A stretch of 64,000 bases of DNA from Marinicella sediminis (GTDB taxonomy: Bacteria > Pseudomonadota > Gammaproteobacteria > Xanthomonadales > Marinicellaceae), in the NCBI RefSeq assembly GCF_002000055.1, contig NZ_MVBD01000010.1:1-64000 (forward strand), read 5' to 3'. Position numbers and translations under genes: made by a program. Below, piece after piece: positions 1 to 64,000 of this stretch. Every line of letters begins with the position of its first letter. The stretch's first letter is position 1. Under the pieces are notes generated by a model. The model was not told where the DNA came from. It made no database searches and worked only from the letters and a program-made list of their open reading frames with translations.

Positions 1-2273
1 GCAGCTGGTCTTGTACCCTGTCTGGTCCCATCACTGACGGTGATGACATCTTTGCCGAGCAGGATGATCCGGCTGGCAACACCTCACCACAAACCACTGA
101 ACTGGGTGGTATTGACACCACACCACCGGCCGCTCCAGTGGTCACCAGCCCTGTTGATGGTGCACTGACCAACAACAACACCCCATTGGTGGTTGGTACT
201 GCAGAACCCGGTTCGCAGGTCACAGTGACTGGTCCATTGGGCGAGACCTGTTCAGTGGTTGCAGACGTCAATGGTGATTGGTCTTGTACCATCGCTCCTG
301 CATTGGCCGATGGCGCCAACCTGCTCAGTGTCGTCGCCACTGACGAAGCTGGCAACAGTTCACCAGCCACCGAGCTGACCCTGAACGTTGACACCATTGC
401 CCCACTGGCGCCCGTGATCATTGCACCCACCAACGGTGCTCCGGTGACCGGTACCGGTGAGCCTGGCGCTACAGTCAACGTCACCACCCCATCAGGTGCC
501 ACATGTTCCGCATTGGTTCAACCAGATGGCAGTTGGTCTTGTAATCTGGATCAACCACCGGTGGATGGCGAGGACATCAGTGCTGATCAAACTGATCCGG
601 CAGGTAACACTTCACCAGACACCACTGCAACAGATGGCATTGACACCACACCACCGGCCGCTCCAGTGGTCACCAGCCCTGCTGATGGTGCACTGACCAA
701 CAACAACACCCCATTGGTGGTTGGTACTGCAGAACCCGGTTCACAGGTCACAGTGACTGGTCCATTGGGCGAAACCTGTTCAGTGGTTGCAGACGTCAAT
801 GGTGATTGGTCTTGTACCATCGCTCCTGCATTGGCCGATGGCGCCAACCTGCTCAGTGTCGTCGCCACTGACGAAGCTGGCAACAGTTCACCAGCCACCG
901 AGCTGACCCTGAACGTTGACACCATTGCTCCACTGGCGCCCGTGATCATTGCACCCACCAACGGTGCTCCGGTGACCGGTACCGGTGAGCCTGGCGCTAC
1001 AGTCAACGTCACCACCCCATCAGGTGCCACATGTTCCGCATTGGTTCAACCAGATGGCAGTTGGTCTTGTAATCTGGATCAACCACCGGTTAATGGCGAG
1101 GACATCAGTGCTGATCAAACCGATCCGGCTGGTAACACTTCACCAGACACCACTGCAACAGGTGGCATTGACACCTTAGCACCCGCTGATCCGGTGATCA
1201 CTGCACCTGCTGACGGCATCACCATCAATGACAACACCCCAACGGTGACAGGAACTGGTGAACCAGGTTCAACGGTAACCGTGACTGGTCCATTGGGCGA
1301 AACCTGTTCAGTGGTAGTTGATGTCAATGGTGACTGGTCTTGTACCATCAGTCCGGCCTTACAAGACGGCAGCAACCTGCTCACCGCCGTGGCCAGTGAT
1401 GATGCCGGCAATCAATCCAACAGTGACAGCATCACCCTGATCATCAATGCGTCGGCCACATACGGGTTGGTCATCAATGCACCAGCTGAACTGGTCACCA
1501 CTGAAATGGGTGGCAGCGACAGTTTCACGGTGGTTCTGCCATTGTCGCCCACAGATGATGTGACGGTTGACTTTTCTAGTAGTGATTTAACAGAAGGTAC
1601 CGTGAGTCCTTCTTCAGTGACCTTCACTGCCGCAGACTGGGATCAGCCGGTGACCATCACAGTGACTGGTGTGGACGACCCTGATTATGACCTTGATCAA
1701 AGTTATCAAGTGATCACTTCAGCACTGTCCTCACTGGATCTGAACTATGCTGGCATCAATCCTGCTGATGTTGACGCAGTGAATGTTGATGATGATGAAA
1801 GTCCGGATCTGCGGGCATTCATCACCAACTGCGTCAGAGGAGTGCAACCCACTGACTCGATGACGTACCGTTTACTGATCAGTAATACCGGTAACAAAGA
1901 CATCACGGGGGCCAATGTAGCCACTGTTCTGGGTGACAAGATGACATTGCCACAATGGGTTTGTCAGCAAAACGGTGGAGCCTCTTGTGACTCACTCAGC
2001 GGCAGCGGCGATCTGAATGAAACGGTTGATTTGCCGGTTGGCTCCAGTCTGCTTTATCTGTTTGATGCGGATGTCGATGCTGCATTGACCGATTTCATTG
2101 ATGTGGAAGGGTCTGTGACCATGCCGGTTGATGAAACCGATGTCAACCCAGGTGACAATGTGGCCTTTGACAGTGATCTGGTGTATTTGTATCTTTTCAA
2201 GGACACATTTGACTGTGCCCCTCCAGGAACCATCGAATCGACCAATGCGCTGCTTGAGTCGCTCACTCAGTGA
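1..2273 (+). CDS. Secreted multi-domain Ig-like repeat protein (5' end outside window)
   Basis: The reading frame is open from the first bases, so the N-terminus lies outside the window. It is built of alternating bacterial Ig-like domains of about 85-90 residues. One type carries two cysteines around VNGDWSC and the other around PDGSWSC; the pairs are probably disulphides, fitting an extracellular protein. After five such domains comes a Calx-beta/'SSDLTEGTVSP'-type domain (about 1460-1800) and then a DUF11-like domain (about 1800-2150). The C-terminus carries YLYLFKDTFDC, resembling the tails of four other secreted proteins in this window. An adhesin or surface-structure role is inferred from architecture only. 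A terminator follows 20 bases after the stop. Confidence 0.85.
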   Translation, partial: SWSCTLSGPITDGDDIFAEQDDPAGNTSPQTTELGGIDTTPPAAPVVTSPVDGALTNNNTPLVVGTAEPGSQVTVTGPLGETCSVVADVNGDWSCTIAPALADGANLLSVVATDEAGNSSPATELTLNVDTIAPLAPVIIAPTNGAPVTGTGEPGATVNVTTPSGATCSALVQPDGSWSCNLDQPPVDGEDISADQTDPAGNTSPDTTATDGIDTTPPAAPVVTSPADGALTNNNTPLVVGTAEPGSQVTVTGPLGETCSVVADVNGDWSCTIAPALADGANLLSVVATDEAGNSSPATELTLNVDTIAPLAPVIIAPTNGAPVTGTGEPGATVNVTTPSGATCSALVQPDGSWSCNLDQPPVNGEDISADQTDPAGNTSPDTTATGGIDTLAPADPVITAPADGITINDNTPTVTGTGEPGSTVTVTGPLGETCSVVVDVNGDWSCTISPALQDGSNLLTAVASDDAGNQSNSDSITLIINASATYGLVINAPAELVTTEMGGSDSFTVVLPLSPTDDVTVDFSSSDLTEGTVSPSSVTFTAADWDQPVTITVTGVDDPDYDLDQSYQVITSALSSLDLNYAGINPADVDAVNVDDDESPDLRAFITNCVRGVQPTDSMTYRLLISNTGNKDITGANVATVLGDKMTLPQWVCQQNGGASCDSLSGSGDLNETVDLPVGSSLLYLFDADVDAALTDFIDVEGSVTMPVDETDVNPGDNVAFDSDLVYLYLFKDTFDCAPPGTIESTNALLESLTQ
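111..638 (+). repeat. 528-bp tandem repeat, copy 1 (codes for two Ig-like domains)
   Basis: This unit begins at the ATTGACACCA junction and encodes one A-type plus one B-type Ig-like domain (176 codons). The copy starting at 639 matches it with about nine single-base differences counted by eye and no indel, so the duplication is recent or the copies are kept alike by gene conversion. Confidence 0.9.
639..1166 (+). repeat. 528-bp tandem repeat, copy 2
   Basis: Second copy of the in-frame 176-codon unit. A third, more diverged A-type domain begins at 1167 and is followed by unrelated domains, so the array ends here. The array may extend to the left, since the window opens inside a B-type domain. 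Confidence 0.9.
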
Positions 2274-2290
2274 TGAAACGCTGAAACAAA

Positions 2291-2318
2291 AAAAGGCCGG
2301 AATTACCGGCCTTTTTTT
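2291..2318. terminator. Bidirectional intrinsic terminator
   Basis: A GGCCGG/CCGGCC hairpin with a five-base AATTA loop is flanked by an A-run on the left and seven Ts on the right. It sits between convergent genes (the Ig-repeat protein and pdxH), so it can serve both strands. Confidence 0.85.
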
Positions 2319-2339
2319 ATGTCTGGATAAATAATATTT

Positions 2340-2978
2340 CTATGGAGCCAGCCTTTGAATGCGCCAAGTTGTTCCGTCTTTGGTGTATTGGAAACGATCA
2401 TGCAAACGATTGGCCCTGCCCTGCCAGAATTCATAGCGTTCAGGAATCACCCGGTAACCGCCCCAGGCATCCGGCAAAGGGACTTCACCAGCTTTGAACT
2501 TTTCCTTGATTTGATTCATCAGGGTTTTGAGGACTGTACGGCTGGAGATAACCTGACTTTGCTCTGAAATCCAGGCCCCAAGTTGAGACCCCCTGGGTCG
2601 CGAGGTGAAATAGGCAAAGGATTCTTTGGCTGATATTTTTTCAACCTGTCCACTGATTCTGACCTGCCGCTCAAGCCCCAGCCAGGGAAACAACAAAGCT
2701 GCCCTGGGATTAGCCGCCAATTCTTTGGCTTTGGCACTTTGGTAATTAGTGAAAAAAACGTAGCCCCTGTCATCAAACAATTTCAATAAAACCGTTCTGG
2801 CCTGCGGCATGTCATCGGCACCGCAAGTGGCCAGAGTCATGGCATTCACCTCATGCAACTGTGCATTCCGGGCTTGTTCAAACCACATACTGAATTGCGC
2901 CAGAGGGTCATCTTTTAACTCTGCCCTTTGCAATCCCGATTGGGTGTATTCATTTCTTAACTCGCCTATATCCATCAT
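2340..2978 (-). CDS. pdxH: Pyridoxamine 5'-phosphate oxidase
   Basis: FMN-dependent oxidase converting pyridoxine/pyridoxamine 5'-phosphate to pyridoxal 5'-phosphate in the cytoplasm. The 212-residue length is typical. The C-terminal family signature is visible as YEFWQGRANRLHDRF, as are the FMN-site segments around ARTVLLK and RPRGSQLGAW. The start overlaps the stop of the upstream GldG-like gene by four bases, so it is probably translated as the last gene of the ABC operon. Two adjacent Met codons make the start ambiguous by one residue. PLP-dependent enzymes elsewhere in the window (OvoB, glycine decarboxylase) need its product. Confidence 0.95.
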   Translation of the reverse strand: MMDIGELRNEYTQSGLQRAELKDDPLAQFSMWFEQARNAQLHEVNAMTLATCGADDMPQARTVLLKLFDDRGYVFFTNYQSAKAKELAANPRAALLFPWLGLERQVRISGQVEKISAKESFAYFTSRPRGSQLGAWISEQSQVISSRTVLKTLMNQIKEKFKAGEVPLPDAWGGYRVIPERYEFWQGRANRLHDRFQYTKDGTTWRIQRLAP

Positions 2979-4135
2979 CGCTCTCTTTTGAACTTAAACC
3001 AAACCAACAATCCGCCCAACAGCAACAGCAGCGGTACCACAATCAACATCAACCCAGCCAACCACAATACTTCATTGGCTGCAAAATACAATTCAGACTG
3101 CCACCGACCAATGGCCGGCAAATCAATCCGTTCATCCCGTTTAAGCAACCAGTCAATCAATCGAAATGACATTTCAAGATTGCCTCCACTGAACAGGTGT
3201 TCGTCGGCCAAAAAATCACTGTCGCCGACCACCATGAGACGACTTGCACCCAGCTGACTGGTTGATGCCAGGGCTTGTTGTTGATCATTGACCCACAAAA
3301 CATCATTGGCTGTTTCATAGGGCATCACTTCAACCAAATCAAGAGGTCGGTCAAATGCCTGGTTCACCGGGTGATCTGGAAATGACTTGATGATCAGGTG
3401 ACCTTGATGAAATGCATCAGTCTGAACCACATCAAATAACAAAGACAATTCAGGTTGAACACTGGTTACCATGGGATCAGTCAGCCACAACAGACTGATA
3501 CCCTGCTGCACTTGTTGTTCCAGCCAAAGTCGCTGTTGCAAGTTAAAGGGTCTGGCTGGTGCTGGCAGAACCAGTAAGCGGGTTTTTTCGGGCAATTTGA
3601 GTTGTGCACTCCACGGTAATACCATGACCTGATAATTGGCGGCTTGTAATGCTTTGAGCCATTGCCCATACCCCAGTGAAACCCCGGCATCAAATGATTT
3701 ACCCTGATGTCCTTCCAGAAACACCAGCCAGGCTCCATCTTGGTGACTCAGTCTTTTCAAGCCGTTAAAAAAAGCTTCATACGACAAAGTCGTCAGATGA
3801 AACTTCTCTGTGCCCTGATAAATCAGCATTTCACCCAGCTTTTCGATACCCAGTTTTTTTTTCAGTTGGGGTTGTGAATCAATATCCATGTATTTAACTT
3901 CAGCATTTTCCACCGATGCCACAATGGGCTGTAAAAAATTATTCACCAGTTGTGCAGCGGGCGATTCAGGTTGGGCATACACTTCAATGGTCAGTCCTTG
4001 CTGCTGATGCAATATGTTTTTGGCCGATTGAGGCAACAAGTCTGTATAGGTATCAACCATTCTGAAATTGTCTATCAACCGCGCTGATAGCATCACCAGT
4101 AGCAGCCAGCCAATGATCATCAACCCCTGTTTCAT
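2975..4135 (-). CDS. GldG-like auxiliary component of an ABC transport system
   Basis: 386 residues with one N-terminal membrane segment (about 5-20), a long extracytoplasmic domain and a C-terminal membrane segment (about 355-380) ending in KFKRER. This is the layout of GldG/ABC-type 'uncharacterised transport system' auxiliary proteins, which pair with a GldF-like permease. It overlaps the permease gene upstream and pdxH downstream by four bases each. The substrate is unknown. Gliding is not implied, because this family is widespread in non-gliding bacteria. Confidence 0.75.
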   Translation of the reverse strand: MKQGLMIIGWLLLVMLSARLIDNFRMVDTYTDLLPQSAKNILHQQQGLTIEVYAQPESPAAQLVNNFLQPIVASVENAEVKYMDIDSQPQLKKKLGIEKLGEMLIYQGTEKFHLTTLSYEAFFNGLKRLSHQDGAWLVFLEGHQGKSFDAGVSLGYGQWLKALQAANYQVMVLPWSAQLKLPEKTRLLVLPAPARPFNLQQRLWLEQQVQQGISLLWLTDPMVTSVQPELSLLFDVVQTDAFHQGHLIIKSFPDHPVNQAFDRPLDLVEVMPYETANDVLWVNDQQQALASTSQLGASRLMVVGDSDFLADEHLFSGGNLEMSFRLIDWLLKRDERIDLPAIGRWQSELYFAANEVLWLAGLMLIVVPLLLLLGGLLVWFKFKRER

Positions 4136-4878
4136 GACCCGTCCCTCAATTGTTTCAATTTTTGCTCAGTCAACATGCTAAACAGGACCACGCCTCCAGC
4201 AAAATAGACCACTGAGCTGATACTCAATTCGCCACTGAACAGCCAGTCAAGGTGGTGTGCCGGAGAACACAGTTTCAACCAATTCATTCCATATGCCTGA
4301 CCGGAACCATCAGCACCCAACAACCACAAGACCGCCATCACCACAATACTCAGCAAAGCAGCCGTTGCAGTGGCATGACAATAAACGCCAATCAGCAGGC
4401 CCAATGCCGCCATCCACAACACCGCCAGACTCAGACCCAATACACCTGACAAAACCTGCCAGCCAGACAAAGTCCCTCCGGTTTCGAGCAATGCCCAAAA
4501 CAGGAACACCTGTAACCAGACAAACCACAGAAGGGTTGCTGATGCGGCCAGTTTTTGTCTGACCACTGACCCGGTGGAGCGATGGCTTAATAATAAATAA
4601 AACAGGGTTTTCTGAGAGCGTTCACTGGTCATGATGGTGGCCGTCGACAAGGCCACCACCAGAATCATCACCCTGGCCAACATGTGTAACAGCGGAGACC
4701 ACAAGGTATCAGTCACAGACGGAGGATATGGCAATTGGCTGAGTGAAGGCTGGATGGCGAGGTAATGATCCAGCATTTGCCAACACATCCAAGCCAGTAC
4801 AAAACTCAGCACACCAAGCATCAACCACATAGAAGGAGCACGCCAAAGGTGTCTGCAATCTTTACTGAACACGTTCAT
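4132..4878 (-). CDS. ABC-2 type permease (GldF-like)
   Basis: 248 residues with about six hydrophobic segments and no signal peptide, beginning MNVFSKDCRHLWRAPSMWLM, typical of ABC-2 permeases whose N-terminus lies in the cytoplasm. It lies between the ATPase and the GldG-like gene and overlaps both by four bases, which implies a fixed stoichiometry complex. The exported substrate cannot be deduced. Confidence 0.8.
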   Translation of the reverse strand: MNVFSKDCRHLWRAPSMWLMLGVLSFVLAWMCWQMLDHYLAIQPSLSQLPYPPSVTDTLWSPLLHMLARVMILVVALSTATIMTSERSQKTLFYLLLSHRSTGSVVRQKLAASATLLWFVWLQVFLFWALLETGGTLSGWQVLSGVLGLSLAVLWMAALGLLIGVYCHATATAALLSIVVMAVLWLLGADGSGQAYGMNWLKLCSPAHHLDWLFSGELSISSVVYFAGGVVLFSMLTEQKLKQLRDGS

Positions 4879-5561
4879 CGTCCATCATCCATGACATCAC
4901 CTGAAGCCTGCCAGTCATTGATGGCCTGATTATAAATATTGTGGAATGAATCACCATCGGTATGCCGTCGCAATGTAACCAGTTCGCCCTGGTGCATTAC
5001 CACCACCCAATCTGCCAAAGATTCCATATCTTGCATAATGTGGGTTGCCATGATGATGGATTTTTGGGATTTCCATGCTTGGACTTGTTGCATAAATGCT
5101 TGCATCACCTGAGGGTCCATGCCATTCAATGGTTCATCCATCAGTAACATCGATGCAGCGGAAACATCCAATTGAGCCAATGACAGGCGTTGCCTGAAAC
5201 CCAATGACAAGTGTCGGGTTAAACGATTGGCCATGGCAGTCAGCCCCCAGCGCTCCATGACCGGTTCGATATCAACTGCCGCAACCCGCATCTGTTGGGC
5301 GACAAATTGTAATTGTTCTTTCACGCTCAGGTATGGGTAAAAAACCGCTGGCTCAGGCAACAGATAACAACTGTGATCAGGTGAAAAGTTCAACTGGCCA
5401 CAGTCAGGACTCAACAGACCTGCCATCACCTGTAACAAGCTGGACTTGCCGGCACCGTTGGCGCCTAACAACACAACCACGCCGGTATCAGGCAACTCAA
5501 CAGTGATGTTCTGGAGAATTTCCTGACCGGAACGGCTCAGGCAAAGTTGATTTATTTTCAT
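4875..5561 (-). CDS. ABC transporter ATP-binding protein
   Basis: 228-residue nucleotide-binding subunit. Walker A is GANGAGKSS (about residues 33-41), the signature region reads LSLGFRQRLSLAQL, Walker B is MLLMDEPLNG and the switch histidine is in MATHIMQDME. It is the first gene of the four-gene operon ATPase-permease-GldG-like-pdxH, and it drives the permease by ATP hydrolysis at the inner membrane. The signature motif is SLGFRQR rather than canonical SGGQ, as is common in the ABC-2/CcmA-like subgroup. Confidence 0.88.
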   Translation of the reverse strand: MKINQLCLSRSGQEILQNITVELPDTGVVVLLGANGAGKSSLLQVMAGLLSPDCGQLNFSPDHSCYLLPEPAVFYPYLSVKEQLQFVAQQMRVAAVDIEPVMERWGLTAMANRLTRHLSLGFRQRLSLAQLDVSAASMLLMDEPLNGMDPQVMQAFMQQVQAWKSQKSIIMATHIMQDMESLADWVVVMHQGELVTLRRHTDGDSFHNIYNQAINDWQASGDVMDDGR

Positions 5562-5673
5562 AGAGTTAGCTTGATTCTATAGCCATACCATACGCCAAAG
5601 TACGCGGTTTTAGCTGGCTATTGTGGTGGTTATTCATTATAGTGAGCAATGCTTTTATTACAAACATCTATTT

Positions 5674-6879
5674 ATGATTCCAACAATTGAATTTTTACAA
5701 ACCGGTCTGCTTGACCTGTCGGCTTGGCAACTGGTTCTCTATACCTTTATAGTGGTACAGATCACATTATCTGGTGTCAGTCTTTTTTTACACCGCGAAC
5801 AAACCCATCGGGGCATCAAAATGCACCCGGCTATTCAACATTTTTACCGCTTCTGGACCTGGTTTACCACAGGCATGCTGACCAAAGAATGGGTGGCCAT
5901 TCACCGTAAACATCATGCATATTGTGAAACCGAAGATGATCCGCACAGCCCACAAATTCATGGCATCAAAAAAGTCCTGCTGCATGGCGTCACTTTATAC
6001 ACCGCAGAACGCAAAAATCAGGAAACCATGGAAAAATATGGCCAGGGAACACCGGATGACTGGCTGGAAAAAAACGTCTATACACGTTTTCACTATTTAG
6101 GCATTGTACTGCTGGCTTTCATTAATGTGGCCCTGTTTGGTGTGATTGGCTTATTGATTTATGCCATTCAAATGCTTTGGATTCCGGTATTTGCTGCCGG
6201 TGTCATCAATGGCATTGGTCACTATGTGGGATACCGCAACTACCGGACCGATGATTCGTCTCGTAACATCACCCGCTTTGCCTTCTTTATCTTTGGTGAA
6301 GAATTACACAACAATCATCATGCCTTCCCTTCTTCATGTAAATTTGCCCATAAAAAAGGTGAACACGACATCGGCTGGTACATCATCAAACTGATGAATA
6401 AGATGGGGTTGTGCGAAATCCGCAAAGTCGTCCCAGACCTGTATGTTGATGAGCAAAATGAAGATTTCAATGGCGACACAGTCAAAGCCATTTTGACTCA
6501 TAAATTCAATGTTTTACAGGTGTATATCCGGGATGTGATCAAACCAAACCTCACGGCCGAATACCAGACTGCATCGAAATCTTTCAAGAAAAAGATTCAC
6601 AAATACACCCATAATCTGTCACTCGATCCTCAGTTTTTGAAAACTGACATCAGGCAGAAATGGCAGAGCTATTTTGCTGACAGCCAATCCCTGAACAGCC
6701 TTCTGCAATACAAAGAGGAGTTGCAATCCATTTGGGAAAATAACAGCAAATCAGTGGATGAAATGATCGCTGATTTCAAAGCCTGGTGCGCCAAGGCAGA
6801 ACAAAGTGGCAACCGCCTGTTACAGGAATTTGCCAGCTCACTGAGTCGTTACAAGCTACAAACCTTTACCGCCAGATAA
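5674..6879 (+). CDS. Membrane fatty acid (acyl-CoA/acyl-lipid) desaturase
   Basis: Diiron desaturase with the three histidine boxes HREQTHRG, HRKHHAY and ELHNNHHAFPSS and two to four membrane segments, the pattern of delta-9 DesC-type enzymes. It introduces a cis double bond into acyl chains, adjusting membrane fluidity. I place the start at the ATG at 5674, giving 401 residues. The frame is open upstream to a GTG at 5623, but the extra residues do not look like family sequence. The last 150 residues after the final His box form a charged, probably cytoplasmic extension. A terminator follows. Confidence 0.88.
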   Translation: MIPTIEFLQTGLLDLSAWQLVLYTFIVVQITLSGVSLFLHREQTHRGIKMHPAIQHFYRFWTWFTTGMLTKEWVAIHRKHHAYCETEDDPHSPQIHGIKKVLLHGVTLYTAERKNQETMEKYGQGTPDDWLEKNVYTRFHYLGIVLLAFINVALFGVIGLLIYAIQMLWIPVFAAGVINGIGHYVGYRNYRTDDSSRNITRFAFFIFGEELHNNHHAFPSSCKFAHKKGEHDIGWYIIKLMNKMGLCEIRKVVPDLYVDEQNEDFNGDTVKAILTHKFNVLQVYIRDVIKPNLTAEYQTASKSFKKKIHKYTHNLSLDPQFLKTDIRQKWQSYFADSQSLNSLLQYKEELQSIWENNSKSVDEMIADFKAWCAKAEQSGNRLLQEFASSLSRYKLQTFTAR

Positions 6880-6900
6880 GGGGTTCCAATTACACGGCAC

Positions 6901-6929
6901 AAAAAAACCGGGTCAAACCCGGTTTTTTT
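6901..6929. terminator. Bidirectional intrinsic terminator
   Basis: The stem CCGGGT/ACCCGG has a three-base loop, seven As to the left and seven Ts to the right, between the convergent desaturase and DUF885 genes. Confidence 0.88.
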
Positions 6930-6939
6930 GATTCATCAT

Positions 6940-8694
6940 TTACTTCATCCGTTGCGGGATGTACTCTTGCTTAACAGCTTTCGCCAACAACTCTGGTGGC
7001 AACAATCCTTGAGCCAGAATGAAATCATGGAACGATTGCTGGTCAAACTGATCCTTTAGTTTCAACTCAGTTTCAGCGCGTAACTGCAACAACTTCTCGT
7101 AGCCATAATAATAAGCAGTGGCCTGAGCTGGTGACCTGAACGTATACCGGTCAATTTCAGTCTGAGCATTCTTATCATCCTCTCCAACATCTTCCATCAA
7201 TACCCGTTTGGCTTCAGCCGGGGTGATCAACCCGAGGTTGAGCATGGGATCGAGCCAGATCCGCGCTGCGCGTAACAACCTGGCCTGTAAAGCATACAAC
7301 TGACCTTCAAGAGGCATGTATTCCTTACTGATCGCTTCAGCATAAAGTGCCCAGCCTTCGACATTAGCTGAGTTAAAAGCAAACATGGCTCTGGCCGTTG
7401 ACACCCCACCTCTGAGCATGGTGGTGAACTGTAACTCATGTCCGGGTCTGGCTTCATGTGCCGATAAGGTCCACATCATGGCTTTGAATGCATAATCATT
7501 TTTAGGCCAGCTACCATCTTCGTTCTGTTCAATTTTGGGAACGATGAACTCCGGGTACTCACCGGTGTTGCCCACCAGTCTGGGTACGTCCAGGTGAGCC
7601 GCTGGCTGTTGTGCTGTTTCAGCAGCAGTGGCCATCCTGGCACGGGCAGGCTCATTCGGTAAGGACACCAACTGATGTTTGTTAATGATCTGATCGAGCT
7701 CACGCATCACCGCGGCATACTCTTCCATCAAGGCATCACCATGAATCTGTTCGTTTTTAAGCAGCTCCATCACTTCACGGTAATCTGTGGTTTCATAACC
7801 CATTTTTTCGGCCACCAAAGGTGCCAGAGCCATCATTTCAAAGCGAATATTCATGAACGCCACCTGACCAATTTTCATCAATTCCTCAGGACTGGCATCG
7901 ACACCATAATTTTTGAGTTGCAATTCGTACAACTCACGGGGCAACATGGCGCTTTCCCTGGTGTTGGGCAGAATGTTGGCCTTAACCCATTCATTGTATT
8001 CACCCATTTGAGATTGCAGTAGTTGCAATGAAGATTCATAACCAGTCAGATCGGTGGCTGCAAAAACCTGAGACAGTCCCTGAATAAAAATGGCGGACCG
8101 CTCTATGTCCTGCTCCACTTCACCCCGAAAAGGCTTGATCAGGTCCGGCTCATCCATGCGTTCAGTCAGGCGTTTTTTCGCCAATTCAAACAAGGGTTCA
8201 TAACCTTCCGCCTCACCAGTGTATTTTTTAAGTCTGATCAGAGCGGCTTTTTGTCGTTCAAATGGCACTTGTTTATCCAGCTGGCCATTGAACCCATAAA
8301 AGATCAGGCCAATGACATTGCCATAGGGCAACACCCTGGCATCATTGATTTTGGTGGCTTCAATGTTGTCTTTGACTGATTGGATCATGATTTCGATGTC
8401 TTGTCTGACCCGCTGATCCTGTTCATTGGCAAGGTGTTCGTTGAGCATTTTCAGATTGGCTGTTGCATTCTCCAACTGCCGTTTTACCAGGTTATCCTGC
8501 AAGTCAAAAATGTCTTCGTCGTAACCTTCCACACCCGACTGAGCTGAAAACTCAGGGGCAAATTTAGCCTGCGACTTTAATATTTTATAAGCTATTTCAT
8601 TGGACCGTTTGACCCAGTCCTGTTCTTTGGCGTGTGCCTGAAACACACACAACAACATGACCATCAGCACAATGGTCGATTGCTTGATACGCAT
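6940..8694 (-). CDS. Secreted DUF885 family peptidase-like protein (copy 1)
   Basis: 584 residues from the ATG at 8694; a GTG at 8703 is the alternative. A signal peptide (hydrophobic stretch ending in AHA) directs it to the periplasm or outside. The DUF885 hallmark HExxPGH appears as HEARPGHELQF at about residue 415, a zinc-metallopeptidase-like site, with a downstream glutamate in NVEGWALYAE. Members of DUF885 are predicted peptidases with few studied examples. A second, diverged copy lies at 60.3-62.0 kb with the same motif. It is monocistronic and closed by a shared terminator. Confidence 0.82.
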   Translation of the reverse strand: MRIKQSTIVLMVMLLCVFQAHAKEQDWVKRSNEIAYKILKSQAKFAPEFSAQSGVEGYDEDIFDLQDNLVKRQLENATANLKMLNEHLANEQDQRVRQDIEIMIQSVKDNIEATKINDARVLPYGNVIGLIFYGFNGQLDKQVPFERQKAALIRLKKYTGEAEGYEPLFELAKKRLTERMDEPDLIKPFRGEVEQDIERSAIFIQGLSQVFAATDLTGYESSLQLLQSQMGEYNEWVKANILPNTRESAMLPRELYELQLKNYGVDASPEELMKIGQVAFMNIRFEMMALAPLVAEKMGYETTDYREVMELLKNEQIHGDALMEEYAAVMRELDQIINKHQLVSLPNEPARARMATAAETAQQPAAHLDVPRLVGNTGEYPEFIVPKIEQNEDGSWPKNDYAFKAMMWTLSAHEARPGHELQFTTMLRGGVSTARAMFAFNSANVEGWALYAEAISKEYMPLEGQLYALQARLLRAARIWLDPMLNLGLITPAEAKRVLMEDVGEDDKNAQTEIDRYTFRSPAQATAYYYGYEKLLQLRAETELKLKDQFDQQSFHDFILAQGLLPPELLAKAVKQEYIPQRMK

Positions 8695-8812
8695 AAATTT
8701 CACCAGATGATTTAGAGAGTAAACAAATTATATGAATTTGTCACATCACAAATCATGGGCAAGAGGTAACGAAATCCCCTGTGCGTTCAACGTAAAGATT
8801 TAAACACTGCCA

Positions 8813-10609
8813 TCACAGCTCAAAACCGGCAATCACCACGTCATGATCTGACGAAGAAAACGGATCCGGTTGAAAAAAAGTATCTGGTTTGTTGAAGGAT
8901 TTATCCAATGCTTCGGTATGGTAACCAAACCACGGCATCTCCGCTGAATTGATGTGCCACTGAGTCAGTTCTGTCACCACATTCAAACCTGCATCATTGG
9001 TCATGATGTAATCCAGAGAGCCAACCTGACCACGATAACTTGCGGTCCAATTGGTTGGTGCCAGGAAGGGATTGGCCAAATTAATCATGCCTTTTTTACT
9101 GAGCATACCGATGGGATCTTCCTGTTGATAACTGTTCAGATCACCAACCAGAATCAGAACCTCACTGCCATGACCCGTTGGGTCACTGTTCAGCCAGTTT
9201 GCGACCTGTTCTGCCACCTCAGTTCTCACTGGGTTGTAGCAGCCCTGACCATCAGCCTGCGCTTTATTGGCACCTTCTGCATCTGAACAACTCTTGGACT
9301 TGAAATGTGCAGTGGCCACAGTGAACACATTGCCTTTTCGGGATTTGAAAGATTGCGCCACAACAATGCGGTTACGGTGTTCTTTGAATGCAGGATTGGC
9401 GGCTGCATTTAACAACGCATAATCACCAACGGTTTGCAATTGACCTGGCTGATAGATCAGACCCACTTTGATCACATCTTCACCCAGAGCACCGGTATCA
9501 ATATAAGCCCATTTTTCATGACCGGCTGCCTCATTCAGGTGCTGGACCAATTGCCCACCTGAGGTTTGATTGTTTTCCAATTCCTGGATACCCATGACAC
9601 TGGCATTGGTGGTATTGATCGCGCTGACCAGCTTGGCCACCTGACGGTTGTACTCTTCAGGCGAGTCGGCACCCCTGCAGGAAAACTGCTTCGTCGGTCC
9701 ACACCTGACCTGACCGTCATCAATGGTGGTGAAGAAATTCTGTACATTGAATGTCGCCACCTGCACAGTTCCCCCCACGTCTTTTGGCTGCTGCCATGCC
9801 TGATCAGTCATGTTGAGCTTCATCAAAGGCTCGGTGGGCTGTAATTTATATTTTCCAAAGGCATAAAAAAGCACACCTCTGGGCTGAACCTGATCACCCA
9901 ACCACCATCGATTAGCAGCAGAAACAGGTCGCTGGCCCAAAAACCCTTTGGCCAATGGTGTGGCAAATGCTGCCAGCCGTCCGTCATCAATGATGAGTTG
10001 ATCCAATTGGTTTTTTCTCGCCACTTCTTTCACTGCCTGTTCCCCACGGACCACTGCAGTCGGTGCCATGAGCATTTCAGAGGAAACCGTCAACTCGCCA
10101 TATTTGATGTATTGATAAACATCGGTGATCACCACTGGATTGAATAACGTTACGTACATGTTTTCGTGGGCTTCCAGATAAGCATCATTTTTAGGCATGT
10201 ACAATGAAGTCGAGGACGGCAGTGGCAAGCCACTTTGACAGACTTTGATTTTTTGCACCCGATCCAGTTGGGTCAGTTCATACTCTTCTGATACATAACC
10301 ATCAATGGCCACCAAATCACCTACTTTGATCTTCCGGTAGGTATCATTGTCACGAATAAATAACCCTTCTGATGTATATATGTCATCATCACTGTTAACA
10401 GATTGGATAAAAAAACCGCCCAGAGACTGTTTACCTCGAAAATCCGCAGTCACAATACCCGACACGTGAATCCGTTCACCTACCAATTTTGATGCCTGAC
10501 CGGTTCCCTGAATGTCATGAATGGCTACGAATGATTTGTCACACGTCAGACTTTCAGACCAGCTGGTTCCGAAAACCCACATTGAACATAAAAGCAAAAC
10601 AATTTTCAT
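8813..10609 (-). CDS. Extracellular endonuclease/exonuclease/phosphatase-fold nuclease (ExeM/NucH family)
   Basis: 598 residues with a short signal peptide ending near SWS. An N-terminal OB-like region (about 20-270) precedes the EEP nuclease domain (about 280-598). Catalytic landmarks are FNVQNFF, IQELENN, TAHFKSK, VGDLNSY, SLDYIM and SSDHDVV, covering the Mg-binding Glu/Asp and the catalytic His/Asp. Cysteine pairs fit secretion. ExeM/NucH-type nucleases degrade extracellular DNA for phosphate and nucleoside supply or biofilm release. A strong minus-strand terminator sits about 75 bases upstream of its start, so expression may be controlled by attenuation (see the leader features). Confidence 0.87.
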   Translation of the reverse strand: MKIVLLLCSMWVFGTSWSESLTCDKSFVAIHDIQGTGQASKLVGERIHVSGIVTADFRGKQSLGGFFIQSVNSDDDIYTSEGLFIRDNDTYRKIKVGDLVAIDGYVSEEYELTQLDRVQKIKVCQSGLPLPSSTSLYMPKNDAYLEAHENMYVTLFNPVVITDVYQYIKYGELTVSSEMLMAPTAVVRGEQAVKEVARKNQLDQLIIDDGRLAAFATPLAKGFLGQRPVSAANRWWLGDQVQPRGVLFYAFGKYKLQPTEPLMKLNMTDQAWQQPKDVGGTVQVATFNVQNFFTTIDDGQVRCGPTKQFSCRGADSPEEYNRQVAKLVSAINTTNASVMGIQELENNQTSGGQLVQHLNEAAGHEKWAYIDTGALGEDVIKVGLIYQPGQLQTVGDYALLNAAANPAFKEHRNRIVVAQSFKSRKGNVFTVATAHFKSKSCSDAEGANKAQADGQGCYNPVRTEVAEQVANWLNSDPTGHGSEVLILVGDLNSYQQEDPIGMLSKKGMINLANPFLAPTNWTASYRGQVGSLDYIMTNDAGLNVVTELTQWHINSAEMPWFGYHTEALDKSFNKPDTFFQPDPFSSSDHDVVIAGFEL

Positions 10610-10683
10610 GGGTATTTTGATGAGTCAGTTAAAGAGCTGGCATTCTAACACGAGCCTGCGACATGAAGTGTTAATGGCAAGTT

Positions 10684-10711
10684 AAAAAAAAACCCGGCAC
10701 CAGGCCGGGTT
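10684..10711 (-). terminator. Minus-strand intrinsic terminator upstream of the nuclease gene
   Basis: Read on the minus strand, an AACCCGGC/GCCGGGTT stem with a five-base loop is followed by nine Us. No annotated minus-strand gene ends here: the nearest gene to the right is on the plus strand. It therefore terminates either a small RNA or the nuclease leader. Confidence 0.8.
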
Positions 10712-10735
10712 AAATGGGGAATTTGGCCCTAAGGC

Positions 10736-10786
10736 CTATGAAAAATAAATGTAACAGGAAACACAATCCTGAAATGTCTGATTCAT
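10736..10786 (-). CDS. Possible 16-residue leader peptide with a Cys-x2-Cys
   Basis: Inside the candidate leader transcript an ATG at 10786 opens a short frame reading MNQTFQDCVSCYIYFS and ending in TAG. No convincing Shine-Dalgarno sequence precedes it, so translation is doubtful. If translated it could act as an attenuation leader. Confidence 0.15.
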   Translation of the reverse strand: MNQTFQDCVSCYIYFS

Positions 10787-10811
10787 CACACAACACTTAT
10801 CAGACACAACC

Positions 10812-10844
10812 ATTATAGGTGCATTCAGCCGATGCAAATGTCAA
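10812..10844 (-). promoter_or_regulatory. Candidate sigma-70 promoter for the leader/small RNA
   Basis: A perfect TATAAT (10812-10817) and perfect TTGACA (10839-10844) are present on the minus strand, but the spacer is 21 bases rather than 17. Either the spacing is suboptimal or a degenerate -35 nearer the -10 is used. Confidence 0.4.
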
Positions 10845-10952
10845 GCATTGTGAACTCTTCGGCAGCCTGCCTGGTTTATCTTGTTGGGCTGATGTGACTT
10901 GATTTTTATGGTTACGTGCCCATCTTAGACAGACACCAACCGGAGGAAAACA

Positions 10953-11426
10953 ATGAAAACCATTTTAATATTTATCACGGCATGTTTGATCATGCTTCTG
11001 ACAGCCTGTAGTGAGGACACACCAAACAAAGCAGAATCTCAAATGAACCAAGCCAAGTCTGAAGTCAAAAAGGCAGCTGAAAAAGGCGCTGATGCGGCCA
11101 AAGAAGCAGCTGAAGAGCTGGCTGATGGAGCCAAAGACCTGGCTGATGAAACAGGCGAAATCATGACAGATGGTTATGAAAGCAGCAAAGACAAAGTCAA
11201 TGAGATGGCAAATGACATCCAGGAAGGCGCCAAAGAGATGGCTGATGAAGCCAAAGACATGTATGCCGATGGCAAAGAGACAGCCAGTGAAATGGCTGGG
11301 CAAGCCAAAGATCAGGCCAAAGAGATGGCTGAAAGCCTGAAACAGGAATCAGCTGAAGCCCTTGAGGCGGCGAAAGACAAAGCCGATGAATTGACAGACG
11401 ACGATGATGATGACACCCGCCCCTGA
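10953..11426 (+). CDS. LEA-like coiled lipoprotein
   Basis: 157 residues. A lipoprotein signal peptide ends in LLTAC with Cys19 as the lipidation site. The rest is Ala/Lys/Glu/Asp-rich heptad/11-mer-like repeats such as AKDLADE, AKEMADEAKD and AKDQAKEMAE, matching group-3 LEA/YtxH-like proteins that are disordered when hydrated and form amphipathic helices on drying. The tail is six Asp followed by TRP. A strong GGAGG ribosome site lies eight bases before ATG. Desiccation or envelope-stress protection is inferred from composition only. A plus-strand terminator follows. Confidence 0.75.
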   Translation: MKTILIFITACLIMLLTACSEDTPNKAESQMNQAKSEVKKAAEKGADAAKEAAEELADGAKDLADETGEIMTDGYESSKDKVNEMANDIQEGAKEMADEAKDMYADGKETASEMAGQAKDQAKEMAESLKQESAEALEAAKDKADELTDDDDDDTRP

Positions 11427-11460
11427 GCGACCATGGGGTTGATTCGATTCCAATAACAAC

Positions 11461-11489
11461 ACCGCCTTGTTCAGCAAGGCGGTTTTTTT
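11461..11489 (+). terminator. Intrinsic terminator after the LEA-like lipoprotein
   Basis: The stem ACCGCCTTG/CAAGGCGGT with a short loop is followed by seven Ts. Confidence 0.9.
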
Positions 11490-11567
11490 CTGACAAAAAA
11501 GCAGAATTTAACCATTGTTTCGATGGTCTGATTAAGCCACAATGACAGCGATCCAATGGAATAACCT

Positions 11568-12812
11568 ATGAACTTACCTTTATTTATTGGCCTCAGATAC
11601 ACCAAAGCCAAACGCAAGAATCACTTCATATCTTTCATCTCTTTGATCTCCATGGGCGGCATTGCCCTGGGTGTGATGACGGTGATAGTGGTCATTTCTG
11701 TGATGAATGGATTCAACAAGGAGTTCCAACAACGGATGCTCAGTACGGTTTCACATGCCACCATATCTGCATTCAGCGGAGAACACCTGACCGATTGGCA
11801 ACAAGCCATTGACATTGTCAGGGGACAACCGGATGTAATTGGTGCAGCACCGTATATTCAAACCGAAGGCATGTTGCAGGGTTACCGCACAGAAGGGGCC
11901 CTGATTCAGGGAATATTGCCTGATCTTGAGCAGCAGGTCACTGAGTTCCAGGACAACCTCCGATATGGCGCCATGGAAGATTTACAGGCCGGTGAATTCA
12001 ACATCATACTGGGTATTGATCTGGCAGCACACCTGGGTGTGGGTCCGGGTGATACAGTGACATTGTATGTGCCTGAATTCCGCACCACTGCGGTGGGAAT
12101 AACTCCCCGGCTGAAACGATTTACCGTCTCTGGTATTTTCGAAGTGGGGATGTATGAGTATGACTTCAAACTGGCTTTGATTCACCTCGAGGACGCCCGC
12201 AGACTGATGCGTTTACCTCAGGCAGCAGCTGAAGGTGTGCGGCTGAAAGTCGATGATTTGATGCGGGCTCCATTGATAGTCAGGGAATTGGCGCCTGAAC
12301 TGGATGGGTTTTACCGCATCAGAGACTGGACTCAGGAACATGTCAATTTTTTCAAAGCCACCCGCACTGAACGCATGGTGATGTTCATCATCCTTTCTAT
12401 GATTGTGGCGGTGGCAGCGTTCAACATCCTCTCCACACTGGTGATGCTGGTCACTGAGAAACAAGCTGATGTGGCCATCCTTAGGACACTGGGCCTGTCG
12501 GGCAGTCAGATCATGGGTATATTTATGGTTTCCGGCACTCTGATAGGTCTGATAGGAACCGCCATAGGCACCATAGCCGGTTTGATCACTGCGGTTAATA
12601 TCAACAGCATCATACAAACCCTGGAGGGGTGGTTTAACACTGAATTTTTGTCCAAAGACGTTTACTACATCACCGAAATATCAGCCGACATTCGATCAGG
12701 CGATGTGATTACCATCGTTGGTATTGCCTTTGGACTGTCTATCATCGCCACCTTGTATCCTGCCTGGCGGGCATCAAGGGTCGAGCCAGCGGAGGCCCTG
12801 AGGTATGAGTAA
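11568..12812 (+). CDS. lolC: Lipoprotein-releasing ABC permease LolC/LolE (possibly LolF)
   Basis: 414 residues with the FtsX/MacB fold: N-terminal membrane segment (about 25-48, SLISMGGIALGVMTVIV), a large periplasmic domain, and three C-terminal membrane segments. The start LPLFIGLRYTKAKRKNHFISFIS is typical of LolC/E. With LolD it extracts outer-membrane lipoproteins from the inner membrane and hands them to LolA. It overlaps lolD by eight bases. Only one permease gene is present here and comEC follows lolD, so a LolDF-type system with a homodimeric permease is possible. A second permease gene could lie elsewhere. Confidence 0.88.
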   Translation: MNLPLFIGLRYTKAKRKNHFISFISLISMGGIALGVMTVIVVISVMNGFNKEFQQRMLSTVSHATISAFSGEHLTDWQQAIDIVRGQPDVIGAAPYIQTEGMLQGYRTEGALIQGILPDLEQQVTEFQDNLRYGAMEDLQAGEFNIILGIDLAAHLGVGPGDTVTLYVPEFRTTAVGITPRLKRFTVSGIFEVGMYEYDFKLALIHLEDARRLMRLPQAAAEGVRLKVDDLMRAPLIVRELAPELDGFYRIRDWTQEHVNFFKATRTERMVMFIILSMIVAVAAFNILSTLVMLVTEKQADVAILRTLGLSGSQIMGIFMVSGTLIGLIGTAIGTIAGLITAVNINSIIQTLEGWFNTEFLSKDVYYITEISADIRSGDVITIVGIAFGLSIIATLYPAWRASRVEPAEALRYE

Positions 12813-13497
12813 TCAAAACGTGTTGCGTTGTCAACAATTGAGTAAACACTTCATCGATGGTCAACGAAAAATCCAGATTTTTGAACAACTCGATTTTGCG
12901 GTTCAGGCCGGTGACACAGTGGCCATAATGGGCGCGTCGGGGTCTGGAAAAAGCACCCTGTTACACCTGCTTGGCGGACTGGATACCCCCTCTTCAGGGC
13001 ACATTGAGCTGATGGGACACATGCTTTCAAATCTCAATGCCAAAAAACGTGGACACCTGCGAAACAAACACCTCGGCTTTGTTTATCAGTTTCACCACCT
13101 GCTTCCTGAATTCAGCGCACTGGAAAACGTCATGATGCCTTTGCTGATTGGCAAAACAGCCAGAGCAGCGGCCCGCCACAAAGCCACTGAAATTCTTGAA
13201 CAGGTAGGCCTGGCAGAGCGGCTGACCCACCGCCCTGCACAATTGTCTGGTGGCGAACGACAGCGGGCTGCCATTGCCAGAGCCATGGTGACCCAGCCCG
13301 ACTGCATTCTGGCAGATGAACCCACCGGCAATCTGGATGAAAACACCGCTGGTGCGGTGATGGATTTATTCATCGAACTCAAACAACAATTCAACACCGC
13401 TTTGGTGCTGGTCACTCATGACCTCAAAGTGGCGGCTAAAATGCAACAAACATATCAGTTACAACAAGGAGTGTTGTCACCATTCAGTCTCGATTAA
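12805..13497 (+). CDS. lolD: Lipoprotein-releasing system ATP-binding protein LolD
   Basis: 230-residue ABC ATPase. Walker A is GASGSGKST (about 42-50), the LolD/MacB-type Q-loop region is [12 protein letters not shown], the signature is LSGGERQR, Walker B is [11 protein letters not shown] and the H-loop is LVTHD. It powers the adjacent permease. Translation is coupled through the eight-base overlap. Confidence 0.93.
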
Positions 13498-13541
13498 CCC
13501 CTGCCAATGCACTGCTGTTTCTGGCTGGTTGCAGCCAGATT

Positions 13542-15752
13542 TTGTGGTTGCCCGGGGTCAGCAAATGGGGCATTTTCTGCAGCATAACCGCGCTGTTATT
13601 ATGTCGCTTGCGCGTTACCAGGCATGGGGTTTTTTCATCGCTGTTTTTCTTCCTGGCCGGTCTGAGTTGGGCAATGCTGCAAAGTCAGCTGCAGCTATCC
13701 CAACAATTGACGGAACCTGTGCAAACCAGCTTTCGCGTTGAACTCACCGATTTACCCAGAGTGAGTAGCCAGAAAATCACGTTTACCGCCTCAGATATTC
13801 AGACCAAACACCGATACCTGTTGAGTTATTATCAACAACACAACGAACCCATGCCGGTCTTCATCCCGGGGCTGATCTACCACCTTGAAGTGCGCCTTAA
13901 ACCGCCACACGGGCTGGCCAACGGTACTGGTTTTGACCGCCAAAAGTGGTTATTCAGAAACCGCATCCATGCCCTGGGAACCATTCAGTCAGTACAGGCC
14001 ACCGAAGACCGCAGCCACACTCCCATGGCCTATATCAATCAATGGCGCATGCAGCTGTCAACGGTCATCAAACAACACTTTAACGATCCTGAAGTCAATG
14101 CCTTATTACATGCGTTATCGATCGGTGATCAATCATACTTTAGCGCAGAAGACCGGAAAAAATACCTCAACACAGGGACGGCTCATCTGATTGCCATTTC
14201 CGGATTACACATTGGTATGGTGGCCATGATAGGCTGGTTCCTTGCCAGCGGATTGTTTCTTTTGAAACCAGTCACATTCATCAGCAAACCCACGCTGCAA
14301 GTCTGCCTGGGATTGATCGCAGCGGGGGTTTATGCCAGCCTGGCAGGTTTGTCTATTTCCACCCAGAGGGCATTGATCATGCTGGCCATCTGGGGGTGGT
14401 ATCGATGGCGCAGACGCCCCGGCTTTGTCTGGGATGTTTTATGCAGCAGCCTGATGGCGGTATTGCTGATCGATCCATTGAATGTCCTGGATGCCGGATT
14501 CTGGTTGTCGTTTGGTGCGGTGGCTGTGCTGGTCCTCGCTTTTCGTGGACGACCAGTGAAGCGATCCAAATGGCATCAACTGGTCAGCATGCAATGGGTG
14601 CTTCTGGTGGGCATGTTGCCTTTAAGTGTGGTCATTTTTGGGAATGTGAAGCTATTGGCGCCATTGATCAATCTGATCGTGGTACCGGTCATGGGCTTTG
14701 TGTTGATCCCATTGATTTTGATGATGCTCATCATGGCCAGCGTGACACAGGCCGTTCCTGAGTGGTTATGCTGGCTGACAGAGACCACCAGCGACCACAT
14801 TATTGGTCTGCTGGGGTCTGTTAATCAATGGAGTTGGATTCATATGGATTGGACCATCGGCCAACCCAGTCAGTACCTGTTATTGATTCTGGGATCTCTT
14901 TTATTGTTGCTTCCACAGGTGATGCCCCAACGGTATTGGGGATGGTTATTGTTGTTCCTGGCACTCTTGCCAACCGCACGGGACGACCTGCCTGTTGCAT
15001 CGTTTCGGGTCACCCAATTTGATGTCGGACAAGGCTTATCAGTACTGCTGGAAACCAGGCAACATCGCATGCTTTACGACGTTGGCGCGAGTCATGACAG
15101 TGGTTTCAATATGGCCGATGCAGTGCTCATTCCATTTCTCAGGAAACAACAGATCACACACCTGGACCGGCTGGTCCTGTCACATCAGGACAACGATCAT
15201 GCCGGTTCAGCAAGCCATTTGATCAGCCACATCACAGTGTCTGACGTGATGGGCAGCCATCTCCGGCATACACCATGTGTAAAGGGCGCCAACTGGGATT
15301 GGGATGGTGTGAAGTTTGAAGTGCTCAGCCCGGAAAACCTGTACCCATATCTGGGGAATAACAGTTCATGTGTCCTCAGGGTGAGCAATGCAAAGCACAG
15401 TTTATTACTCACGGGTGACATTGAGGAACCGGTTGAATACAGACTCAGCCAATGGTCGCCAGCACTGATCCGAAGCGACGTCATGCTGGTACCACATCAT
15501 GGCAGTAAAACATCATCCTCAAAAGCTTTTCTGGATGCAGTCAACCCCAGTCTGGCAATCAACTCTGCAGGCCTTTATAACGCCTTCAATCATCCGGCTG
15601 AAACGGTCAGAGAACGTTATCAACAAAGCAACATCTCCTGGCTGGACAGTCAATCTTCAGGCCGGTTGGTTCTGCAATTCGGTGAGCAGATAACTGTCTG
15701 GGAATTCATACCCGAAAACCCCCGGATTTGGCGCACAAAAAAACCCGGCTGA
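13542..15752 (+). CDS. comEC: ComEC/Rec2 family DNA-uptake channel protein
   Basis: About 736 residues: a DUF4131 N-terminal region, the Competence multi-pass membrane domain (LIAISGLHIGMVAMIGWF and later helices), and a C-terminal metallo-beta-lactamase-like domain with LSHQDNDHAG, LLTGDIEEP and VPHHGSKTSS. It forms the inner-membrane channel for single-stranded DNA during transformation. The listed start is the TTG at 13542, but family-like sequence (ANALLFLAGCSQILWLPG) is encoded further upstream, where the frame is open from 13440 with no ATG, GTG or TTG. The true start may be a rare codon, for example ATT at 13482 with AAGGAG ten bases before. A terminator follows. Confidence 0.9.
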   Translation: MWLPGVSKWGIFCSITALLLCRLRVTRHGVFSSLFFFLAGLSWAMLQSQLQLSQQLTEPVQTSFRVELTDLPRVSSQKITFTASDIQTKHRYLLSYYQQHNEPMPVFIPGLIYHLEVRLKPPHGLANGTGFDRQKWLFRNRIHALGTIQSVQATEDRSHTPMAYINQWRMQLSTVIKQHFNDPEVNALLHALSIGDQSYFSAEDRKKYLNTGTAHLIAISGLHIGMVAMIGWFLASGLFLLKPVTFISKPTLQVCLGLIAAGVYASLAGLSISTQRALIMLAIWGWYRWRRRPGFVWDVLCSSLMAVLLIDPLNVLDAGFWLSFGAVAVLVLAFRGRPVKRSKWHQLVSMQWVLLVGMLPLSVVIFGNVKLLAPLINLIVVPVMGFVLIPLILMMLIMASVTQAVPEWLCWLTETTSDHIIGLLGSVNQWSWIHMDWTIGQPSQYLLLILGSLLLLLPQVMPQRYWGWLLLFLALLPTARDDLPVASFRVTQFDVGQGLSVLLETRQHRMLYDVGASHDSGFNMADAVLIPFLRKQQITHLDRLVLSHQDNDHAGSASHLISHITVSDVMGSHLRHTPCVKGANWDWDGVKFEVLSPENLYPYLGNNSSCVLRVSNAKHSLLLTGDIEEPVEYRLSQWSPALIRSDVMLVPHHGSKTSSSKAFLDAVNPSLAINSAGLYNAFNHPAETVRERYQQSNISWLDSQSSGRLVLQFGEQITVWEFIPENPRIWRTKKPG

Positions 15753-15766
15753 GCCGGGCTTTTTTC
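15737..15766. terminator. Bidirectional intrinsic terminator
   Basis: The stem CCCGGC/GCCGGG has a TGA loop, seven As to the left and six Ts to the right, between convergent comEC and the OmpA-family gene. Confidence 0.9.
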
Positions 15767-15786
15767 GACATTTCAATTGGACTTGA

Positions 15787-16908
15787 TCAGTCTTGAATAA
15801 CCAGCTCAGTCCGGCGATTTTTTGCCCGTCCTTCAGCGGTGTCATTGGTGGCTATCGGGCTCAACTCGCCATAACCTTTCCAGGTCATGCGGTCAGCCGA
15901 AACACCTTTTTCAACCAGGTAGTTATAAACCACTTTAGCACGTCTTTCTGACAATGCCTGATTGTAGCTTTCAGAAGCAGATGAATCGGTGTGCCCGGCG
16001 ACTTCAACCACCAAAGTACCATGTTCGCCCATGGTTTTCACCGCAGCATCCAGAATACTGATTGACTCAGGCTTCAATGTGGCTTTGTCCAGGTCAAAAT
16101 AAACGCCCTGCAATTCAATCACCACCTGAACCTCACAACCATCGGCATCAACCACTGCTCCCGGACGAGAATCAGGACAACGATCCATCGAGTTTTTCAC
16201 CCCATCATTGTCATCATCACCATCTACCTGGTGACAACCATACATATCTACAGCCATACCAGCGGGGGTATTGGGACAACGATCAGACTGATCACTGACA
16301 CCATCACCATCAGAGTCAAGTTGCGGAGCAGGTTCAACGATAGGAGCTGCTGCCGGTGCTGCCTGAGCGGCTCCCAGTGCAATGCTCATACCCATGCTGA
16401 ACAGATAATCGTCATAACTGCTGGCAGTACCGGTGTAATCATCGGTATCCAGACGGTATTTCACTTCGGTCAGAAAGCTGACCCGGTCAGTGACTTCTTT
16501 TCTCAATCCGGCACTGAGGTTAAGCATAAAATCAGATGAATCCACTGCCTGGGCATTGTTGCTGCCATTGTGATCAAGGTAGCCGGCCCCCAAACCAAGG
16601 AATGGCCGCAGACTGGAATCAGGACTGAAATGATAACGGGTCATCAGACCCAGGCCGATCTGGTCAACAGAACCACCACCGCCTTCCTGTGATACATTGA
16701 CATGATCAATTTCAAAATCCAGGGTCCAGTTTTCATTGAGGAACTTACCCAAACCCAAACCCAGTCCAAAATCTGATTCCAGATTCTTATTGTTATCAAG
16801 GGCATTAAAAATGAGGTTGGTAGACAACATCCAGCGGTCATCATGATCATTCGCCAGCGCAGCGCCAGCAACACATGACAACGCCAATCCTAACAGCGTT
16901 TTCTTCAT
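15787..16908 (-). CDS. OmpA-family outer membrane protein with TSP3 repeats
   Basis: 373 residues from the ATG at 16908, preceded by AGGAGA. A signal peptide ends in AALA. Next come an eight-stranded OmpA-like beta-barrel (about 22-180), a proline/alanine linker, two thrombospondin type-3 calcium-binding repeats (SDGDGVSDQSDRCP and GDDDNDGVKNSMDRCP), and a C-terminal peptidoglycan-binding OmpA domain (VAGHTDSS to AKNRRTEL). It anchors the outer membrane to the cell wall. The frame extends upstream to 16962, but those residues lack a signal peptide, so the shorter start is chosen. Confidence 0.93.
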   Translation of the reverse strand: MKKTLLGLALSCVAGAALANDHDDRWMLSTNLIFNALDNNKNLESDFGLGLGLGKFLNENWTLDFEIDHVNVSQEGGGGSVDQIGLGLMTRYHFSPDSSLRPFLGLGAGYLDHNGSNNAQAVDSSDFMLNLSAGLRKEVTDRVSFLTEVKYRLDTDDYTGTASSYDDYLFSMGMSIALGAAQAAPAAAPIVEPAPQLDSDGDGVSDQSDRCPNTPAGMAVDMYGCHQVDGDDDNDGVKNSMDRCPDSRPGAVVDADGCEVQVVIELQGVYFDLDKATLKPESISILDAAVKTMGEHGTLVVEVAGHTDSSASESYNQALSERRAKVVYNYLVEKGVSADRMTWKGYGELSPIATNDTAEGRAKNRRTELVIQD

Positions 16909-17063
16909 TGATTCTCTCCTAACGAGTGTATTTTGATCACAAATTATAGCACAGCCAACCAAAGCTCAAACCCCACGACAAACAAATTTACAAAAACAAA
17001 AGCCAATGTTTTTAACCTGATCTTCATCTCCATGATGCTTACCATAAATGCTATGATGCCCTC

Positions 17064-18566
17064 ATGGCTGCAGAACCCTATATCCTGATCATTTCATGGC
17101 TGATTGTACTGATTCTGTTCATCTTGCTTTATCAACGGAATCGGCAACTGACGCGTTTGCGTCAACGCCTGGACGCGCAACAAAAACACCTCAGCGAAAG
17201 CCAGTCACGCCAAGCCAGGGCCGAAGCAGCCAATCAGGCAAAAAACCGCTATCTATCTGGCATTTCACACGAGTTGCGCACGCCATTGAATGTCATCATG
17301 GGTTATGCCCAGATTCTGGAACGGCAAACCCCGGTGACTGATGATAACCACCGCAACTTCCAGCTGATCAGACAAAATTGTCAGCACCTGACCCATCTGA
17401 TCGAAGGTATACTGGAATTTTCAGCCATTGAATCAGGCAAACTCAGGGTGCAGTCTGACATCACAGAATTCAGACCCCTCCTCGATCATTTGATTGACAT
17501 GTTCAGCCACCAGGCTCAGCAAAAAAACCTGGCTTTTGTCAGTGACCTGCCAGAACAACTGCCACAATACATCAAAACCGACAGTAAAAGATTGCAGCAA
17601 ATCCTTACCAACCTGCTGTCCAATGCCATTAAATTCACCCCCGCAGGTCAGGTATCACTGACTGTCAGCTACCGCAATCAGGTGGCCACATTCATCATCC
17701 AGGACACCGGAATTGGCATCAAACCGGCTGACCTGCAACGAATCTTTCAACCTTTTGAGCGCATTGAGTCAGCCGACAACCAGGTACCCGGTACGGGCCT
17801 GGGTCTGACCATCACCCAATTGCTTGCTGAATTGCTGGGTGGTGAATTGAGCGTAACCAGCAATTGGCAAAAGGGCACCACTTTTACCCTGAAAATCATG
17901 TTGTCTGCACAAGACATGGTTAAACAGACAGAGCAGCAGGAACTGCATCCATCGGTGGTCAGCCAGCCTCATTCAATCTTACTGGTAGATGACATTGAAA
18001 CACACCGCGAACTGGTTCGCCAATTACTGGCACCGTTGGGATTTCAGCTGCTTGAGGCAGGCAGTGCCGATCAAGCCAGGACACTGATTAAGCAGCAAAC
18101 CATTGATTTGGCCTTGCTTGATGTTTCAATGCCGGGGATGGACGGCTGGCAACTGGCTCAATGGGTCAGGGATCAGGGACATGATTTTCCCATCATTATG
18201 TTGTCCGCCAATCCCAGAGACAACAGTCCGGCCCATCCAGGAAACCATCAGGCTTACCTGGCCAAACCTCTGCAGATCAATGCATTGCTTAATCAATTGA
18301 ATCGTCTGCTTCATCTGGACTGGTCACAAAACCGTCAACCGGACAGCCAAATGAATCAGGACCAAAGCCCCATCGTCCTCAAATACAAAGACCGGGAAAA
18401 ACTGCTCGAATTGTTGGACATTGGCCACATCAATGGCATCAAAGCCTGTGTGAATGAATTGGTCAATGATGGTAAGATCAGTCAACAAGAAGCCGACCGG
18501 CTCAAATCACCTTTGAACCGGCTGAATTTAACCCAATTTGCCCGCTTGATTGATCATGACCGCTGA
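17064..18566 (+). CDS. Hybrid sensor histidine kinase with C-terminal receiver
   Basis: 500 residues: one N-terminal membrane segment (about 6-23), a coiled linker, HisKA with SHELRTPLN (phospho-His at about 69), HATPase with NLLSNAIKF, DTGIGI and GTGLGL boxes, and a receiver domain (ILLVDDIETH; phospho-Asp in LLDVSMPGMDG; Lys in YLAKP), then a short C-terminal extension. There is no recognisable sensory domain, so the signal may come through a partner protein. It overlaps the response-regulator gene by 11 bases, marking the two as a signalling pair. Confidence 0.9.
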   Translation: MAAEPYILIISWLIVLILFILLYQRNRQLTRLRQRLDAQQKHLSESQSRQARAEAANQAKNRYLSGISHELRTPLNVIMGYAQILERQTPVTDDNHRNFQLIRQNCQHLTHLIEGILEFSAIESGKLRVQSDITEFRPLLDHLIDMFSHQAQQKNLAFVSDLPEQLPQYIKTDSKRLQQILTNLLSNAIKFTPAGQVSLTVSYRNQVATFIIQDTGIGIKPADLQRIFQPFERIESADNQVPGTGLGLTITQLLAELLGGELSVTSNWQKGTTFTLKIMLSAQDMVKQTEQQELHPSVVSQPHSILLVDDIETHRELVRQLLAPLGFQLLEAGSADQARTLIKQQTIDLALLDVSMPGMDGWQLAQWVRDQGHDFPIIMLSANPRDNSPAHPGNHQAYLAKPLQINALLNQLNRLLHLDWSQNRQPDSQMNQDQSPIVLKYKDREKLLELLDIGHINGIKACVNELVNDGKISQQEADRLKSPLNRLNLTQFARLIDHDR

Positions 18567-19425
18567 CCTCAATGCCACCATCCTGGTGGTCGATGACAAC
18601 ACCGACAGCCTGGGACTACTTAACCAGGCACTCAGTGATGCCGGATATACCGTCTTGATCGCCCAAAGCGGTCTCCAAGCCCTTTCGGTGATTCACAAAA
18701 CCCAACCGGATCTGATTCTGCTCGATGCCATCATGCCGGAAATGGATGGCTTTGCTACTTGTCAGGCCATCCGCCATCTGAATGAGGAAGTACCGGTTAT
18801 TTTTATGACTGGCCTGAGCGAAACAGAACACGTGGTTCAGGGGCTCAGTTCAGGTGCAGTGGATTACCTGGTCAAACCACTGAACCACACCGAGTTATTG
18901 GCCCGCATCAAAGTTCACCTCAGCAATGCCCGGATGGCCAGTCACACCAAAGCAGCTTTGGACTCAACCGGCCAACACCTGGCGGCCCTGGATTCAAAAG
19001 GACAGCTGAAATGGACCACCGAGAAAGCCAGAAACTACCTGGCTGAAATCAGCCATCAGCAGCGCACTGAACTGCTTGAATGGCTGTTGATCGCAGAGAC
19101 CACCGATTTTTTTGAATGCCAACAGGATGACAACAGCCTGATCATCACATACCTGTCCCGACAGCCTGATGACTCACACTTGATAAAGTTTAAATCGCAA
19201 AGCCTCAAGCTGGCCAAACAAACCCTGAAAAACAAACTGAAGATCACCCGACGTGAATCTGATGTTTTATATTGGGTAGCACAAGGTAAAACGGATTGGG
19301 AAATCTCTCAAATCCTGCACATCAGCGAACGCACCGTCAATAAGCATTTGGAACAAATTTACCGCAAACTGGAAGTCAGCAATCGCACAGCAGCGTCTGG
19401 CAAGGCCATTACAGCACTGCAATAA
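18556..19425 (+). CDS. LuxR-type response regulator
   Basis: 289 residues from the ATG at 18556. The N-terminal receiver has ILVVDDNTDS, LLDAIMPEMDG (phospho-Asp) and YLVKPLNH. A middle region of about 80 residues follows, then a C-terminal LuxR helix-turn-helix (RRESDVLYWVAQGKTDWEIS to RTVNKHLEQIYRKL). It is the likely output of the adjoining kinase. The DNA target cannot be read from the sequence. The adjacent DUF2256/photolyase cluster is on the same strand 12 bases later, but no functional link is shown. Confidence 0.9.
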   Translation: MTADLNATILVVDDNTDSLGLLNQALSDAGYTVLIAQSGLQALSVIHKTQPDLILLDAIMPEMDGFATCQAIRHLNEEVPVIFMTGLSETEHVVQGLSSGAVDYLVKPLNHTELLARIKVHLSNARMASHTKAALDSTGQHLAALDSKGQLKWTTEKARNYLAEISHQQRTELLEWLLIAETTDFFECQQDDNSLIITYLSRQPDDSHLIKFKSQSLKLAKQTLKNKLKITRRESDVLYWVAQGKTDWEISQILHISERTVNKHLEQIYRKLEVSNRTAASGKAITALQ

Positions 19426-19437
19426 CCAACCGATGGC

Positions 19438-19581
19438 ATGGCACATAAAAAACCCAACTTACCCCACAAAACCTGCCCGGTTTGTGGCTTGCCATTTGTT
19501 TGGCGCAAAAAGTGGCGCAATTGTTGGGACCAGGTCATCTACTGCAGTGAGCGCTGTCGGCGCAAAAGGTCAGTCAACTGA
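19438..19581 (+). CDS. DUF2256 small cysteine-rich protein
   Basis: A 47-residue gene below the usual length cut-off. It reads MAHKKPNLPHKTCPVCGLPF, then WRKKW and YCSERCRR, the complete DUF2256 pattern (CxxC plus CSxxC, a probable zinc knuckle). It starts 12 bases after the response regulator and its stop overlaps the end of the convergent cry-DASH gene by 12 bases. DUF2256 genes commonly accompany photolyase/cryptochrome genes; their function is unknown. Confidence 0.9.
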   Translation: MAHKKPNLPHKTCPVCGLPFVWRKKWRNCWDQVIYCSERCRRKRSVN

Positions 19582-20934
19582 TCGTAAATCCTGCCAGGAA
19601 ATACACCTGGCCTTTTCTGAATCAGCCCAAGCCTCAGCAAACAAGCCTTGTGGGTCATGTTGCTCCTGTTGTTTCAGAATATTGAAATGCCGGCCTCCCC
19701 TGGGATCGGCCCCAACCCCTGCGATGTACTGCCAGTTTCCCCAATTGGAACCCACATCATAATCGATGAGGTGCTGCTCGAAATAAGCCGCTCCCCAGCG
19801 CCAGTCAACCTGCCGTTCATTAATCAACTCACTGGCCACCAGTTGACGGCCCCGGTTACTCATGTAACCCGTTTGATTCAATTGTCCCATACAGGCATCA
19901 ATCAATGGGTTGCCAGTCTGTCCCTGGCACCATGCCTGAAAGCGCTCAAGAGTCAAACCATCAACCAATGAAACCTGGGGTTTGCCTTTGACACCACCCG
20001 GCCAAAACAAACGGGCGCCATGAAGGTAGCCGGACCAATAAAAGTATTCCCGCCACAACAACTCAAAGTAAATCCAGTAGGTAGATTCATTGGCCCCATG
20101 CTGCATTTCATACTGTTTGAGGCGCTCATGTATCTGGCCTGGTGAAAGACTGCCCAAAGCCAACCAAGGAGAGAACTTGGTTGAATTGGCCCAACCATCC
20201 AGGGCATTACGAACGGTCTTGTAATTGCTCGGAGCCGCGCTGGAAAAATAACGCGCCAGGTGTTGTTCACCAGCCACGGTGCCACCGATGAATCCATTGT
20301 CTGCTTGCCCACTGTCAACCAATGCCAGCCAGCTCATCAACCGTTCTTCTGTATGATCTTTGCTGCTCAACTCAAGGCGATTCACTGCCACCAGGGGTGG
20401 TGCTGGTGAGGGTTGTAAATCAGCGGCTTCGATGCGTTTGCGAAAAGGCGTGAATGAAGGTGACAAACCGCTCAGCTCAAAGGGCAACTGGTCCAAGTGA
20501 AATAAACTTCGGGTGTGACCGCTGATCAACGAAGTATCAGGCAACTTGTGCCGCAGGTGCTGCCATTGTTTTTGTTCATAATTGCCAGCAGTCATGCTGC
20601 GGTAAACGGCCTTGAAATCATGAGCGTTTACCAACTTTGAAATCAGCTGTGTGGTGTGGCCGATCCTGATGTCCAAGCGCAGACCCCGCGTCTTCAGTTG
20701 CCGGGACAAATCCTGCAATGTTTCCATTAAAAATCTGAAACGTTCCCTGCCCATGCCTGATTGCAGGGTCCACATGGGGTCGAACTGCCAGGGCTGCAAC
20801 ACATAAACACAGGCCAGAGCCTGACATTCGGCGGTGGCGAGTGACAACAAATGGTGGTCATCCACCCGCAAATCATCAGTGAATAAAAACAAGCCCCTGC
20901 TGTATTTTTTCGGTTTCACCTGTTGTTCACCCAT
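19570..20934 (-). CDS. DASH-family cryptochrome/photolyase
   Basis: 454 residues with the photolyase N-terminal alpha/beta domain (GLFLFTDDLRVDDHHLL) and the C-terminal FAD-binding helical domain. DASH-type landmarks include TYWIYFELLWREYFYW, the FAD-site GYMSNRGRQLVAS and VGSNWGNWQYIAGVGADPRG. Cry-DASH proteins repair cyclobutane pyrimidine dimers mainly in single-stranded DNA using blue light, and may also have signalling roles. It lies 14 bases downstream of the DUF2805 gene on the same strand. Confidence 0.93.
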   Translation of the reverse strand: MGEQQVKPKKYSRGLFLFTDDLRVDDHHLLSLATAECQALACVYVLQPWQFDPMWTLQSGMGRERFRFLMETLQDLSRQLKTRGLRLDIRIGHTTQLISKLVNAHDFKAVYRSMTAGNYEQKQWQHLRHKLPDTSLISGHTRSLFHLDQLPFELSGLSPSFTPFRKRIEAADLQPSPAPPLVAVNRLELSSKDHTEERLMSWLALVDSGQADNGFIGGTVAGEQHLARYFSSAAPSNYKTVRNALDGWANSTKFSPWLALGSLSPGQIHERLKQYEMQHGANESTYWIYFELLWREYFYWSGYLHGARLFWPGGVKGKPQVSLVDGLTLERFQAWCQGQTGNPLIDACMGQLNQTGYMSNRGRQLVASELINERQVDWRWGAAYFEQHLIDYDVGSNWGNWQYIAGVGADPRGGRHFNILKQQEQHDPQGLFAEAWADSEKARCISWQDLRSVD

Positions 20935-20948
20935 TACTTTTTAACATG

Positions 20949-21215
20949 TCATTTGTGTTTGTATTGCGTGGGACAATAAGCACGCATGACACCCTCTGGC
21001 CTGAGTTCCTGATGCTTGGTGGAACGGCCAGATACCCGCTGTCGCCAGGCTTTGAATGACCCCCGGGATAAATGGCTGCGCATCAGACAGATAACGTCCT
21101 GCTCATTTAAACCATATTGAACTTGAATGGCTTCGAATGGAGTGCGATCCTCCCAGGCCATTTCAATGATTCTGGAAACTTCAGCAGCAGCGCTGGGCAG
21201 GGTATTGGAAGTCAT
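20949..21215 (-). CDS. DUF2805/TIGR03643 family protein
   Basis: 88 residues from the ATG at 21215; a GTG at 21221 is the alternative. The sequence VSRIIEMAWEDRTPFEAI, EQDVICLMR and SFKAWRQRVSGRSTKH is characteristic of this small family, which is nearly always found beside photolyase/cryptochrome genes. It looks like a helix-turn-helix-type fold. Function is unknown; co-transcription with cry-DASH suggests a light-linked role. Confidence 0.87.
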   Translation of the reverse strand: MTSNTLPSAAAEVSRIIEMAWEDRTPFEAIQVQYGLNEQDVICLMRSHLSRGSFKAWRQRVSGRSTKHQELRPEGVMRAYCPTQYKHK

Positions 21216-21267
21216 ATACACACATCAGTCAAAACCGCCACAATAATAAAACCACAGTGAAAATCCA

Positions 21268-22758
21268 ATGAAAACCGCAACCCTGATTTTTCCCCATCAA
21301 CTGTTCGACAACCACCCCGCCATTCATCAGTGCAATGTCTACCTGATTGAAGTGGACCTGTTTTTTACACAATTCGCTTTTCACCAACAAAAACTGGCTT
21401 TTCACCGGGCCAGCATGAAGGCTTATGCAGACCTCATCAAAGACCGGGTCAATACGCTGACTTATGTGAATGCCATTGATCGCAACTCCGAAGTGGCTGT
21501 GTTACTGGAGGAGCTGGCTGGTAAAGGCTACCAATCAATCGCCTGTGTGGATGTCGTGGATGATTGGCTTCATCGCCAGATCGACCGCTCTTGCAAATCA
21601 CATAACCTACAATTGAAATGGTTTCCCAGTGACGCCTTCTTGACAGACACCGATGCCCTGTTGGGCTATTTTGAGGGGAAGCAATCTTTTTTCCATCAAA
21701 ATTTTTATCAACGACAACGCAAACAATTACAGATTCTGTTGGATGATGACGGTAAACCAACTGGGGGTAAGTGGAGCTATGATGAAGATAACCGCAAGAA
21801 ATATCCCAAAAATAAAACCCCTCCGGTCTGCCCCCAGGCTGATACCCTTGACCATCACAAAGAGGCTGCTGATTATGTCAGGGCCCATTTTTCCAGCCAC
21901 TTGGGTCAACTGAGCGATCCTGCTGAGGAAGGTCCTGTCCTGCGGTATCCGGTCACTCATGAACAGGCCAGCCAATGGCTGACTGAATTTTTTAGTGAAC
22001 GATTCGCTGAATTTGGCGATTACGAGGATGCCATGGTCAGTGAACAACTGGTGCTTAACCACAGTGTGCTCACACCGATGCTGAACACCGGATTACTGAC
22101 CCCCGACGAAGTCATTACACAGGCCATGCATCATGCCCGGACACATGACATACCCATCAATTCACTGGAAGGGTTTATCAGGCAGATCATCGGTTGGCGG
22201 GAATTCATCAGGGGCTTGTATCTACATGTCGGAAGACAACAGCGCACCAGAAACTTCTGGGCATTCAAACGATCAATACCCGACTCTTTTTATACCGGTG
22301 AAACTGGCATAGCACCGCTGGATCAAACCATCCGGAAAGTACTCGACACCGGCTATTGTCACCACATTGAACGATTGATGGTACTGGGAAATTTCATGTT
22401 GTTGTGTGAGTTTGATCCTGACCAGGTGTATCAATGGTTCATGGAACTATTCATTGATGCGTATGATTGGGTCATGGTACCCAATGTTTATGGCATGAGC
22501 CAGTTTGCTGATGGTGGTTTGATGGCCACCAAGCCCTACATCAGCAGCAGCAACTATCTGCTGAAAATGAGCGATTTCAAAAGAGGTGACTGGCAAGCAA
22601 CCTGGGATGGTCTGTTTTGGCGATTCATGCATCATCAACGTGATTTTTTTGCCTCGAACCCCAGGCTGGGTATGTTGTTGAGGACCTGGGACCGGATGGA
22701 TGAAGACAAACAACGCAATCACCTGAACAACGCCGAACAGTTCCTGCAGTCACTTTGA
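21268..22758 (+). CDS. PhrB/CryB-like photolyase-related protein lacking most Fe-S ligands
   Basis: 496 residues of the deoxyribodipyrimidine photolyase-related family (bacterial (6-4) photolyase/CryB group). Visible are the N-terminal Rossmann part (LIFPHQLF), GYCHHIERLMVLGNFML and VPNVYGMSQFADGG, the FAD region. Characterised PhrB binds a [4Fe-4S] cluster through four cysteines. Here only the Cys in GYCHH (about residue 364) is kept, and the segment after KMSDF (about 432-450) reads KRGDWQATWDGLFWRF with no CxxC. The gene is transcribed divergently from DUF2805, only 52 bases apart, so the pair probably shares a control region. Confidence 0.88.
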   Translation: MKTATLIFPHQLFDNHPAIHQCNVYLIEVDLFFTQFAFHQQKLAFHRASMKAYADLIKDRVNTLTYVNAIDRNSEVAVLLEELAGKGYQSIACVDVVDDWLHRQIDRSCKSHNLQLKWFPSDAFLTDTDALLGYFEGKQSFFHQNFYQRQRKQLQILLDDDGKPTGGKWSYDEDNRKKYPKNKTPPVCPQADTLDHHKEAADYVRAHFSSHLGQLSDPAEEGPVLRYPVTHEQASQWLTEFFSERFAEFGDYEDAMVSEQLVLNHSVLTPMLNTGLLTPDEVITQAMHHARTHDIPINSLEGFIRQIIGWREFIRGLYLHVGRQQRTRNFWAFKRSIPDSFYTGETGIAPLDQTIRKVLDTGYCHHIERLMVLGNFMLLCEFDPDQVYQWFMELFIDAYDWVMVPNVYGMSQFADGGLMATKPYISSSNYLLKMSDFKRGDWQATWDGLFWRFMHHQRDFFASNPRLGMLLRTWDRMDEDKQRNHLNNAEQFLQSL

Positions 22759-22874
22759 AATGAATACGAGCAATATGTTCATATAGGCGCATATTAAATC
22801 ACGCTCATTTCACAATCAATGGTTCAATATGATGGTGTGTGTGGTGGTGTTTTAATTAACTTGTGGAGCAGATC

Positions 22875-23225
22875 ATGACATCCATCATTGACACCATTTG
22901 GCAGACCATTTCTTACCTGCCATTGCGTGAACCATTGAAAGGGCAAATAATCAAGCTTGTGCATTGGCCTGATTTCAGTCACGGACAACCGCTCCGTGAA
23001 TACATCGTGCTGGCAGACTTATTGAGTGGCCAGCCCATGACCCCACAACAACTTAAAAAACTCAGTGGTTACGATGAGCACCTGATCAACTCATTCCTCA
23101 ATGCCGCCCATCTAATGAGTTTACTGGACGTCAGTGACAGCACCCGACCCAAGCAGCAACAATCCAGCAAAGCCCGGTCCAACAACCCGTTCAAGTTGTT
23201 ATCAGGCTTGTTAAGCAGGATCTGA
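22875..23225 (+). CDS. Hypothetical small protein, possibly winged-helix-like
   Basis: 116 residues from the ATG at 22875, with GGAG six bases upstream; a GTG at 22863 is the alternative. The first 85 residues look helical, with LPLREPLKGQIIKLVHW and YIVLADLLSGQPMTPQQLKKLSG, resembling a DNA-binding or adaptor fold. The tail is Ser/Lys/Gln-rich and then hydrophobic (FKLLSGLLSRI). No family is recognised. It stands alone between the photolyase gene and a small membrane protein. Confidence 0.6.
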   Translation: MTSIIDTIWQTISYLPLREPLKGQIIKLVHWPDFSHGQPLREYIVLADLLSGQPMTPQQLKKLSGYDEHLINSFLNAAHLMSLLDVSDSTRPKQQQSSKARSNNPFKLLSGLLSRI

Positions 23226-23340
23226 TCCAATTAATTGAGCCCTGGAGTCGAGCTGAAATACTGCTCTTGATCGGCAGATGGTTTTGACAAAGCAGGTTCG
23301 GTGCGCCTAACATGAGAGACATCCAACGAATGTAATTCAA

Positions 23341-23730
23341 ATGAACAACATCCGCACCATTTTACAACTCAATGCCCTGAACTGTTTGTTGTTCGGCGCC
23401 TTATTCGTCTTCCTGCCGGCGCAGGTCAGTCAGTTTCTCAGCAGCAGCCATCCCATGCCTGAACTGGTAATGGCCATACTGGGTGTGGTGTTGAATCTGT
23501 TCGGTTTACTGCTGTTGTGGTTGGCGAAAAAGCCGCACATCAACAAAGGCTGGGTGTTGATGGTCGCTGTGGCTGATTTCAGTTGGGTTCTGTTCACCGT
23601 TGTTCTGTTACTTTTGCAGGTCTGGGTGACCACAGTCAATGGCATGACCGCGGCCGGATTGATCGCCATCCTGGTGGGGTGGTTTGGTTGGCTGGAGTGG
23701 CAATATCACCAGAGCCCATCCAAATCTTAA
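23341..23730 (+). CDS. Small four-helix membrane protein
   Basis: 129 residues with four predicted membrane helices (about 8-28, 43-63, 70-92 and 99-120) and short charged ends. The arrangement resembles small inner-membrane proteins of unknown function. It is convergent with the cobalamin adenosyltransferase gene and separated from it by 38 bases. No catalytic motif is seen. Confidence 0.65.
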   Translation: MNNIRTILQLNALNCLLFGALFVFLPAQVSQFLSSSHPMPELVMAILGVVLNLFGLLLLWLAKKPHINKGWVLMVAVADFSWVLFTVVLLLLQVWVTTVNGMTAAGLIAILVGWFGWLEWQYHQSPSKS

Positions 23731-23768
23731 ATCATCCAGCACCTGATCATTGCCGTGAAACTGCGAGG

Positions 23769-24290
23769 TTACTCACTTTGCCAAAACACTTCCTGACCAC
23801 CATTGAGAACCCGCGCCAACACAAACAGATAATCGGACAATCGATTGAGGTATTGCATGACCTCTGCTTCAATGTCATGACCAGCTGCGGCCTGCCAGGC
23901 CTTGCGCTCAGCCCGGCGACAGATGCTGCGAGATAAGTGGGCCGAACTACCGGCCTGATTACCCGCGGGAAGGATGAATTGTTTCAGAGGTGTCAGTTGA
24001 TCCTGCCAGTCATCGATCCAGTCTTCCAATTGTTTGATGTCTGCTGCTTTCATGTTGTTCTCTTTGTATTGTGCCACTTGTGCACCCAGATCGAATAATT
24101 GATGCTGAATTCTGGACAATTGTTGATCGACTTTGGAGTCGGCACTGAGGGCCCGGATCATACCCAATTGGGCATTTAATTCATCAACGTCACCAAGGAC
24201 ATCGAACAACAGGTCAGCTTTGGTCAATCGCTGGCCGTTCACCAGGCCGCTTTCGCCCTGGTCTCCGCTGCGGGTATATATTCTGGTCAT
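23769..24290 (-). CDS. Cob(I)alamin adenosyltransferase, PduO type
   Basis: 173 residues. The ATP-binding N-terminus is TRSGDQGESGL. The family helices SRSICRRAER and LNRLSDYLFVLAR contain the conserved Arg and Asp residues. It transfers the adenosyl group of ATP to cob(I)alamin to make coenzyme B12 in the cytoplasm. No B12-dependent enzyme or cobalamin biosynthesis gene is in the window. The neighbouring photolyase cluster suggests a possible link to B12-based light sensing (LitR/CarH), but no such regulator is present here. Confidence 0.92.
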   Translation of the reverse strand: MTRIYTRSGDQGESGLVNGQRLTKADLLFDVLGDVDELNAQLGMIRALSADSKVDQQLSRIQHQLFDLGAQVAQYKENNMKAADIKQLEDWIDDWQDQLTPLKQFILPAGNQAGSSAHLSRSICRRAERKAWQAAAGHDIEAEVMQYLNRLSDYLFVLARVLNGGQEVFWQSE

Positions 24291-24380
24291 AAGGTATCAG
24301 TTTCCTAAAACTTTGGTTGAAGTGAGTGAGTTCTTTAGAGTATAGTTCAGCAGATTTTTTTGCAAATAAAATTTGATCGT

Positions 24381-25451
24381 ATGAAGCAAACCGTACTCAA
24401 TGCCGCGCACCGCAAAGCCGGTGCAAAAATGGTCGATTTTGGCGGCTGGGAAATGCCCATTAATTATGGCTCCCAGATTGAAGAACACCATGCGGTCAGA
24501 CAAGCCGTTGGGATGTTTGATGTGTCACACATGACGGTGGTGGATGTGTCCGGTCCGGAAGCCCTGACATATTTGTATCAACTGCTGGCCAACGACATCA
24601 CCAAACTGAAGACTGGCCAGGCGTTATACAGCACCATGCTGAATGAGTCCGGTGGGGTCATTGATGACCTGATCACCTACAAAGTCTCGGAAACTGATTA
24701 CCGGGTGGTGGTGAACGCCGCTACACGGGAAAAAGACCTGGCATGGATGACGGCACAAACTGATTCTTACGACGTCGACCTGACTGAGCAAGCCGATACC
24801 GCCATGATCGCGGTACAAGGACCGAAAGCCCTTGAGACCCTGCAGCCTCTGATTGAACTGGACCTCAGCAACACCCCCCGCTTTTATGCCACCTGGAATG
24901 AAGAACTGTTCATTGGCAGAACCGGATATACCGGAGAAGACGGGGTGGAAATCATGCTGCCTGCAGAACAGGCAGAAGCCTTATGGGACCAACTGATTGC
25001 TGCCGGCGTTCAACCCTGTGGCCTGGGTGCCAGAGACACCCTGCGACTGGAAGCTGGTATGCACTTGTATGGACAGGACATGGATGAAAACATCACCCCG
25101 CTGGAATGTGGGTTGGGCTGGACATTACGCAAAGAAAACCCCACTTTCAATGGTGCTGACGCGCTGGCTCAACTGCGTGAACAAGGCATCAACAAAAAAT
25201 TAATTGGATTGGTGCTGGAAGGACGCGGCGTGTTGCGTCACAATCAGACACTGATCGATGGTGCCGGTCATCAAGGCATCATCACCAGTGGCGGTTACTC
25301 ACCGTCCACTGAAAAAGCCATTGCCATGGCAGTTGTGGACAAAGGCATGGACCCTGCAACCTTACAGGTTCAGATCCGTAACAAAACCTTGCCTTGTCGC
25401 GTCGTGAAACTACCATTTGTCAGAAATGGCAAATCATTGATTGAGGAATAA
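24381..25451 (+). CDS. gcvT: Glycine cleavage system T protein (aminomethyltransferase)
   Basis: 356 residues from the ATG at 24381; the frame opens earlier at a TTG but lacks family sequence there. Typical segments are MVDFGGWEMPINYGSQIEEH, MFDVSHM, GYTGEDGVEI and LGARDTLRLEAGM. It takes the aminomethyl group from the H protein and makes methylene-tetrahydrofolate plus ammonia. It is first in gcvT-gcvH-gcvPA. I looked for a glycine riboswitch in the 90 bases upstream and saw none. Confidence 0.95.
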   Translation: MKQTVLNAAHRKAGAKMVDFGGWEMPINYGSQIEEHHAVRQAVGMFDVSHMTVVDVSGPEALTYLYQLLANDITKLKTGQALYSTMLNESGGVIDDLITYKVSETDYRVVVNAATREKDLAWMTAQTDSYDVDLTEQADTAMIAVQGPKALETLQPLIELDLSNTPRFYATWNEELFIGRTGYTGEDGVEIMLPAEQAEALWDQLIAAGVQPCGLGARDTLRLEAGMHLYGQDMDENITPLECGLGWTLRKENPTFNGADALAQLREQGINKKLIGLVLEGRGVLRHNQTLIDGAGHQGIITSGGYSPSTEKAIAMAVVDKGMDPATLQVQIRNKTLPCRVVKLPFVRNGKSLIEE

Positions 25452-25455
25452 ACCG

Positions 25456-25848
25456 ATGAGTTACGTACCTGATAATTTAAAATACACCGCCAGTCATGAG
25501 TGGCTGGAAGACCTGGGCAACGGCGTTTACCGCGTTGGCATCACCGAGTTCGCCCAATCACAACTGGGTGACATCGTGTTTGTTGAATTGCCAGAATTGG
25601 ATGAGTCATATGCTCAGGAAGACGAATGTGGTGTCGTAGAATCAGTGAAAACTGCATCAGACATTTACTGTCCCCTGGTAGGCACCGTTACTGCGATCAA
25701 TGATGCCCTGGAAGACACCCCTGAACTGATCAATGATTCGCCATTTGATGACGGCTGGATCTTTGAATTGAAACTGGATGAAGAGGCTGATACCGGCTCA
25801 TTGCTCAGCGCCGAAGATTATCGTGCCTCGATAGCCGACGAAGACTGA
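25456..25848 (+). CDS. gcvH: Glycine cleavage system H protein
   Basis: 130 residues from the ATG at 25456, preceded by GAGG, four bases after the gcvT stop. The lipoyl-lysine is Lys65 in VVESVKTASD. It shuttles the methylamine group between the P, T and L proteins. The frame runs upstream into gcvT, but MSYVPDNLKYTASHEW is the family start. Confidence 0.96.
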   Translation: MSYVPDNLKYTASHEWLEDLGNGVYRVGITEFAQSQLGDIVFVELPELDESYAQEDECGVVESVKTASDIYCPLVGTVTAINDALEDTPELINDSPFDDGWIFELKLDEEADTGSLLSAEDYRASIADED

Positions 25849-25947
25849 AACATTCACATTTTTTGCATATCCAATCGGTTAAAAAGTGGTTTGTGATGCA
25901 CCAGGCACCACTCACCACTTAAACCGGATACAAACGACTATACCGCC

Positions 25948-27306
25948 ATGCCATTTATTCCCCACACCGAAGATGAAATCAAAGACATGCTCGACACCAT
26001 TGGCGTCGACAACATCAATCAACTGTTTGATGAGATACCAGCCGAACTGATCCATAACAAACTGGATGAAATTCCTGAACGCATGAGCGAGATGGAAGTC
26101 ACCAGGCACATCAACAAATTGGCGAAACAAGATGGTACGCCGATGTGCTTTGCCGGCGCGGGCGCTTACGAGCACCACATCCCGGCAGCTGTCTGGCAGC
26201 TGACCACCCGGGGTGAATACTACACAGCCTATACGCCCTATCAGCCCGAAGCGGCACAGGGTACCCTGCAAGTCATCTACGAATACCAAAGCATGATGGC
26301 TCATCTGACCGGCATGGATGTGTCTAACGCCTCCTTGTATGATGGTTCTTCAGGTCTGGCAGAAGCCATTCTGATGGCTGTGCGGGCCAATCGCAAAAGC
26401 AAAAGCAAAAACATCCTGATTCCAAAAAACATCAACCCCGTCTATATCCAGGTGGTCAACAACATCGTTAAGAATCAGGAAATCAACATCATTGAAGTGG
26501 ACTTTGATCCGGTAACCGGCCTGGTCGACCACAACCACCTGTACTCATTTGCTGATTCAGACATCACAGCAGTTGTGGTTCCACAACCCAACTACTTTGG
26601 TTTATACGAAGACGTGCACGCCATGACCAATTGGGCACACGACCAGAATGCCGTGGTGATCGGCCTGGTCAACCCCATGTCTCTGGCGCTGTTATCAGCA
26701 CCCGGCAATTGGGGAGAGAAAGGGGCAGACATCTGTTGCGGTGAAGGACAGTCGATGGGCGTACCTTTGTCATCAGGCGGCCCCTACTATGGCTTTTTAA
26801 CCTGTAAACAGCCATACGTCAGAAACATGCCCGGAAGGATTGTCGGCATGACCACAGATGTGGATGGTAAAGCAGGTTTTGTACTGACCTACCAGGCTCG
26901 TGAACAACACATCCGCCGTGCCAAAGCCACCTCCAACATATGTACCAATCAGGGCCTGATGGTCACCGCATCAACCATTTACATGTCACTGCTGGGTTCT
27001 ACCGGGTTACGCAACGTGGCAGCCAATTGCATTCAGAACACCGACAAACTGAAACATAAACTGGCCAAAACAGACGGTCTTAAACTGTTGTTTGAAGGTG
27101 CTGGTTTTCATGAGTTTGTGGTGCAACTGGATTCTGCTCAAGCTGCTGATGTCATTGAAAAAATGGCCGCCAGGGACATCGTTGCCGGCGTCGATATCTC
27201 AGCACATTATCCAGCACTTGGACAAGCCATTCTGTTGTGTGTCACGGAAACCAAGACCGATGAGGACCTGGACCATTTTGTTGCCAACCTCCAGGCTTGT
27301 CTTTAA
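25948..27306 (+). CDS. gcvPA: Glycine dehydrogenase (decarboxylating) subunit 1
   Basis: 452 residues matching the N-terminal half of the glycine decarboxylase P protein (MPFIPHTEDEIKDMLDTIG, GAGAYEHHIPAAVWQL, GQSMGVPLSSGGPYYGF). In split systems this subunit works with GcvPB, which carries the PLP lysine. No gcvPB follows: a terminator lies 22 bases after the stop and the next gene is DUF2937. The active enzyme therefore needs a gcvPB elsewhere in the genome. Confidence 0.95.
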   Translation: MPFIPHTEDEIKDMLDTIGVDNINQLFDEIPAELIHNKLDEIPERMSEMEVTRHINKLAKQDGTPMCFAGAGAYEHHIPAAVWQLTTRGEYYTAYTPYQPEAAQGTLQVIYEYQSMMAHLTGMDVSNASLYDGSSGLAEAILMAVRANRKSKSKNILIPKNINPVYIQVVNNIVKNQEINIIEVDFDPVTGLVDHNHLYSFADSDITAVVVPQPNYFGLYEDVHAMTNWAHDQNAVVIGLVNPMSLALLSAPGNWGEKGADICCGEGQSMGVPLSSGGPYYGFLTCKQPYVRNMPGRIVGMTTDVDGKAGFVLTYQAREQHIRRAKATSNICTNQGLMVTASTIYMSLLGSTGLRNVAANCIQNTDKLKHKLAKTDGLKLLFEGAGFHEFVVQLDSAQAADVIEKMAARDIVAGVDISAHYPALGQAILLCVTETKTDEDLDHFVANLQACL

Positions 27307-27328
27307 AGCTCATATAGCAGTCTCTTGG

Positions 27329-27354
27329 AAGCCGGTCAACTGACCGGCTTTTTT
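27329..27354 (+). terminator. Intrinsic terminator of the gcv operon
   Basis: A perfect stem AAGCCGGTCA/TGACCGGCTT is followed by a run of Ts, directly after gcvPA. The rest of the gap to 27571 shows no gene. An AT-rich GCTAAAATAA just before DUF2937 may serve as its -10. Confidence 0.92.
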
Positions 27355-27571
27355 ATGCGCAGGATCATATCAGTACGGGCTTCCAGCGACCGGCTGGGTG
27401 AAAAAATCAGTCACTGACGAATCCCAACGAAACCAACCATAATCTGACCAGACTGCCAAATCAACTCATGCCCGTGACTGTCAGCAATCTATGCCACCGC
27501 ACGTTTGACTCGACAACTGGAGCGTGAAGTCCATGCATTAAGGGGAACAGAATTAATGCTAAAATAAACCC

Positions 27572-28108
27572 ATGATAAAGAATCTGCTCGACAAAATCTG
27601 TTTCGCCCTTGGCGTGATGGTGTTTTTACAACTGCCCCATTTCATTGACCAATACACCCAACGCATGGGTGGCTTTGCCGAATCCATGCAACAACAGATC
27701 AGTGAATACCAAAGCATCGCTGACGAACATTTTCAGGGTGATGTCATGGCTTACATTGAACGCCTGGAAAACAACAGCGACCCGGCTGTGGCCAGATCAG
27801 CAGTTCAGGTAGCCAACCGCTTACAACAAGCCGAATACATCAATGCCGATTTGACTGTTTATGAACAACAACCATTGTGGTACCAAATGCCCTACTTCTT
27901 CACCCACCTGCGGCTAGACCTGGCCAAAGGCACATTGAGGAATTTTGCACCTGGACTGCCCCTGAACCTGTGGGCTTGGGGATATGGGTTAGTGGGTGGT
28001 ATCCTGTTCAGCCTGTTGTTCAATGGCACCGTCAAAGCGCCTGGTGCAATCAGACGAAAAATCAGCAAGCCAGCAAAAAACCGGCACTCACCTAAACTGA
28101 ATATTTGA
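27572..28108 (+). CDS. DUF2937 family membrane protein
   Basis: 178 residues. An N-terminal membrane segment (about 8-22) is followed by a periplasmic region beginning QYTQRMGGFAESMQQQI, which is typical of DUF2937, then a C-terminal membrane segment (about 133-152) and a basic tail. The function of the family is unknown. It is monocistronic. Confidence 0.8.
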   Translation: MIKNLLDKICFALGVMVFLQLPHFIDQYTQRMGGFAESMQQQISEYQSIADEHFQGDVMAYIERLENNSDPAVARSAVQVANRLQQAEYINADLTVYEQQPLWYQMPYFFTHLRLDLAKGTLRNFAPGLPLNLWAWGYGLVGGILFSLLFNGTVKAPGAIRRKISKPAKNRHSPKLNI

Positions 28109-28240
28109 GGCTGGTATCCAATGCCCATCAGTGCCCATTCAGGCGACTTTGCGTTTATTTTTGCTAAAAAAGCGGCACGCAGTTCAAAAAAACAACAGCC
28201 ATTTGTCATATAATAAAAGCAATCAACATTTTATAAGGAC

Positions 28241-29623
28241 ATGAAAACAACCACCTCACTCATACTTTTATTGTTGCTGTGTTCAACAGCCCGTTCAGCG
28301 CTGCACCTCAACCCCGATGGCCTCGGCCAGGTGCTGATCTTTCCATACTATTCGGTCAACAACGGTCTCGATACGGTGTACACCATCACCAACACCACGG
28401 CAGACACCAAAGCCATCAAAGTCAAGTTCATCGAAGGCGACAATGGGCTGGAGGTACTGGACTTCAACGTGTACCTGGATGCCTATGACAGCTGGAGCGG
28501 GGCTTTGGTACCGACCACATCCACAATCGGCTCGCACACCGGAGAACCCACGGCATTGCACGTATCCAACGACCAGAGCTGTGTTCCCTTTCTGGTAAAG
28601 TCAGGTCAGGAATTTCTGCCTTTCACCATTGATCAGGATCCGCCCAACACCAATATGCAGAGAACGCGTGAAGGCACCATTGAGGTCATCGAAATGGCCA
28701 CTTTTGCCGGACCAACCCAAAGCTTTGCAGACCACGGAACCAGTGGAGTCCCCGCTAACTGCGCCTCCATTCAAGCTGACTGGGCAGACAACAATATTTA
28801 TGATTTTGGCGATGAAGACCTGGTCTCCGGTGGACTGATGGGCCATGCCAGTCTGATCAATGTGGCTGAAGGTCTGACCATGGATTATCAAGCCATCGCA
28901 CTGAATGATTTCTGGGTAAGCAATGTAGGTAACCACGCCGAACCTGGCTCGCTTTTTCCCAGCCTGGCTCAGGCTGATCTGGAAACTGACATCATTGTGG
29001 ACAATCAGCTTTATGAAGCCTTCTGGCCCTCCGGTGCTGAAGCCGTTTCAGCCGTCTTATCAGCTGCCGAGTTGATCAATGAATATGAATTCAACCCACT
29101 GAACTTCGGCCAATCCGAATGGGTCATCAGTATGCCGACCAAACTATTTCATACCAATACCAACACACCCATTCCACCATTTTCTGATCCGTGGGATGGC
29201 ACTGAATCCTGCGAAAATTATACCGCCAGCATTTGGGACAGGGATCAGCAGCAAGGGTCATTATCAGTCCCTGATGGCAACAGGGGGCTGAACCCTCAGT
29301 TGTGCCTGTATACCAACGTCATTCAGATTCTGCCACCAGGAACCAACCCTCCTGCCATTTCGGCATTGCTCGGCAGTCACAATGTCAGCACATTGAATGG
29401 GGTCAATTCACCAAGTGCCACTGACAGCGGCTGGGCCAGGTTAACCTTTGATGGGCCACAACAACGCATGACACCTTTGGTAGGCGATTCAGTGGTGGGT
29501 TTACCCATGGTCGGTTTTCAGATCAGACAATTCACCAATCAGCAAGCCCAACCCGACCTGATCGCTCAATACGGACAGGCCTTCTCACACAAATATGTCC
29601 GTCAGGTGGAGGTGAATCCATGA
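28241..29623 (+). CDS. Secreted protein of unknown function (tandem paralogue 1)
   Basis: 460 residues with a clear signal peptide ending STARS or RSA. The mature start, LHLNPDGLGQVLIFPYYSVNN, is followed by a beta-rich body with TITNTTADTKAIKVKF and LDFNVYLDAYDSWSGAL. The same blocks recur in the next gene (for example SINPDGTGEVLIYPYYTARN), so the two are paralogues. They overlap by four bases (ATGA) and are translated together. The ribosome site is AAGGA. No enzyme motif is seen; a surface-matrix or binding role is possible. Unlike its partner, it lacks the IFxxD tail. Confidence 0.75.
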   Translation: MKTTTSLILLLLLCSTARSALHLNPDGLGQVLIFPYYSVNNGLDTVYTITNTTADTKAIKVKFIEGDNGLEVLDFNVYLDAYDSWSGALVPTTSTIGSHTGEPTALHVSNDQSCVPFLVKSGQEFLPFTIDQDPPNTNMQRTREGTIEVIEMATFAGPTQSFADHGTSGVPANCASIQADWADNNIYDFGDEDLVSGGLMGHASLINVAEGLTMDYQAIALNDFWVSNVGNHAEPGSLFPSLAQADLETDIIVDNQLYEAFWPSGAEAVSAVLSAAELINEYEFNPLNFGQSEWVISMPTKLFHTNTNTPIPPFSDPWDGTESCENYTASIWDRDQQQGSLSVPDGNRGLNPQLCLYTNVIQILPPGTNPPAISALLGSHNVSTLNGVNSPSATDSGWARLTFDGPQQRMTPLVGDSVVGLPMVGFQIRQFTNQQAQPDLIAQYGQAFSHKYVRQVEVNP

Positions 29624-30999
29624 AAACATCAGCCTTAAAAAGTTTTGTCCTGCTGTGCTTATTTGCAGTGTTTAGCGGCGGCCAGGCCGTCAGCATCAAT
29701 CCAGATGGTACCGGTGAGGTATTGATTTACCCTTATTACACCGCACGGAATAATTTCAACACCAGCTACAGCATCGTCAACACCACCGCCGAGGCCAAGG
29801 CCATCAAGGTGAGGTTTCTGGAAGGCCATCAGGGCGTCTGGATGCTTGATTTCAATGTGTACCTGGGACCATTCGATGTGTGGACCGGAGCATTGATACC
29901 GACCACCTCAAGCCTCCCGCCAGTAACCGGTGAGCCCAGTGTCATGCACCTGACCAATGATCTGAGCTGCGCCCCTGACCTCGATAAATCAGGGACTGAG
30001 TTTCTGCCAGACAGTCTACCTGCCGGAGCCGATATGGAACGCAGCACCGAAGGCTACCTGGTGGTCATTGAGATGGGCCAGGTGAACGGTGCATCCGCGG
30101 CCGCCATTCAACACGACGGTACCGGCACACCCAACGATTGTACCAGCCTGGAAACCGCCTGGGATAACGGTGGATATTGGTTCAATGATCCCAATGTTGA
30201 CCTGAGTGCGCCAACAGGTGGGTTGACTGGCTCTTTGAGCTTGTTGAACATCGCCGAGGGTTTGGCCATGGGCCATGACGCTGTGGCCTTGTCCGCTTTT
30301 TGGCAAGGTGATGGCATGCACACCAACCCAGGCAATTTCTTTCCGCATTTGGGCAACGCCTTCCCACAATCCACCTTAGTCACTGACCAGGGCATTGAGT
30401 CTTTCAACTGGATCAATGGGTATGAAGCGGTGTCTGCAGTGCTGATGAGCGAATCAATTCTTAATCAATATGATTTAAGTCCGTTTCTGATTGCCTTCAG
30501 TGAATGGGTGCTCAATTTCCCAACCAAACGATTTCACACCGCCAGTGAATTTGATGTACCTGCCCCATTTTCAAACTATGGTGATGACGTATGCATCAAC
30601 GCCCAACTCCATGTTTATGACCCCAATACCCTGACATTACCTGAACAGTCACTGTTACTGTGCGGCACGGTTGGTATCTTAGAGTTTTTATCAATGGGCG
30701 ACACGCCTGGTAGCCAAACCGCCTTTTTGGGTTCAGCACTGTTCGACAACGCGATGACATCGAGTGGTGGCAATGACTCAAATGGTTGGGGACGATTGTC
30801 CTTTGCTCAGGGGTCACAGGCCATGATCACCAATGATGATCGTTTACTGACCGGCTTGCCAGTCGTTGGATTTCAGACCAATAAGTACACCAACAGCAAT
30901 GCGCAAGTTGGCATACTTGCCACCTACGCTAAACTGGTTCCTCACAGTCACAGCAGATCGATAACCGATGATTTGATTTTTGCCGATGACCTGGATTAA
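29620..30999 (+). CDS. Secreted protein of unknown function (tandem paralogue 2)
   Basis: 459 residues with a signal peptide ending GGQAVS. It aligns along its length with the preceding protein: NPDG-x-G-x-VLI-P-YY, NTTAE-KAIKV-F, LDFNVYL and PTTSS-TGEP. Two shared Cys blocks lie near LSCAPDLDKSG and later. It ends DDLIFADDLD, the short C-terminal tail found on other secreted proteins in this window. The function is not recognised. Confidence 0.75.
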   Translation: MKTSALKSFVLLCLFAVFSGGQAVSINPDGTGEVLIYPYYTARNNFNTSYSIVNTTAEAKAIKVRFLEGHQGVWMLDFNVYLGPFDVWTGALIPTTSSLPPVTGEPSVMHLTNDLSCAPDLDKSGTEFLPDSLPAGADMERSTEGYLVVIEMGQVNGASAAAIQHDGTGTPNDCTSLETAWDNGGYWFNDPNVDLSAPTGGLTGSLSLLNIAEGLAMGHDAVALSAFWQGDGMHTNPGNFFPHLGNAFPQSTLVTDQGIESFNWINGYEAVSAVLMSESILNQYDLSPFLIAFSEWVLNFPTKRFHTASEFDVPAPFSNYGDDVCINAQLHVYDPNTLTLPEQSLLLCGTVGILEFLSMGDTPGSQTAFLGSALFDNAMTSSGGNDSNGWGRLSFAQGSQAMITNDDRLLTGLPVVGFQTNKYTNSNAQVGILATYAKLVPHSHSRSITDDLIFADDLD

Positions 31000-31048
31000 A
31001 CAAGCGTGCATTGCGCTGAAGAATCCCGCATCAAGAAGTGGCACAAAC

Positions 31049-31081
31049 GGAGGAATTACCCTGTCTGCAGGGAATTCCTCC
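31049..31081. repeat. Near-perfect hairpin in the intergenic region
   Basis: GGAGGAATT-A-CCCTG and CAGGG-AATTCCTCC form a 14-bp stem with one bulged A and a TCTG loop. There is no T-run, so it is not an ordinary terminator. It sits in the 331-base gap between the paralogue pair and ppiB. Just to the right, CAGTCGAAATGACG and, inverted, GTCATCCTGAGCGAG (about 31152) resemble the ends of REP-like dispersed elements. Confidence 0.55.
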
Positions 31082-31282
31082 AATTCCTGATTTTCAGTCG
31101 AAATGACGCCATGCTGGCAAGAACTTGTATACCACCAGCCTTCACAACATGGTCATCCTGAGCGAGTGATATGCATGGAGGGATCAGTTGTACTTTTGGA
31201 AGTTTTTCCAATCACTGACATGCGGTTGGCAAGGCCCCTGCAGATGAGCCACTGCGTACCACAGGCCAGCCTAACCAATGAC

Positions 31283-31325
31283 TGAGTTCAGGTGGTTTTG
31301 GCACTGCCAAAGAAGCCTGAACTCA
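31283..31325. repeat. Two-level inverted repeat downstream of ppiB
   Basis: The outer arms TGAGTTCAGG/CCTGAACTCA (10 bp, perfect) enclose inner arms TTTGGC/GCCAAA with an ACT loop. It lies just past the ppiB stop and may terminate or stabilise the ppiB message, although no U-run follows. Confidence 0.5.
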
Positions 31326-31330
31326 ACATT

Positions 31331-31828
31331 TTAAATGTACTCGTTCCACTCCTTGACGCGATCAGCCTGTGCTTCCAGCAAGGCATCAACATCACCAGAT
31401 ACTTCAATGCTGTGGATGTTGTCACCACCGGCAATTGAGTTCACCACGGCCTGATCTTCAGCTGAAACCACTTCACCAAACACAGAATGCTTGCCATCCA
31501 GCCATGGAGTGGCCACATGAGTCACAAAGAACTGACTGCCATTGGTACCGGGACCGGCGTTGGCCATGGACAAGATACCCGGTTTGTCATGTTTCAGTGA
31601 AGCATCAAATTCATCTTCAAAACGATATCCCGGACCACCGGTGCCGGTGCCAATCGGACAACCACCCTGGATCATGAAATCGGGGATCACCCGGTGAAAA
31701 GTGAGGTCATTGTAGAAACCGCTTTTGGCCAGGTTGACAAAATTGGCCACAGTGACCGGGGTCTTGTCGTCAGTCAGATTGATGTTGATGTCGCCTTTGT
31801 TGGTTTTGATGGTCGCTTTGATCGCCAT
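31331..31828 (-). CDS. ppiB: Peptidyl-prolyl cis-trans isomerase B (cyclophilin)
   Basis: 165 residues with no signal peptide, so cytoplasmic. The cyclophilin core is seen in [42 protein letters not shown] and [12 protein letters not shown]. It catalyses proline isomerisation in folding proteins. It is monocistronic; the neighbour to the right is transcribed divergently. Confidence 0.95.
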
Positions 31829-31976
31829 GATGTGTACTCAAAAATAAATTGTGGATTATATCAGGGCGTGCCTGCCTCCTTTCAAGTCTGGATCTGCAGT
31901 ATTTCACCGGCAAAAACCCGTTGATGTATCAATGACGATGAATTATCATGATAATCTGTTTAAGCAGAGCTCCTTC

Positions 31977-33239
31977 ATGATCCGAAACTTCTTACTCCTG
32001 ACCACCCTCTTTGGTTTCAATGCCATTGCCGACATCCAACAGGATATTGAAAACATCGAAACTCAAATGCTGGAATGGCGACGCCATATACATCAGCATC
32101 CCGAACTCAGTAACCGTGAATACAAAACCGCAGAATACGTTGCCAGCCACCTTAAATCGCTGGGCATGAAGGTCGAAACTGGCATTGCGTTCACCGGTGT
32201 GGTGGGAATCCTTGAAGGCGACCAACCGGGCCCCCTGCTGGCCCTCAGAGCTGATATGGACGCCTTGCCAGTCACAGAGCAGGTGGATCTGCCTTTTGCT
32301 TCCAAAGTCACCGCAGAATACCGTGGTGAACCGGTTGGGGTGATGCATGCCTGTGGCCACGACACCCATGTGGCCATACTGATGGCCGTGGCTGAAGTTT
32401 TTGCCAACAACACCGATCAACTGGCCGGCACCCTGATGTTTATTTTTCAACCTGCAGAAGAGGGAGCGCCTGGAGATGAAGAAGGTGGTGCCGAGCTGAT
32501 GCTGGCAGAAGGCTTATTTAAGGACATGAAACCTGAAGCTGCATTTGGATTACATGTGACATCAAGTATGCCAAGTGGGGTCATTGGTTATCGTCAGGGG
32601 CCCATGATGGCCGCAGTGGATGATTTTGAACTGACAGTCATCGGCCAGCAAACCCATGGCTCAAGACCCTGGAGTGGTATTGATCCGATTGTGACCTCTG
32701 CACAGATCATTAACTCAGTTCAGACCATCATTTCCCGCCGCACCGATGTCACCAAAGCCCCGGCCGTGGTTTCCTTTGGCGCCATCAAAGGCGGTATTCG
32801 TAACAACATCATTCCTGATGACGTGACCATGGTTGGTACCATCCGTAATTTTGACATGGGTATTCGTGACAACATCCATCACCAATTGGGTCACATCATT
32901 GATCATGTGGCTGAAGCCAACGATGCACATGTTGAATTTAAAATCAATGAGGGTTACCCGGTGACGGTCAATGACCCTGCTTTGGGCGAAAAAATGCTGC
33001 CTTCGCTGGTTAAGGTATTCGGCGATCGCGGTGTGGTAGACCCTGGTCTGATTACAGGTGCTGAAGATTTTTCATATTTTGCCAACGAAGTGCCAGGTTT
33101 GTATTTTTTCATGGGCGTTACGCCTCCAGATCGGGATTACACCACCGCACCCACCAACCACTCCCCTCATTTTTATGTGGATGAGTCGGCCTTGTTGAAT
33201 GGTGTACGGGCATTTGTGCAACTGGTCCAGGACTACTGA
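31977..33239 (+). CDS. Secreted M20-family amidohydrolase/peptidase
   Basis: 420 residues from the ATG at 31977, where a signal peptide (NFLLLTTLFGFNAIAD) begins. The longer frame upstream is non-coding. The M20D metal-site motifs are LRADMDALPV, MHACGHDTHVAIL, PAEEGAPGDEEGG and, late, GAEDFSYFA. Relatives hydrolyse N-acyl amino acids (hippurate, indole-3-acetyl conjugates). A signal peptide is less usual in this subgroup and suggests scavenging in the periplasm. The next gene starts three bases after the stop. Confidence 0.9.
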   Translation: MIRNFLLLTTLFGFNAIADIQQDIENIETQMLEWRRHIHQHPELSNREYKTAEYVASHLKSLGMKVETGIAFTGVVGILEGDQPGPLLALRADMDALPVTEQVDLPFASKVTAEYRGEPVGVMHACGHDTHVAILMAVAEVFANNTDQLAGTLMFIFQPAEEGAPGDEEGGAELMLAEGLFKDMKPEAAFGLHVTSSMPSGVIGYRQGPMMAAVDDFELTVIGQQTHGSRPWSGIDPIVTSAQIINSVQTIISRRTDVTKAPAVVSFGAIKGGIRNNIIPDDVTMVGTIRNFDMGIRDNIHHQLGHIIDHVAEANDAHVEFKINEGYPVTVNDPALGEKMLPSLVKVFGDRGVVDPGLITGAEDFSYFANEVPGLYFFMGVTPPDRDYTTAPTNHSPHFYVDESALLNGVRAFVQLVQDY

Positions 33240-33242
33240 CAG

Positions 33243-34619
33243 ATGCGTTGGCTGGGGTTCATCGCCCTGGTCTGGTTGAGTGCCTGCCAGGTCAGTAAAA
33301 AACCCGACCTGGCTAAACTTTACCAACCACACGGCACGGATCACAGCAACACGCCCCTGGTGCTGATTCATGGCACCATGGGCAGTAAGCTGCGCCATAA
33401 AGTCACCGGAGATGAGTTGTGGCCGGGCAAAATCAATCAACTGATTTTTTCCAACTACCGACAATTGGCCAATGTCATTGATCCACAGCACATCAAAGTC
33501 ATGGATCATGACATTGAATCCTATGCCATTTTTGATTCTTACTCCGGACTGAGCGTTTATGATGAGATCATAAAAACCCTGACCACCTATGGTGGCTATC
33601 AGGAAAACACAGTTGCAGGACAGGCATTGCCGGGCCGTAACCTGTATGTCTTTCATTATGACTGGCGGCAGGATAATGTGGTCAATGCAGGACACCTTGC
33701 TTCTTTTATTGAACAGGTGTTGGCACAACATCCTGAACATCAACAACTGGATGTGGTGGCCCACTCGATGGGTGGCCTGATCCTCAGGTATTATCAACGT
33801 TTTGGCGGTCTTGATGTGTTGCCTGCCATTGAGCAATCAGTCAATTCTGGATTAACTGAAGCAGCCTTCACTCAGCACCCTCAGGACCATTTAATCCGCC
33901 ACGCCATATTCTTGGGTACACCACAATTGGGTTCGGTCAAATCGGTTGCCCGATTACAACACGGTTTTGATTTCAATCTGCGTAATGTACCCGTCGAAGT
34001 CCAGGTTACCATGCCCAGCGTTTACCAACTGTTACCCCACCCCGACAGTTCCTGGGCAGTTGATGAACAGGGAAAAGCGCTGAACCTCGATGTTTTTGAT
34101 CCACACTTATGGCAACAAAATCAATGGTCTGTTTACGACCCTAAAGTACAGGAGCGCATCATTAAAGATGCCGAAACTGAGGAATCAGGCCAGCTACAAC
34201 TGCGGACCCTGCAACGCTTTTTCGCTGCCCAGTTATCCCGCGCCAGGGCCTTTTGGCTTTCTTTATCGCCACAATATGACATTGATCACGAGGGTTATGT
34301 GATCATGGGAGGTGATTGTGACCGCACCCTGAACCGCCTGATTGTACAAGATGTGGAAGGCCGAAATATCATCCTCGATGACATCAGGATGAGTGATGCA
34401 TATCCCACCCGTGCCAGTCAAAAAGAATGGCTTTATGCACCCGGGGACGGTCAGGTCAGCAAGGCCTCTTTATTGGGTCAGATCCATGATCCGGTGACCC
34501 ACCAGACACTGCATACCCTGCGCATCCGTTATCCGGTTTTCGTTTGTGAAAACCACATCAAACTCACCCAAAACATCACTTTTCAGGATAATTTGTTGCA
34601 CATACTGCTCAATGAATGA
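33243..34619 (+). CDS. LCAT-like lipase/acyltransferase lipoprotein
   Basis: 458 residues. A lipobox in WLSACQ implies membrane anchoring at Cys15. The alpha/beta-hydrolase motifs are LVLIHGTMGSKL (oxyanion region) and the nucleophile elbow VAHSMGGLILRYY. The protein resembles lecithin:cholesterol acyltransferase/phospholipase A-type enzymes (PF02450). It follows the M20 peptidase by three bases and is probably co-transcribed. The substrate, phospholipid or exogenous lipid, is not determinable. Confidence 0.83.
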   Translation: MRWLGFIALVWLSACQVSKKPDLAKLYQPHGTDHSNTPLVLIHGTMGSKLRHKVTGDELWPGKINQLIFSNYRQLANVIDPQHIKVMDHDIESYAIFDSYSGLSVYDEIIKTLTTYGGYQENTVAGQALPGRNLYVFHYDWRQDNVVNAGHLASFIEQVLAQHPEHQQLDVVAHSMGGLILRYYQRFGGLDVLPAIEQSVNSGLTEAAFTQHPQDHLIRHAIFLGTPQLGSVKSVARLQHGFDFNLRNVPVEVQVTMPSVYQLLPHPDSSWAVDEQGKALNLDVFDPHLWQQNQWSVYDPKVQERIIKDAETEESGQLQLRTLQRFFAAQLSRARAFWLSLSPQYDIDHEGYVIMGGDCDRTLNRLIVQDVEGRNIILDDIRMSDAYPTRASQKEWLYAPGDGQVSKASLLGQIHDPVTHQTLHTLRIRYPVFVCENHIKLTQNITFQDNLLHILLNE

Positions 34620-34698
34620 TCCCTGGATACAGGCTATGGTTGAACAAGCCGCTTAACTTCTGGTACATTATCCAGTTAATTGCCACATGGAATGACCC

Positions 34699-35526
34699 AT
34701 GAATAAGACCTGTTTATTGCTCTCCTCCTTACTGTTCAGTCATACCCTGCTGGCTTTTGACGAAGTTCTGGTCACCCCCAATCACCCTCAAGGCTGGGAA
34801 GCGGTCAACGTCCGCGAAGATGGTCTGGTCGAACACAGCAAGATTCAACCGCTGTTTGGAGATGGTTCCCTGTTATTTGCTACCATCACCGAGACCAATG
34901 GTCAGGACAAGGCCGATTATCAATACTTATGGCAACAATCAGCAGATGTCATTGACTTTCCCAACCGTACCCTGGGCAGCATCAGTCATTTGTCCTATGC
35001 CTGGTACCGTGATTCAACCAGCACCACCACCGCCCATTTTCTGCCCGTATACCGCCTGTCTTTCTACGATGATGGCGGCACCCCAACTGATGCCAGCGAT
35101 GATGTGCTGGGCCTGCTGATCTGGGAAGGGGTATACAATGGATTCAACACCCCTGCGGAAGACAGTTGGGTATGGCCAGACATCACCAATGATCATTTTT
35201 GGGTCTTTGTCTCTCAAAGTGCGCAGGGCAGCGGGGTGATTGAAAACTATGGCAGCACCCTCAATGACTGGATCAATGGCACTCCGGTTGGTCAACCAGG
35301 AAACCCGGTGATTGATTTGTCGGCAAACACGTTCATCACGGGCCTTAATCTTGGCGTTGGCTCTGGCTGGGGAAACACTTTTCTGGGCTATGCCGATGCC
35401 GTAAGGATTCGCTTTGGCTCCACAGATGACACCCTGTACAATTTTGAAGTCTGTGATGTGACACCGGTCAACACCGACCCTGACCTGATCTTCGCCAATG
35501 ATTTTGAGTGTTATAAAGCCCCTTGA
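34699..35526 (+). CDS. Secreted protein of unknown function with IFxxxFE tail
   Basis: 275 residues. A signal peptide ends LLAF. The beta-rich body contains LSHLSYAWYRDSTSTT and PVYRLSFYDDGGTPTDASDD, resembling lectin-like or 'choice-of-anchor' extracellular domains. It ends DPDLIFANDFECYKAP, one of the best examples of the short C-terminal tail shared in this window. No catalytic motif is recognised. Confidence 0.7.
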   Translation: MNKTCLLLSSLLFSHTLLAFDEVLVTPNHPQGWEAVNVREDGLVEHSKIQPLFGDGSLLFATITETNGQDKADYQYLWQQSADVIDFPNRTLGSISHLSYAWYRDSTSTTTAHFLPVYRLSFYDDGGTPTDASDDVLGLLIWEGVYNGFNTPAEDSWVWPDITNDHFWVFVSQSAQGSGVIENYGSTLNDWINGTPVGQPGNPVIDLSANTFITGLNLGVGSGWGNTFLGYADAVRIRFGSTDDTLYNFEVCDVTPVNTDPDLIFANDFECYKAP

Positions 35527-35700
35527 AATCAGCAGCAAATGTAACAAGTATTTTCTTTAACTGCGGGTTGATCAGCCATTGAATTGAGCACTGGATCACA
35601 CCTGAATTCTTTTTCTGCTTTTTTTTTCGTTTTTTCTGAACGATGCCCCTGATTTATCGAATGGATGGGTAATTGTTTTATTAAACCGAGGAAAACTGTT

Positions 35701-37029
35701 ATGAAAAAATTCACCCTGATCTTGATATTAATGATCACCCAAAACGCAGCCACAGCAGCCAATTTTATTGTTGACCGCTTCGAAGATGCCCCCGATGACT
35801 TTCCTGGCAATGGCATCTGTAAAGGCCTTAATATGGTGGGCGCGACCTGTTCCCTGCGTGCTGCCATCATGGAAGCCAATGCCACTCCAGGGCCACATAC
35901 TATTCTGGTACCCGCTGGCAATGATTTCGTTTTGAATCGGGTCGGAGAAGATGACTCAGGATTAAATGGTGATCTGGACATCACTGAAGACATCACCTTG
36001 ATCAACGGCACCTCTGGCTTCGTCGTCGATGGCAATGGCCTGGACCGCCTTTTTCATGTCCATGCCGACGGCGTGTTGACCATCAATAATGCCACCTTAA
36101 AAAATGGTGTCGCCAATACCGCCACCACTTTTCAGGGAGGTGCTGTTCGGGTGGAAGACAATGGCGCTTTCATTGCTGATGAAGTGATTTTTGTCAACAA
36201 CCTGGCCAATCGCGGCGGGGCCCTGTTCAATGATGGCGAAGTGTTGATAGAAAACAGTTATTTTCACCACAACGCCATCACCGATGAAAACACCCCACAA
36301 AACCTGGATGCCGTAGGCAGCACCATTCTCAATCGCAACCTGCTGCTGTTTGCCACCAGTACGGTCAGCCACAATGGCACTTTGCTCGATAATCCCGGCC
36401 AGGTGTCCATGGCGGCTTCCCAATACGCCATGCATTTCAACCCAAACGGCCAAAATGCCACACCGCCTTCCAGTTTTGTTTTCAATTCCACCATCGCCAA
36501 CAACGGCTATGCCGGTATTCGCTCTGACCGCGGCTTTACTGACATCAACCAGTCCACCATTGCCAATCATGAAACCCAGGGCATCCGTTTCACCCGAAAT
36601 GACAATCACCCGGATGTGCTACAGCTGAAAATCCGTAAATCTTTGTTTGTGAATCATGGTTTTAAAGACTGCAACGACTTGTGGGTGTTACCGGTTTCAG
36701 AAGCAGACCTGATAGATAATCACAATGCCAGCACCGATGAATCATGTGGCTTCAGTGGCAGTGATGATTATGAAAACATTGCCGACCCATTGAATGGTTC
36801 ATTGCATGATTGGGGAGGTTTTGCGCCCACCCTGATGCTCAATCCAACAAGCATTGTGATTGATCATGCTGGTGATGACTGTACTGCAGAAGATCAACGT
36901 GGATCTCTCAGACCACTGGATGGCAATGAAAACCAGGTCGCTACCTGTGACATCGGTGCCGTTGAATTCAATCCCAATACTGACCCAATGGTTTCAGATG
37001 TGATATTCAAAGATGGCTTGAATGACTGA
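35701..37029 (+). CDS. CSLREA-domain secreted parallel beta-helix protein
   Basis: 442 residues from the ATG at 35701, preceded by GAGGA. The signal peptide ends ATAA. The CSLREA-type signature CSLRAAIMEANA follows at about residue 50, then right-handed beta-helix repeats with short hydrophobic rungs (TINNATLKNG, NRGGALFNDGEVLIENS). It ends MVSDVIFKDGLND. Proteins with this layout are extracellular and sometimes adhesins or polysaccharide-active; the role here is unknown. Confidence 0.83.
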   Translation: MKKFTLILILMITQNAATAANFIVDRFEDAPDDFPGNGICKGLNMVGATCSLRAAIMEANATPGPHTILVPAGNDFVLNRVGEDDSGLNGDLDITEDITLINGTSGFVVDGNGLDRLFHVHADGVLTINNATLKNGVANTATTFQGGAVRVEDNGAFIADEVIFVNNLANRGGALFNDGEVLIENSYFHHNAITDENTPQNLDAVGSTILNRNLLLFATSTVSHNGTLLDNPGQVSMAASQYAMHFNPNGQNATPPSSFVFNSTIANNGYAGIRSDRGFTDINQSTIANHETQGIRFTRNDNHPDVLQLKIRKSLFVNHGFKDCNDLWVLPVSEADLIDNHNASTDESCGFSGSDDYENIADPLNGSLHDWGGFAPTLMLNPTSIVIDHAGDDCTAEDQRGSLRPLDGNENQVATCDIGAVEFNPNTDPMVSDVIFKDGLND

Positions 37030-37042
37030 TCACATCCTTTAT

Positions 37043-37070
37043 ACAACAGACTCAGCAATGAGTCTGTTGT
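37043..37070. terminator. Perfect 12-bp hairpin between convergent genes
   Basis: ACAACAGACTCA and TGAGTCTGTTGT pair perfectly around a GCAA loop, between the CSLREA gene and the YcxB-like gene, whose stop codon begins inside the stem. A run of Ts is missing on both sides, so it is either a weak terminator or an RNA 3'-end stabiliser. Confidence 0.55.
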
Positions 37071-37495
37071 TAAACTGCATGGATGTGATGACTCAATTCG
37101 CCCCTGAGGACTGACTGTTGTCGTTGACTGAGTGCTCTTAAAGGAATCAGCAATGATCCGGTTTGATGCTCGCCGTACCTGAAATCCAGGAGCAAAAATT
37201 GACCTGTTTCATGTACTGTGGTCAGTTGTGACCACGCGATCAGTACAGACTGACCTACATGGCTGCGTTTGATGCCTTGTGATGTGACACTGAAGAGATA
37301 AACGTGACGCAACTTGGTCAACACGGCCTTGATCAACATCACGGGTACGATGATAACAGACAGCAGCCTCACCACCCAAACAGCCGTGGTTCGACCCTCT
37401 TTTTGATAAGCAGAACGCAATTCAGCCATACTGAAAAGCACTGCCCTCAGGTAATCTGAGATCGAGTATTTTACTTTGAATTCAATGACATTCAT
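37070..37495 (-). CDS. YcxB-like membrane protein
   Basis: 141 residues from the ATG at 37495; a GTG at 37507 that overlaps the tldD stop (GTGA) is the alternative. It has one or two central membrane helices (VWVVRLLSVIIVPVMLIKAVL) and a C-terminal YcxB-like domain (SVTSQGIKRSH, AWSQLTTVHETGQFLLLDF). It is the last gene of the long rsfS operon. Function is unknown. Confidence 0.7.
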   Translation of the reverse strand: MNVIEFKVKYSISDYLRAVLFSMAELRSAYQKEGRTTAVWVVRLLSVIIVPVMLIKAVLTKLRHVYLFSVTSQGIKRSHVGQSVLIAWSQLTTVHETGQFLLLDFRYGEHQTGSLLIPLRALSQRQQSVLRGELSHHIHAV

Positions 37496-37503
37496 CGATT
37501 GGG

Positions 37504-38943
37504 TCACACCTGGGTGCCACCCACCGTTAGTTTATCAATTTTCAGACTTGGTTGTCCGATGCCAACCGGTATGCTTTGTCCGTCTTTACCACACACCCCC
37601 AGTCCCTGATCAAAAGCCAGGTCGTTACCAACCATGCTGACCCTTTGCATGGCCGTCGGGCCATCTCCAATCAAGGTGGCACCTTTGACAGGATGGGTCA
37701 CTTTACCATTTTCAATCAGGTAAGCTTCAGAGGCAGAAAACACAAATTTACCGTTGGTGATGTCCACCTGACCGCCACTGAAATTAACCGCGTAAATGCC
37801 TTTATCAACCGAGGCAATGATTTCTTCCGGTTCAAATTCACCACCCAACATATAGGTATTGGTCATCCTGGGCATGGGCAAGTGAGCAAATGATTCACGC
37901 CGGCCATTACCAGTCGTAGGCACACCCATTAATCGGGCATTGAGTTTGTCCTGCATATAACCTTTGAGGATGCCATTCTCGATCAACACATTCTCCTGGG
38001 ACAAGGTGCCTTCATCGTCAATGTTCAAAGAGCCCCTTCTGTTTGGCAAAATGCCACTGTCTATCACAGTACACGCAGATGAAGTGACTTGCTGGCCCAC
38101 TTTGCCGGAAAAAGCCGAAGAGCCTTTGCGGTTGAAGTCACCTTCCAGTCCATGACCCACAGCTTCATGAAGTAAAACCCCGGGCCAGCCACTGCCAAGC
38201 ACCACAGGAAATTCTCCGGCAGGGGCTTCTTTGGCCTGCAAATTGGTCAGCGCACCATGAATGGCTTGTTCAATAAAACCATCTGCATAGCCGGGCTGTA
38301 ACACATCGGTCAGTAAGATGCGCCCTCCTCCACCGGCAAAACCCATTTCCATGCGCCCTTTATCATCAGCACAAATCACCTGAATACTGAGCTTAACCAT
38401 CGGCCTGATGTCGCTGGCCAACACCCCATCTGAAGCAGCCACCATGATTTCTTCCTGTGAAGACACCAAAGAACAGATGACTTTCTGAACCCGGTGGTCT
38501 TGCTGCCTGGCCTGGCGGTCCATTTGATTCAATAATGCAATCAGGTCCTGGTTATTCACTCCGTGTAACACATCAATTGGTGTATAAAGTGAATCTGGGT
38601 GTTGTTGCCTGAGGTTAACTCCGGCGTGAGTCACTTGATTCCGGGCAATTCCCCTGGCAGTCCGCACTGCCTGACTGATGCTGTTTTTCTGTAAGGCATC
38701 GGTGTAGGCAAATCCGGTTTTTTCTCCCTGATTTACCCGAATACCGACACCCCGGTCAATGTTGTGACTCCCTGATTTGACTTGCTGGTTTTCCAGCACC
38801 CATGATTCCAGTCTTGAGGACTGAAAATAAAGGTCAGCAAAATCTCCACCGGTTGACAGGGCTTCTCCGAGTAATTGCTCAAGGTCGGCAACAGACATTC
38901 CGCCTGGCTCTAAAAATGTTTTTGCAGTTTGTTCTGTGGTCAT
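37504..38943 (-). CDS. tldD: Metalloprotease TldD
   Basis: 479 residues with the TldD zinc motif HEAVGHGLEGD (HExxxH, about 259-264) and the conserved C-terminal ends GLGVCGKDGQSIPVGIGQPSLKI. TldD works with TldE (PmbA) to trim unfolded peptides, RiPP leaders such as microcin B17, and CcdA. TldE is not in this window. It starts at a TAATG junction with the PqiA-like gene. Its presence in a genome with a RiPP locus is notable, but TldD is near-universal in gammaproteobacteria. Confidence 0.95.
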   Translation of the reverse strand: MTTEQTAKTFLEPGGMSVADLEQLLGEALSTGGDFADLYFQSSRLESWVLENQQVKSGSHNIDRGVGIRVNQGEKTGFAYTDALQKNSISQAVRTARGIARNQVTHAGVNLRQQHPDSLYTPIDVLHGVNNQDLIALLNQMDRQARQQDHRVQKVICSLVSSQEEIMVAASDGVLASDIRPMVKLSIQVICADDKGRMEMGFAGGGGRILLTDVLQPGYADGFIEQAIHGALTNLQAKEAPAGEFPVVLGSGWPGVLLHEAVGHGLEGDFNRKGSSAFSGKVGQQVTSSACTVIDSGILPNRRGSLNIDDEGTLSQENVLIENGILKGYMQDKLNARLMGVPTTGNGRRESFAHLPMPRMTNTYMLGGEFEPEEIIASVDKGIYAVNFSGGQVDITNGKFVFSASEAYLIENGKVTHPVKGATLIGDGPTAMQRVSMVGNDLAFDQGLGVCGKDGQSIPVGIGQPSLKIDKLTVGGTQV

Positions 38944-39758
38944 TATTTTTTATGTGTTATCAGGTAAGTCAGTAACATCGAGGCGATGACATAAGTGGTG
39001 AAGTAATACACCCCGATCTGTAAGGTGGCGTCTGTGGCGCCGCCGGATTTGGTGGTGAAATAAGTCACCAGTATGGCAATCACAAAGACATCCAGCATCG
39101 ACCATTTCCCGATGCTTTTCAACACCTTCAGGCTCTTGCCTGAGAAATGCAATTTTTCACTGATGATCAGTAACAGCATCATCAATGATTTCAATATAGG
39201 GGTCAAAATGGTAAACACAAAGATCACCACAGCAATCATCACCTGGCCTGATTCATATAATTTGAATAAGGCCGAAACGATGCTCTTCGATTCGAACTGA
39301 AACACCGTTTGCCCCAACACAGGAATGTCCTGATAAGCAATGATGGCAAGAATCGGTGCAAACCATCCAGTCACCAAAGCCATCACCGTGACCAGCAACA
39401 AGGCCAGCAAAGAAATCGAGGATTGCAAAAAGATGTGCAGCAAGAACATCAGCACCAGTGTGGCCACAAATAACTTGGTGTATTTATGTGCCAGCAGGTC
39501 ATGATTTTCAGCCCGCTGCTTCTGCTCACTCAGTTCATCCAGGTCTTCTGTGTAGCCGGAATACCAGCCAATGGTGAGGGTTTCGAGGACTTTTTTACTG
39601 GTTGACTTGAAATTATCTGACATCGATAGTTTTTCAGACAGTGCGGTGATTCGGTGTTCATAAGCCACAGACTGGCCCCATGATTCATAAGCCAGATAAG
39701 CACAAAATCCACTCATGATTAACAGGTACAGCAATTGTGCCAGGGTCTTTTTATTCAT
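38943..39758 (-). CDS. PqiA-domain inner membrane protein
   Basis: 271 residues: an N-terminal membrane helix, a soluble loop (about 40-90), then four helices. KSIGKWSMLDVFVIAILV is the hallmark of PqiA/YebS domains, which act with MCE proteins in phospholipid transport. Only one PqiA module is present (E. coli PqiA has two), and no MCE gene is nearby. It overlaps the end of yhdP by eight bases and tldD by one, so it is part of the same operon. Confidence 0.8.
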   Translation of the reverse strand: MNKKTLAQLLYLLIMSGFCAYLAYESWGQSVAYEHRITALSEKLSMSDNFKSTSKKVLETLTIGWYSGYTEDLDELSEQKQRAENHDLLAHKYTKLFVATLVLMFLLHIFLQSSISLLALLLVTVMALVTGWFAPILAIIAYQDIPVLGQTVFQFESKSIVSALFKLYESGQVMIAVVIFVFTILTPILKSLMMLLLIISEKLHFSGKSLKVLKSIGKWSMLDVFVIAILVTYFTTKSGGATDATLQIGVYYFTTYVIASMLLTYLITHKK

Positions 39759-42700
39759 CCGATATCAACTCAATTTGTGGTTTGTCCCAGGTACCGGTTA
39801 CCCGATACACGATCTCATTGCTGTTTTTCAATTGCTTGTCAAACAGACCCTGGACCAGAAATCCGGCGGCCGCACCCACCGGTCCTCCGGCTATGGCGCC
39901 AATGGTGGGAAATGTTTTGCCAATTTGAGGGCGTATGGTGATGGTCTGGGCATAACTTTGATCAGCAAAGCCCACATCACCCTCGATGTAAATTCTAGCA
40001 GAAGACGCCTTGATCAAAAAGTCTTCTGTACTGGCCACGCCAGCCTGAATGCTGAAATGACCTTCCATACTGCTGAACATCAGACCGTCAGCCAGCACAT
40101 CACGAAAATCAAGTATCAGTCGTCGCGGCAGGTTGGTCAGGTTAAACAAACCCAATACGCGACCAAACCCCGGTTCCTGATCAAGCACCTGGCCCTGGCC
40201 CAGCTTGATGTCCAGTTCACCATCAATGTTGGCCATATTGAATTGGCTCGGTGCACCGTTCCAGCGGGCATTCATTTCAACCAATGTCTGGGCATTGGTG
40301 ATCGGTGCAGCAAAGCCCACCACGCCAAGAAAATCAGCAATGCGTTCGGAAAACATCACAATATTGAATGCCGATGACCCTGGTTCACCCTCTGAATTAT
40401 TCCAGGTTCCGGACACATTGATTTCAGCCAACTCGGACTTGATGTTGAGCTGATCGATTTTGATGCCATCAGCCACGTTGCGCATCTCCATTCGCAACTC
40501 ACCCAGTGGTATATCAGCATAACTGAATGACCTGGCCCACAAATGAATGTCAGGCACAGCCCTGTTGGCAGTTGTTTCAGGATCTTCTGTTTGTTGCGCA
40601 TCCGCATCGATCCAGTTGAGGTGATCAAATTCTGCCACTATGCCTTTTCTTGGCAGATCATCATCAATGATTACCAGGCCTTTGATGGCTTCACTGGAGA
40701 CTTCAATTTCGTAGCTGGATGCCAGTCGCCTGATTTGCAGGTCCATGTCAGAGAAAACCCTGGACATAAACGTCAGTGAGCCAATGTTCAGGTCAATCTG
40801 GTCAAAAGGCAGGTCGCCACTCTGTTCACTGTTGACTTCATAGGCTGTCATCAGTTCCAGCCACTGGTCCAGGTCCAGCTCTGCAATGTACCCACCATAG
40901 GGTTGGTTGGGGTCTGCAGGGTGATTCTGACCAACAAATTGTAACTGACTGAGGTGGTGTCGTCCGGTTTGAGGATCCAGGGATGTGGCAATCTGATCAT
41001 CGTAATTGACCTTCACCACAGATTGTTCACAAGGTAAATAGCATTCAATTGTTAGCCATTTTTCTTCATCGCTGGTTTTATTCAACGGTGCCGGTAACTG
41101 GCTGCCTACTCCTGCAAGGTCAGACCTGGCCAACATATTTAAGCGGTCTCCTTCACTTTTAATCTGTATATCCCAGGCAGAAGCACCTTTGATGGGTAAC
41201 TCATAATTGACTTTGTCCAGCATGTTTGAAACCGGCATCACTCCGGACATATTAACGTCAACCTCAGTTCCAGATGTTCCACCGGTGGTGATGCTACCAT
41301 TGAGTGTCACCGGCGCATCCTGCAATATCGCAGGCAGATCCTTGATTTGCAGCTGTCTGCCTTCCAGCGCCACCGTCCCATCTATGCCGGTCAGAGCAAA
41401 ATGTTCAGTGGTGAACTGGCCTTCCTGAAAAGTGATCAAACCCCGCGGTTGAAATGGAATATTGACTTCATTTTTGATCGACACGGCAAAATCCAGCTCC
41501 ACTGCTTGTTGGCCACCCAGGCTGATGCTCTTACTCAACTCCAGGTTACCTGACAGGGGAGATTTTTGCAGGTAGTCAAGCAACTCATTGCGTTGACTGC
41601 TGGCATGCAGATGAACCTTTAGCCGACCACTGTCAATCGAATCAATGTCGACATCAGCGGTGGTGATGTTGATCCCTGCCGTGCTGGCTTGCAAAACATC
41701 CACTTTCACTTCATCAGGTTTAAACAAGGCAATCGCATCCAGCTCCCTGACCGCAGGCCAGTCAGGCCTGAACTGATTGGTGTTGCCTTTCACATAAGCC
41801 CTGGAAATGAAGTCAGCCTCACCTGTTTGGAAAGCTTTGGAAACCATCTTGCCATTGATAAACACATAGCCATTTTCAACCTGCCCGCCTTGTAAAGAAG
41901 CATCCAGCCAGTCAATGGTTTTGGGTTTCCACACAACATGTGGCCAATACTTCCATAACTGTGTGACATCGGCATCAAAAATCCGGCTGTTGAGTATCAG
42001 GTGAGGCGCTTCGGCCACATGAAAATCAGCCCAGACCTGCAAATTAAAATCGCCGCACTGGCAAAACACGTTATTGATTTTGATTTGCTTCAGCGGATCA
42101 CCTGGATCAGTCGATATTTGCATCGACAATTGTTGCCATTCGGCGGTGCCACGAAAGTGATTGGATAATTGTAACTGACCATTCTGGCTGTCAATCAACA
42201 CATTTAATTGCTGTTCGGCCAGAGAAATTTCACCGGCCAGTTTTGTTAAGACGAAACCATCACCAGCCATGTTCAAATCGCTGAACTTCAGCTGTCCATC
42301 CAGCCAGGTGCCACGGATGTGATCAATACTCAACTGCAGCCCTTCTGCCTGACCCGATATAGACTGAAGCGCACCATTGTTCAGTGGGTGCTCAACCGGC
42401 AACAAGCTGCTCAGGGGGGGCAACAATGCCATTGGTATGGCGCCTTCAGAGACCAGGTAACTGATGTCATCCTCACGTTCAGCCATGAGCATAAAGTCTG
42501 TCAGCCGTTGTTCACCCACCTGGACATCGCTGAATTGCCACCAACTGACCCAATTTTTCTGTTGGCCCTGATGTTTGTTTTTTACTGAAAAGTGAAGACC
42601 TGACTCCTCATCATGCCACTGCAAACTGGCTGATGCCCGACTGATGTATCCCGCTTTGGCTGACAACCAGATTTCGCCATCTAGCTGTCCTTTAGGCCAG

Positions 42701-43431
42701 TTAATGCCAGTGAACAGCTCATTGAGCTGACTCACTTCAAATTGGTTAATCTGGATATACCAGCTGGCATCTTTGGTAAGGCTTTGGCTGCGCTGTCCAA
42801 CGCTCCTTATCTCGATGCTTTGTGGCGTGTCATCATTTTGTATACTCAGCTTAAAAGCCCTTTGCTGTGGATCTTGTTCCAATAAAAACCCGGCCTGCAA
42901 GCCTGCCAGCAGAACTTCTCCCTGCTCATTGGCCAGATTGAGCGTCAATTCATCCACCCGCAATGAACCCGTGGTCAGAATCCGGTCCAGCATATCAGTA
43001 AACCGGGCTTCATCTGAGGCATCATTGATGGTGATGCTGGCGCCTTCAGCTGAATGAATCATGCCCAATTCAGCTTTTTTGATGCTCAGGTCAATTCCTG
43101 AGCGACCACCAGGTAACAACATCTGATAAACATTGAGAGATAAGCTGGCGGCATCCAGATCTATTTGCTGCTTACCAGTCAGGGACAATTGCCGCAAATC
43201 AAAATAAGGCCCATAGCCTCGCCATGAACCATCAATGGACTCCACATCTACCTGTAAACCCCATTGTTCCTCAAGAAAGTCTTCTAATTGACTTTGATAC
43301 AATGATTCAAAAGGCAACAACAAACTGAGCAGCCCCACAGCCACCCCTGCTGTCACAATCAACAACGCCAGCAGTCCGCGGATTTTTACCCACAGGCGAA
43401 AGGTCCAGTGATGTTTCCTATGACGTGTCAT
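39751..43431 (-). CDS. yhdP: YhdP family AsmA-like protein
   Basis: 1226 residues. A membrane anchor at about 15-40 (LLALLIVTAGVAVGLLSLLLPF) precedes a very long beta-rich periplasmic domain of DUF3971/AsmA-like type. The C-terminal block GLFNLTNLPRRLILDFRDV to RPQIGKTFPTIGAIAGGPVG matches YhdP. YhdP, TamB and YdbH form a redundant set of phospholipid conduits between the membranes. It starts 12 bases after rng. The overlap with the PqiA-like gene hints at a joint role in lipid traffic. Confidence 0.92.
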   Translation of the reverse strand: MTRHRKHHWTFRLWVKIRGLLALLIVTAGVAVGLLSLLLPFESLYQSQLEDFLEEQWGLQVDVESIDGSWRGYGPYFDLRQLSLTGKQQIDLDAASLSLNVYQMLLPGGRSGIDLSIKKAELGMIHSAEGASITINDASDEARFTDMLDRILTTGSLRVDELTLNLANEQGEVLLAGLQAGFLLEQDPQQRAFKLSIQNDDTPQSIEIRSVGQRSQSLTKDASWYIQINQFEVSQLNELFTGINWPKGQLDGEIWLSAKAGYISRASASLQWHDEESGLHFSVKNKHQGQQKNWVSWWQFSDVQVGEQRLTDFMLMAEREDDISYLVSEGAIPMALLPPLSSLLPVEHPLNNGALQSISGQAEGLQLSIDHIRGTWLDGQLKFSDLNMAGDGFVLTKLAGEISLAEQQLNVLIDSQNGQLQLSNHFRGTAEWQQLSMQISTDPGDPLKQIKINNVFCQCGDFNLQVWADFHVAEAPHLILNSRIFDADVTQLWKYWPHVVWKPKTIDWLDASLQGGQVENGYVFINGKMVSKAFQTGEADFISRAYVKGNTNQFRPDWPAVRELDAIALFKPDEVKVDVLQASTAGINITTADVDIDSIDSGRLKVHLHASSQRNELLDYLQKSPLSGNLELSKSISLGGQQAVELDFAVSIKNEVNIPFQPRGLITFQEGQFTTEHFALTGIDGTVALEGRQLQIKDLPAILQDAPVTLNGSITTGGTSGTEVDVNMSGVMPVSNMLDKVNYELPIKGASAWDIQIKSEGDRLNMLARSDLAGVGSQLPAPLNKTSDEEKWLTIECYLPCEQSVVKVNYDDQIATSLDPQTGRHHLSQLQFVGQNHPADPNQPYGGYIAELDLDQWLELMTAYEVNSEQSGDLPFDQIDLNIGSLTFMSRVFSDMDLQIRRLASSYEIEVSSEAIKGLVIIDDDLPRKGIVAEFDHLNWIDADAQQTEDPETTANRAVPDIHLWARSFSYADIPLGELRMEMRNVADGIKIDQLNIKSELAEINVSGTWNNSEGEPGSSAFNIVMFSERIADFLGVVGFAAPITNAQTLVEMNARWNGAPSQFNMANIDGELDIKLGQGQVLDQEPGFGRVLGLFNLTNLPRRLILDFRDVLADGLMFSSMEGHFSIQAGVASTEDFLIKASSARIYIEGDVGFADQSYAQTITIRPQIGKTFPTIGAIAGGPVGAAAGFLVQGLFDKQLKNSNEIVYRVTGTWDKPQIELISDE

Positions 43432-43443
43432 AACCCCGGAACC

Positions 43444-44907
43444 TTACAACAACACCACGTCATGTTGATGACGTTCATAACTTTCCTCGGCCTGAAAACT
43501 GATTCGTTTACCGAGGTGTTCTTCCATTTCGGCCAGGGTTTCAGAATGTTCATCAATGATGTATTTCACCAGCCTGGCTGATCCAATCACCATGACTTTG
43601 CTGGCTTTGAATTGTTTGACTGAACGGGTGATTTCTCTGAATAATTTAAAACTGATGGTTTCGATGGTTTCGATGGCACCCACACCATGACATTTATCAC
43701 AGGATTCACACAACAAATCCTGCAAATTTTCGGTGGTTCGCTTGCGGGTCATTTCCACCAGCCCGAGGCCAGTGAAACCCAGCACATTGGTGCGGGCACT
43801 GTCAGTTTGCAGGCACTCCTCAAGGGTTTGCAGTACCTGTGTTTTGTGCGATTGTTCTAGCATGTCAATGAAATCGATGATCACAATGCCACCAATGTTT
43901 CGCAAACGAAGTTGCCGGGCAATGCTTTGTGCCGCTTCCAGATTGGTCTTGAATGCGGTGTCTTCTAATGACTTATAACCAACAAACTGACCGGTGTTGA
44001 CATCGATGGTGGTCATGGCTTCATTTTGATCAAAAACCAGATTTCCTCCCGATTTAAGAGGCACCATACGGCTGATAGAACGGTCAATTTCATCATCAAT
44101 GTGAAACTGGTCAAACAAAGGTCTTGTGACTGTGTGCTCAATCAGGTCACCCGTCCAGTCGGGAGCGTAATCCTGAATGAATTGACTGATGTTCTGATAG
44201 ATCTCATACGAATCGGTGGTTATTTTGGTGAGGTTTTCATTCACCTGATCCCGAACCACTTTTTTCGACAAAGAAAATTCGCTGTAAATCAACGAGGGTG
44301 AAGGCGCTTGTTTGATTCGCTGGTCGATTTGTTGCCACAGGCGGTGTAGAAAACGCCAGTCGTGATACAACGCTGTGTGACCAACCATTTCCGCATTGGT
44401 TCTGGCTATCAATCCAAAATCTTCATTATCACGATTGATTTTCAACAACAATTCTGCCAGTCGGTCACGCTCCTGTTCATCGGTGATGCGGGCCGAAATG
44501 GCCGCCAGTGAAGGGACATTGGGAATCATCACCAGATAACGGCTGGGGATACTCAACTGCGTGGTAATCCGGGCGCCTTTGGTACCGATCTGATCCTTGT
44601 AAACCTGCACCACAATGGTTTGTCCTTCGTGCAGAATTTGATTGATGGTGGCGCCTGACTCATGGTCAGTGCCTGCTGCCTGGTCCACAATGTCTGAAAC
44701 ATGAATAAAAGCCGCTTTGTTCTGGCCGATGTTGACAAAAGCAGCCTGTAAGCCGGGCAACACCTTTTCAACAGTCCCTTTATAGATATTTCCCACAATG
44801 GAATGTTTCTGATCACGCTCAAGCCAGACTTCGGTCAGCAGACCTTCTTCCACCAGTGCCACACGGGTTTCAAAGCCATTGTTGTTAATCAGAATTTCTT
44901 TTGACAT
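43444..44907 (-). CDS. rng: Ribonuclease G
   Basis: 487 residues from the ATG at 44907 (MSKEILINNNGFETRVALVE). The S1 domain GTVEKVLPGLQAAFVNIG is early. The catalytic region has TIDVNTGQFVG and IIDFIDM, whose Asp residues bind Mg. The zinc link is CESCDKCHG. It matures the 16S rRNA 5' end and degrades mRNA. The frame upstream of 44907 is open but lacks homologous sequence. Confidence 0.96.
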   Translation of the reverse strand: MSKEILINNNGFETRVALVEEGLLTEVWLERDQKHSIVGNIYKGTVEKVLPGLQAAFVNIGQNKAAFIHVSDIVDQAAGTDHESGATINQILHEGQTIVVQVYKDQIGTKGARITTQLSIPSRYLVMIPNVPSLAAISARITDEQERDRLAELLLKINRDNEDFGLIARTNAEMVGHTALYHDWRFLHRLWQQIDQRIKQAPSPSLIYSEFSLSKKVVRDQVNENLTKITTDSYEIYQNISQFIQDYAPDWTGDLIEHTVTRPLFDQFHIDDEIDRSISRMVPLKSGGNLVFDQNEAMTTIDVNTGQFVGYKSLEDTAFKTNLEAAQSIARQLRLRNIGGIVIIDFIDMLEQSHKTQVLQTLEECLQTDSARTNVLGFTGLGLVEMTRKRTTENLQDLLCESCDKCHGVGAIETIETISFKLFREITRSVKQFKASKVMVIGSARLVKYIIDEHSETLAEMEEHLGKRISFQAEESYERHQHDVVLL

Positions 44908-44929
44908 GAAAATACCTGTAAGACAATGT

Positions 44930-45526
44930 CTATGAGACATCAAGAGGACTTATTATATCCCGTTTATTCAAAAGTTGTGAGGTCTCAAACAATGGCAACC
45001 CCATGATGGCGGAATAACTGCCTTCGATGTGTTCGATCCACCTGGCAGCCATGCCCTGAATGCCATAAGAACCGGCTTTGTCCAACGGTTCTCCGGTGGC
45101 AACGTATGCGTCAATCAGCTGTGGTTCAAGCACAGCAAAGCGCACTGTATTGATGCTGATCTGCGTTTCCACTTTGCCTTGCCAGGCCAATGCCACAGCG
45201 GTCATGACCTGATGAGTCCGGCCTGAAAGCCTTTGCAGCATGTCGCCGGCTTCTTGATTGTCGTGTGGCTTACCAAGGATATGTTGATCCAGCACCACAG
45301 TGGTGTCAGAAGCAATGATGGGCAAACCCTGATCCAACTGAGTCATCGCCGTGCGGACTTTCTGTTCTGCCATACGCAAGCAGTATACAGCCGCGTCTTC
45401 ATGGGTTGCCGGTGTTTCATCGATATCCACCGGATGGACCTGAACCTGCCAACCCAGTTGTTCCAGTAATTGTCGACGACGGGGTGAAGCAGATGCCAGT
45501 TGAATGATGGTCGCCGCTTTATTCAC
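44930..45526 (-). CDS. maf: Maf-like nucleotide pyrophosphatase
   Basis: 198 residues with LASASPRRRQLLEQLG at the start, then ASDTTVVLD, SGRTHQVMTAVAL and DKAGSYGIQG, all Maf/YhdE signatures. Maf proteins hydrolyse dTTP/UTP or modified nucleotides. It overlaps rlmH by eight bases. Confidence 0.95.
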   Translation of the reverse strand: MNKAATIIQLASASPRRRQLLEQLGWQVQVHPVDIDETPATHEDAAVYCLRMAEQKVRTAMTQLDQGLPIIASDTTVVLDQHILGKPHDNQEAGDMLQRLSGRTHQVMTAVALAWQGKVETQISINTVRFAVLEPQLIDAYVATGEPLDKAGSYGIQGMAARWIEHIEGSYSAIMGLPLFETSQLLNKRDIISPLDVS

Positions 45527-45989
45527 GGTGATAAGGATGGTTGTTCAACAGGCTCCAGGCGCGGTACAGCTGTTCTGCAACAATGACCCTGACCAATTGA
45601 TGAGGAAAGACCAACCTGGACAATGACCAGCAATGGCTGGCCTGTTGAATGATGCGCTGATCCAGTCCGTCAGCTCCACCAATGATGATGTTGACGTCAC
45701 GACCTTCCATTTGCCAGTCACCGAGGATTGTAGCAACCTGCGGAGTGCTGATGGCCTTGCCACGTTCATCCAATGCCACATTGATGGTTCCGGAAAGGGT
45801 GTGTTTTTCCAGAATACTGGCTTCCTGTGACTTGATTTGTGACACCGACAAGCCTTTATGCCGGGATACCGGAGTCAGTTCAACCAGGTGTAATTTGAGG
45901 TGACCGGGAAGACGGTCATTGTACATTTGAAAAGCCGAATCGACCCACCCGGGCATTTTATGTCCCAGTGAAATGAGTGAGATTTTCAT
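45519..45989 (-). CDS. rlmH: 23S rRNA pseudouridine-1915 N3-methyltransferase RlmH
   Basis: 156-residue SPOUT methyltransferase. Knot motifs are VALDERGK, IIIGGADGLDQ and the C-terminal PHQLVRVIVAEQLYRAWSLLNNHPYHRE. It methylates pseudouridine 1915 in assembled ribosomes. It joins rsfS at a one-base overlap. Confidence 0.97.
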   Translation of the reverse strand: MKISLISLGHKMPGWVDSAFQMYNDRLPGHLKLHLVELTPVSRHKGLSVSQIKSQEASILEKHTLSGTINVALDERGKAISTPQVATILGDWQMEGRDVNIIIGGADGLDQRIIQQASHCWSLSRLVFPHQLVRVIVAEQLYRAWSLLNNHPYHRE

Positions 45990-46345
45990 CAGTCAGTCAT
46001 TTCTTTGATGTCCCAAAGTCCTTCCAGATGATAAAACTCGCGGGCTTCGGCACTCATCACATGTAACACCACATCACCACAGTCTACTATGATCCACTCA
46101 TCTGAGTTCATGCCCTCGGTGCCCAAAACTTCTGCACCATGTTGCTGTACGGCATCCTTGGCCGTGTCAGCCAAATGCTGCATATGACGATTGGAACTGC
46201 CGGTGCAAATGATCATATGATCGGTCACCGAAGTCAGGTGACTGACCGGTAAAGACACAATCTGCTGGGCTTTGGCGGCATCGACTGCCTGATGAACGAT
46301 TTCTGAAAGAGGAGTTTGGTTGGTGTTTTCTTTGATTTCTTGCAC
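45989..46345 (-). CDS. rsfS: Ribosome silencing factor RsfS
   Basis: 118 residues with the family core IICTGSSNRHMQHLADTA, GTEGMNSDEWIIVDCGDVVLHVM and FYHLEGLWD. It binds L14 of the 50S subunit and blocks subunit joining in stationary phase. It is the first gene of the operon rsfS-rlmH-maf-rng-yhdP-pqiA-like-tldD-ycxB-like. The 297-base gap upstream separates it from divergent ovoA and holds only promoters as far as I can see. Confidence 0.96.
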   Translation of the reverse strand: MQEIKENTNQTPLSEIVHQAVDAAKAQQIVSLPVSHLTSVTDHMIICTGSSNRHMQHLADTAKDAVQQHGAEVLGTEGMNSDEWIIVDCGDVVLHVMSAEAREFYHLEGLWDIKEMTD

Positions 46346-46545
46346 AAATGATTAATTGATTTAAACAGCCCCATTTTACCACGACACAAGCAGAACAGAC
46401 CAATGTTTCGTGCATTACTGTCATTTATCTCAGCAGATCTTGATTTCACCGGATTAAGGCTTTGTCAACAGCCCAATGTCACCGGCTACAATGATTATGT
46501 AAGCAAATCCAATTCATCAGGTCTGTATGAGGTGAGCAGACCCGA

Positions 46546-46575
46546 TTGGTAAAGTGCTGGATAAATTGATACAAT
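46546..46575 (+). promoter_or_regulatory. Candidate promoter of ovoA-ovoB
   Basis: TTGGTA (46546-46551) and TACAAT (46570-46575) are spaced 18 bases apart, giving a start near 46582 and a leader of about 60 bases. A weaker TTGTCA/TACAAT pair with a 19-base spacer lies at 46462-46492. Confidence 0.45.
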
Positions 46576-46642
46576 CTTCACACAGCTGGAGTAAAAATAA
46601 GTCCACACTTTTACCCTGACACCAACCACAAACCCTAGCACT

Positions 46643-48796
46643 ATGACGCAATCCAGCCACCACCGCAGAATACAGGCATCCATGCCACTGAAAATCACGC
46701 ACACCCCGATCATTGACCAAGGCGTCGCCCACCAGAAAAGAGCTGAGATCAAGGCTCATTTCAGCAACACCTATGACACTTATGAACGGCTTTTTGAATG
46801 CCTCAAAGATGATGAAGCATACTATCTGAAACCAGAACCGCTGCGCCACCCGTTGATTTTCTATTACGCTCACACCGCCGTTTTCTTTGTCAACAAACTC
46901 AGGGTCGCTATGTTAATTGAGCACAACATCGATGACCGCATTGAATCCATGATGGCCATCGGGGTGGATGAAATGTCCTGGGATGACCTCAACGATGCCA
47001 ATTATGACTGGCCTGCAGTGGCCGAAGTACAGGCCTACCGGGATCAGGTCAGGGAGTTGGTATTGCAACAAATAGACGAATTGCCGCTGACCCTGCCTGT
47101 GGGCTGGGAAGATCCGTTCTGGATCATTCTGATGGGCATTGAGCATGAACGCATTCACCTGGAAACCTCTTCTGTGCTGATCAGACAAATGGACCTGAAA
47201 CACGTACGCAGTCACCAGGACTGGCCTCATTACCCGGATGATCATGACGCGCCTGACAACCATTTATTGCCGGTGGCAGGCGGAACAGTGGTACAAGGCA
47301 GGGAAAGACCCGGCTCGACCTACGGCTGGGACAATGAATATGGCCACAACCAGACCATTGTCAAAGAATTCAAAGCCAGTCAGTTTCTGGTCACCAACCA
47401 GGAATTCCTGAGCTTTATCGAAGATGGTGGCTACCTTGATCAACAGTGGTGGACCACCGAAGGCTGGCAATGGCGAACTTATAAAAATGCCGAGCATCCA
47501 ACTTTTTGGCTGCAACGCAATGGTCAATGGTATTACCGCACCATGACCGAAGAAATCACCATGCCCTGGAGCTGGCCAGTGGATGTCAACTACCTGGAGG
47601 CGAAAGCGTATTGCAATTGGCTGGCAGCACGTACCGGAAAGCCAATTCGCCTGCCCACTGAAGCTGAATACCTGCGCTTATATGATGCCACAGTCGGAGC
47701 TGTTTATCCGGAATGGGATCATCCACCAGGTAACATTGACCTGGCCTACACCGCCTCATCGGTACCGGTCGATTTATTCACCTTCGGAGCCCAGGGTTTT
47801 GGCGATGTACTGGGCAATGTATGGCAATGGACTGAAAGCGCCATTGATGGTTTTGATGGTTTCGAAGTTCATCCCAGCTATGATGATTTTTCAGTTCCCA
47901 CTTTTGACGGCAAACACAACCTCATCAAAGGCGGTAGCTGGGCAAGCACCGGTAACGAAGTACTTCGGGATGCCCGATATGCTTTTCGCCGCCATTTCTT
48001 TCAACACGCAGGATTCAGATACATAGAATCGGAGCACCAAGTGAACCAAAAATTCAATACCTACGAAACAGACGAACTCATTTCACAATACCTAGAATTT
48101 CATTATGGCGATGAATACTTCGGCGTACCCAACTTCCCCAAAGCCTGTATTGATGCCATCATTCCGCACATCGATTTGCAGAACAATGCACGGGCACTGG
48201 ACCTGGGTTGTGCAGTGGGCCGCAGTTCATTTGAACTGGCCAGGTATTTTCAACACGTCGATGCCCTGGACTTTTCCACACGCTTCATCCGCAATGCCAT
48301 TAACCTGGTAGAACATGGTGACGTTAAGTACCTGATCCCCATTGAAGGTGAAATCACAGAATTGAAATCATTCAGCCTCAGTGAGCTTGAGCTGGGTGAT
48401 CGGGCAAATAATGTCGAATTTGCCCAGGGAGATGCCTGCAATCTGAAGGACAAGTTCAGTGATTATGATCTGGTGTTTGCCGGCAACCTGATTGACCGGC
48501 TGTATCAACCCAGACAATTTCTGCAATCAATCAGTGAGCGCATCAAACCCGGTGGATATCTGGTAATTACTTCGCCTTACACCTGGCTGGAAGAATTCAC
48601 TGAGAAAGAAAACTGGCTGGGGGGCACCAAGGTCAATGGCGAAAACGTCACCACCCTGGATGCATTGCGTGCTGAACTGAAGCCTGGCTTTGCTGAAGTC
48701 ACATTGCCTCAGGATGTACCCTTTGTGATACGCGAAACCGCCAGAAAACATCAACATACAGTGGCCCAGTTGACCATTTGGAAAAAACATCAGTGA
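46643..48796 (+). CDS. ovoA: 5-histidylcysteine sulfoxide synthase/methyltransferase OvoA
   Basis: 717 residues in the OvoA order: an N-terminal DinB-like domain with the iron-binding motif EHERIHLE (about residue 165), a formylglycine-generating-like domain (NQEFLSFIEDGGY to FQHAGFRYIE), and a C-terminal SAM methyltransferase (ALDLGCAVGRSS at about 518). OvoA joins histidine and cysteine with O2 to the sulfoxide and later methylates the imidazole, making ovothiol A. The methyltransferase fusion separates it from EgtB. The start could also be the Met at 46682. It overlaps ovoB by four bases. Confidence 0.93.
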   Translation: MTQSSHHRRIQASMPLKITHTPIIDQGVAHQKRAEIKAHFSNTYDTYERLFECLKDDEAYYLKPEPLRHPLIFYYAHTAVFFVNKLRVAMLIEHNIDDRIESMMAIGVDEMSWDDLNDANYDWPAVAEVQAYRDQVRELVLQQIDELPLTLPVGWEDPFWIILMGIEHERIHLETSSVLIRQMDLKHVRSHQDWPHYPDDHDAPDNHLLPVAGGTVVQGRERPGSTYGWDNEYGHNQTIVKEFKASQFLVTNQEFLSFIEDGGYLDQQWWTTEGWQWRTYKNAEHPTFWLQRNGQWYYRTMTEEITMPWSWPVDVNYLEAKAYCNWLAARTGKPIRLPTEAEYLRLYDATVGAVYPEWDHPPGNIDLAYTASSVPVDLFTFGAQGFGDVLGNVWQWTESAIDGFDGFEVHPSYDDFSVPTFDGKHNLIKGGSWASTGNEVLRDARYAFRRHFFQHAGFRYIESEHQVNQKFNTYETDELISQYLEFHYGDEYFGVPNFPKACIDAIIPHIDLQNNARALDLGCAVGRSSFELARYFQHVDALDFSTRFIRNAINLVEHGDVKYLIPIEGEITELKSFSLSELELGDRANNVEFAQGDACNLKDKFSDYDLVFAGNLIDRLYQPRQFLQSISERIKPGGYLVITSPYTWLEEFTEKENWLGGTKVNGENVTTLDALRAELKPGFAEVTLPQDVPFVIRETARKHQHTVAQLTIWKKHQ

Positions 48797-49893
48797 AATT
48801 TGCACCGTTCAGGATGGCTGAATTCAGTGGTCAGTGGCCGCCAGGATCACTGACCAATCTGCACAGCAGCAATCCTCAACCCTTTGACTGGCAGGAACTG
48901 AACCAATTGCCGGGCATCGATTTGCAGCAGTTGCTCAACACCACTCCATTGGCCTACGAATCAACCCAGGGCAGACCTGCGGTGCGTTCAGCCATCTGTG
49001 ACCAGTACCACCAAAGTTTGCACATGAATGAGGTGGTGCTCACCAGTGGCGCCCAGGAAGGTATTTTTCTGGTTATGCAGGCTTTGTTAAAGGCTGGTGA
49101 TGAGGTCATTGCCTTTACCCCTTGCTTTGAGCCATTGATCACTGTGGCAGAAGAAACCGGAGCCATGCTCAAGCAGTTACCATTGATCGAACAAACTGCC
49201 TGGTCGATTGACTGGTCCGCTTTGCAATCTGCCATGACACAAAACACCCGGTTGGTGGTGGTGAATTTCCCGCACAACCCAACTGGTTGCCACCTCAATG
49301 AAACTGATTGGAAGAATTTACTGACTTTATGCGAACAGCATGATTGCTGGTTGTTTTCTGATGAAGTATTCAGAGGCCTGGAACATGACCCCGGTGATCG
49401 TCTGCCAGCCGCAGTCGATTGTTATGCCAAAGCCATTTCCATGGGTGTGGTTTCCAAATCTCTGGCCCTGCCAGGTGTTCGGCTGGGGTGGCTGAGTTGC
49501 CGGGATCAGCAGGTGCTACGCCGCCTCATGGCCATCAAGTCACATTTGTCAATTTGTCAGAGCAGCCTGGATGCCAGTCTTTGCGAACAGCTGATCCCCC
49601 ACAGTGAAGTTATCTGGCAACGCAATGTTCAGTTAATCAGACGCAACAAACATAAGATCATTGACTGGCTGGCCAACCAGACAGATTTCAATTGGCAGGA
49701 ACCAGTGGCAGCGGCCACCGGATTTGTACAGCTGAAGACCGGATCAGCCATGGACTTTGCCAGACAACTGGCTGAGCAGGAAAAATTGATGGTTATGCCT
49801 GGGATCGCATTCATGACCGATGTGGAAGGATTCAGACTGACCCTGGGCTTGGGTGATGAACAATTTGATTACCGGAGCATCAGGAAATTTTAG
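48793..49893 (+). CDS. ovoB: PLP-dependent enzyme, probable ovothiol sulfoxide lyase OvoB
   Basis: 366 residues from the GTG at 48793, in a GTGA overlap with the ovoA stop; an in-frame TTG at 48778 is the alternative. It has fold-type I aminotransferase motifs: LTSGAQEGIFLVMQAL, NFPHNPTGCHL, SDEVFRGLE and the PLP lysine in VVSKSLALPGVRLGW (about residue 222). Alone it looks like an aspartate aminotransferase relative. Tight coupling to OvoA makes it the likely C-S lyase that releases 5-thiohistidine. Its end overlaps the convergent GGDEF gene by 14 bases. Confidence 0.85.
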   Translation: MKFAPFRMAEFSGQWPPGSLTNLHSSNPQPFDWQELNQLPGIDLQQLLNTTPLAYESTQGRPAVRSAICDQYHQSLHMNEVVLTSGAQEGIFLVMQALLKAGDEVIAFTPCFEPLITVAEETGAMLKQLPLIEQTAWSIDWSALQSAMTQNTRLVVVNFPHNPTGCHLNETDWKNLLTLCEQHDCWLFSDEVFRGLEHDPGDRLPAAVDCYAKAISMGVVSKSLALPGVRLGWLSCRDQQVLRRLMAIKSHLSICQSSLDASLCEQLIPHSEVIWQRNVQLIRRNKHKIIDWLANQTDFNWQEPVAAATGFVQLKTGSAMDFARQLAEQEKLMVMPGIAFMTDVEGFRLTLGLGDEQFDYRSIRKF

Positions 49894-51688
49894 CCACCGG
49901 GGTCTTTGCCATTACTGATTGATAACTGACCACGCGGTTCCTGCCATTGTTTTTGGCTTCAAACAAAGCCAGATCGGCATGGGTCAGCAACATTGAAATA
50001 TTGTATCCTGACAACCCGGAATGAGATACCCCAAAGCTGGCGGTGACAGTCAGCTCAGCACCTGATTCTGCACAATCCATCATCTCAATGGCCACCCGCA
50101 TTTTGTTCATCAGATCGATCATTTGACAAGGTTCTATGCCTGGCGAGACAATGGCAAATTCTTCACCTCCCAAACGGGCAATCATGATGTCCTGATCGGC
50201 CACATCTTCGCAAGTCAGGATGGCTTGTTTCAATACCCAGTCACCAACCAGATGTCCATGTTCATCATTGACGTATTTGAAATGATCCAGGTCCATGATC
50301 GCCAGGTTAACCGGCTCATGTTTTGCTGAATTATTATCCAGCAAATCGCGCATCCGCTCTTCAAACGCTTTGCGGGTGTAGACCTGAGTGAGGTGATCAA
50401 TTTCGGCAACTTCTTTGAAGTAATCGTGTTTCCGTTTGATTTTGTAAGACCAGGCTCCCAAAAACAGTAACAGCGTCAGAATCAACAACATCATCAATTG
50501 CTGTTTCTTGGTGGTTTCTGCCGCCAGCTGATTTTCCAGTGCCAGCAAATCATTGCTTTGGTTCAGGCGTTCAATTTCCAGTTCCTGCACCAGGTTTTCA
50601 TGTATTGCCCGATAGTAGGCCACTTGCTTTGCTAATTTCTCATTGTACAAAGACTGTTCAATATCAGCTTTCGCTTTTAATGCAGCATATGCACTTTGCA
50701 TGTCATTACGCTTAACATATATTGACATCAGAACATCATGCACAACCAAAAGCTGTTCTGTCTCACCTATTGAAGCATTTTGATCTATCGTTAACAGCGC
50801 ATATTTTTCTGCATCTTCTAATAAGCCTGACAGATAAAAAATCTTTGATTTCAAGGAATTGTAATAAACCTTGAGATTTTTAAACTGAGTTTTTTCCACG
50901 CTGTCTTCTAATTGAACCAATTCATTCAGCGCATTTGATACTTGCAATTCTGATGACATTTCATTGACTGTATACCTGATAAAATCAAATTTCAAAAACA
51001 ATGCCGGTATTAAGTTTTCTGTTTCAGAACATTGATTTATGGCACTGAAAATTTCATCAGTAAACTGTTCACCATCGCCCTGACGCATGTATATTCGAAA
51101 TCGATTAAAATTTCCATAACACGTATCTGATTCGTTAGCCGGATTGGCCAACAGTAATTCTGCATACTTTAGACTCAGATCATCCTGATTGATAAGTCGG
51201 TAAATCATTGAGGCCACGTTATAAGTCTGGGTCTTCAAAAAATGATTATCAATTGTTTCAACCAGTTGAATAGAACGGTTAAGGTTTGAAACAGCTGATT
51301 CAAAATCACCTTTGATTACTTGCAAATTAGCCAATAAACTGTGAGCCCTGATATAAATGTTTTTATCATTGCACTCTTCTATCAGCTCTTCCAATGCACG
51401 TGAGCTGCTGTTGTAATCACCTTTAAAAGCCTCTGAGTAAATTTTCAGGTAACGAAATAAGCAACTTTCATAGAAAGTCATTTCACTTTCACTCGAATCC
51501 AGATCGATCAAAAGCGCATTGAATTGATCAACATTGCTCTTTCTTAAGCCCTCGGCAAAAACAAGCAATTCTTCAATGGATTTTTGATCATCATGGACCT
51601 GAGAGAATCCAAGCGAAACAACCATCATTCCCCACAAGAAAATCAGGTATGGAAATTTATGCAGAATCATAAATAGAAAACAAACCAT
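49880..51688 (-). CDS. TPR-containing membrane diguanylate cyclase (copy 2 of the borosin locus)
   Basis: 602 residues: signal/anchor (about 8-30), a periplasmic helical TPR-like region (about 40-365), a coiled coil (about 365-400), one membrane helix (MLLILTLLLFLGAWSYKIK) and a cytoplasmic GGDEF domain with active site RLGGEEF (about 507). GGEEF is compatible with c-di-GMP synthesis. It is a full-length paralogue of the protein at 52.5-54.3 kb, sharing KRHDYF/KRKHDYF, SEIDHLT, GHLVGDWVLK and HAD-ALFEAKN. The start ATG lies in the arm of a hairpin; Met7 (51670) is an alternative. It follows peptide 2 by 40 bases. Confidence 0.87.
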   Translation of the reverse strand: MVCFLFMILHKFPYLIFLWGMMVVSLGFSQVHDDQKSIEELLVFAEGLRKSNVDQFNALLIDLDSSESEMTFYESCLFRYLKIYSEAFKGDYNSSSRALEELIEECNDKNIYIRAHSLLANLQVIKGDFESAVSNLNRSIQLVETIDNHFLKTQTYNVASMIYRLINQDDLSLKYAELLLANPANESDTCYGNFNRFRIYMRQGDGEQFTDEIFSAINQCSETENLIPALFLKFDFIRYTVNEMSSELQVSNALNELVQLEDSVEKTQFKNLKVYYNSLKSKIFYLSGLLEDAEKYALLTIDQNASIGETEQLLVVHDVLMSIYVKRNDMQSAYAALKAKADIEQSLYNEKLAKQVAYYRAIHENLVQELEIERLNQSNDLLALENQLAAETTKKQQLMMLLILTLLLFLGAWSYKIKRKHDYFKEVAEIDHLTQVYTRKAFEERMRDLLDNNSAKHEPVNLAIMDLDHFKYVNDEHGHLVGDWVLKQAILTCEDVADQDIMIARLGGEEFAIVSPGIEPCQMIDLMNKMRVAIEMMDCAESGAELTVTASFGVSHSGLSGYNISMLLTHADLALFEAKNNGRNRVVSYQSVMAKTPVAKIS

Positions 51689-51703
51689 TTATAAAAATGG
51701 TTT
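51682..51703 (-). terminator. Hairpin between peptide 2 and the second GGDEF gene
   Basis: AAACCATTT and AAATGGTTT form a 9-bp stem with a four-base loop. On the minus strand it is followed by GTTTTC and contains the annotated ATG of the GGDEF gene. It may partly terminate the peptide message (giving more peptide than receptor) or mask the ribosome site. Confidence 0.4.
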
Positions 51704-51728
51704 GTTTGTTTGTTTGATTTAAGAATGA

Positions 51729-51890
51729 TTAATCTTCGTCATCATCACCTGGCTGATGAGCACATATCAACTCTATTGAGTTTAAATGAAGCTCCTTGAG
51801 TTGAGCTTCAGTAAAATACGCATTCACGTCAACTTTCTCAAATGTAACATCCTTGCCAAGTGCTTCCAGTTTCAAAATTAAATTTTTCAT
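51729..51890 (-). CDS. Small acidic-tailed peptide, paralogue of the borosin-type precursor
   Basis: A 53-residue gene below the usual length cut-off, with AGAGGT a few bases before the ATG. It begins MKNLILKLEALG, like MKINVRLLEKIG of the upstream peptide, and ends in LICAHQPGDDDED. That end matches the [VI]-C-x3-P-(G)-Asp-rich end of the other peptide. It sits immediately before a TPR-GGDEF gene, just as the other one does. Its middle is shorter and lacks the helical block of peptide 1, so it may or may not be a methylase substrate. A 7-4-7 imperfect dyad (51928-51945, GTTACCG/CGATAAC) lies upstream. Confidence 0.75.
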   Translation of the reverse strand: MKNLILKLEALGKDVTFEKVDVNAYFTEAQLKELHLNSIELICAHQPGDDDED

Positions 51891-51927
51891 AACACCTCTT
51901 TTTATTAACTAATTAAAATTCACACAC

Positions 51928-51945
51928 GTTACCGATTTCGATAAC
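51928..51945. promoter_or_regulatory. Imperfect dyad upstream of peptide 2
   Basis: GTTACCG-ATTT-CGATAAC has 7-base arms with one mismatch, between the GNAT stop and the peptide 2 start. It is a possible operator site. Confidence 0.3.
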
Positions 51946-51954
51946 ACACTTATT

Positions 51955-52524
51955 CTAACACCAAAATGTTCCTGATTTGGGAACTAAACTCAGGGGATCT
52001 TGGGTATGCCATTGCTGGCACAGCTGTCCGGTTTTGCGATCAACATATCTTTGCCCCTTTTTCAGTCCCAATCCGGCATTGGCTTCCATGGCTGCCAAGT
52101 TGTCTACCCAGCACCGCACCACGACCTGTTCGATTTCTGGTTGACGAATCAACTGATTGATCAACAATGCTTTGGCCTGATGGGCTTTTTTCTGTCGTCT
52201 CCAGTTGGCAAGTATCATCACCCCAACATCCACCTCATTACGTAAAGCGGGTTGTTGCCAGTGCGCGCCAACCAAGCCGACTGCCTCGCCGTCTGACACG
52301 TTTTCTATCACCCAGGTCAAGTATTTGGGCTGCTTATCTTGATGGACCAACAAGGTCTGCTGTAAATAGCTCCTTGCCTGGGATTCATCCAATGTCCGGC
52401 CAATATGACGCATCACTTCAGGATCGCCATAAATCGCAAAGAACACCGCAAAATCAGCATCACTCACTAACCGCAGGGAGACATCACAGTCGGGGTGCAT
52501 GATGGACTGAATGTCCACCGGCAT
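51955..52524 (-). CDS. GNAT family N-acetyltransferase (copy 2 of locus)
   Basis: 189 residues of the RimJ/RimL type (PF13302-like): VSLRLVSDADFAVFF, PEVMRHIG, VGLVGAHW, EVDVGVMILANWRRQKKAHQA and CWVDNLAAMEANAGLGLKKG. Its start overlaps the stop of the first GGDEF gene (TGATG), so the two are translated together. Donor acetyl-CoA is expected; the acceptor is unknown. An alpha-amino group of the locus peptides is a reasonable guess. Confidence 0.82.
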   Translation of the reverse strand: MPVDIQSIMHPDCDVSLRLVSDADFAVFFAIYGDPEVMRHIGRTLDESQARSYLQQTLLVHQDKQPKYLTWVIENVSDGEAVGLVGAHWQQPALRNEVDVGVMILANWRRQKKAHQAKALLINQLIRQPEIEQVVVRCWVDNLAAMEANAGLGLKKGQRYVDRKTGQLCQQWHTQDPLSLVPKSGTFWC

Positions 52525-54332
52525 CAGCTTTTCACAGGCTGCTGATCATACACCTTGATCTGATTGCGCCCTTTGTTTTTGGCTTCAAACAGTGCAATAT
52601 CCGCATGGGTCAGCAGCATCGCAAGCTTGTAACCTGATGTGCCCGATGATGTCACTCCGAAACTGGCACTGACCGTCAATTCAGCACCTGAATCATCACA
52701 ATCCAGTTGTTCAATGGTTACCCGCAATTGTTCCAGTTTCGCTGTCATATCACTGGCACTTGCATCAGCCATTACAATGCAGAATTCTTCACCGCCTAAT
52801 CGGGCCAGCAGCATATTTTCTTCCATCAGCTCTTTACAGGCATACACCACGTTTTTCAGCACCCAGTCTCCCACCAGATGACCATGGGTGTCATTGACCT
52901 CTTTAAAGTGATCCAGGTCCATGATACTGACATGGACTTCTTTGTGTTGTTCCTGAGACTCTTCAAGCACTACTGAAACCTGTTCCTCAAAAGCTTTGCG
53001 GGTCAGTACTTTGGTCAAGTGGTCAATCTCAGACACATCCCTGAAATAATCATGTCGTTTTTTGATTTTAACCATCCACAACATCAACAAACCCAGCAGG
53101 GTCAGAATCAGCAGAATCACCAGTCGCTGGTTACTGGTTTCTTGCCGCGCCAGTTGTTTTTCCAGCGCCAGCATGGTGTTTTGTCGGTTTAATTGCTCTA
53201 ATTCAAAGCCTTTGGCAAGATTGGAATGTTTTACGGACATAAATGCCATTTGTTTGGCTTGTGATTCATCGTAAACCTTTAATTCTGCTTCATTACGCTG
53301 TCTCAGAAGTTCATAAGACCGGGCATAATCTCCTTGTTCCCTGGCAACCTGCTCCAGCACTTCCAGGGCCATGATCAACTGCCCGGTATTGCCCAGTGTG
53401 GCATTCAAAAGCAGGGTTTCCTCACCCATGGCTTTGGCCTTTTCATGGTCTTTCCGGAGGAGAGCCAGCTTGCTCTCAATGGCCATAAAAGATGCTTTCA
53501 CATTGACGTAGGGGGTTTGTGATAATTCCTCGCGTACCTGCTCCAGGGTGGCGTCAATTCGATTCAGATCAGCTTCAGCTTTGAGTTCATTTTGTAACTG
53601 ATTTTTGACATGATTGAGGATCATGGTTTGTGACAACAACAGGTTACCACTGCTGCGGCACTGCTGAGCGTATGAATTGATGGTAATCAAGCCGATACCG
53701 CTGTTCGGGTCTTCCAGGATTTGTTCAACTTCATAATAACGAAGCCGGCACAGGTTTTCATCGCTTGGTGAATTGTTGTACAGCAGTTGACTGTATTCGA
53801 CACTCAGGTCATATTGGTCCATGACACTGTAGACAGTTGACGCCCCGGAATATGCAATGCTTTTGGTCATGCTGTCTTCCGTTTGATTGGCGTTCTGAAT
53901 CGCATTGTCAATTTGCTCAGAAGCCTTCAGATAATCTCCACTGATGGCACTGATGTTGGCTATCAGGGCATTGATTCTGATTTTTGCCCGTAAATCTTCA
54001 CACAGCGGCAATACCTGCTCCATGTCTTCCACGGCTTGTTTTGCCTGTCCACTGAAAGCTGTGCGATAAGCCTTGAGAAATTGATAGTGGCACACCTGAT
54101 AGGAAGACATGGCATCCTGCCTTTGGGCCAGCTGGTCCAAACCCTGGCTGAATCCTTGCGGATCACTCAGGCGCAACTCTTCCAGGCGCAGGATTTCCTC
54201 AGTGATGCTCGCCGGTTCACCCGTGAGTACCTGTGCACCTGAAACCACTGTCACCAAAAACAACAAAGCAGTCATAAGTATTTGCTTGAATGACTGCTTG
54301 TCTGAATATATGAGTCTGGTATTCAATGGCAT
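52524..54332 (-). CDS. TPR-containing membrane diguanylate cyclase (copy 1 of the borosin locus)
   Basis: 602 residues: signal/anchor (about 14-33), a periplasmic TPR-like helical domain (about 40-370), a coiled coil, one membrane helix (RLVILLILTLLGLLMLWMV) and a GGDEF domain with RLGGEEF (about 512). It starts 12 bases after the borosin-type precursor and is translationally fused by overlap to a GNAT. The layout suits a receptor that senses a periplasmic ligand and makes c-di-GMP. Whether the ligand is the modified peptide is inference. Confidence 0.88.
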   Translation of the reverse strand: MPLNTRLIYSDKQSFKQILMTALLFLVTVVSGAQVLTGEPASITEEILRLEELRLSDPQGFSQGLDQLAQRQDAMSSYQVCHYQFLKAYRTAFSGQAKQAVEDMEQVLPLCEDLRAKIRINALIANISAISGDYLKASEQIDNAIQNANQTEDSMTKSIAYSGASTVYSVMDQYDLSVEYSQLLYNNSPSDENLCRLRYYEVEQILEDPNSGIGLITINSYAQQCRSSGNLLLSQTMILNHVKNQLQNELKAEADLNRIDATLEQVREELSQTPYVNVKASFMAIESKLALLRKDHEKAKAMGEETLLLNATLGNTGQLIMALEVLEQVAREQGDYARSYELLRQRNEAELKVYDESQAKQMAFMSVKHSNLAKGFELEQLNRQNTMLALEKQLARQETSNQRLVILLILTLLGLLMLWMVKIKKRHDYFRDVSEIDHLTKVLTRKAFEEQVSVVLEESQEQHKEVHVSIMDLDHFKEVNDTHGHLVGDWVLKNVVYACKELMEENMLLARLGGEEFCIVMADASASDMTAKLEQLRVTIEQLDCDDSGAELTVSASFGVTSSGTSGYKLAMLLTHADIALFEAKNKGRNQIKVYDQQPVKS

Positions 54333-54344
54333 AAATGACGGGTT

Positions 54345-54551
54345 TTACTCTTCCCCATCATCACCTGCATCATTTGCATCATCGTCGTCATCGGGTAACA
54401 ACAGACACACCATATCCTGGTTTTGTTTGATCATTTTTTTAAATTGGTATTGGCTCACACCGAACTTATTTGCCATCTGGGTTATTGAGGTCACCTGATG
54501 AACAGATTGAGACTGGCCAATTTTTTCCAATAGACGCACGTTGATTTTCAT
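54345..54551 (-). CDS. Candidate split-borosin precursor peptide
   Basis: 68 residues with a good AGAGGA ribosome site. Residues 1-45 form a helical leader resembling a borosin-binding/NHLP-like domain (LLEKIG, then SITQMANKFGVSQYQFKKMI). Residues 47-53 are MVCLLLP, followed by a poly-Asp tail. In Shewanella SonA the methylated residues lie in a hydrophobic C-terminal segment after such a leader, so V48 and L50-L52 are the candidate alpha-N-methylation sites. It lies 62 bases after the methyltransferase and 12 before GGDEF copy 1. Confidence 0.8.
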   Translation of the reverse strand: MKINVRLLEKIGQSQSVHQVTSITQMANKFGVSQYQFKKMIKQNQDMVCLLLPDDDDDANDAGDDGEE

Positions 54552-54573
54552 TGAATATCCTCTTTTGGTTTTG

Positions 54574-54602
54574 TTATTAAACGCTCAACACACAGTGAGC
54601 AA
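54574..54602 (-). promoter_or_regulatory. Candidate internal promoter before the precursor peptide
   Basis: TTGCTC (54597-54602) and TAATAA (54574-54579) on the minus strand are 17 bases apart, giving a start near 54567, just before the ribosome site. A precursor-specific promoter would give more peptide than enzyme. Confidence 0.4.
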
Positions 54603-54613
54603 AAAAAATCATA

Positions 54614-55393
54614 TCATGAATCACTGATGTGCACCAACTGATTTATTTTTTGTTGATTTTTGGTTTTTTTCAACCCTGGGGGGATAACCAGCGTGCTTTT
54701 CATGCTCAAAGTTGTCTTTGCCAGATCTGCCAGCTCAAGCTGCTTAATCATTGGCTCTTCTATTGGTAAAACCGCGCATTCATAGATGATGACCTGGTGA
54801 TCAGATGGGTAGGTTTCCAACAACAAATCGACCAGCAACTGACGTGCTGCGACCTGAGTTTCGAATACTTTCAAGCTGCGGTCACCGGCCAGACTGACTT
54901 GCCAGATAATCAAATACGCCGTGGGGTCAAAGCGGGTCTCATTGAACATGAAATTATTGGCCTCATAATGAGCACAGCCATGTGTTCCGGGATCAATGCC
55001 CAAATCAGCATACAGACAGTCCTCAGCAGAGACACCAGGCTCCATATGGGCCTTGAAACCCTCTGCCCTGGCCATGCGGATGGTTTCATGCGGTGTCAGG
55101 GCAAACACCCCAGGGTGACCATAAAAAGCCCCGACCACTTTTTTACCGGCCCTGACTTCGGTCATGATGGCATCATTCATTTCAGCATAGGTTTGTTTTC
55201 GTGATTTACCTTCCGCATACAAGGGCTGCAAGCTGATGACTTCATCATTCATGGTTTTCACCCACTCTTCGACCAGCTGATTGGATGCCGCCACAAAAAC
55301 CACATCCGCCTGTTCGATGAAATTTCTGGATAAGGGTGTGATGTGTGATCCCAGGGTCATACCCAGGCCCACATTGACTAAACTGCCTTTCAT
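54614..55393 (-). CDS. Borosin-type peptide alpha-N-methyltransferase (SonM-like)
   Basis: 259 residues from the ATG at 55393, in an ATGA overlap with the GNAT stop; the longer frame upstream is GNAT sequence. It has the tetrapyrrole-methylase fold: GSLVNVGLGMTLG, ADVVFVAAS, the SAM site YGHPGVFA (about 91-98), MEPGVSAEDCLYADLGIDPG and NNFMFNETRFDPTAYLIIWQ. Tyr59, Arg65 and Tyr69 repeat the spacing of the catalytic Tyr66-Arg72-Tyr76 of the fungal borosin enzyme OphMA, and length and blocks match SonM of Shewanella oneidensis. It methylates backbone amides. A cobalamin-pathway methylase is less likely: no cobalamin synthesis genes adjoin it. Confidence 0.88.
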   Translation of the reverse strand: MKGSLVNVGLGMTLGSHITPLSRNFIEQADVVFVAASNQLVEEWVKTMNDEVISLQPLYAEGKSRKQTYAEMNDAIMTEVRAGKKVVGAFYGHPGVFALTPHETIRMARAEGFKAHMEPGVSAEDCLYADLGIDPGTHGCAHYEANNFMFNETRFDPTAYLIIWQVSLAGDRSLKVFETQVAARQLLVDLLLETYPSDHQVIIYECAVLPIEEPMIKQLELADLAKTTLSMKSTLVIPPGLKKTKNQQKINQLVHISDS

Positions 55394-55911
55394 TGATTTA
55401 ATTGCTCCATGGTGACATTCCACCGGTTTTTGTTGTGGTGACGAGCAGAATTGGACAGGTTTGCCACCCGTTGGAATCCCAATTTCCTGCAACCTTCATT
55501 GGCACTGACGTTGTGTTTATCGATAAAACAACACAATAACTGGACTGGTTGAGTAAAGAACTCGCCACTTTGTCTCATCAAGGGCAACAATGCGGACCGG
55601 CTCAACCCATGTTTCTGATATTCCGGCCTGATCATGATGCCAAATTCTACTGCCTGCAATGAGTCACGCCAATGGAGACTGATCAAGCCTGCAAAGGCCT
55701 CTTCAGTCTGATGAAAAAGCAACCTGACCAATGCCTGCCGGCATTGTGACTGCTGAATCAGTTTTTGGGCCAGCTGCGTCGCTTGCCTGAGACTTAAAGG
55801 CGGACCAATGTGTTGCATCATCAACTCATGTTGATACAAACCGGCCATAAGCCCAGTATCAGACATGCCTGGGGACCTGCTGTAAAATCCGTCAGAACCA
55901 ACCAATTCCAT
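55390..55911 (-). CDS. GNAT family N-acetyltransferase (copy 1 of locus)
   Basis: 173 residues of the RimJ/RimL-like type: LMMQHIGPPLSLRQA, AVEFGIMIRPEYQKHGLSRSAL (acetyl-CoA loop) and FIDKHNVSANEGCRKLGFQRV. It is the first gene of the borosin-like operon and is joined to the methyltransferase by an ATGA overlap. It starts back-to-back with mtfA with about 60 bases between starts. Acetylation of the peptide N-terminus, or of a transport or immunity target, is possible but unproven. Confidence 0.82.
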   Translation of the reverse strand: MELVGSDGFYSRSPGMSDTGLMAGLYQHELMMQHIGPPLSLRQATQLAQKLIQQSQCRQALVRLLFHQTEEAFAGLISLHWRDSLQAVEFGIMIRPEYQKHGLSRSALLPLMRQSGEFFTQPVQLLCCFIDKHNVSANEGCRKLGFQRVANLSNSARHHNKNRWNVTMEQLNQ

Positions 55912-55970
55912 TGACTACTCAGTTGCTCAAAACGAACTATGTTACTATATTCAAAAACATATTCCATCCC

Positions 55971-56801
55971 ATGAATCCACAATACCAGTTTTTAATCGCT
56001 GCTGTCATGCTTGTTGTGCTCAGTATCATGTTTGCAAAATGGCGCAAACGACGCCGCAGAGCACATATTTTCAACCTGAAAACCCCTGACCAGTGGGTCA
56101 CAATGATTCGCGAACAGGTGGCCATTTATGACTTCCTGCCTGAACATTTACAACAGGAGTTGCTCGGCCATGTCAATGTGTTTCTTTCCGAAAAATATTT
56201 TTCCGGGCACGCCGGTCTTGAAGTCACTGACGAGATGCGGGTCACCATTGCGGCACAGGCTTGCTTGTTGCTGTTAAACCGCAAAACCAACTATTACCCG
56301 CACCTGAAAACCATCATGATTTATCCGGCTGGTTTTAAAAACCCCAATCACGAAGGTCCTGGACATCACCTGGGTGAGTCCTGGGTCAGGGGACCGGTGG
56401 TGTTGTCCTGGGCGGATAGCCAGCACGGAGCAGCCAATGCATCAGACGGCACCAATGTGGTGATTCATGAGTTTGCCCATCAACTGGACCAGGCTGATGG
56501 CGCTGGTGATGGCCGACCGATCCTTGACAGCAGCCAGTTACGTACCTGGGGCAAAGTGATGAGCAAAGAGTATCAGTTTTTAACCACCCGGGCCCGACTC
56601 AGAAACCGATCGTTTTTTGACCATTACGGCGCCACCAATCCGGCAGAGTTTTTTGCGGTGATCACTGAACATTTTTTTGAACAACCCAGAACTTTTCAAC
56701 GCAAACACCCTGATTTGTATCAAACCCTGAGCCGCTATTTTAAGCTGGATCCTGCCAGCTGGCTGAAACGACAACCACCTGTTGACAAGCGAAAAAAATA
56801 A
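55971..56801 (+). CDS. mtfA: MtfA family zinc peptidase
   Basis: 276 residues from the ATG at 55971. A membrane segment at the start (YQFLIAAVMLVVLSIMF) precedes the peptidase domain with HEFAHQLDQADG (HExxH at about 166-170) and the downstream EFFAVITEHFFEQP that supplies further ligands. In E. coli MtfA binds and removes the Mlc (DgsA) repressor and has aminopeptidase activity. The membrane anchor, absent in E. coli MtfA, is usual in marine relatives. Confidence 0.9.
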   Translation: MNPQYQFLIAAVMLVVLSIMFAKWRKRRRRAHIFNLKTPDQWVTMIREQVAIYDFLPEHLQQELLGHVNVFLSEKYFSGHAGLEVTDEMRVTIAAQACLLLLNRKTNYYPHLKTIMIYPAGFKNPNHEGPGHHLGESWVRGPVVLSWADSQHGAANASDGTNVVIHEFAHQLDQADGAGDGRPILDSSQLRTWGKVMSKEYQFLTTRARLRNRSFFDHYGATNPAEFFAVITEHFFEQPRTFQRKHPDLYQTLSRYFKLDPASWLKRQPPVDKRKK

Positions 56802-56947
56802 GCCCAATAGCAACCATTTCCGTCATCAAACCGTCAATTTAATAAAGCACAATGCGCACGCTGACATCTCAATCAATGTGAACCAATGTAACTTTTTTGA
56901 GTCTGATGCGTTTATACAGATAACAAACCAACAGCCTTGGCGGGAAT

Positions 56948-57490
56948 ATGACAATGAACACACAACATTTTTTAACATCATTTTTAAAAGCAGCAGGATT
57001 GACTGCGGTGATGATCGGCTCACTGGTGGCACAAAGTTATGCCACCAATGCTTTGTTTTCAGACACAGTGATGAAAATGAACATTGAATTCAGTGCCACA
57101 GACAATGATCAGACACAAACTCAGGTGGCAGCCATGACGGTGCGCAATGAACAAGAGTCCAGCCTGGAATTTGGTGATCACCAAATCAACATCAAAACCA
57201 CCTTCATCAACTGGTCTGATGAAGCCACCGAACCCGAGCAAATTTTTGCCGAACTGATCCTCAATAAAATCGCTGAAAATGGCGAAGTGGAATTCACCCA
57301 CACCCCTAAATTCATGATTGACAAAAACAAATGGGCTGAATTTAAAATTGCCCCCACTGCAGACCAGGAAGGCATTGAATTCAAAATGAAATACGAGGAT
57401 TTTCATCGTCTGAAAGATGAAAAGGCGCACCTTGATCAGCCAGTATGGCTGGACTGGGGCATGGCGCAGAATGAAGCAGAAGTCTGCTGA
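56948..57490 (+). CDS. Exported protein of unknown function
   Basis: 180 residues. A hydrophobic N-terminus with likely signal cleavage in QSYATNA precedes a beta-rich acidic domain (MNIEFSATDNDQTQTQVAAM, INIKTTFINWSDEA, KFMIDKNKWAEFKI). The ribosome site is weak and ATGs at 56948 and 56954 are alternatives. No family is recognised. A terminator follows. Confidence 0.65.
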   Translation: MTMNTQHFLTSFLKAAGLTAVMIGSLVAQSYATNALFSDTVMKMNIEFSATDNDQTQTQVAAMTVRNEQESSLEFGDHQINIKTTFINWSDEATEPEQIFAELILNKIAENGEVEFTHTPKFMIDKNKWAEFKIAPTADQEGIEFKMKYEDFHRLKDEKAHLDQPVWLDWGMAQNEAEVC

Positions 57491-57523
57491 TTAACGCCCA
57501 ATTATTTCCCCAGGCACCCCATC

Positions 57524-57555
57524 AAAACCGGTACGTTTAGAAGTGCCGGTTTTTT
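57524..57555 (+). terminator. Intrinsic terminator
   Basis: AAAACCGGTAC and GTGCCGGTTTT pair (one G-T) around a GTTTAGAA loop, with a T-run after it. Confidence 0.75.
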
Positions 57556-57611
57556 CATGCGGTTCAGGCATTGGCAAGCCAGCTGCATACCAATGGCTTC
57601 TGGTCAATGAT

Positions 57612-58994
57612 TCAGGAGTCCACCACCTTGCCACGGTTCAATACACCATTGGGATCGAACACCTGCTTAACAGCCTGCATCAGCCGAATTTCCTCAGCAG
57701 ATTTTGAATAAGGCAAAAATGGTTTTTTGATTAAACCAACACCGTGTTCAGCTGAGATGCTACCGGAAAACTGTTGAATCAAGCCATAAACATGGACATT
57801 GACCTGTTCACATTGGGCTTTGAATTCAGCGGTGTCCATGTCTGCAGGCTTTAATATGTTCAAGTGCAGGTTGCCATCGCCAATGTGCCCAAACCAAATG
57901 GTTTCAAAATCAGGGTATTCAGCAGCCAGAATGTCTTCCAACTGCTCCATGAATGCCGGCACCAAAGAAATCTTCACAGAAATGTCATTCTTATATGGCG
58001 TGTAATGAGCAATGGATTCAGAAATGCCCTCGCGGTATTGCCACAATTGAGTGGCCTGATCGAGGCTTTGTGCAATGATGCCATCATTGACCCAGCCAGA
58101 TTCCATACCTGACTCAAAGACATCCATCGCAGCGGCTTCATTTTCATCAAACTCCAGCAGCACATAAAAGGGATGCAGCTCATCAAATGGATTGTCGAAA
58201 CCACGGTGTGCCATCACCCGCTTTAGAGAACGGTCTGAAAAAAACTCAAAAGAGGACAAAACCAAAGATTTCCTCGCCAGTGCAAACACCGACATAATTG
58301 CCTCCAGTGAAGTCAAGGCCAACAGCATCACGGATTGATTGGGAGGCTGGGCAAGCAACTTAATTTCTGCTTCAATCACCACGCCCAAGATGCCTTCTGA
58401 GCCGATGAACAGGTGGCGAAAATCCAACCCACTGGCATTTTTCACCAGACCTTGGTTGAGGTGCAGGATTTCTCCGCTGCCGGTTACCACAGTTAGACCC
58501 AAGACATAATCACGGGTCAGCCCGTAGCGCAGCACGCGGATACCACCGGCATTGGTGGCGATGTTACCGGCAATATGACTGGACCCTGAAGAGGCAAAAT
58601 CCACAGGATAGAATAATCCCTGATCTGCAGCAAACTGTTGCAATTGTTCGGTGATTACCCCGGCGCCAACCTTAACCGTCTGATCGATTGGATTGAAGTC
58701 GCTGATGGCATTAAAACGCACCATTGAAATCACCCACTCTCCACCGGTAGCAACGGCACCCGCACTGTATCCTGTGCGCCCTCCGGATGGGATAACCACC
58801 TGACCGGTTCGGTTGGCCAGCCGGATGATCTGTTGTACTTCTGCGATGTCATTGGGGAAAAACACCACCGACGCATCAGGTTGATGAAAACGGGTCCAGT
58901 CCTGACCAAATTGTTCCAGGTCACCGGGCTGCATGGACCAGGCCAGGCCGCTGAGTTCGGTTTCCAGTAAAGAAGACAGTTCGTTGGCTTGCAT
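57612..58994 (-). CDS. FAD-binding D-2-hydroxyacid dehydrogenase, probably D-2-hydroxyglutarate dehydrogenase
   Basis: 460 residues of the GlcD/VAO family: the FAD domain with IPSGGRTGYSAGAV (about 69-82) and SSGSSHIAGNIATNAGG, and the substrate domain with FGHIGDGNLHLNIL and SAEHGVGLIKK. It is divergently arranged with serA, 54 bases apart. SerA produces D-2-hydroxyglutarate as a by-product, and paired dehydrogenases recycle it (shown in Pseudomonas stutzeri). That context supports this substrate over D-lactate or glycolate. Confidence 0.85.
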   Translation of the reverse strand: MQANELSSLLETELSGLAWSMQPGDLEQFGQDWTRFHQPDASVVFFPNDIAEVQQIIRLANRTGQVVIPSGGRTGYSAGAVATGGEWVISMVRFNAISDFNPIDQTVKVGAGVITEQLQQFAADQGLFYPVDFASSGSSHIAGNIATNAGGIRVLRYGLTRDYVLGLTVVTGSGEILHLNQGLVKNASGLDFRHLFIGSEGILGVVIEAEIKLLAQPPNQSVMLLALTSLEAIMSVFALARKSLVLSSFEFFSDRSLKRVMAHRGFDNPFDELHPFYVLLEFDENEAAAMDVFESGMESGWVNDGIIAQSLDQATQLWQYREGISESIAHYTPYKNDISVKISLVPAFMEQLEDILAAEYPDFETIWFGHIGDGNLHLNILKPADMDTAEFKAQCEQVNVHVYGLIQQFSGSISAEHGVGLIKKPFLPYSKSAEEIRLMQAVKQVFDPNGVLNRGKVVDS

Positions 58995-59048
58995 ATCTGT
59001 TAAAATCCTGTTTTCAATAAAACATCACTGCTCAAAGGCGCAAAGAAT

Positions 59049-60281
59049 ATGACCAAATTGTCCCTAAGTAAAGAAAAAATCAAGGTAGTTTTACTGGAAG
59101 GTGTACACCCTGATGCCGAAACCTTGTTCAGACAGGATGGCTACCACAACATCCATATATATAAGAGTACGCCTGCTGATGATGAGTTGCAAAACATCCT
59201 CAGCGACACCCACATCCTTGGCATTCGTTCACGGACCCAGCTGAAAGGAGCCAATCTGGCGGCTTGCGAAAAACTGATGGCGGTGGGGACCTTCTGTATT
59301 GGCACCAATCAAGTCGACCTGGAATCCTGCACAAGCAAAGGTATTCCGGTGTTCAATGCTCCATTTTCCAACACCCGCAGTGTGGCTGAACTGGTGATGG
59401 CTGAAATCATTTTGTTGTTACGCGGTATACCTGAAAAAAATGCCAAAGCCCATCGGGGTCAGTGGCATAAATCAGCCCTTCACTCCAACGAAACCCGTGG
59501 AAAAACCCTCGGAATTGTCGGTTTTGGCCACATCGGCTCACAACTGTGCATCCTCGCTGAAGCCATGGGCATGCAGGTCAAATACTTCGACATTGAGAAC
59601 AAACTACCATTGGGCAACAGCATGGCCGTCAGTTCTCTGGAGGATTTATTGCCTCAGGTCGATGTACTCAGTTTACATGTGCCTGACACCGAACTGACCC
59701 GCCAGATGATTGGTGCCAAAGAACTGGCCTTGTTACCCAAGGGGGCTTTTCTGGTCAATGCTGCACGGGGACTGATTGTTGACATTGATGCATTGGCAAA
59801 CAGCTTGCGCATCGGCCACCTCAATGGAGCAGCCATTGATGTGTTCCCCGAGGAACCAGCCAGTAACAACGACCCTTTTGAATCACCTTTGCTTGAATTT
59901 GACAACGTCATTCTCACCCCGCACATTGGTGGCAGTACACAAGAAGCACAGGTCAACATCGCCAATGAGGTGGCTGACAAACTGATTAAATACTCCAATA
60001 ATGGCAGTACCTCTTCCGCAGTAAATTTCCCCGAAGTTTCTCTGCCGGCCTTGCATGCAGATCTGACACGGGTGATGCACATTCACGAAAATAAACCAGG
60101 CATGTTGGAGCAAATCAACCATTCTTTCTCCAGTCAGAAAATCAACATTGCAGCCATGTACCTGCAAACCCTGGGTGAAATTGGCTATGTGATCATGGAC
60201 GTCAACTGTGAGTCATCTGACCCCATCGTCAATCAACTCAAAGACATCGAGGGCACCATCCGGGTGCGGGTATTACACTGA
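59049..60281 (+). CDS. serA: D-3-phosphoglycerate dehydrogenase
   Basis: 410 residues, the E. coli-type length. NAD-binding GIVGFGHIGSQLCILAEAMG, the catalytic Arg in NAARGLIVD, Glu in FPEEPAS and His in TPHIGGST. The C-terminal ACT domain (about 335-410) begins HIHENKPGMLEQI and binds serine for feedback inhibition. It makes the first step of serine synthesis, which links to the glycine-cleavage genes at 24-27 kb. The next gene follows by 12 bases. Confidence 0.96.
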   Translation: MTKLSLSKEKIKVVLLEGVHPDAETLFRQDGYHNIHIYKSTPADDELQNILSDTHILGIRSRTQLKGANLAACEKLMAVGTFCIGTNQVDLESCTSKGIPVFNAPFSNTRSVAELVMAEIILLLRGIPEKNAKAHRGQWHKSALHSNETRGKTLGIVGFGHIGSQLCILAEAMGMQVKYFDIENKLPLGNSMAVSSLEDLLPQVDVLSLHVPDTELTRQMIGAKELALLPKGAFLVNAARGLIVDIDALANSLRIGHLNGAAIDVFPEEPASNNDPFESPLLEFDNVILTPHIGGSTQEAQVNIANEVADKLIKYSNNGSTSSAVNFPEVSLPALHADLTRVMHIHENKPGMLEQINHSFSSQKINIAAMYLQTLGEIGYVIMDVNCESSDPIVNQLKDIEGTIRVRVLH

Positions 60282-60293
60282 AACAGGAATAAC

Positions 60294-62048
60294 ATGATAA
60301 AAATACACCCACTGCTGATACTGCTGGCCTTTTTGTTCAGCCAACAAGCCGACGCCAACAGAACCAGTAAACAACTACATAAAATCCTGGATGAAGTGAT
60401 CGAAGTGCAGAAAGCGTTGAGCCCGCAACTGGCCGCTTATCTGGGTGATAAGTCCCGGGCTGGCCAGTTGGATGACCAGTCTGCTGACTTTTATCTGGAA
60501 CAAAACAACCGTTTGCAACCCTTGCTTGATCAGCTGAACAAACTCAACAAAAACAAACTGAGCTTTGAAGATCAGGTTTCGCTACAGATGCAGCAGGCTT
60601 TTTTACAACAAACCCTGGCAGATAATCGCTACAAAGAGTATCAGATACCCATCACCGCAGAGGGCTCCTTTCACGTGAATCTGGCTACCATGCATCGCTA
60701 TGCCAGTTTTAACACCGCTGAAGATTTCCAGTCGCATCTGCAAAAAATGAAGCAGATACCCCGAGTCATACAACAACACATCGATAACATGCGTGCTGGT
60801 CTGGAGCGCGGATTCACTCAACCTCAGGTGATCATTCAGCATTATCCTCAATTCATTCAAACCTATATCACTGAGGATGTCGAACAATCGACTTTTTACC
60901 AACCGTTTCACAAACAACCAAAACACCTGGATGATCAGGCATTCACTGACTTCCAGCAGCAAGCAAGAACCATCATCAAAGAGGCCATAAACCCAGCTTA
61001 CCGCCAATTCAAAAGTTTCATGCAAGAGACTTATATTCCAGGAGCCAGAACGACCATTGGTGCACACCACCTACCAGATGGACAGGCATATTACCAACAA
61101 CAGATCAAAGAGTATACGACCCTGGACCTGACCGCCGATGAGATCCATCAAATTGGCTGGCAGGAGGTAAAACGCATTCGACAGGAAATGGAACAAATCA
61201 TTGCCAAGCTGTCATTTAACGGGAGCTTCGCTGAATTTTTACAGTTTCTGCGCACTGAGCCACGTTTTTATGCCACTACACCAGATGAATTACTGACCAC
61301 CGCCCGCGACATTGCCAAACGCATGGACGGCGAATTGCCCAAATTATTTACCCGTTTACCCAGACAGCCTTATGCTGTGAATCCGGTTCCAGCGGGCATC
61401 GCGCCGAACTACACCACCGGGCGATATGTACCAGCTCCCCTTGACTCTAACCGACCAGGACAATACTGGGTTAATACCTACGCCCTTGAAAAACGTCCGC
61501 TGTATAACCTTGAGGCGCTCACTTTCCATGAAGCCGTACCTGGCCATCATTTACAGATAGCACTGTCCAAAGAACTGACACATTTACCCAAGTTCAGACA
61601 AAATGCTTATATTTCTGCCTTTGGCGAAGGCTGGGGACTTTATACTGAAAAACTGGCCAAAGAAGTGGGCTTTTATCAGGATCCGTATGCAGACTTTGGT
61701 CGTCTGACCTATGAGATGTGGCGCGCCATGCGGCTGGTTGTAGACACTGGGATGCATGCCAAAGGGATGAGCCGGGAAGAAGCCATTCAATTAATGGAAG
61801 ACAACACCGCACTGTCTAAACACAATGTCCGTACTGAAATTGATCGCTACATTGCCTGGCCGGGTCAAGCACTTTCCTACAAACTGGGAGAAATCAAAAT
61901 CTGGGAATTACGTCAGCATGCTGAACAGGCGCTGGGGACAGATTTTGACATCCGCACCTTTCATGATGCGCTGCTGGGTAGTGGCTCAGTACCATTGGAT
62001 GTGCTACAGCAAATCGTTGAACGCCACATCAACACCGTTCATCAATGA
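60294..62048 (+). CDS. Secreted DUF885 family peptidase-like protein (copy 2)
   Basis: 584 residues. A signal peptide ends QQADAN. The DUF885 motif HEAVPGHHLQI is at about residue 412, then SAFGEGWGLYTEKL supplies the likely third ligand Glu, and RTEIDRYIAWPGQALSYKLG follows near the end. It is a distant paralogue of the protein at 6.9-8.7 kb. It lies 12 bases after serA and is probably read from the same message, an unexpected partner for serine biosynthesis. Confidence 0.85.
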   Translation: MIKIHPLLILLAFLFSQQADANRTSKQLHKILDEVIEVQKALSPQLAAYLGDKSRAGQLDDQSADFYLEQNNRLQPLLDQLNKLNKNKLSFEDQVSLQMQQAFLQQTLADNRYKEYQIPITAEGSFHVNLATMHRYASFNTAEDFQSHLQKMKQIPRVIQQHIDNMRAGLERGFTQPQVIIQHYPQFIQTYITEDVEQSTFYQPFHKQPKHLDDQAFTDFQQQARTIIKEAINPAYRQFKSFMQETYIPGARTTIGAHHLPDGQAYYQQQIKEYTTLDLTADEIHQIGWQEVKRIRQEMEQIIAKLSFNGSFAEFLQFLRTEPRFYATTPDELLTTARDIAKRMDGELPKLFTRLPRQPYAVNPVPAGIAPNYTTGRYVPAPLDSNRPGQYWVNTYALEKRPLYNLEALTFHEAVPGHHLQIALSKELTHLPKFRQNAYISAFGEGWGLYTEKLAKEVGFYQDPYADFGRLTYEMWRAMRLVVDTGMHAKGMSREEAIQLMEDNTALSKHNVRTEIDRYIAWPGQALSYKLGEIKIWELRQHAEQALGTDFDIRTFHDALLGSGSVPLDVLQQIVERHINTVHQ

Positions 62049-62088
62049 AAAAAAAAACCACCCTGATGAAATGTTCATCAGGGTGGTT
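62048..62088 (-). terminator. Strong hairpin terminator of the DUF2892 gene
   Basis: A perfect 15-bp stem (AACCACCCTGATGAA and its complement) with a three-base loop lies left of the DUF2892 stop. A run of ten As on the left gives the U-tract on the minus strand. It may also halt plus-strand transcripts from the DUF885 gene. Confidence 0.85.
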
Positions 62089-62132
62089 CACGGGAGTCAA
62101 CAAAAGCTGACTGTGGGTAAGCGACATTCTGG

Positions 62133-62342
62133 TTACTCTTTCACCCCTGCTGCCTTAAGGATTTTAGCCAGCGGACAAAACCCTGTGAAACTGTATTGGA
62201 ATAAATTCAGCCCCACAAACAATGCAAACCACAACCAACTGATCCGGGACAGATCAACCTGCCCCGTCAGATGAGCCAGGCTGAGGCTGAGGACAACAAA
62301 CAGGCCGGCAAACATGTTCACCATTCTTGATACATTCATCAT
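62133..62342 (-). CDS. DUF2892 small membrane protein
   Basis: 69 residues. [21 protein letters not shown], then [27 protein letters not shown], is the two-helix DUF2892 (YgaP C-terminal-like) pattern including GFCP. In other bacteria the domain is often fused to rhodanese; here it stands alone. Confidence 0.87.
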
Positions 62343-62412
62343 TGTGCTCCTTGGTTCAATGCGGTCATTGTATTAGATTCTTCTTATATTAGCAATGACT
62401 AATTTTACTGGC

Positions 62413-62444
62413 AAAAAAAAACGGCCACCCAAAATGACCGTTTT
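62413..62444 (-). terminator. Minus-strand terminator of the DUF5666 gene
   Basis: AAAACGG-C-CA and TG-A-CCGTTTT form a stem with one mismatch; the eight or nine As on the left provide the U-tract on the minus strand. Confidence 0.7.
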
Positions 62445-62479
62445 CATTGCTGCACAGAGCAGCAGTTCAGTTGACTGCT

Positions 62480-63994
62480 TTACTGAACATCAAAGGAACC
62501 CACAAAGATCACATCAGGCAAACTGGTCATGGTACCAATACCCAATGCACCGGTTGAACCTTCAGGCGTGCTCAGCGATCTGCCCTGAGCTGCATCTTCA
62601 TCTAAAAACAGATTGCCGCCGGAAAGTACCTGACTGTTGTTCTCCCAGACTGCCAGTTCCATGCTGACTTCAGAGCCTACTTCAATTTGCGCAAAAAAGG
62701 CATTGGCATTGATCGGTTGTCCCGTACCATCGAAAAACAGACTGGTTGTGGCATCAACTGTGACACCCTGGATTTCGAGCATGGGTTGATTGACTGCGGT
62801 AACCGCACCATCGGCACTGACGTCAGTTTCATCGGCATTACCCCGATCTCTGACCCGGGTCATGAAGAACTGCCCCTGACGATCTGTGAATCCCCTGACT
62901 TCCACTTGAGCAGCAGCAGCCAACCCCTGGGAAAGAATGTTGTCTTCATCACGCATTTGGGGAGTGACCACAACAGTCTGACCCAAAATGGTGATTGATT
63001 CTTCAATCAACACATCTACAGGTTCAACCGGGGCTTCGAATTTGAACCGCACTTCAATGAACTCAACCACATCCGCAGAAATGTTACCGGTGATGGTATC
63101 CAGCAAGCCTTCAACTTCAACCTTCACACCCACATCAATGTCATCCGCTTCCCCATTAAGAAAGGTGGTGCCAGCATTGATGAGGATGGTTTGACCGGCA
63201 ATCGTAAACAAGTCATTCATATCGAGGTCTTCAAAGTCAATAATCCCCTCAAGTGCAACGGGAATTGTGCCATCAGGCGGGGTAACCAACTCTTCTGGCA
63301 CACAGGTGACATCTGTGACGGTGTTCAGGACAGAACCGGTGGTAAATACCGGGTCTGCCGTCGCAACGACTTCAACAAAATCTCCGTCAAGCAGGGTTCC
63401 ATCACAATCAACCGGAGTGACAGCACCCATGTCCACAACCTGCTCCTGAATATTAAAGACTGAACCAGAAAGTTGACTCACATAACCTGACAATTTCCAG
63501 TCTGTTAATGGTTGATCAAGGGCCTCAACCCGGGTCACCATCAAAGCTCCGTTGCTGTCTATAAAGCCACTGATCTTGAAATCATCACCCAAAATGATGT
63601 CTTGTAAACTCAAGTCATCTTTGAAAAATGTATCTGCTGTTATCAGACCATCAATGTTGAAAATCCTGAAAGGATCGGTGGATAAAACCGGGCCTTTATG
63701 GGTATTGATCAGATTGATTTCTTCAAGTGTTCCCTCAGTCAGGGTCGGGTTAACATCTGCCGCCACACGATAACGGATTTTATAGCCTGTACCACCTTGT
63801 CCGCGTGTTCTTGGTACCACCACACCATCTTCCAGCATGACGGTATTCTGATCCACGGTGAAGTTCCTCTGATAATTGATGGTTAAACCGGTACCACCTT
63901 GTCCGGTAATCACAGGCTGTGGTTTTTCTGCCACTACATTGAGAGAAAACACCATCAGCATGATGGCAACTGAGTTGAGTATATGGCGATTCAT
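62480..63994 (-). CDS. Secreted DUF5666-repeat protein
   Basis: 504 residues with a signal peptide ending NVVAE. Near the start come two glycine-rich GQGGTG segments 50 residues apart. Several OB-like DUF5666 repeats follow (for example ISGFIDSNGALMVTRVE, VEVRGFTDRQGQFFMTRV and VEVEGLLDTITGNISADVVEF). The C-terminus SLPDVIFVGSFDVQ matches the tail family seen here. It is complete, its start being six bases from the window end. The function of DUF5666 is unknown. Confidence 0.82.
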   Translation of the reverse strand: MNRHILNSVAIMLMVFSLNVVAEKPQPVITGQGGTGLTINYQRNFTVDQNTVMLEDGVVVPRTRGQGGTGYKIRYRVAADVNPTLTEGTLEEINLINTHKGPVLSTDPFRIFNIDGLITADTFFKDDLSLQDIILGDDFKISGFIDSNGALMVTRVEALDQPLTDWKLSGYVSQLSGSVFNIQEQVVDMGAVTPVDCDGTLLDGDFVEVVATADPVFTTGSVLNTVTDVTCVPEELVTPPDGTIPVALEGIIDFEDLDMNDLFTIAGQTILINAGTTFLNGEADDIDVGVKVEVEGLLDTITGNISADVVEFIEVRFKFEAPVEPVDVLIEESITILGQTVVVTPQMRDEDNILSQGLAAAAQVEVRGFTDRQGQFFMTRVRDRGNADETDVSADGAVTAVNQPMLEIQGVTVDATTSLFFDGTGQPINANAFFAQIEVGSEVSMELAVWENNSQVLSGGNLFLDEDAAQGRSLSTPEGSTGALGIGTMTSLPDVIFVGSFDVQ

Positions 63995-64000
63995 GAGTTT

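Follow-up and report, generated by a model that had tools for sequence, protein, structure and literature searches.

A split-borosin operon of Marinicella sediminis in which precursor genes directly precede genes for membrane TPR-like diguanylate cyclases

RESULTS

Gene content of the operon

The window, i.e., the whole 64-kb stretch of DNA that was analyzed, carries on its minus strand seven closely spaced co-directional genes running from position 55911 to 49880 (Table 1). Their order is GNAT1, methyltransferase, precursor 1, DGC1, GNAT2, precursor 2, and DGC2, and the same order is found in Marinicella meishanensis, the closest named relative found, whose methyltransferase is 81% identical. 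The preliminary description of this DNA had presented a single enzyme-precursor pair. That pair is real, and both the 259-residue enzyme and the ORF of the 68-residue peptide beside it were confirmed on the minus strand, but a second precursor and two TPR-diguanylate cyclases had been missed. The methyltransferase gene was taken to start at the ATG at 55393, the mechanical ORF, opened by an upstream TTG, being 292 aa long.

AGAGG ribosome-binding sites are present at both precursor genes, and the gap to the following cyclase gene is 13 nt for precursor 1 (DGC1) and 41 nt for precursor 2 (DGC2). A hairpin located after precursor 2 overlaps the ATG listed first for DGC2 and could give a high peptide-to-receptor ratio. 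The two cyclases share 38% identity across 570 residues. A GNAT-like gene lies directly 5' of the methyltransferase gene in 17 of the 25 loci of the host family (L049–L073). No exporter or protease gene was seen in the operon, and a search of the own genome at E ≤ 1e-3 returned no second methyltransferase copy.

Table 1. Features of the operon in the 64-kb window
Feature	Position	Strand	Basis
GNAT1, GNAT-family acetyltransferase, first operon gene	55393..55911	-	Pfam Acetyltransf_3, 45 bits
SonM-type peptide backbone N-methyltransferase, 259 aa	54617..55393	-	phmmer, 242 bits to SonM; catalytic residues
Precursor 1, 68 aa	54348..54551, stop codon to 54345	-	Family alignment; profile chain to SonA
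Putative core of precursor 1, residues 47–53 (MVCLLLP), including Cys49	54393..54413	-	Cys49/Pro53 conservation; SonA analogy
Acidic tail of precursor 1, residues 54–68	54348..54392	-	Sequence; acidic tails in relatives
DGC1: N-terminal hydrophobic segment, TPR-like domain, TM helix (405–423), GGEEF cyclase	52527..54332, stop codon to 52524	-	Pfam GGDEF, 121 bits; TPR_12, 24 bits, below the cut-off of 30
DGC1 sensor domain, aa 34–402, with Cys195 and Cys225	53127..54233	-	AlphaFold2 model; family profile
GNAT2, GNAT-family acetyltransferase	51958..52524	-	Pfam Acetyltransf_3, 68 bits
Precursor 2, 53 aa, putative core about residues 40–48 (ELICAHQPG)	51732..51890, stop codon to 51729	-	Precursor profile
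13-bp hairpin between precursor 2 and DGC2	51678..51707	-	Pattern scan only; terminator-like features
DGC2, second TPR-like GGEEF diguanylate cyclase	49883..51688, stop codon to 49880	-	Pfam GGDEF, 117 bits

The methyltransferase

A phmmer search against the PDB gave 242 bits with SonM and about 161 bits with OphMA, and all 25 distinct PDB sequences matched at E ≤ 1e-3 were borosin methyltransferases. The Pfam TP_methylase model was passed at 73.8 bits, as expected for the whole superfamily; the NCBIfam tetrapyrrole-methylase models scored 13–27 bits and YabN 61 bits, all far under their cut-offs. Since every PDB match was a borosin enzyme and the tetrapyrrole models remained far under their cut-offs, the reading of the enzyme as part of a split borosin, proposed in the preliminary description, is supported, and by its sequence it is a SonM-type backbone N-methyltransferase. 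An identity as a tetrapyrrole methylase was rejected on the same scores and matches.

The spacing of Tyr59, Arg65, and Tyr69, previously pointed out as that of the borosin catalytic residues, is borne out by the presence of each of them in 38/38 aligned relatives, and both SonM-type blocks named there, GHPGVFA and MEPGVSAEDCLYADLGIDPG, occur in the enzyme sequence. Glu144, Trp164, and Gln165, conserved in at least 37 of the 38 relatives, align with Glu146, Trp166, and Gln167 of SonM, which are described as part of an active-site-closing network (PMC8429565).

The precursor peptides

Other genomes encode relatives of precursor 1 in the same position; these share its leader motif and have an acidic tail, and those of the host family also have the Cys. 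In two of six species pairs, those where both rates could be estimated, dN was below dS (0.50 and 0.18). Because related peptides occupy the same position elsewhere and dN is below dS, the precursor 1 ORF is more than a chance reading frame. In the alignment of 27 host-family precursors, where two V start residues are written as M, Met1, Glu9, and Cys49 are invariant, and Leu8, Gly12, Ser16, Gln19, Pro53, and Asp55 are nearly so. The core of precursor 1 likely corresponds to residues 47–53, by analogy with SonA. No evident signal sequence was noticed in the precursors by eye.

A further 25 precursors, 24 of them from outside the host family, consist of a related leader, a short stretch, and an acidic tail, and some contain the Cys. 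Acidic tails were found across the host order, and the Cys is often absent outside the host family. The possibility that the tail is a local accident was rejected, as it recurs in relatives. The combination of a free Cys and an acidic tail had been suspected to be an unusual feature of a new precursor class; with Cys invariant in the 27 sequences and acidic tails present across the order, the class is indeed distinct, but it is widespread and not a local oddity.

The earlier assignment of the precursor to the SonA type holds in part. The profile of the 25 other precursors, built without Shewanella rows, reaches SonA at an E-value of 3.7e-6 and aligns to the host-family precursor profile at 95% probability, but a direct search with the host-family profile alone did not reach SonA. 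Another precursor profile, A1, matches SonA; it was not used, since it contains Shewanella rows and represents an upward-biased control. Judged by sequence, the precursors are thus distant relatives of SonA, through a chain of profiles only.

With the precursor profile, precursor 2 came up as the second match in this genome (E-value of 2.5e-11), both precursors found here being themselves rows of the profile used for the search. A third precursor was not found in this genome, where the sole other profile match (E-value of 0.8) is inside a 772-residue frame. In one other locus (L138, genome G588), three precursor-like peptides lie in a row before a single cyclase.

The sensor-cyclases

The gene after each precursor encodes a protein that has a hydrophobic segment at its N terminus, then helical repeats over about 370 residues, a single transmembrane helix, and a GGEEF cyclase domain. 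The intact GG(D/E)EF motif is present in DGC1, DGC2, and 48 of the 51 cyclase hits scanned, the three exceptions being truncated at contig ends; second copies account for six rows of this set. The N-terminal hydrophobic segment passes the hydropathy cut-off in most of the cyclases, not in all, and hydropathy places the sensor domain outside the cytoplasm in DGC1, DGC2, and in general.

The isolated DGC1 sensor gave no Pfam TPR match. The profile of the sensor family matches TPR proteins in the PDB (best E-value of 2.6e-12), TPR_12 is matched at E ≤ 0.1 by 45 of 72 family members, and AlphaFold2 modeled the DGC1 sensor as helix pairs ending in one long helix (pLDDT 93.8, pTM 0.87). On the basis of the family profile, the TPR_12 matches, and this predicted structure, the DGC1 sensor is TPR-like. 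Cys195 and Cys225 (DGC1 numbering) are invariant in 72/72 aligned sensors; because they lie in neighboring helices of the model, a disulfide between them is plausible.

Two other cyclases of the own genome (L078, L082) are TPR-like by alignment, and no such peptide was found upstream of either; the same is true, in relatives, of L200 and L201, two weaker paralogues of the sensor.

Linkage of sensor and methyltransferase genes

The methyltransferase is present in 25 of 33 host-family genomes, 144 of 299 genomes of the order sample, and 9 of 369 genomes of the class sample, this genome among them. A locus was scored as containing a sensor if the sensor profile gave at least 20 bits with a same-strand gene lying no more than 3 kb downstream or directly upstream, or with a domain fused to the methyltransferase. 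The count comprised 111 rows, 108 of which were usable; L055 and L072 (negative) and L065 (positive) were set aside for their short downstream flank. L204–L218, which had been retrieved on account of their multiple sensors, were omitted, and L048, with its two half frames, was counted once. In the 108 usable loci, the sensor was downstream in 79, upstream in 8, fused in 3, and absent in 18.

Among the 86 loci not chosen by sensor content, 79 had a sensor (78 downstream, 1 upstream); 40 order regions included here were hand-picked among the better matches for genus spread and multi-copy genomes. The seven negatives are five distant relatives (L118–L122), L143, and the second methyltransferase copy in L133, alongside which there is only a 75-residue cyclase fragment. 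The other 22 loci come from 19 genomes, 17 of which were chosen because an earlier search had found no sensor; a sensor was recorded in 11 of these loci (7 upstream, 3 fused, 1 downstream). The remaining 11 (L245–L255) include L255, scored as negative although its methyltransferase ORF is over-long and overlapped by a sensor-cyclase ORF. In six of these 11 loci (L245, L246, L247, L249, L250, L251), a GGDEF protein with an unrelated N-terminus is encoded about 1.8 kb upstream on the same strand, perhaps another borosin-GGDEF pairing.

At the level of genomes, the order sensor query detected the sensor in 118 of the 144 order genomes with the methyltransferase vs 8 of the 155 without it (Fisher's test, 2.6e-46, with relatedness ignored). 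In the host family, with the DGC1 sensor as the query, the figures were 25/25 and 3/8, respectively. Genome G002, which has no methyltransferase match, retains an intact sensor-cyclase ORF (L193, 2407–4215). The ORF preceding it contains a leader-like stretch with neither an acidic tail nor a core motif, and the locus was read by eye as decayed.

Variant arrangements

In three genomes (L221, L222, and L226 in G503, G602, and G550, respectively), a TPR-like sensor, a transmembrane helix, and a GGDEF domain are fused before the methyltransferase in one ORF. Precursor-cyclase pairs with no methyltransferase in the 6–11 kb covered were found in L196, L197, L198, and L199, the genomes of which encode the methyltransferase on another contig. 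In the L204 array, five cyclases are grouped around one methyltransferase; some cyclases of such arrays have no precursor of their own by the filter used.

The cyclase may also be replaced. L047 and L116 encode, after a SonA-like precursor, a TPR protein carrying HisKA, HATPase, and receiver domains, and the TPR protein of L046 reaches the contig end within a kinase H-box, as judged by eye. These three kinase-type loci are diverged and lack the Cys pair.

Two loci (L236 and L237 in G535 and G472; longer stretches L252 and L253) contain a 540-residue ORF with two tandem SonM-type methyltransferase domains and show no sensor neighbor in the stretch covered. In Shewanella sp. KJ10-1 (L048), the SonM-type gene is split over two frames.

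Co-variation of cores and sensors

Candidate peptides, some of them false ORFs (L156, L205, and the second of L210), could be paired with 98 of 129 cyclases. Of these pairs, 88 were kept, and manual removal of 12 loci whose core anchors were misplaced or unusable left 76 pairs, 69 of which have the methyltransferase in the locus. For these 69 pairs, the distances of cores correlated with those of sensors given the methyltransferase (partial Mantel r of 0.32, P of 0.001), and the correlation of cores with methyltransferases given the sensor was 0.01 (P of 0.40). The leader was correlated with both partners, with values of 0.48 for the methyltransferase given the sensor and 0.33 for the sensor given the methyltransferase. 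Five further subsets yielded 0.35–0.45 for core and sensor given the methyltransferase, and −0.08 to 0.08, nominally significant in two subsets, for core and methyltransferase given the sensor. The association of core and GGDEF domain given the sensor amounted to 0.07 in the full set, 0.11–0.14 in three subsets, and about zero in two lineage subsets. Mantel tests are lenient on related sequences.

Swapping partners within loci keeps the genome fixed and is therefore a cleaner test. For ten loci with two pairs each, the core-sensor fit of the real arrangement was matched by 2 of 1,024 arrangements, the real one included, vs 772 for core and GGDEF domain, 209 for leader and sensor, and 349 for leader and GGDEF domain. 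Ligands and their receptors would give such a pattern in the sequences, but it is no proof of contact, and joint duplication of neighboring genes contributes to it.

DISCUSSION

Relation to known systems

The enzyme and the precursors belong to the split borosins, and a GGDEF-sequence-containing domain is already named among borosin architectures in the legend to Figure 1 of PMC11395268, where it may denote the fusion that L221, L222, and L226 show. The type IV split borosin SonM-SonA of Shewanella oneidensis, as described in PMC8429565, likewise comprises a separate enzyme with the catalytic Tyr/Arg/Tyr and an adjacent short precursor. SonA as presented there differs in that it lacks an acidic tail and that the core stretch shown is free of Cys; in comparison, the Marinicella operon has a shorter leader, an acidic tail, and two precursor-cyclase pairs per enzyme. 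A TPR-like cyclase follows the precursor in five Shewanella relatives (L042–L045 and L048), strain MR-1 not being among them, and the words diguanylate, GGDEF, TPR, and cyclase are all absent from the main text of PMC8429565. In the literature covered, no paper joined borosin with di-GMP or with tetratricopeptide, and an earlier statement of the GGDEF link is possible.

Control of a GGDEF cyclase through TPR domains is described in the abstract on RcbA-RcbB of Vibrio vulnificus (PMC12282931), in which the cyclase is repressed by a TPR domain and released from this repression by a partner that the same operon encodes. That partner is a TPR protein and not a modified peptide, and the abstract names no methyltransferase.

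The RRNPP receptors, such as Rap and AimR, are cytosolic TPR superhelices that bind a peptide encoded alongside, and their peptides are not known to be N-methylated. The sensor family shares the TPR superhelix with them. However, since the hydrophobic segment and the transmembrane helix put the sensor outside the cytoplasm, as judged by hydropathy, whereas RRNPP receptors are cytosolic, it was not filed in this group. The matches of the sensor profile to AimR (E-value of 0.005) and RapJ (0.007) in the PDB stand among many generic TPR matches and reveal no special kinship.

Proposed function and alternatives

That a split-borosin pathway is part of the explanation we regard as highly probable from the sequence data. 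The peptides are considered as signals read by the sensors because each precursor gene lies directly before the gene of a membrane sensor that makes c-di-GMP, and a signal is the most likely product of the operon. By homology to the characterized pair, the enzyme would dock on the precursor leader in the cytoplasm and would methylate backbone amides of the short hydrophobic core preceding the acidic tail. The core would then be released by a protease and reach the periplasm via an exit route. Gene order and co-variation suggest that the N-methylated core could bind the periplasmic TPR-like domain of the adjacently encoded protein and that the bound sensor would switch the GGDEF domain, thereby changing c-di-GMP. 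One methyltransferase would serve two precursor-receptor pairs in this genome. We lean, with some reserve, towards the view that borosin cores are ligands of the adjacent periplasmic TPR-like receptors.

The relation may be the reverse, with c-di-GMP made at the membrane gating the methylation, export, or expression of an ordinary borosin. The cyclases fused before the methyltransferase or encoded directly upstream of it would suit such local control of the enzyme. However, this explanation is unlikely given that the core pairs specifically with the sensor and not with the GGDEF domain, that some precursor-cyclase pairs are located away from the methyltransferase, and that a TPR kinase takes the place of the cyclase in diverged loci.

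The precursor or its methylated form might instead never be exported and act as an intracellular regulatory subunit of the cyclase, in line with the precursors having no evident signal sequence by eye and the operon no visible export gene. Since hydropathy puts the very domain that co-varies with the core outside the cytoplasm, we consider such a role quite improbable.

It is very unlikely that the operon makes an ordinary secreted borosin, e.g., an antimicrobial, with the cyclase merely hitch-hiking. In its favor, the literature covered assigns no established role to the products of bacterial borosin pathways; against it, the association extends across many genera, with the sensor encoded downstream, upstream, or as a fusion, and is seen across genomes in the co-occurrence counts. 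A small-molecule tetrapyrrole methylase next to an unrelated peptide can be dismissed, for the TP_methylase cut-off is expected to be passed by the whole superfamily and the PDB matches and tetrapyrrole-model scores all speak for a borosin enzyme.

When the bacterial split borosins were described, none of their pathways had yet been connected with a final natural product (PMC8429565). Returning to the reading of the cores as receptor ligands, the pairing and fusion of the genes, the swapped output, and the co-variation of core and sensor point towards one specific role of these peptides, as signals for membrane TPR sensors setting c-di-GMP. If true, a RiPP class would gain a function and a family of orphan cyclases a ligand, and the peptides and receptors would form a naturally matched set of pairs. 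More tentatively, and with somewhat less than even confidence, we propose that the split borosins of this lineage serve as N-methylated peptide signals, which dedicated, co-inherited TPR receptors sense outside the cytoplasm, and that the output of these receptors can be swapped between c-di-GMP synthesis and phosphorelay. The system would then constitute a Gram-negative counterpart of TPR-based peptide quorum sensing, in which one enzyme serves several signal-receptor pairs.

Elsewhere in the window, a single ORF (46643–48796) contains DinB-like, sulfatase-modifying-factor-like, and methyltransferase domains, a set that we take to be the make-up of a fused ergothioneine enzyme.
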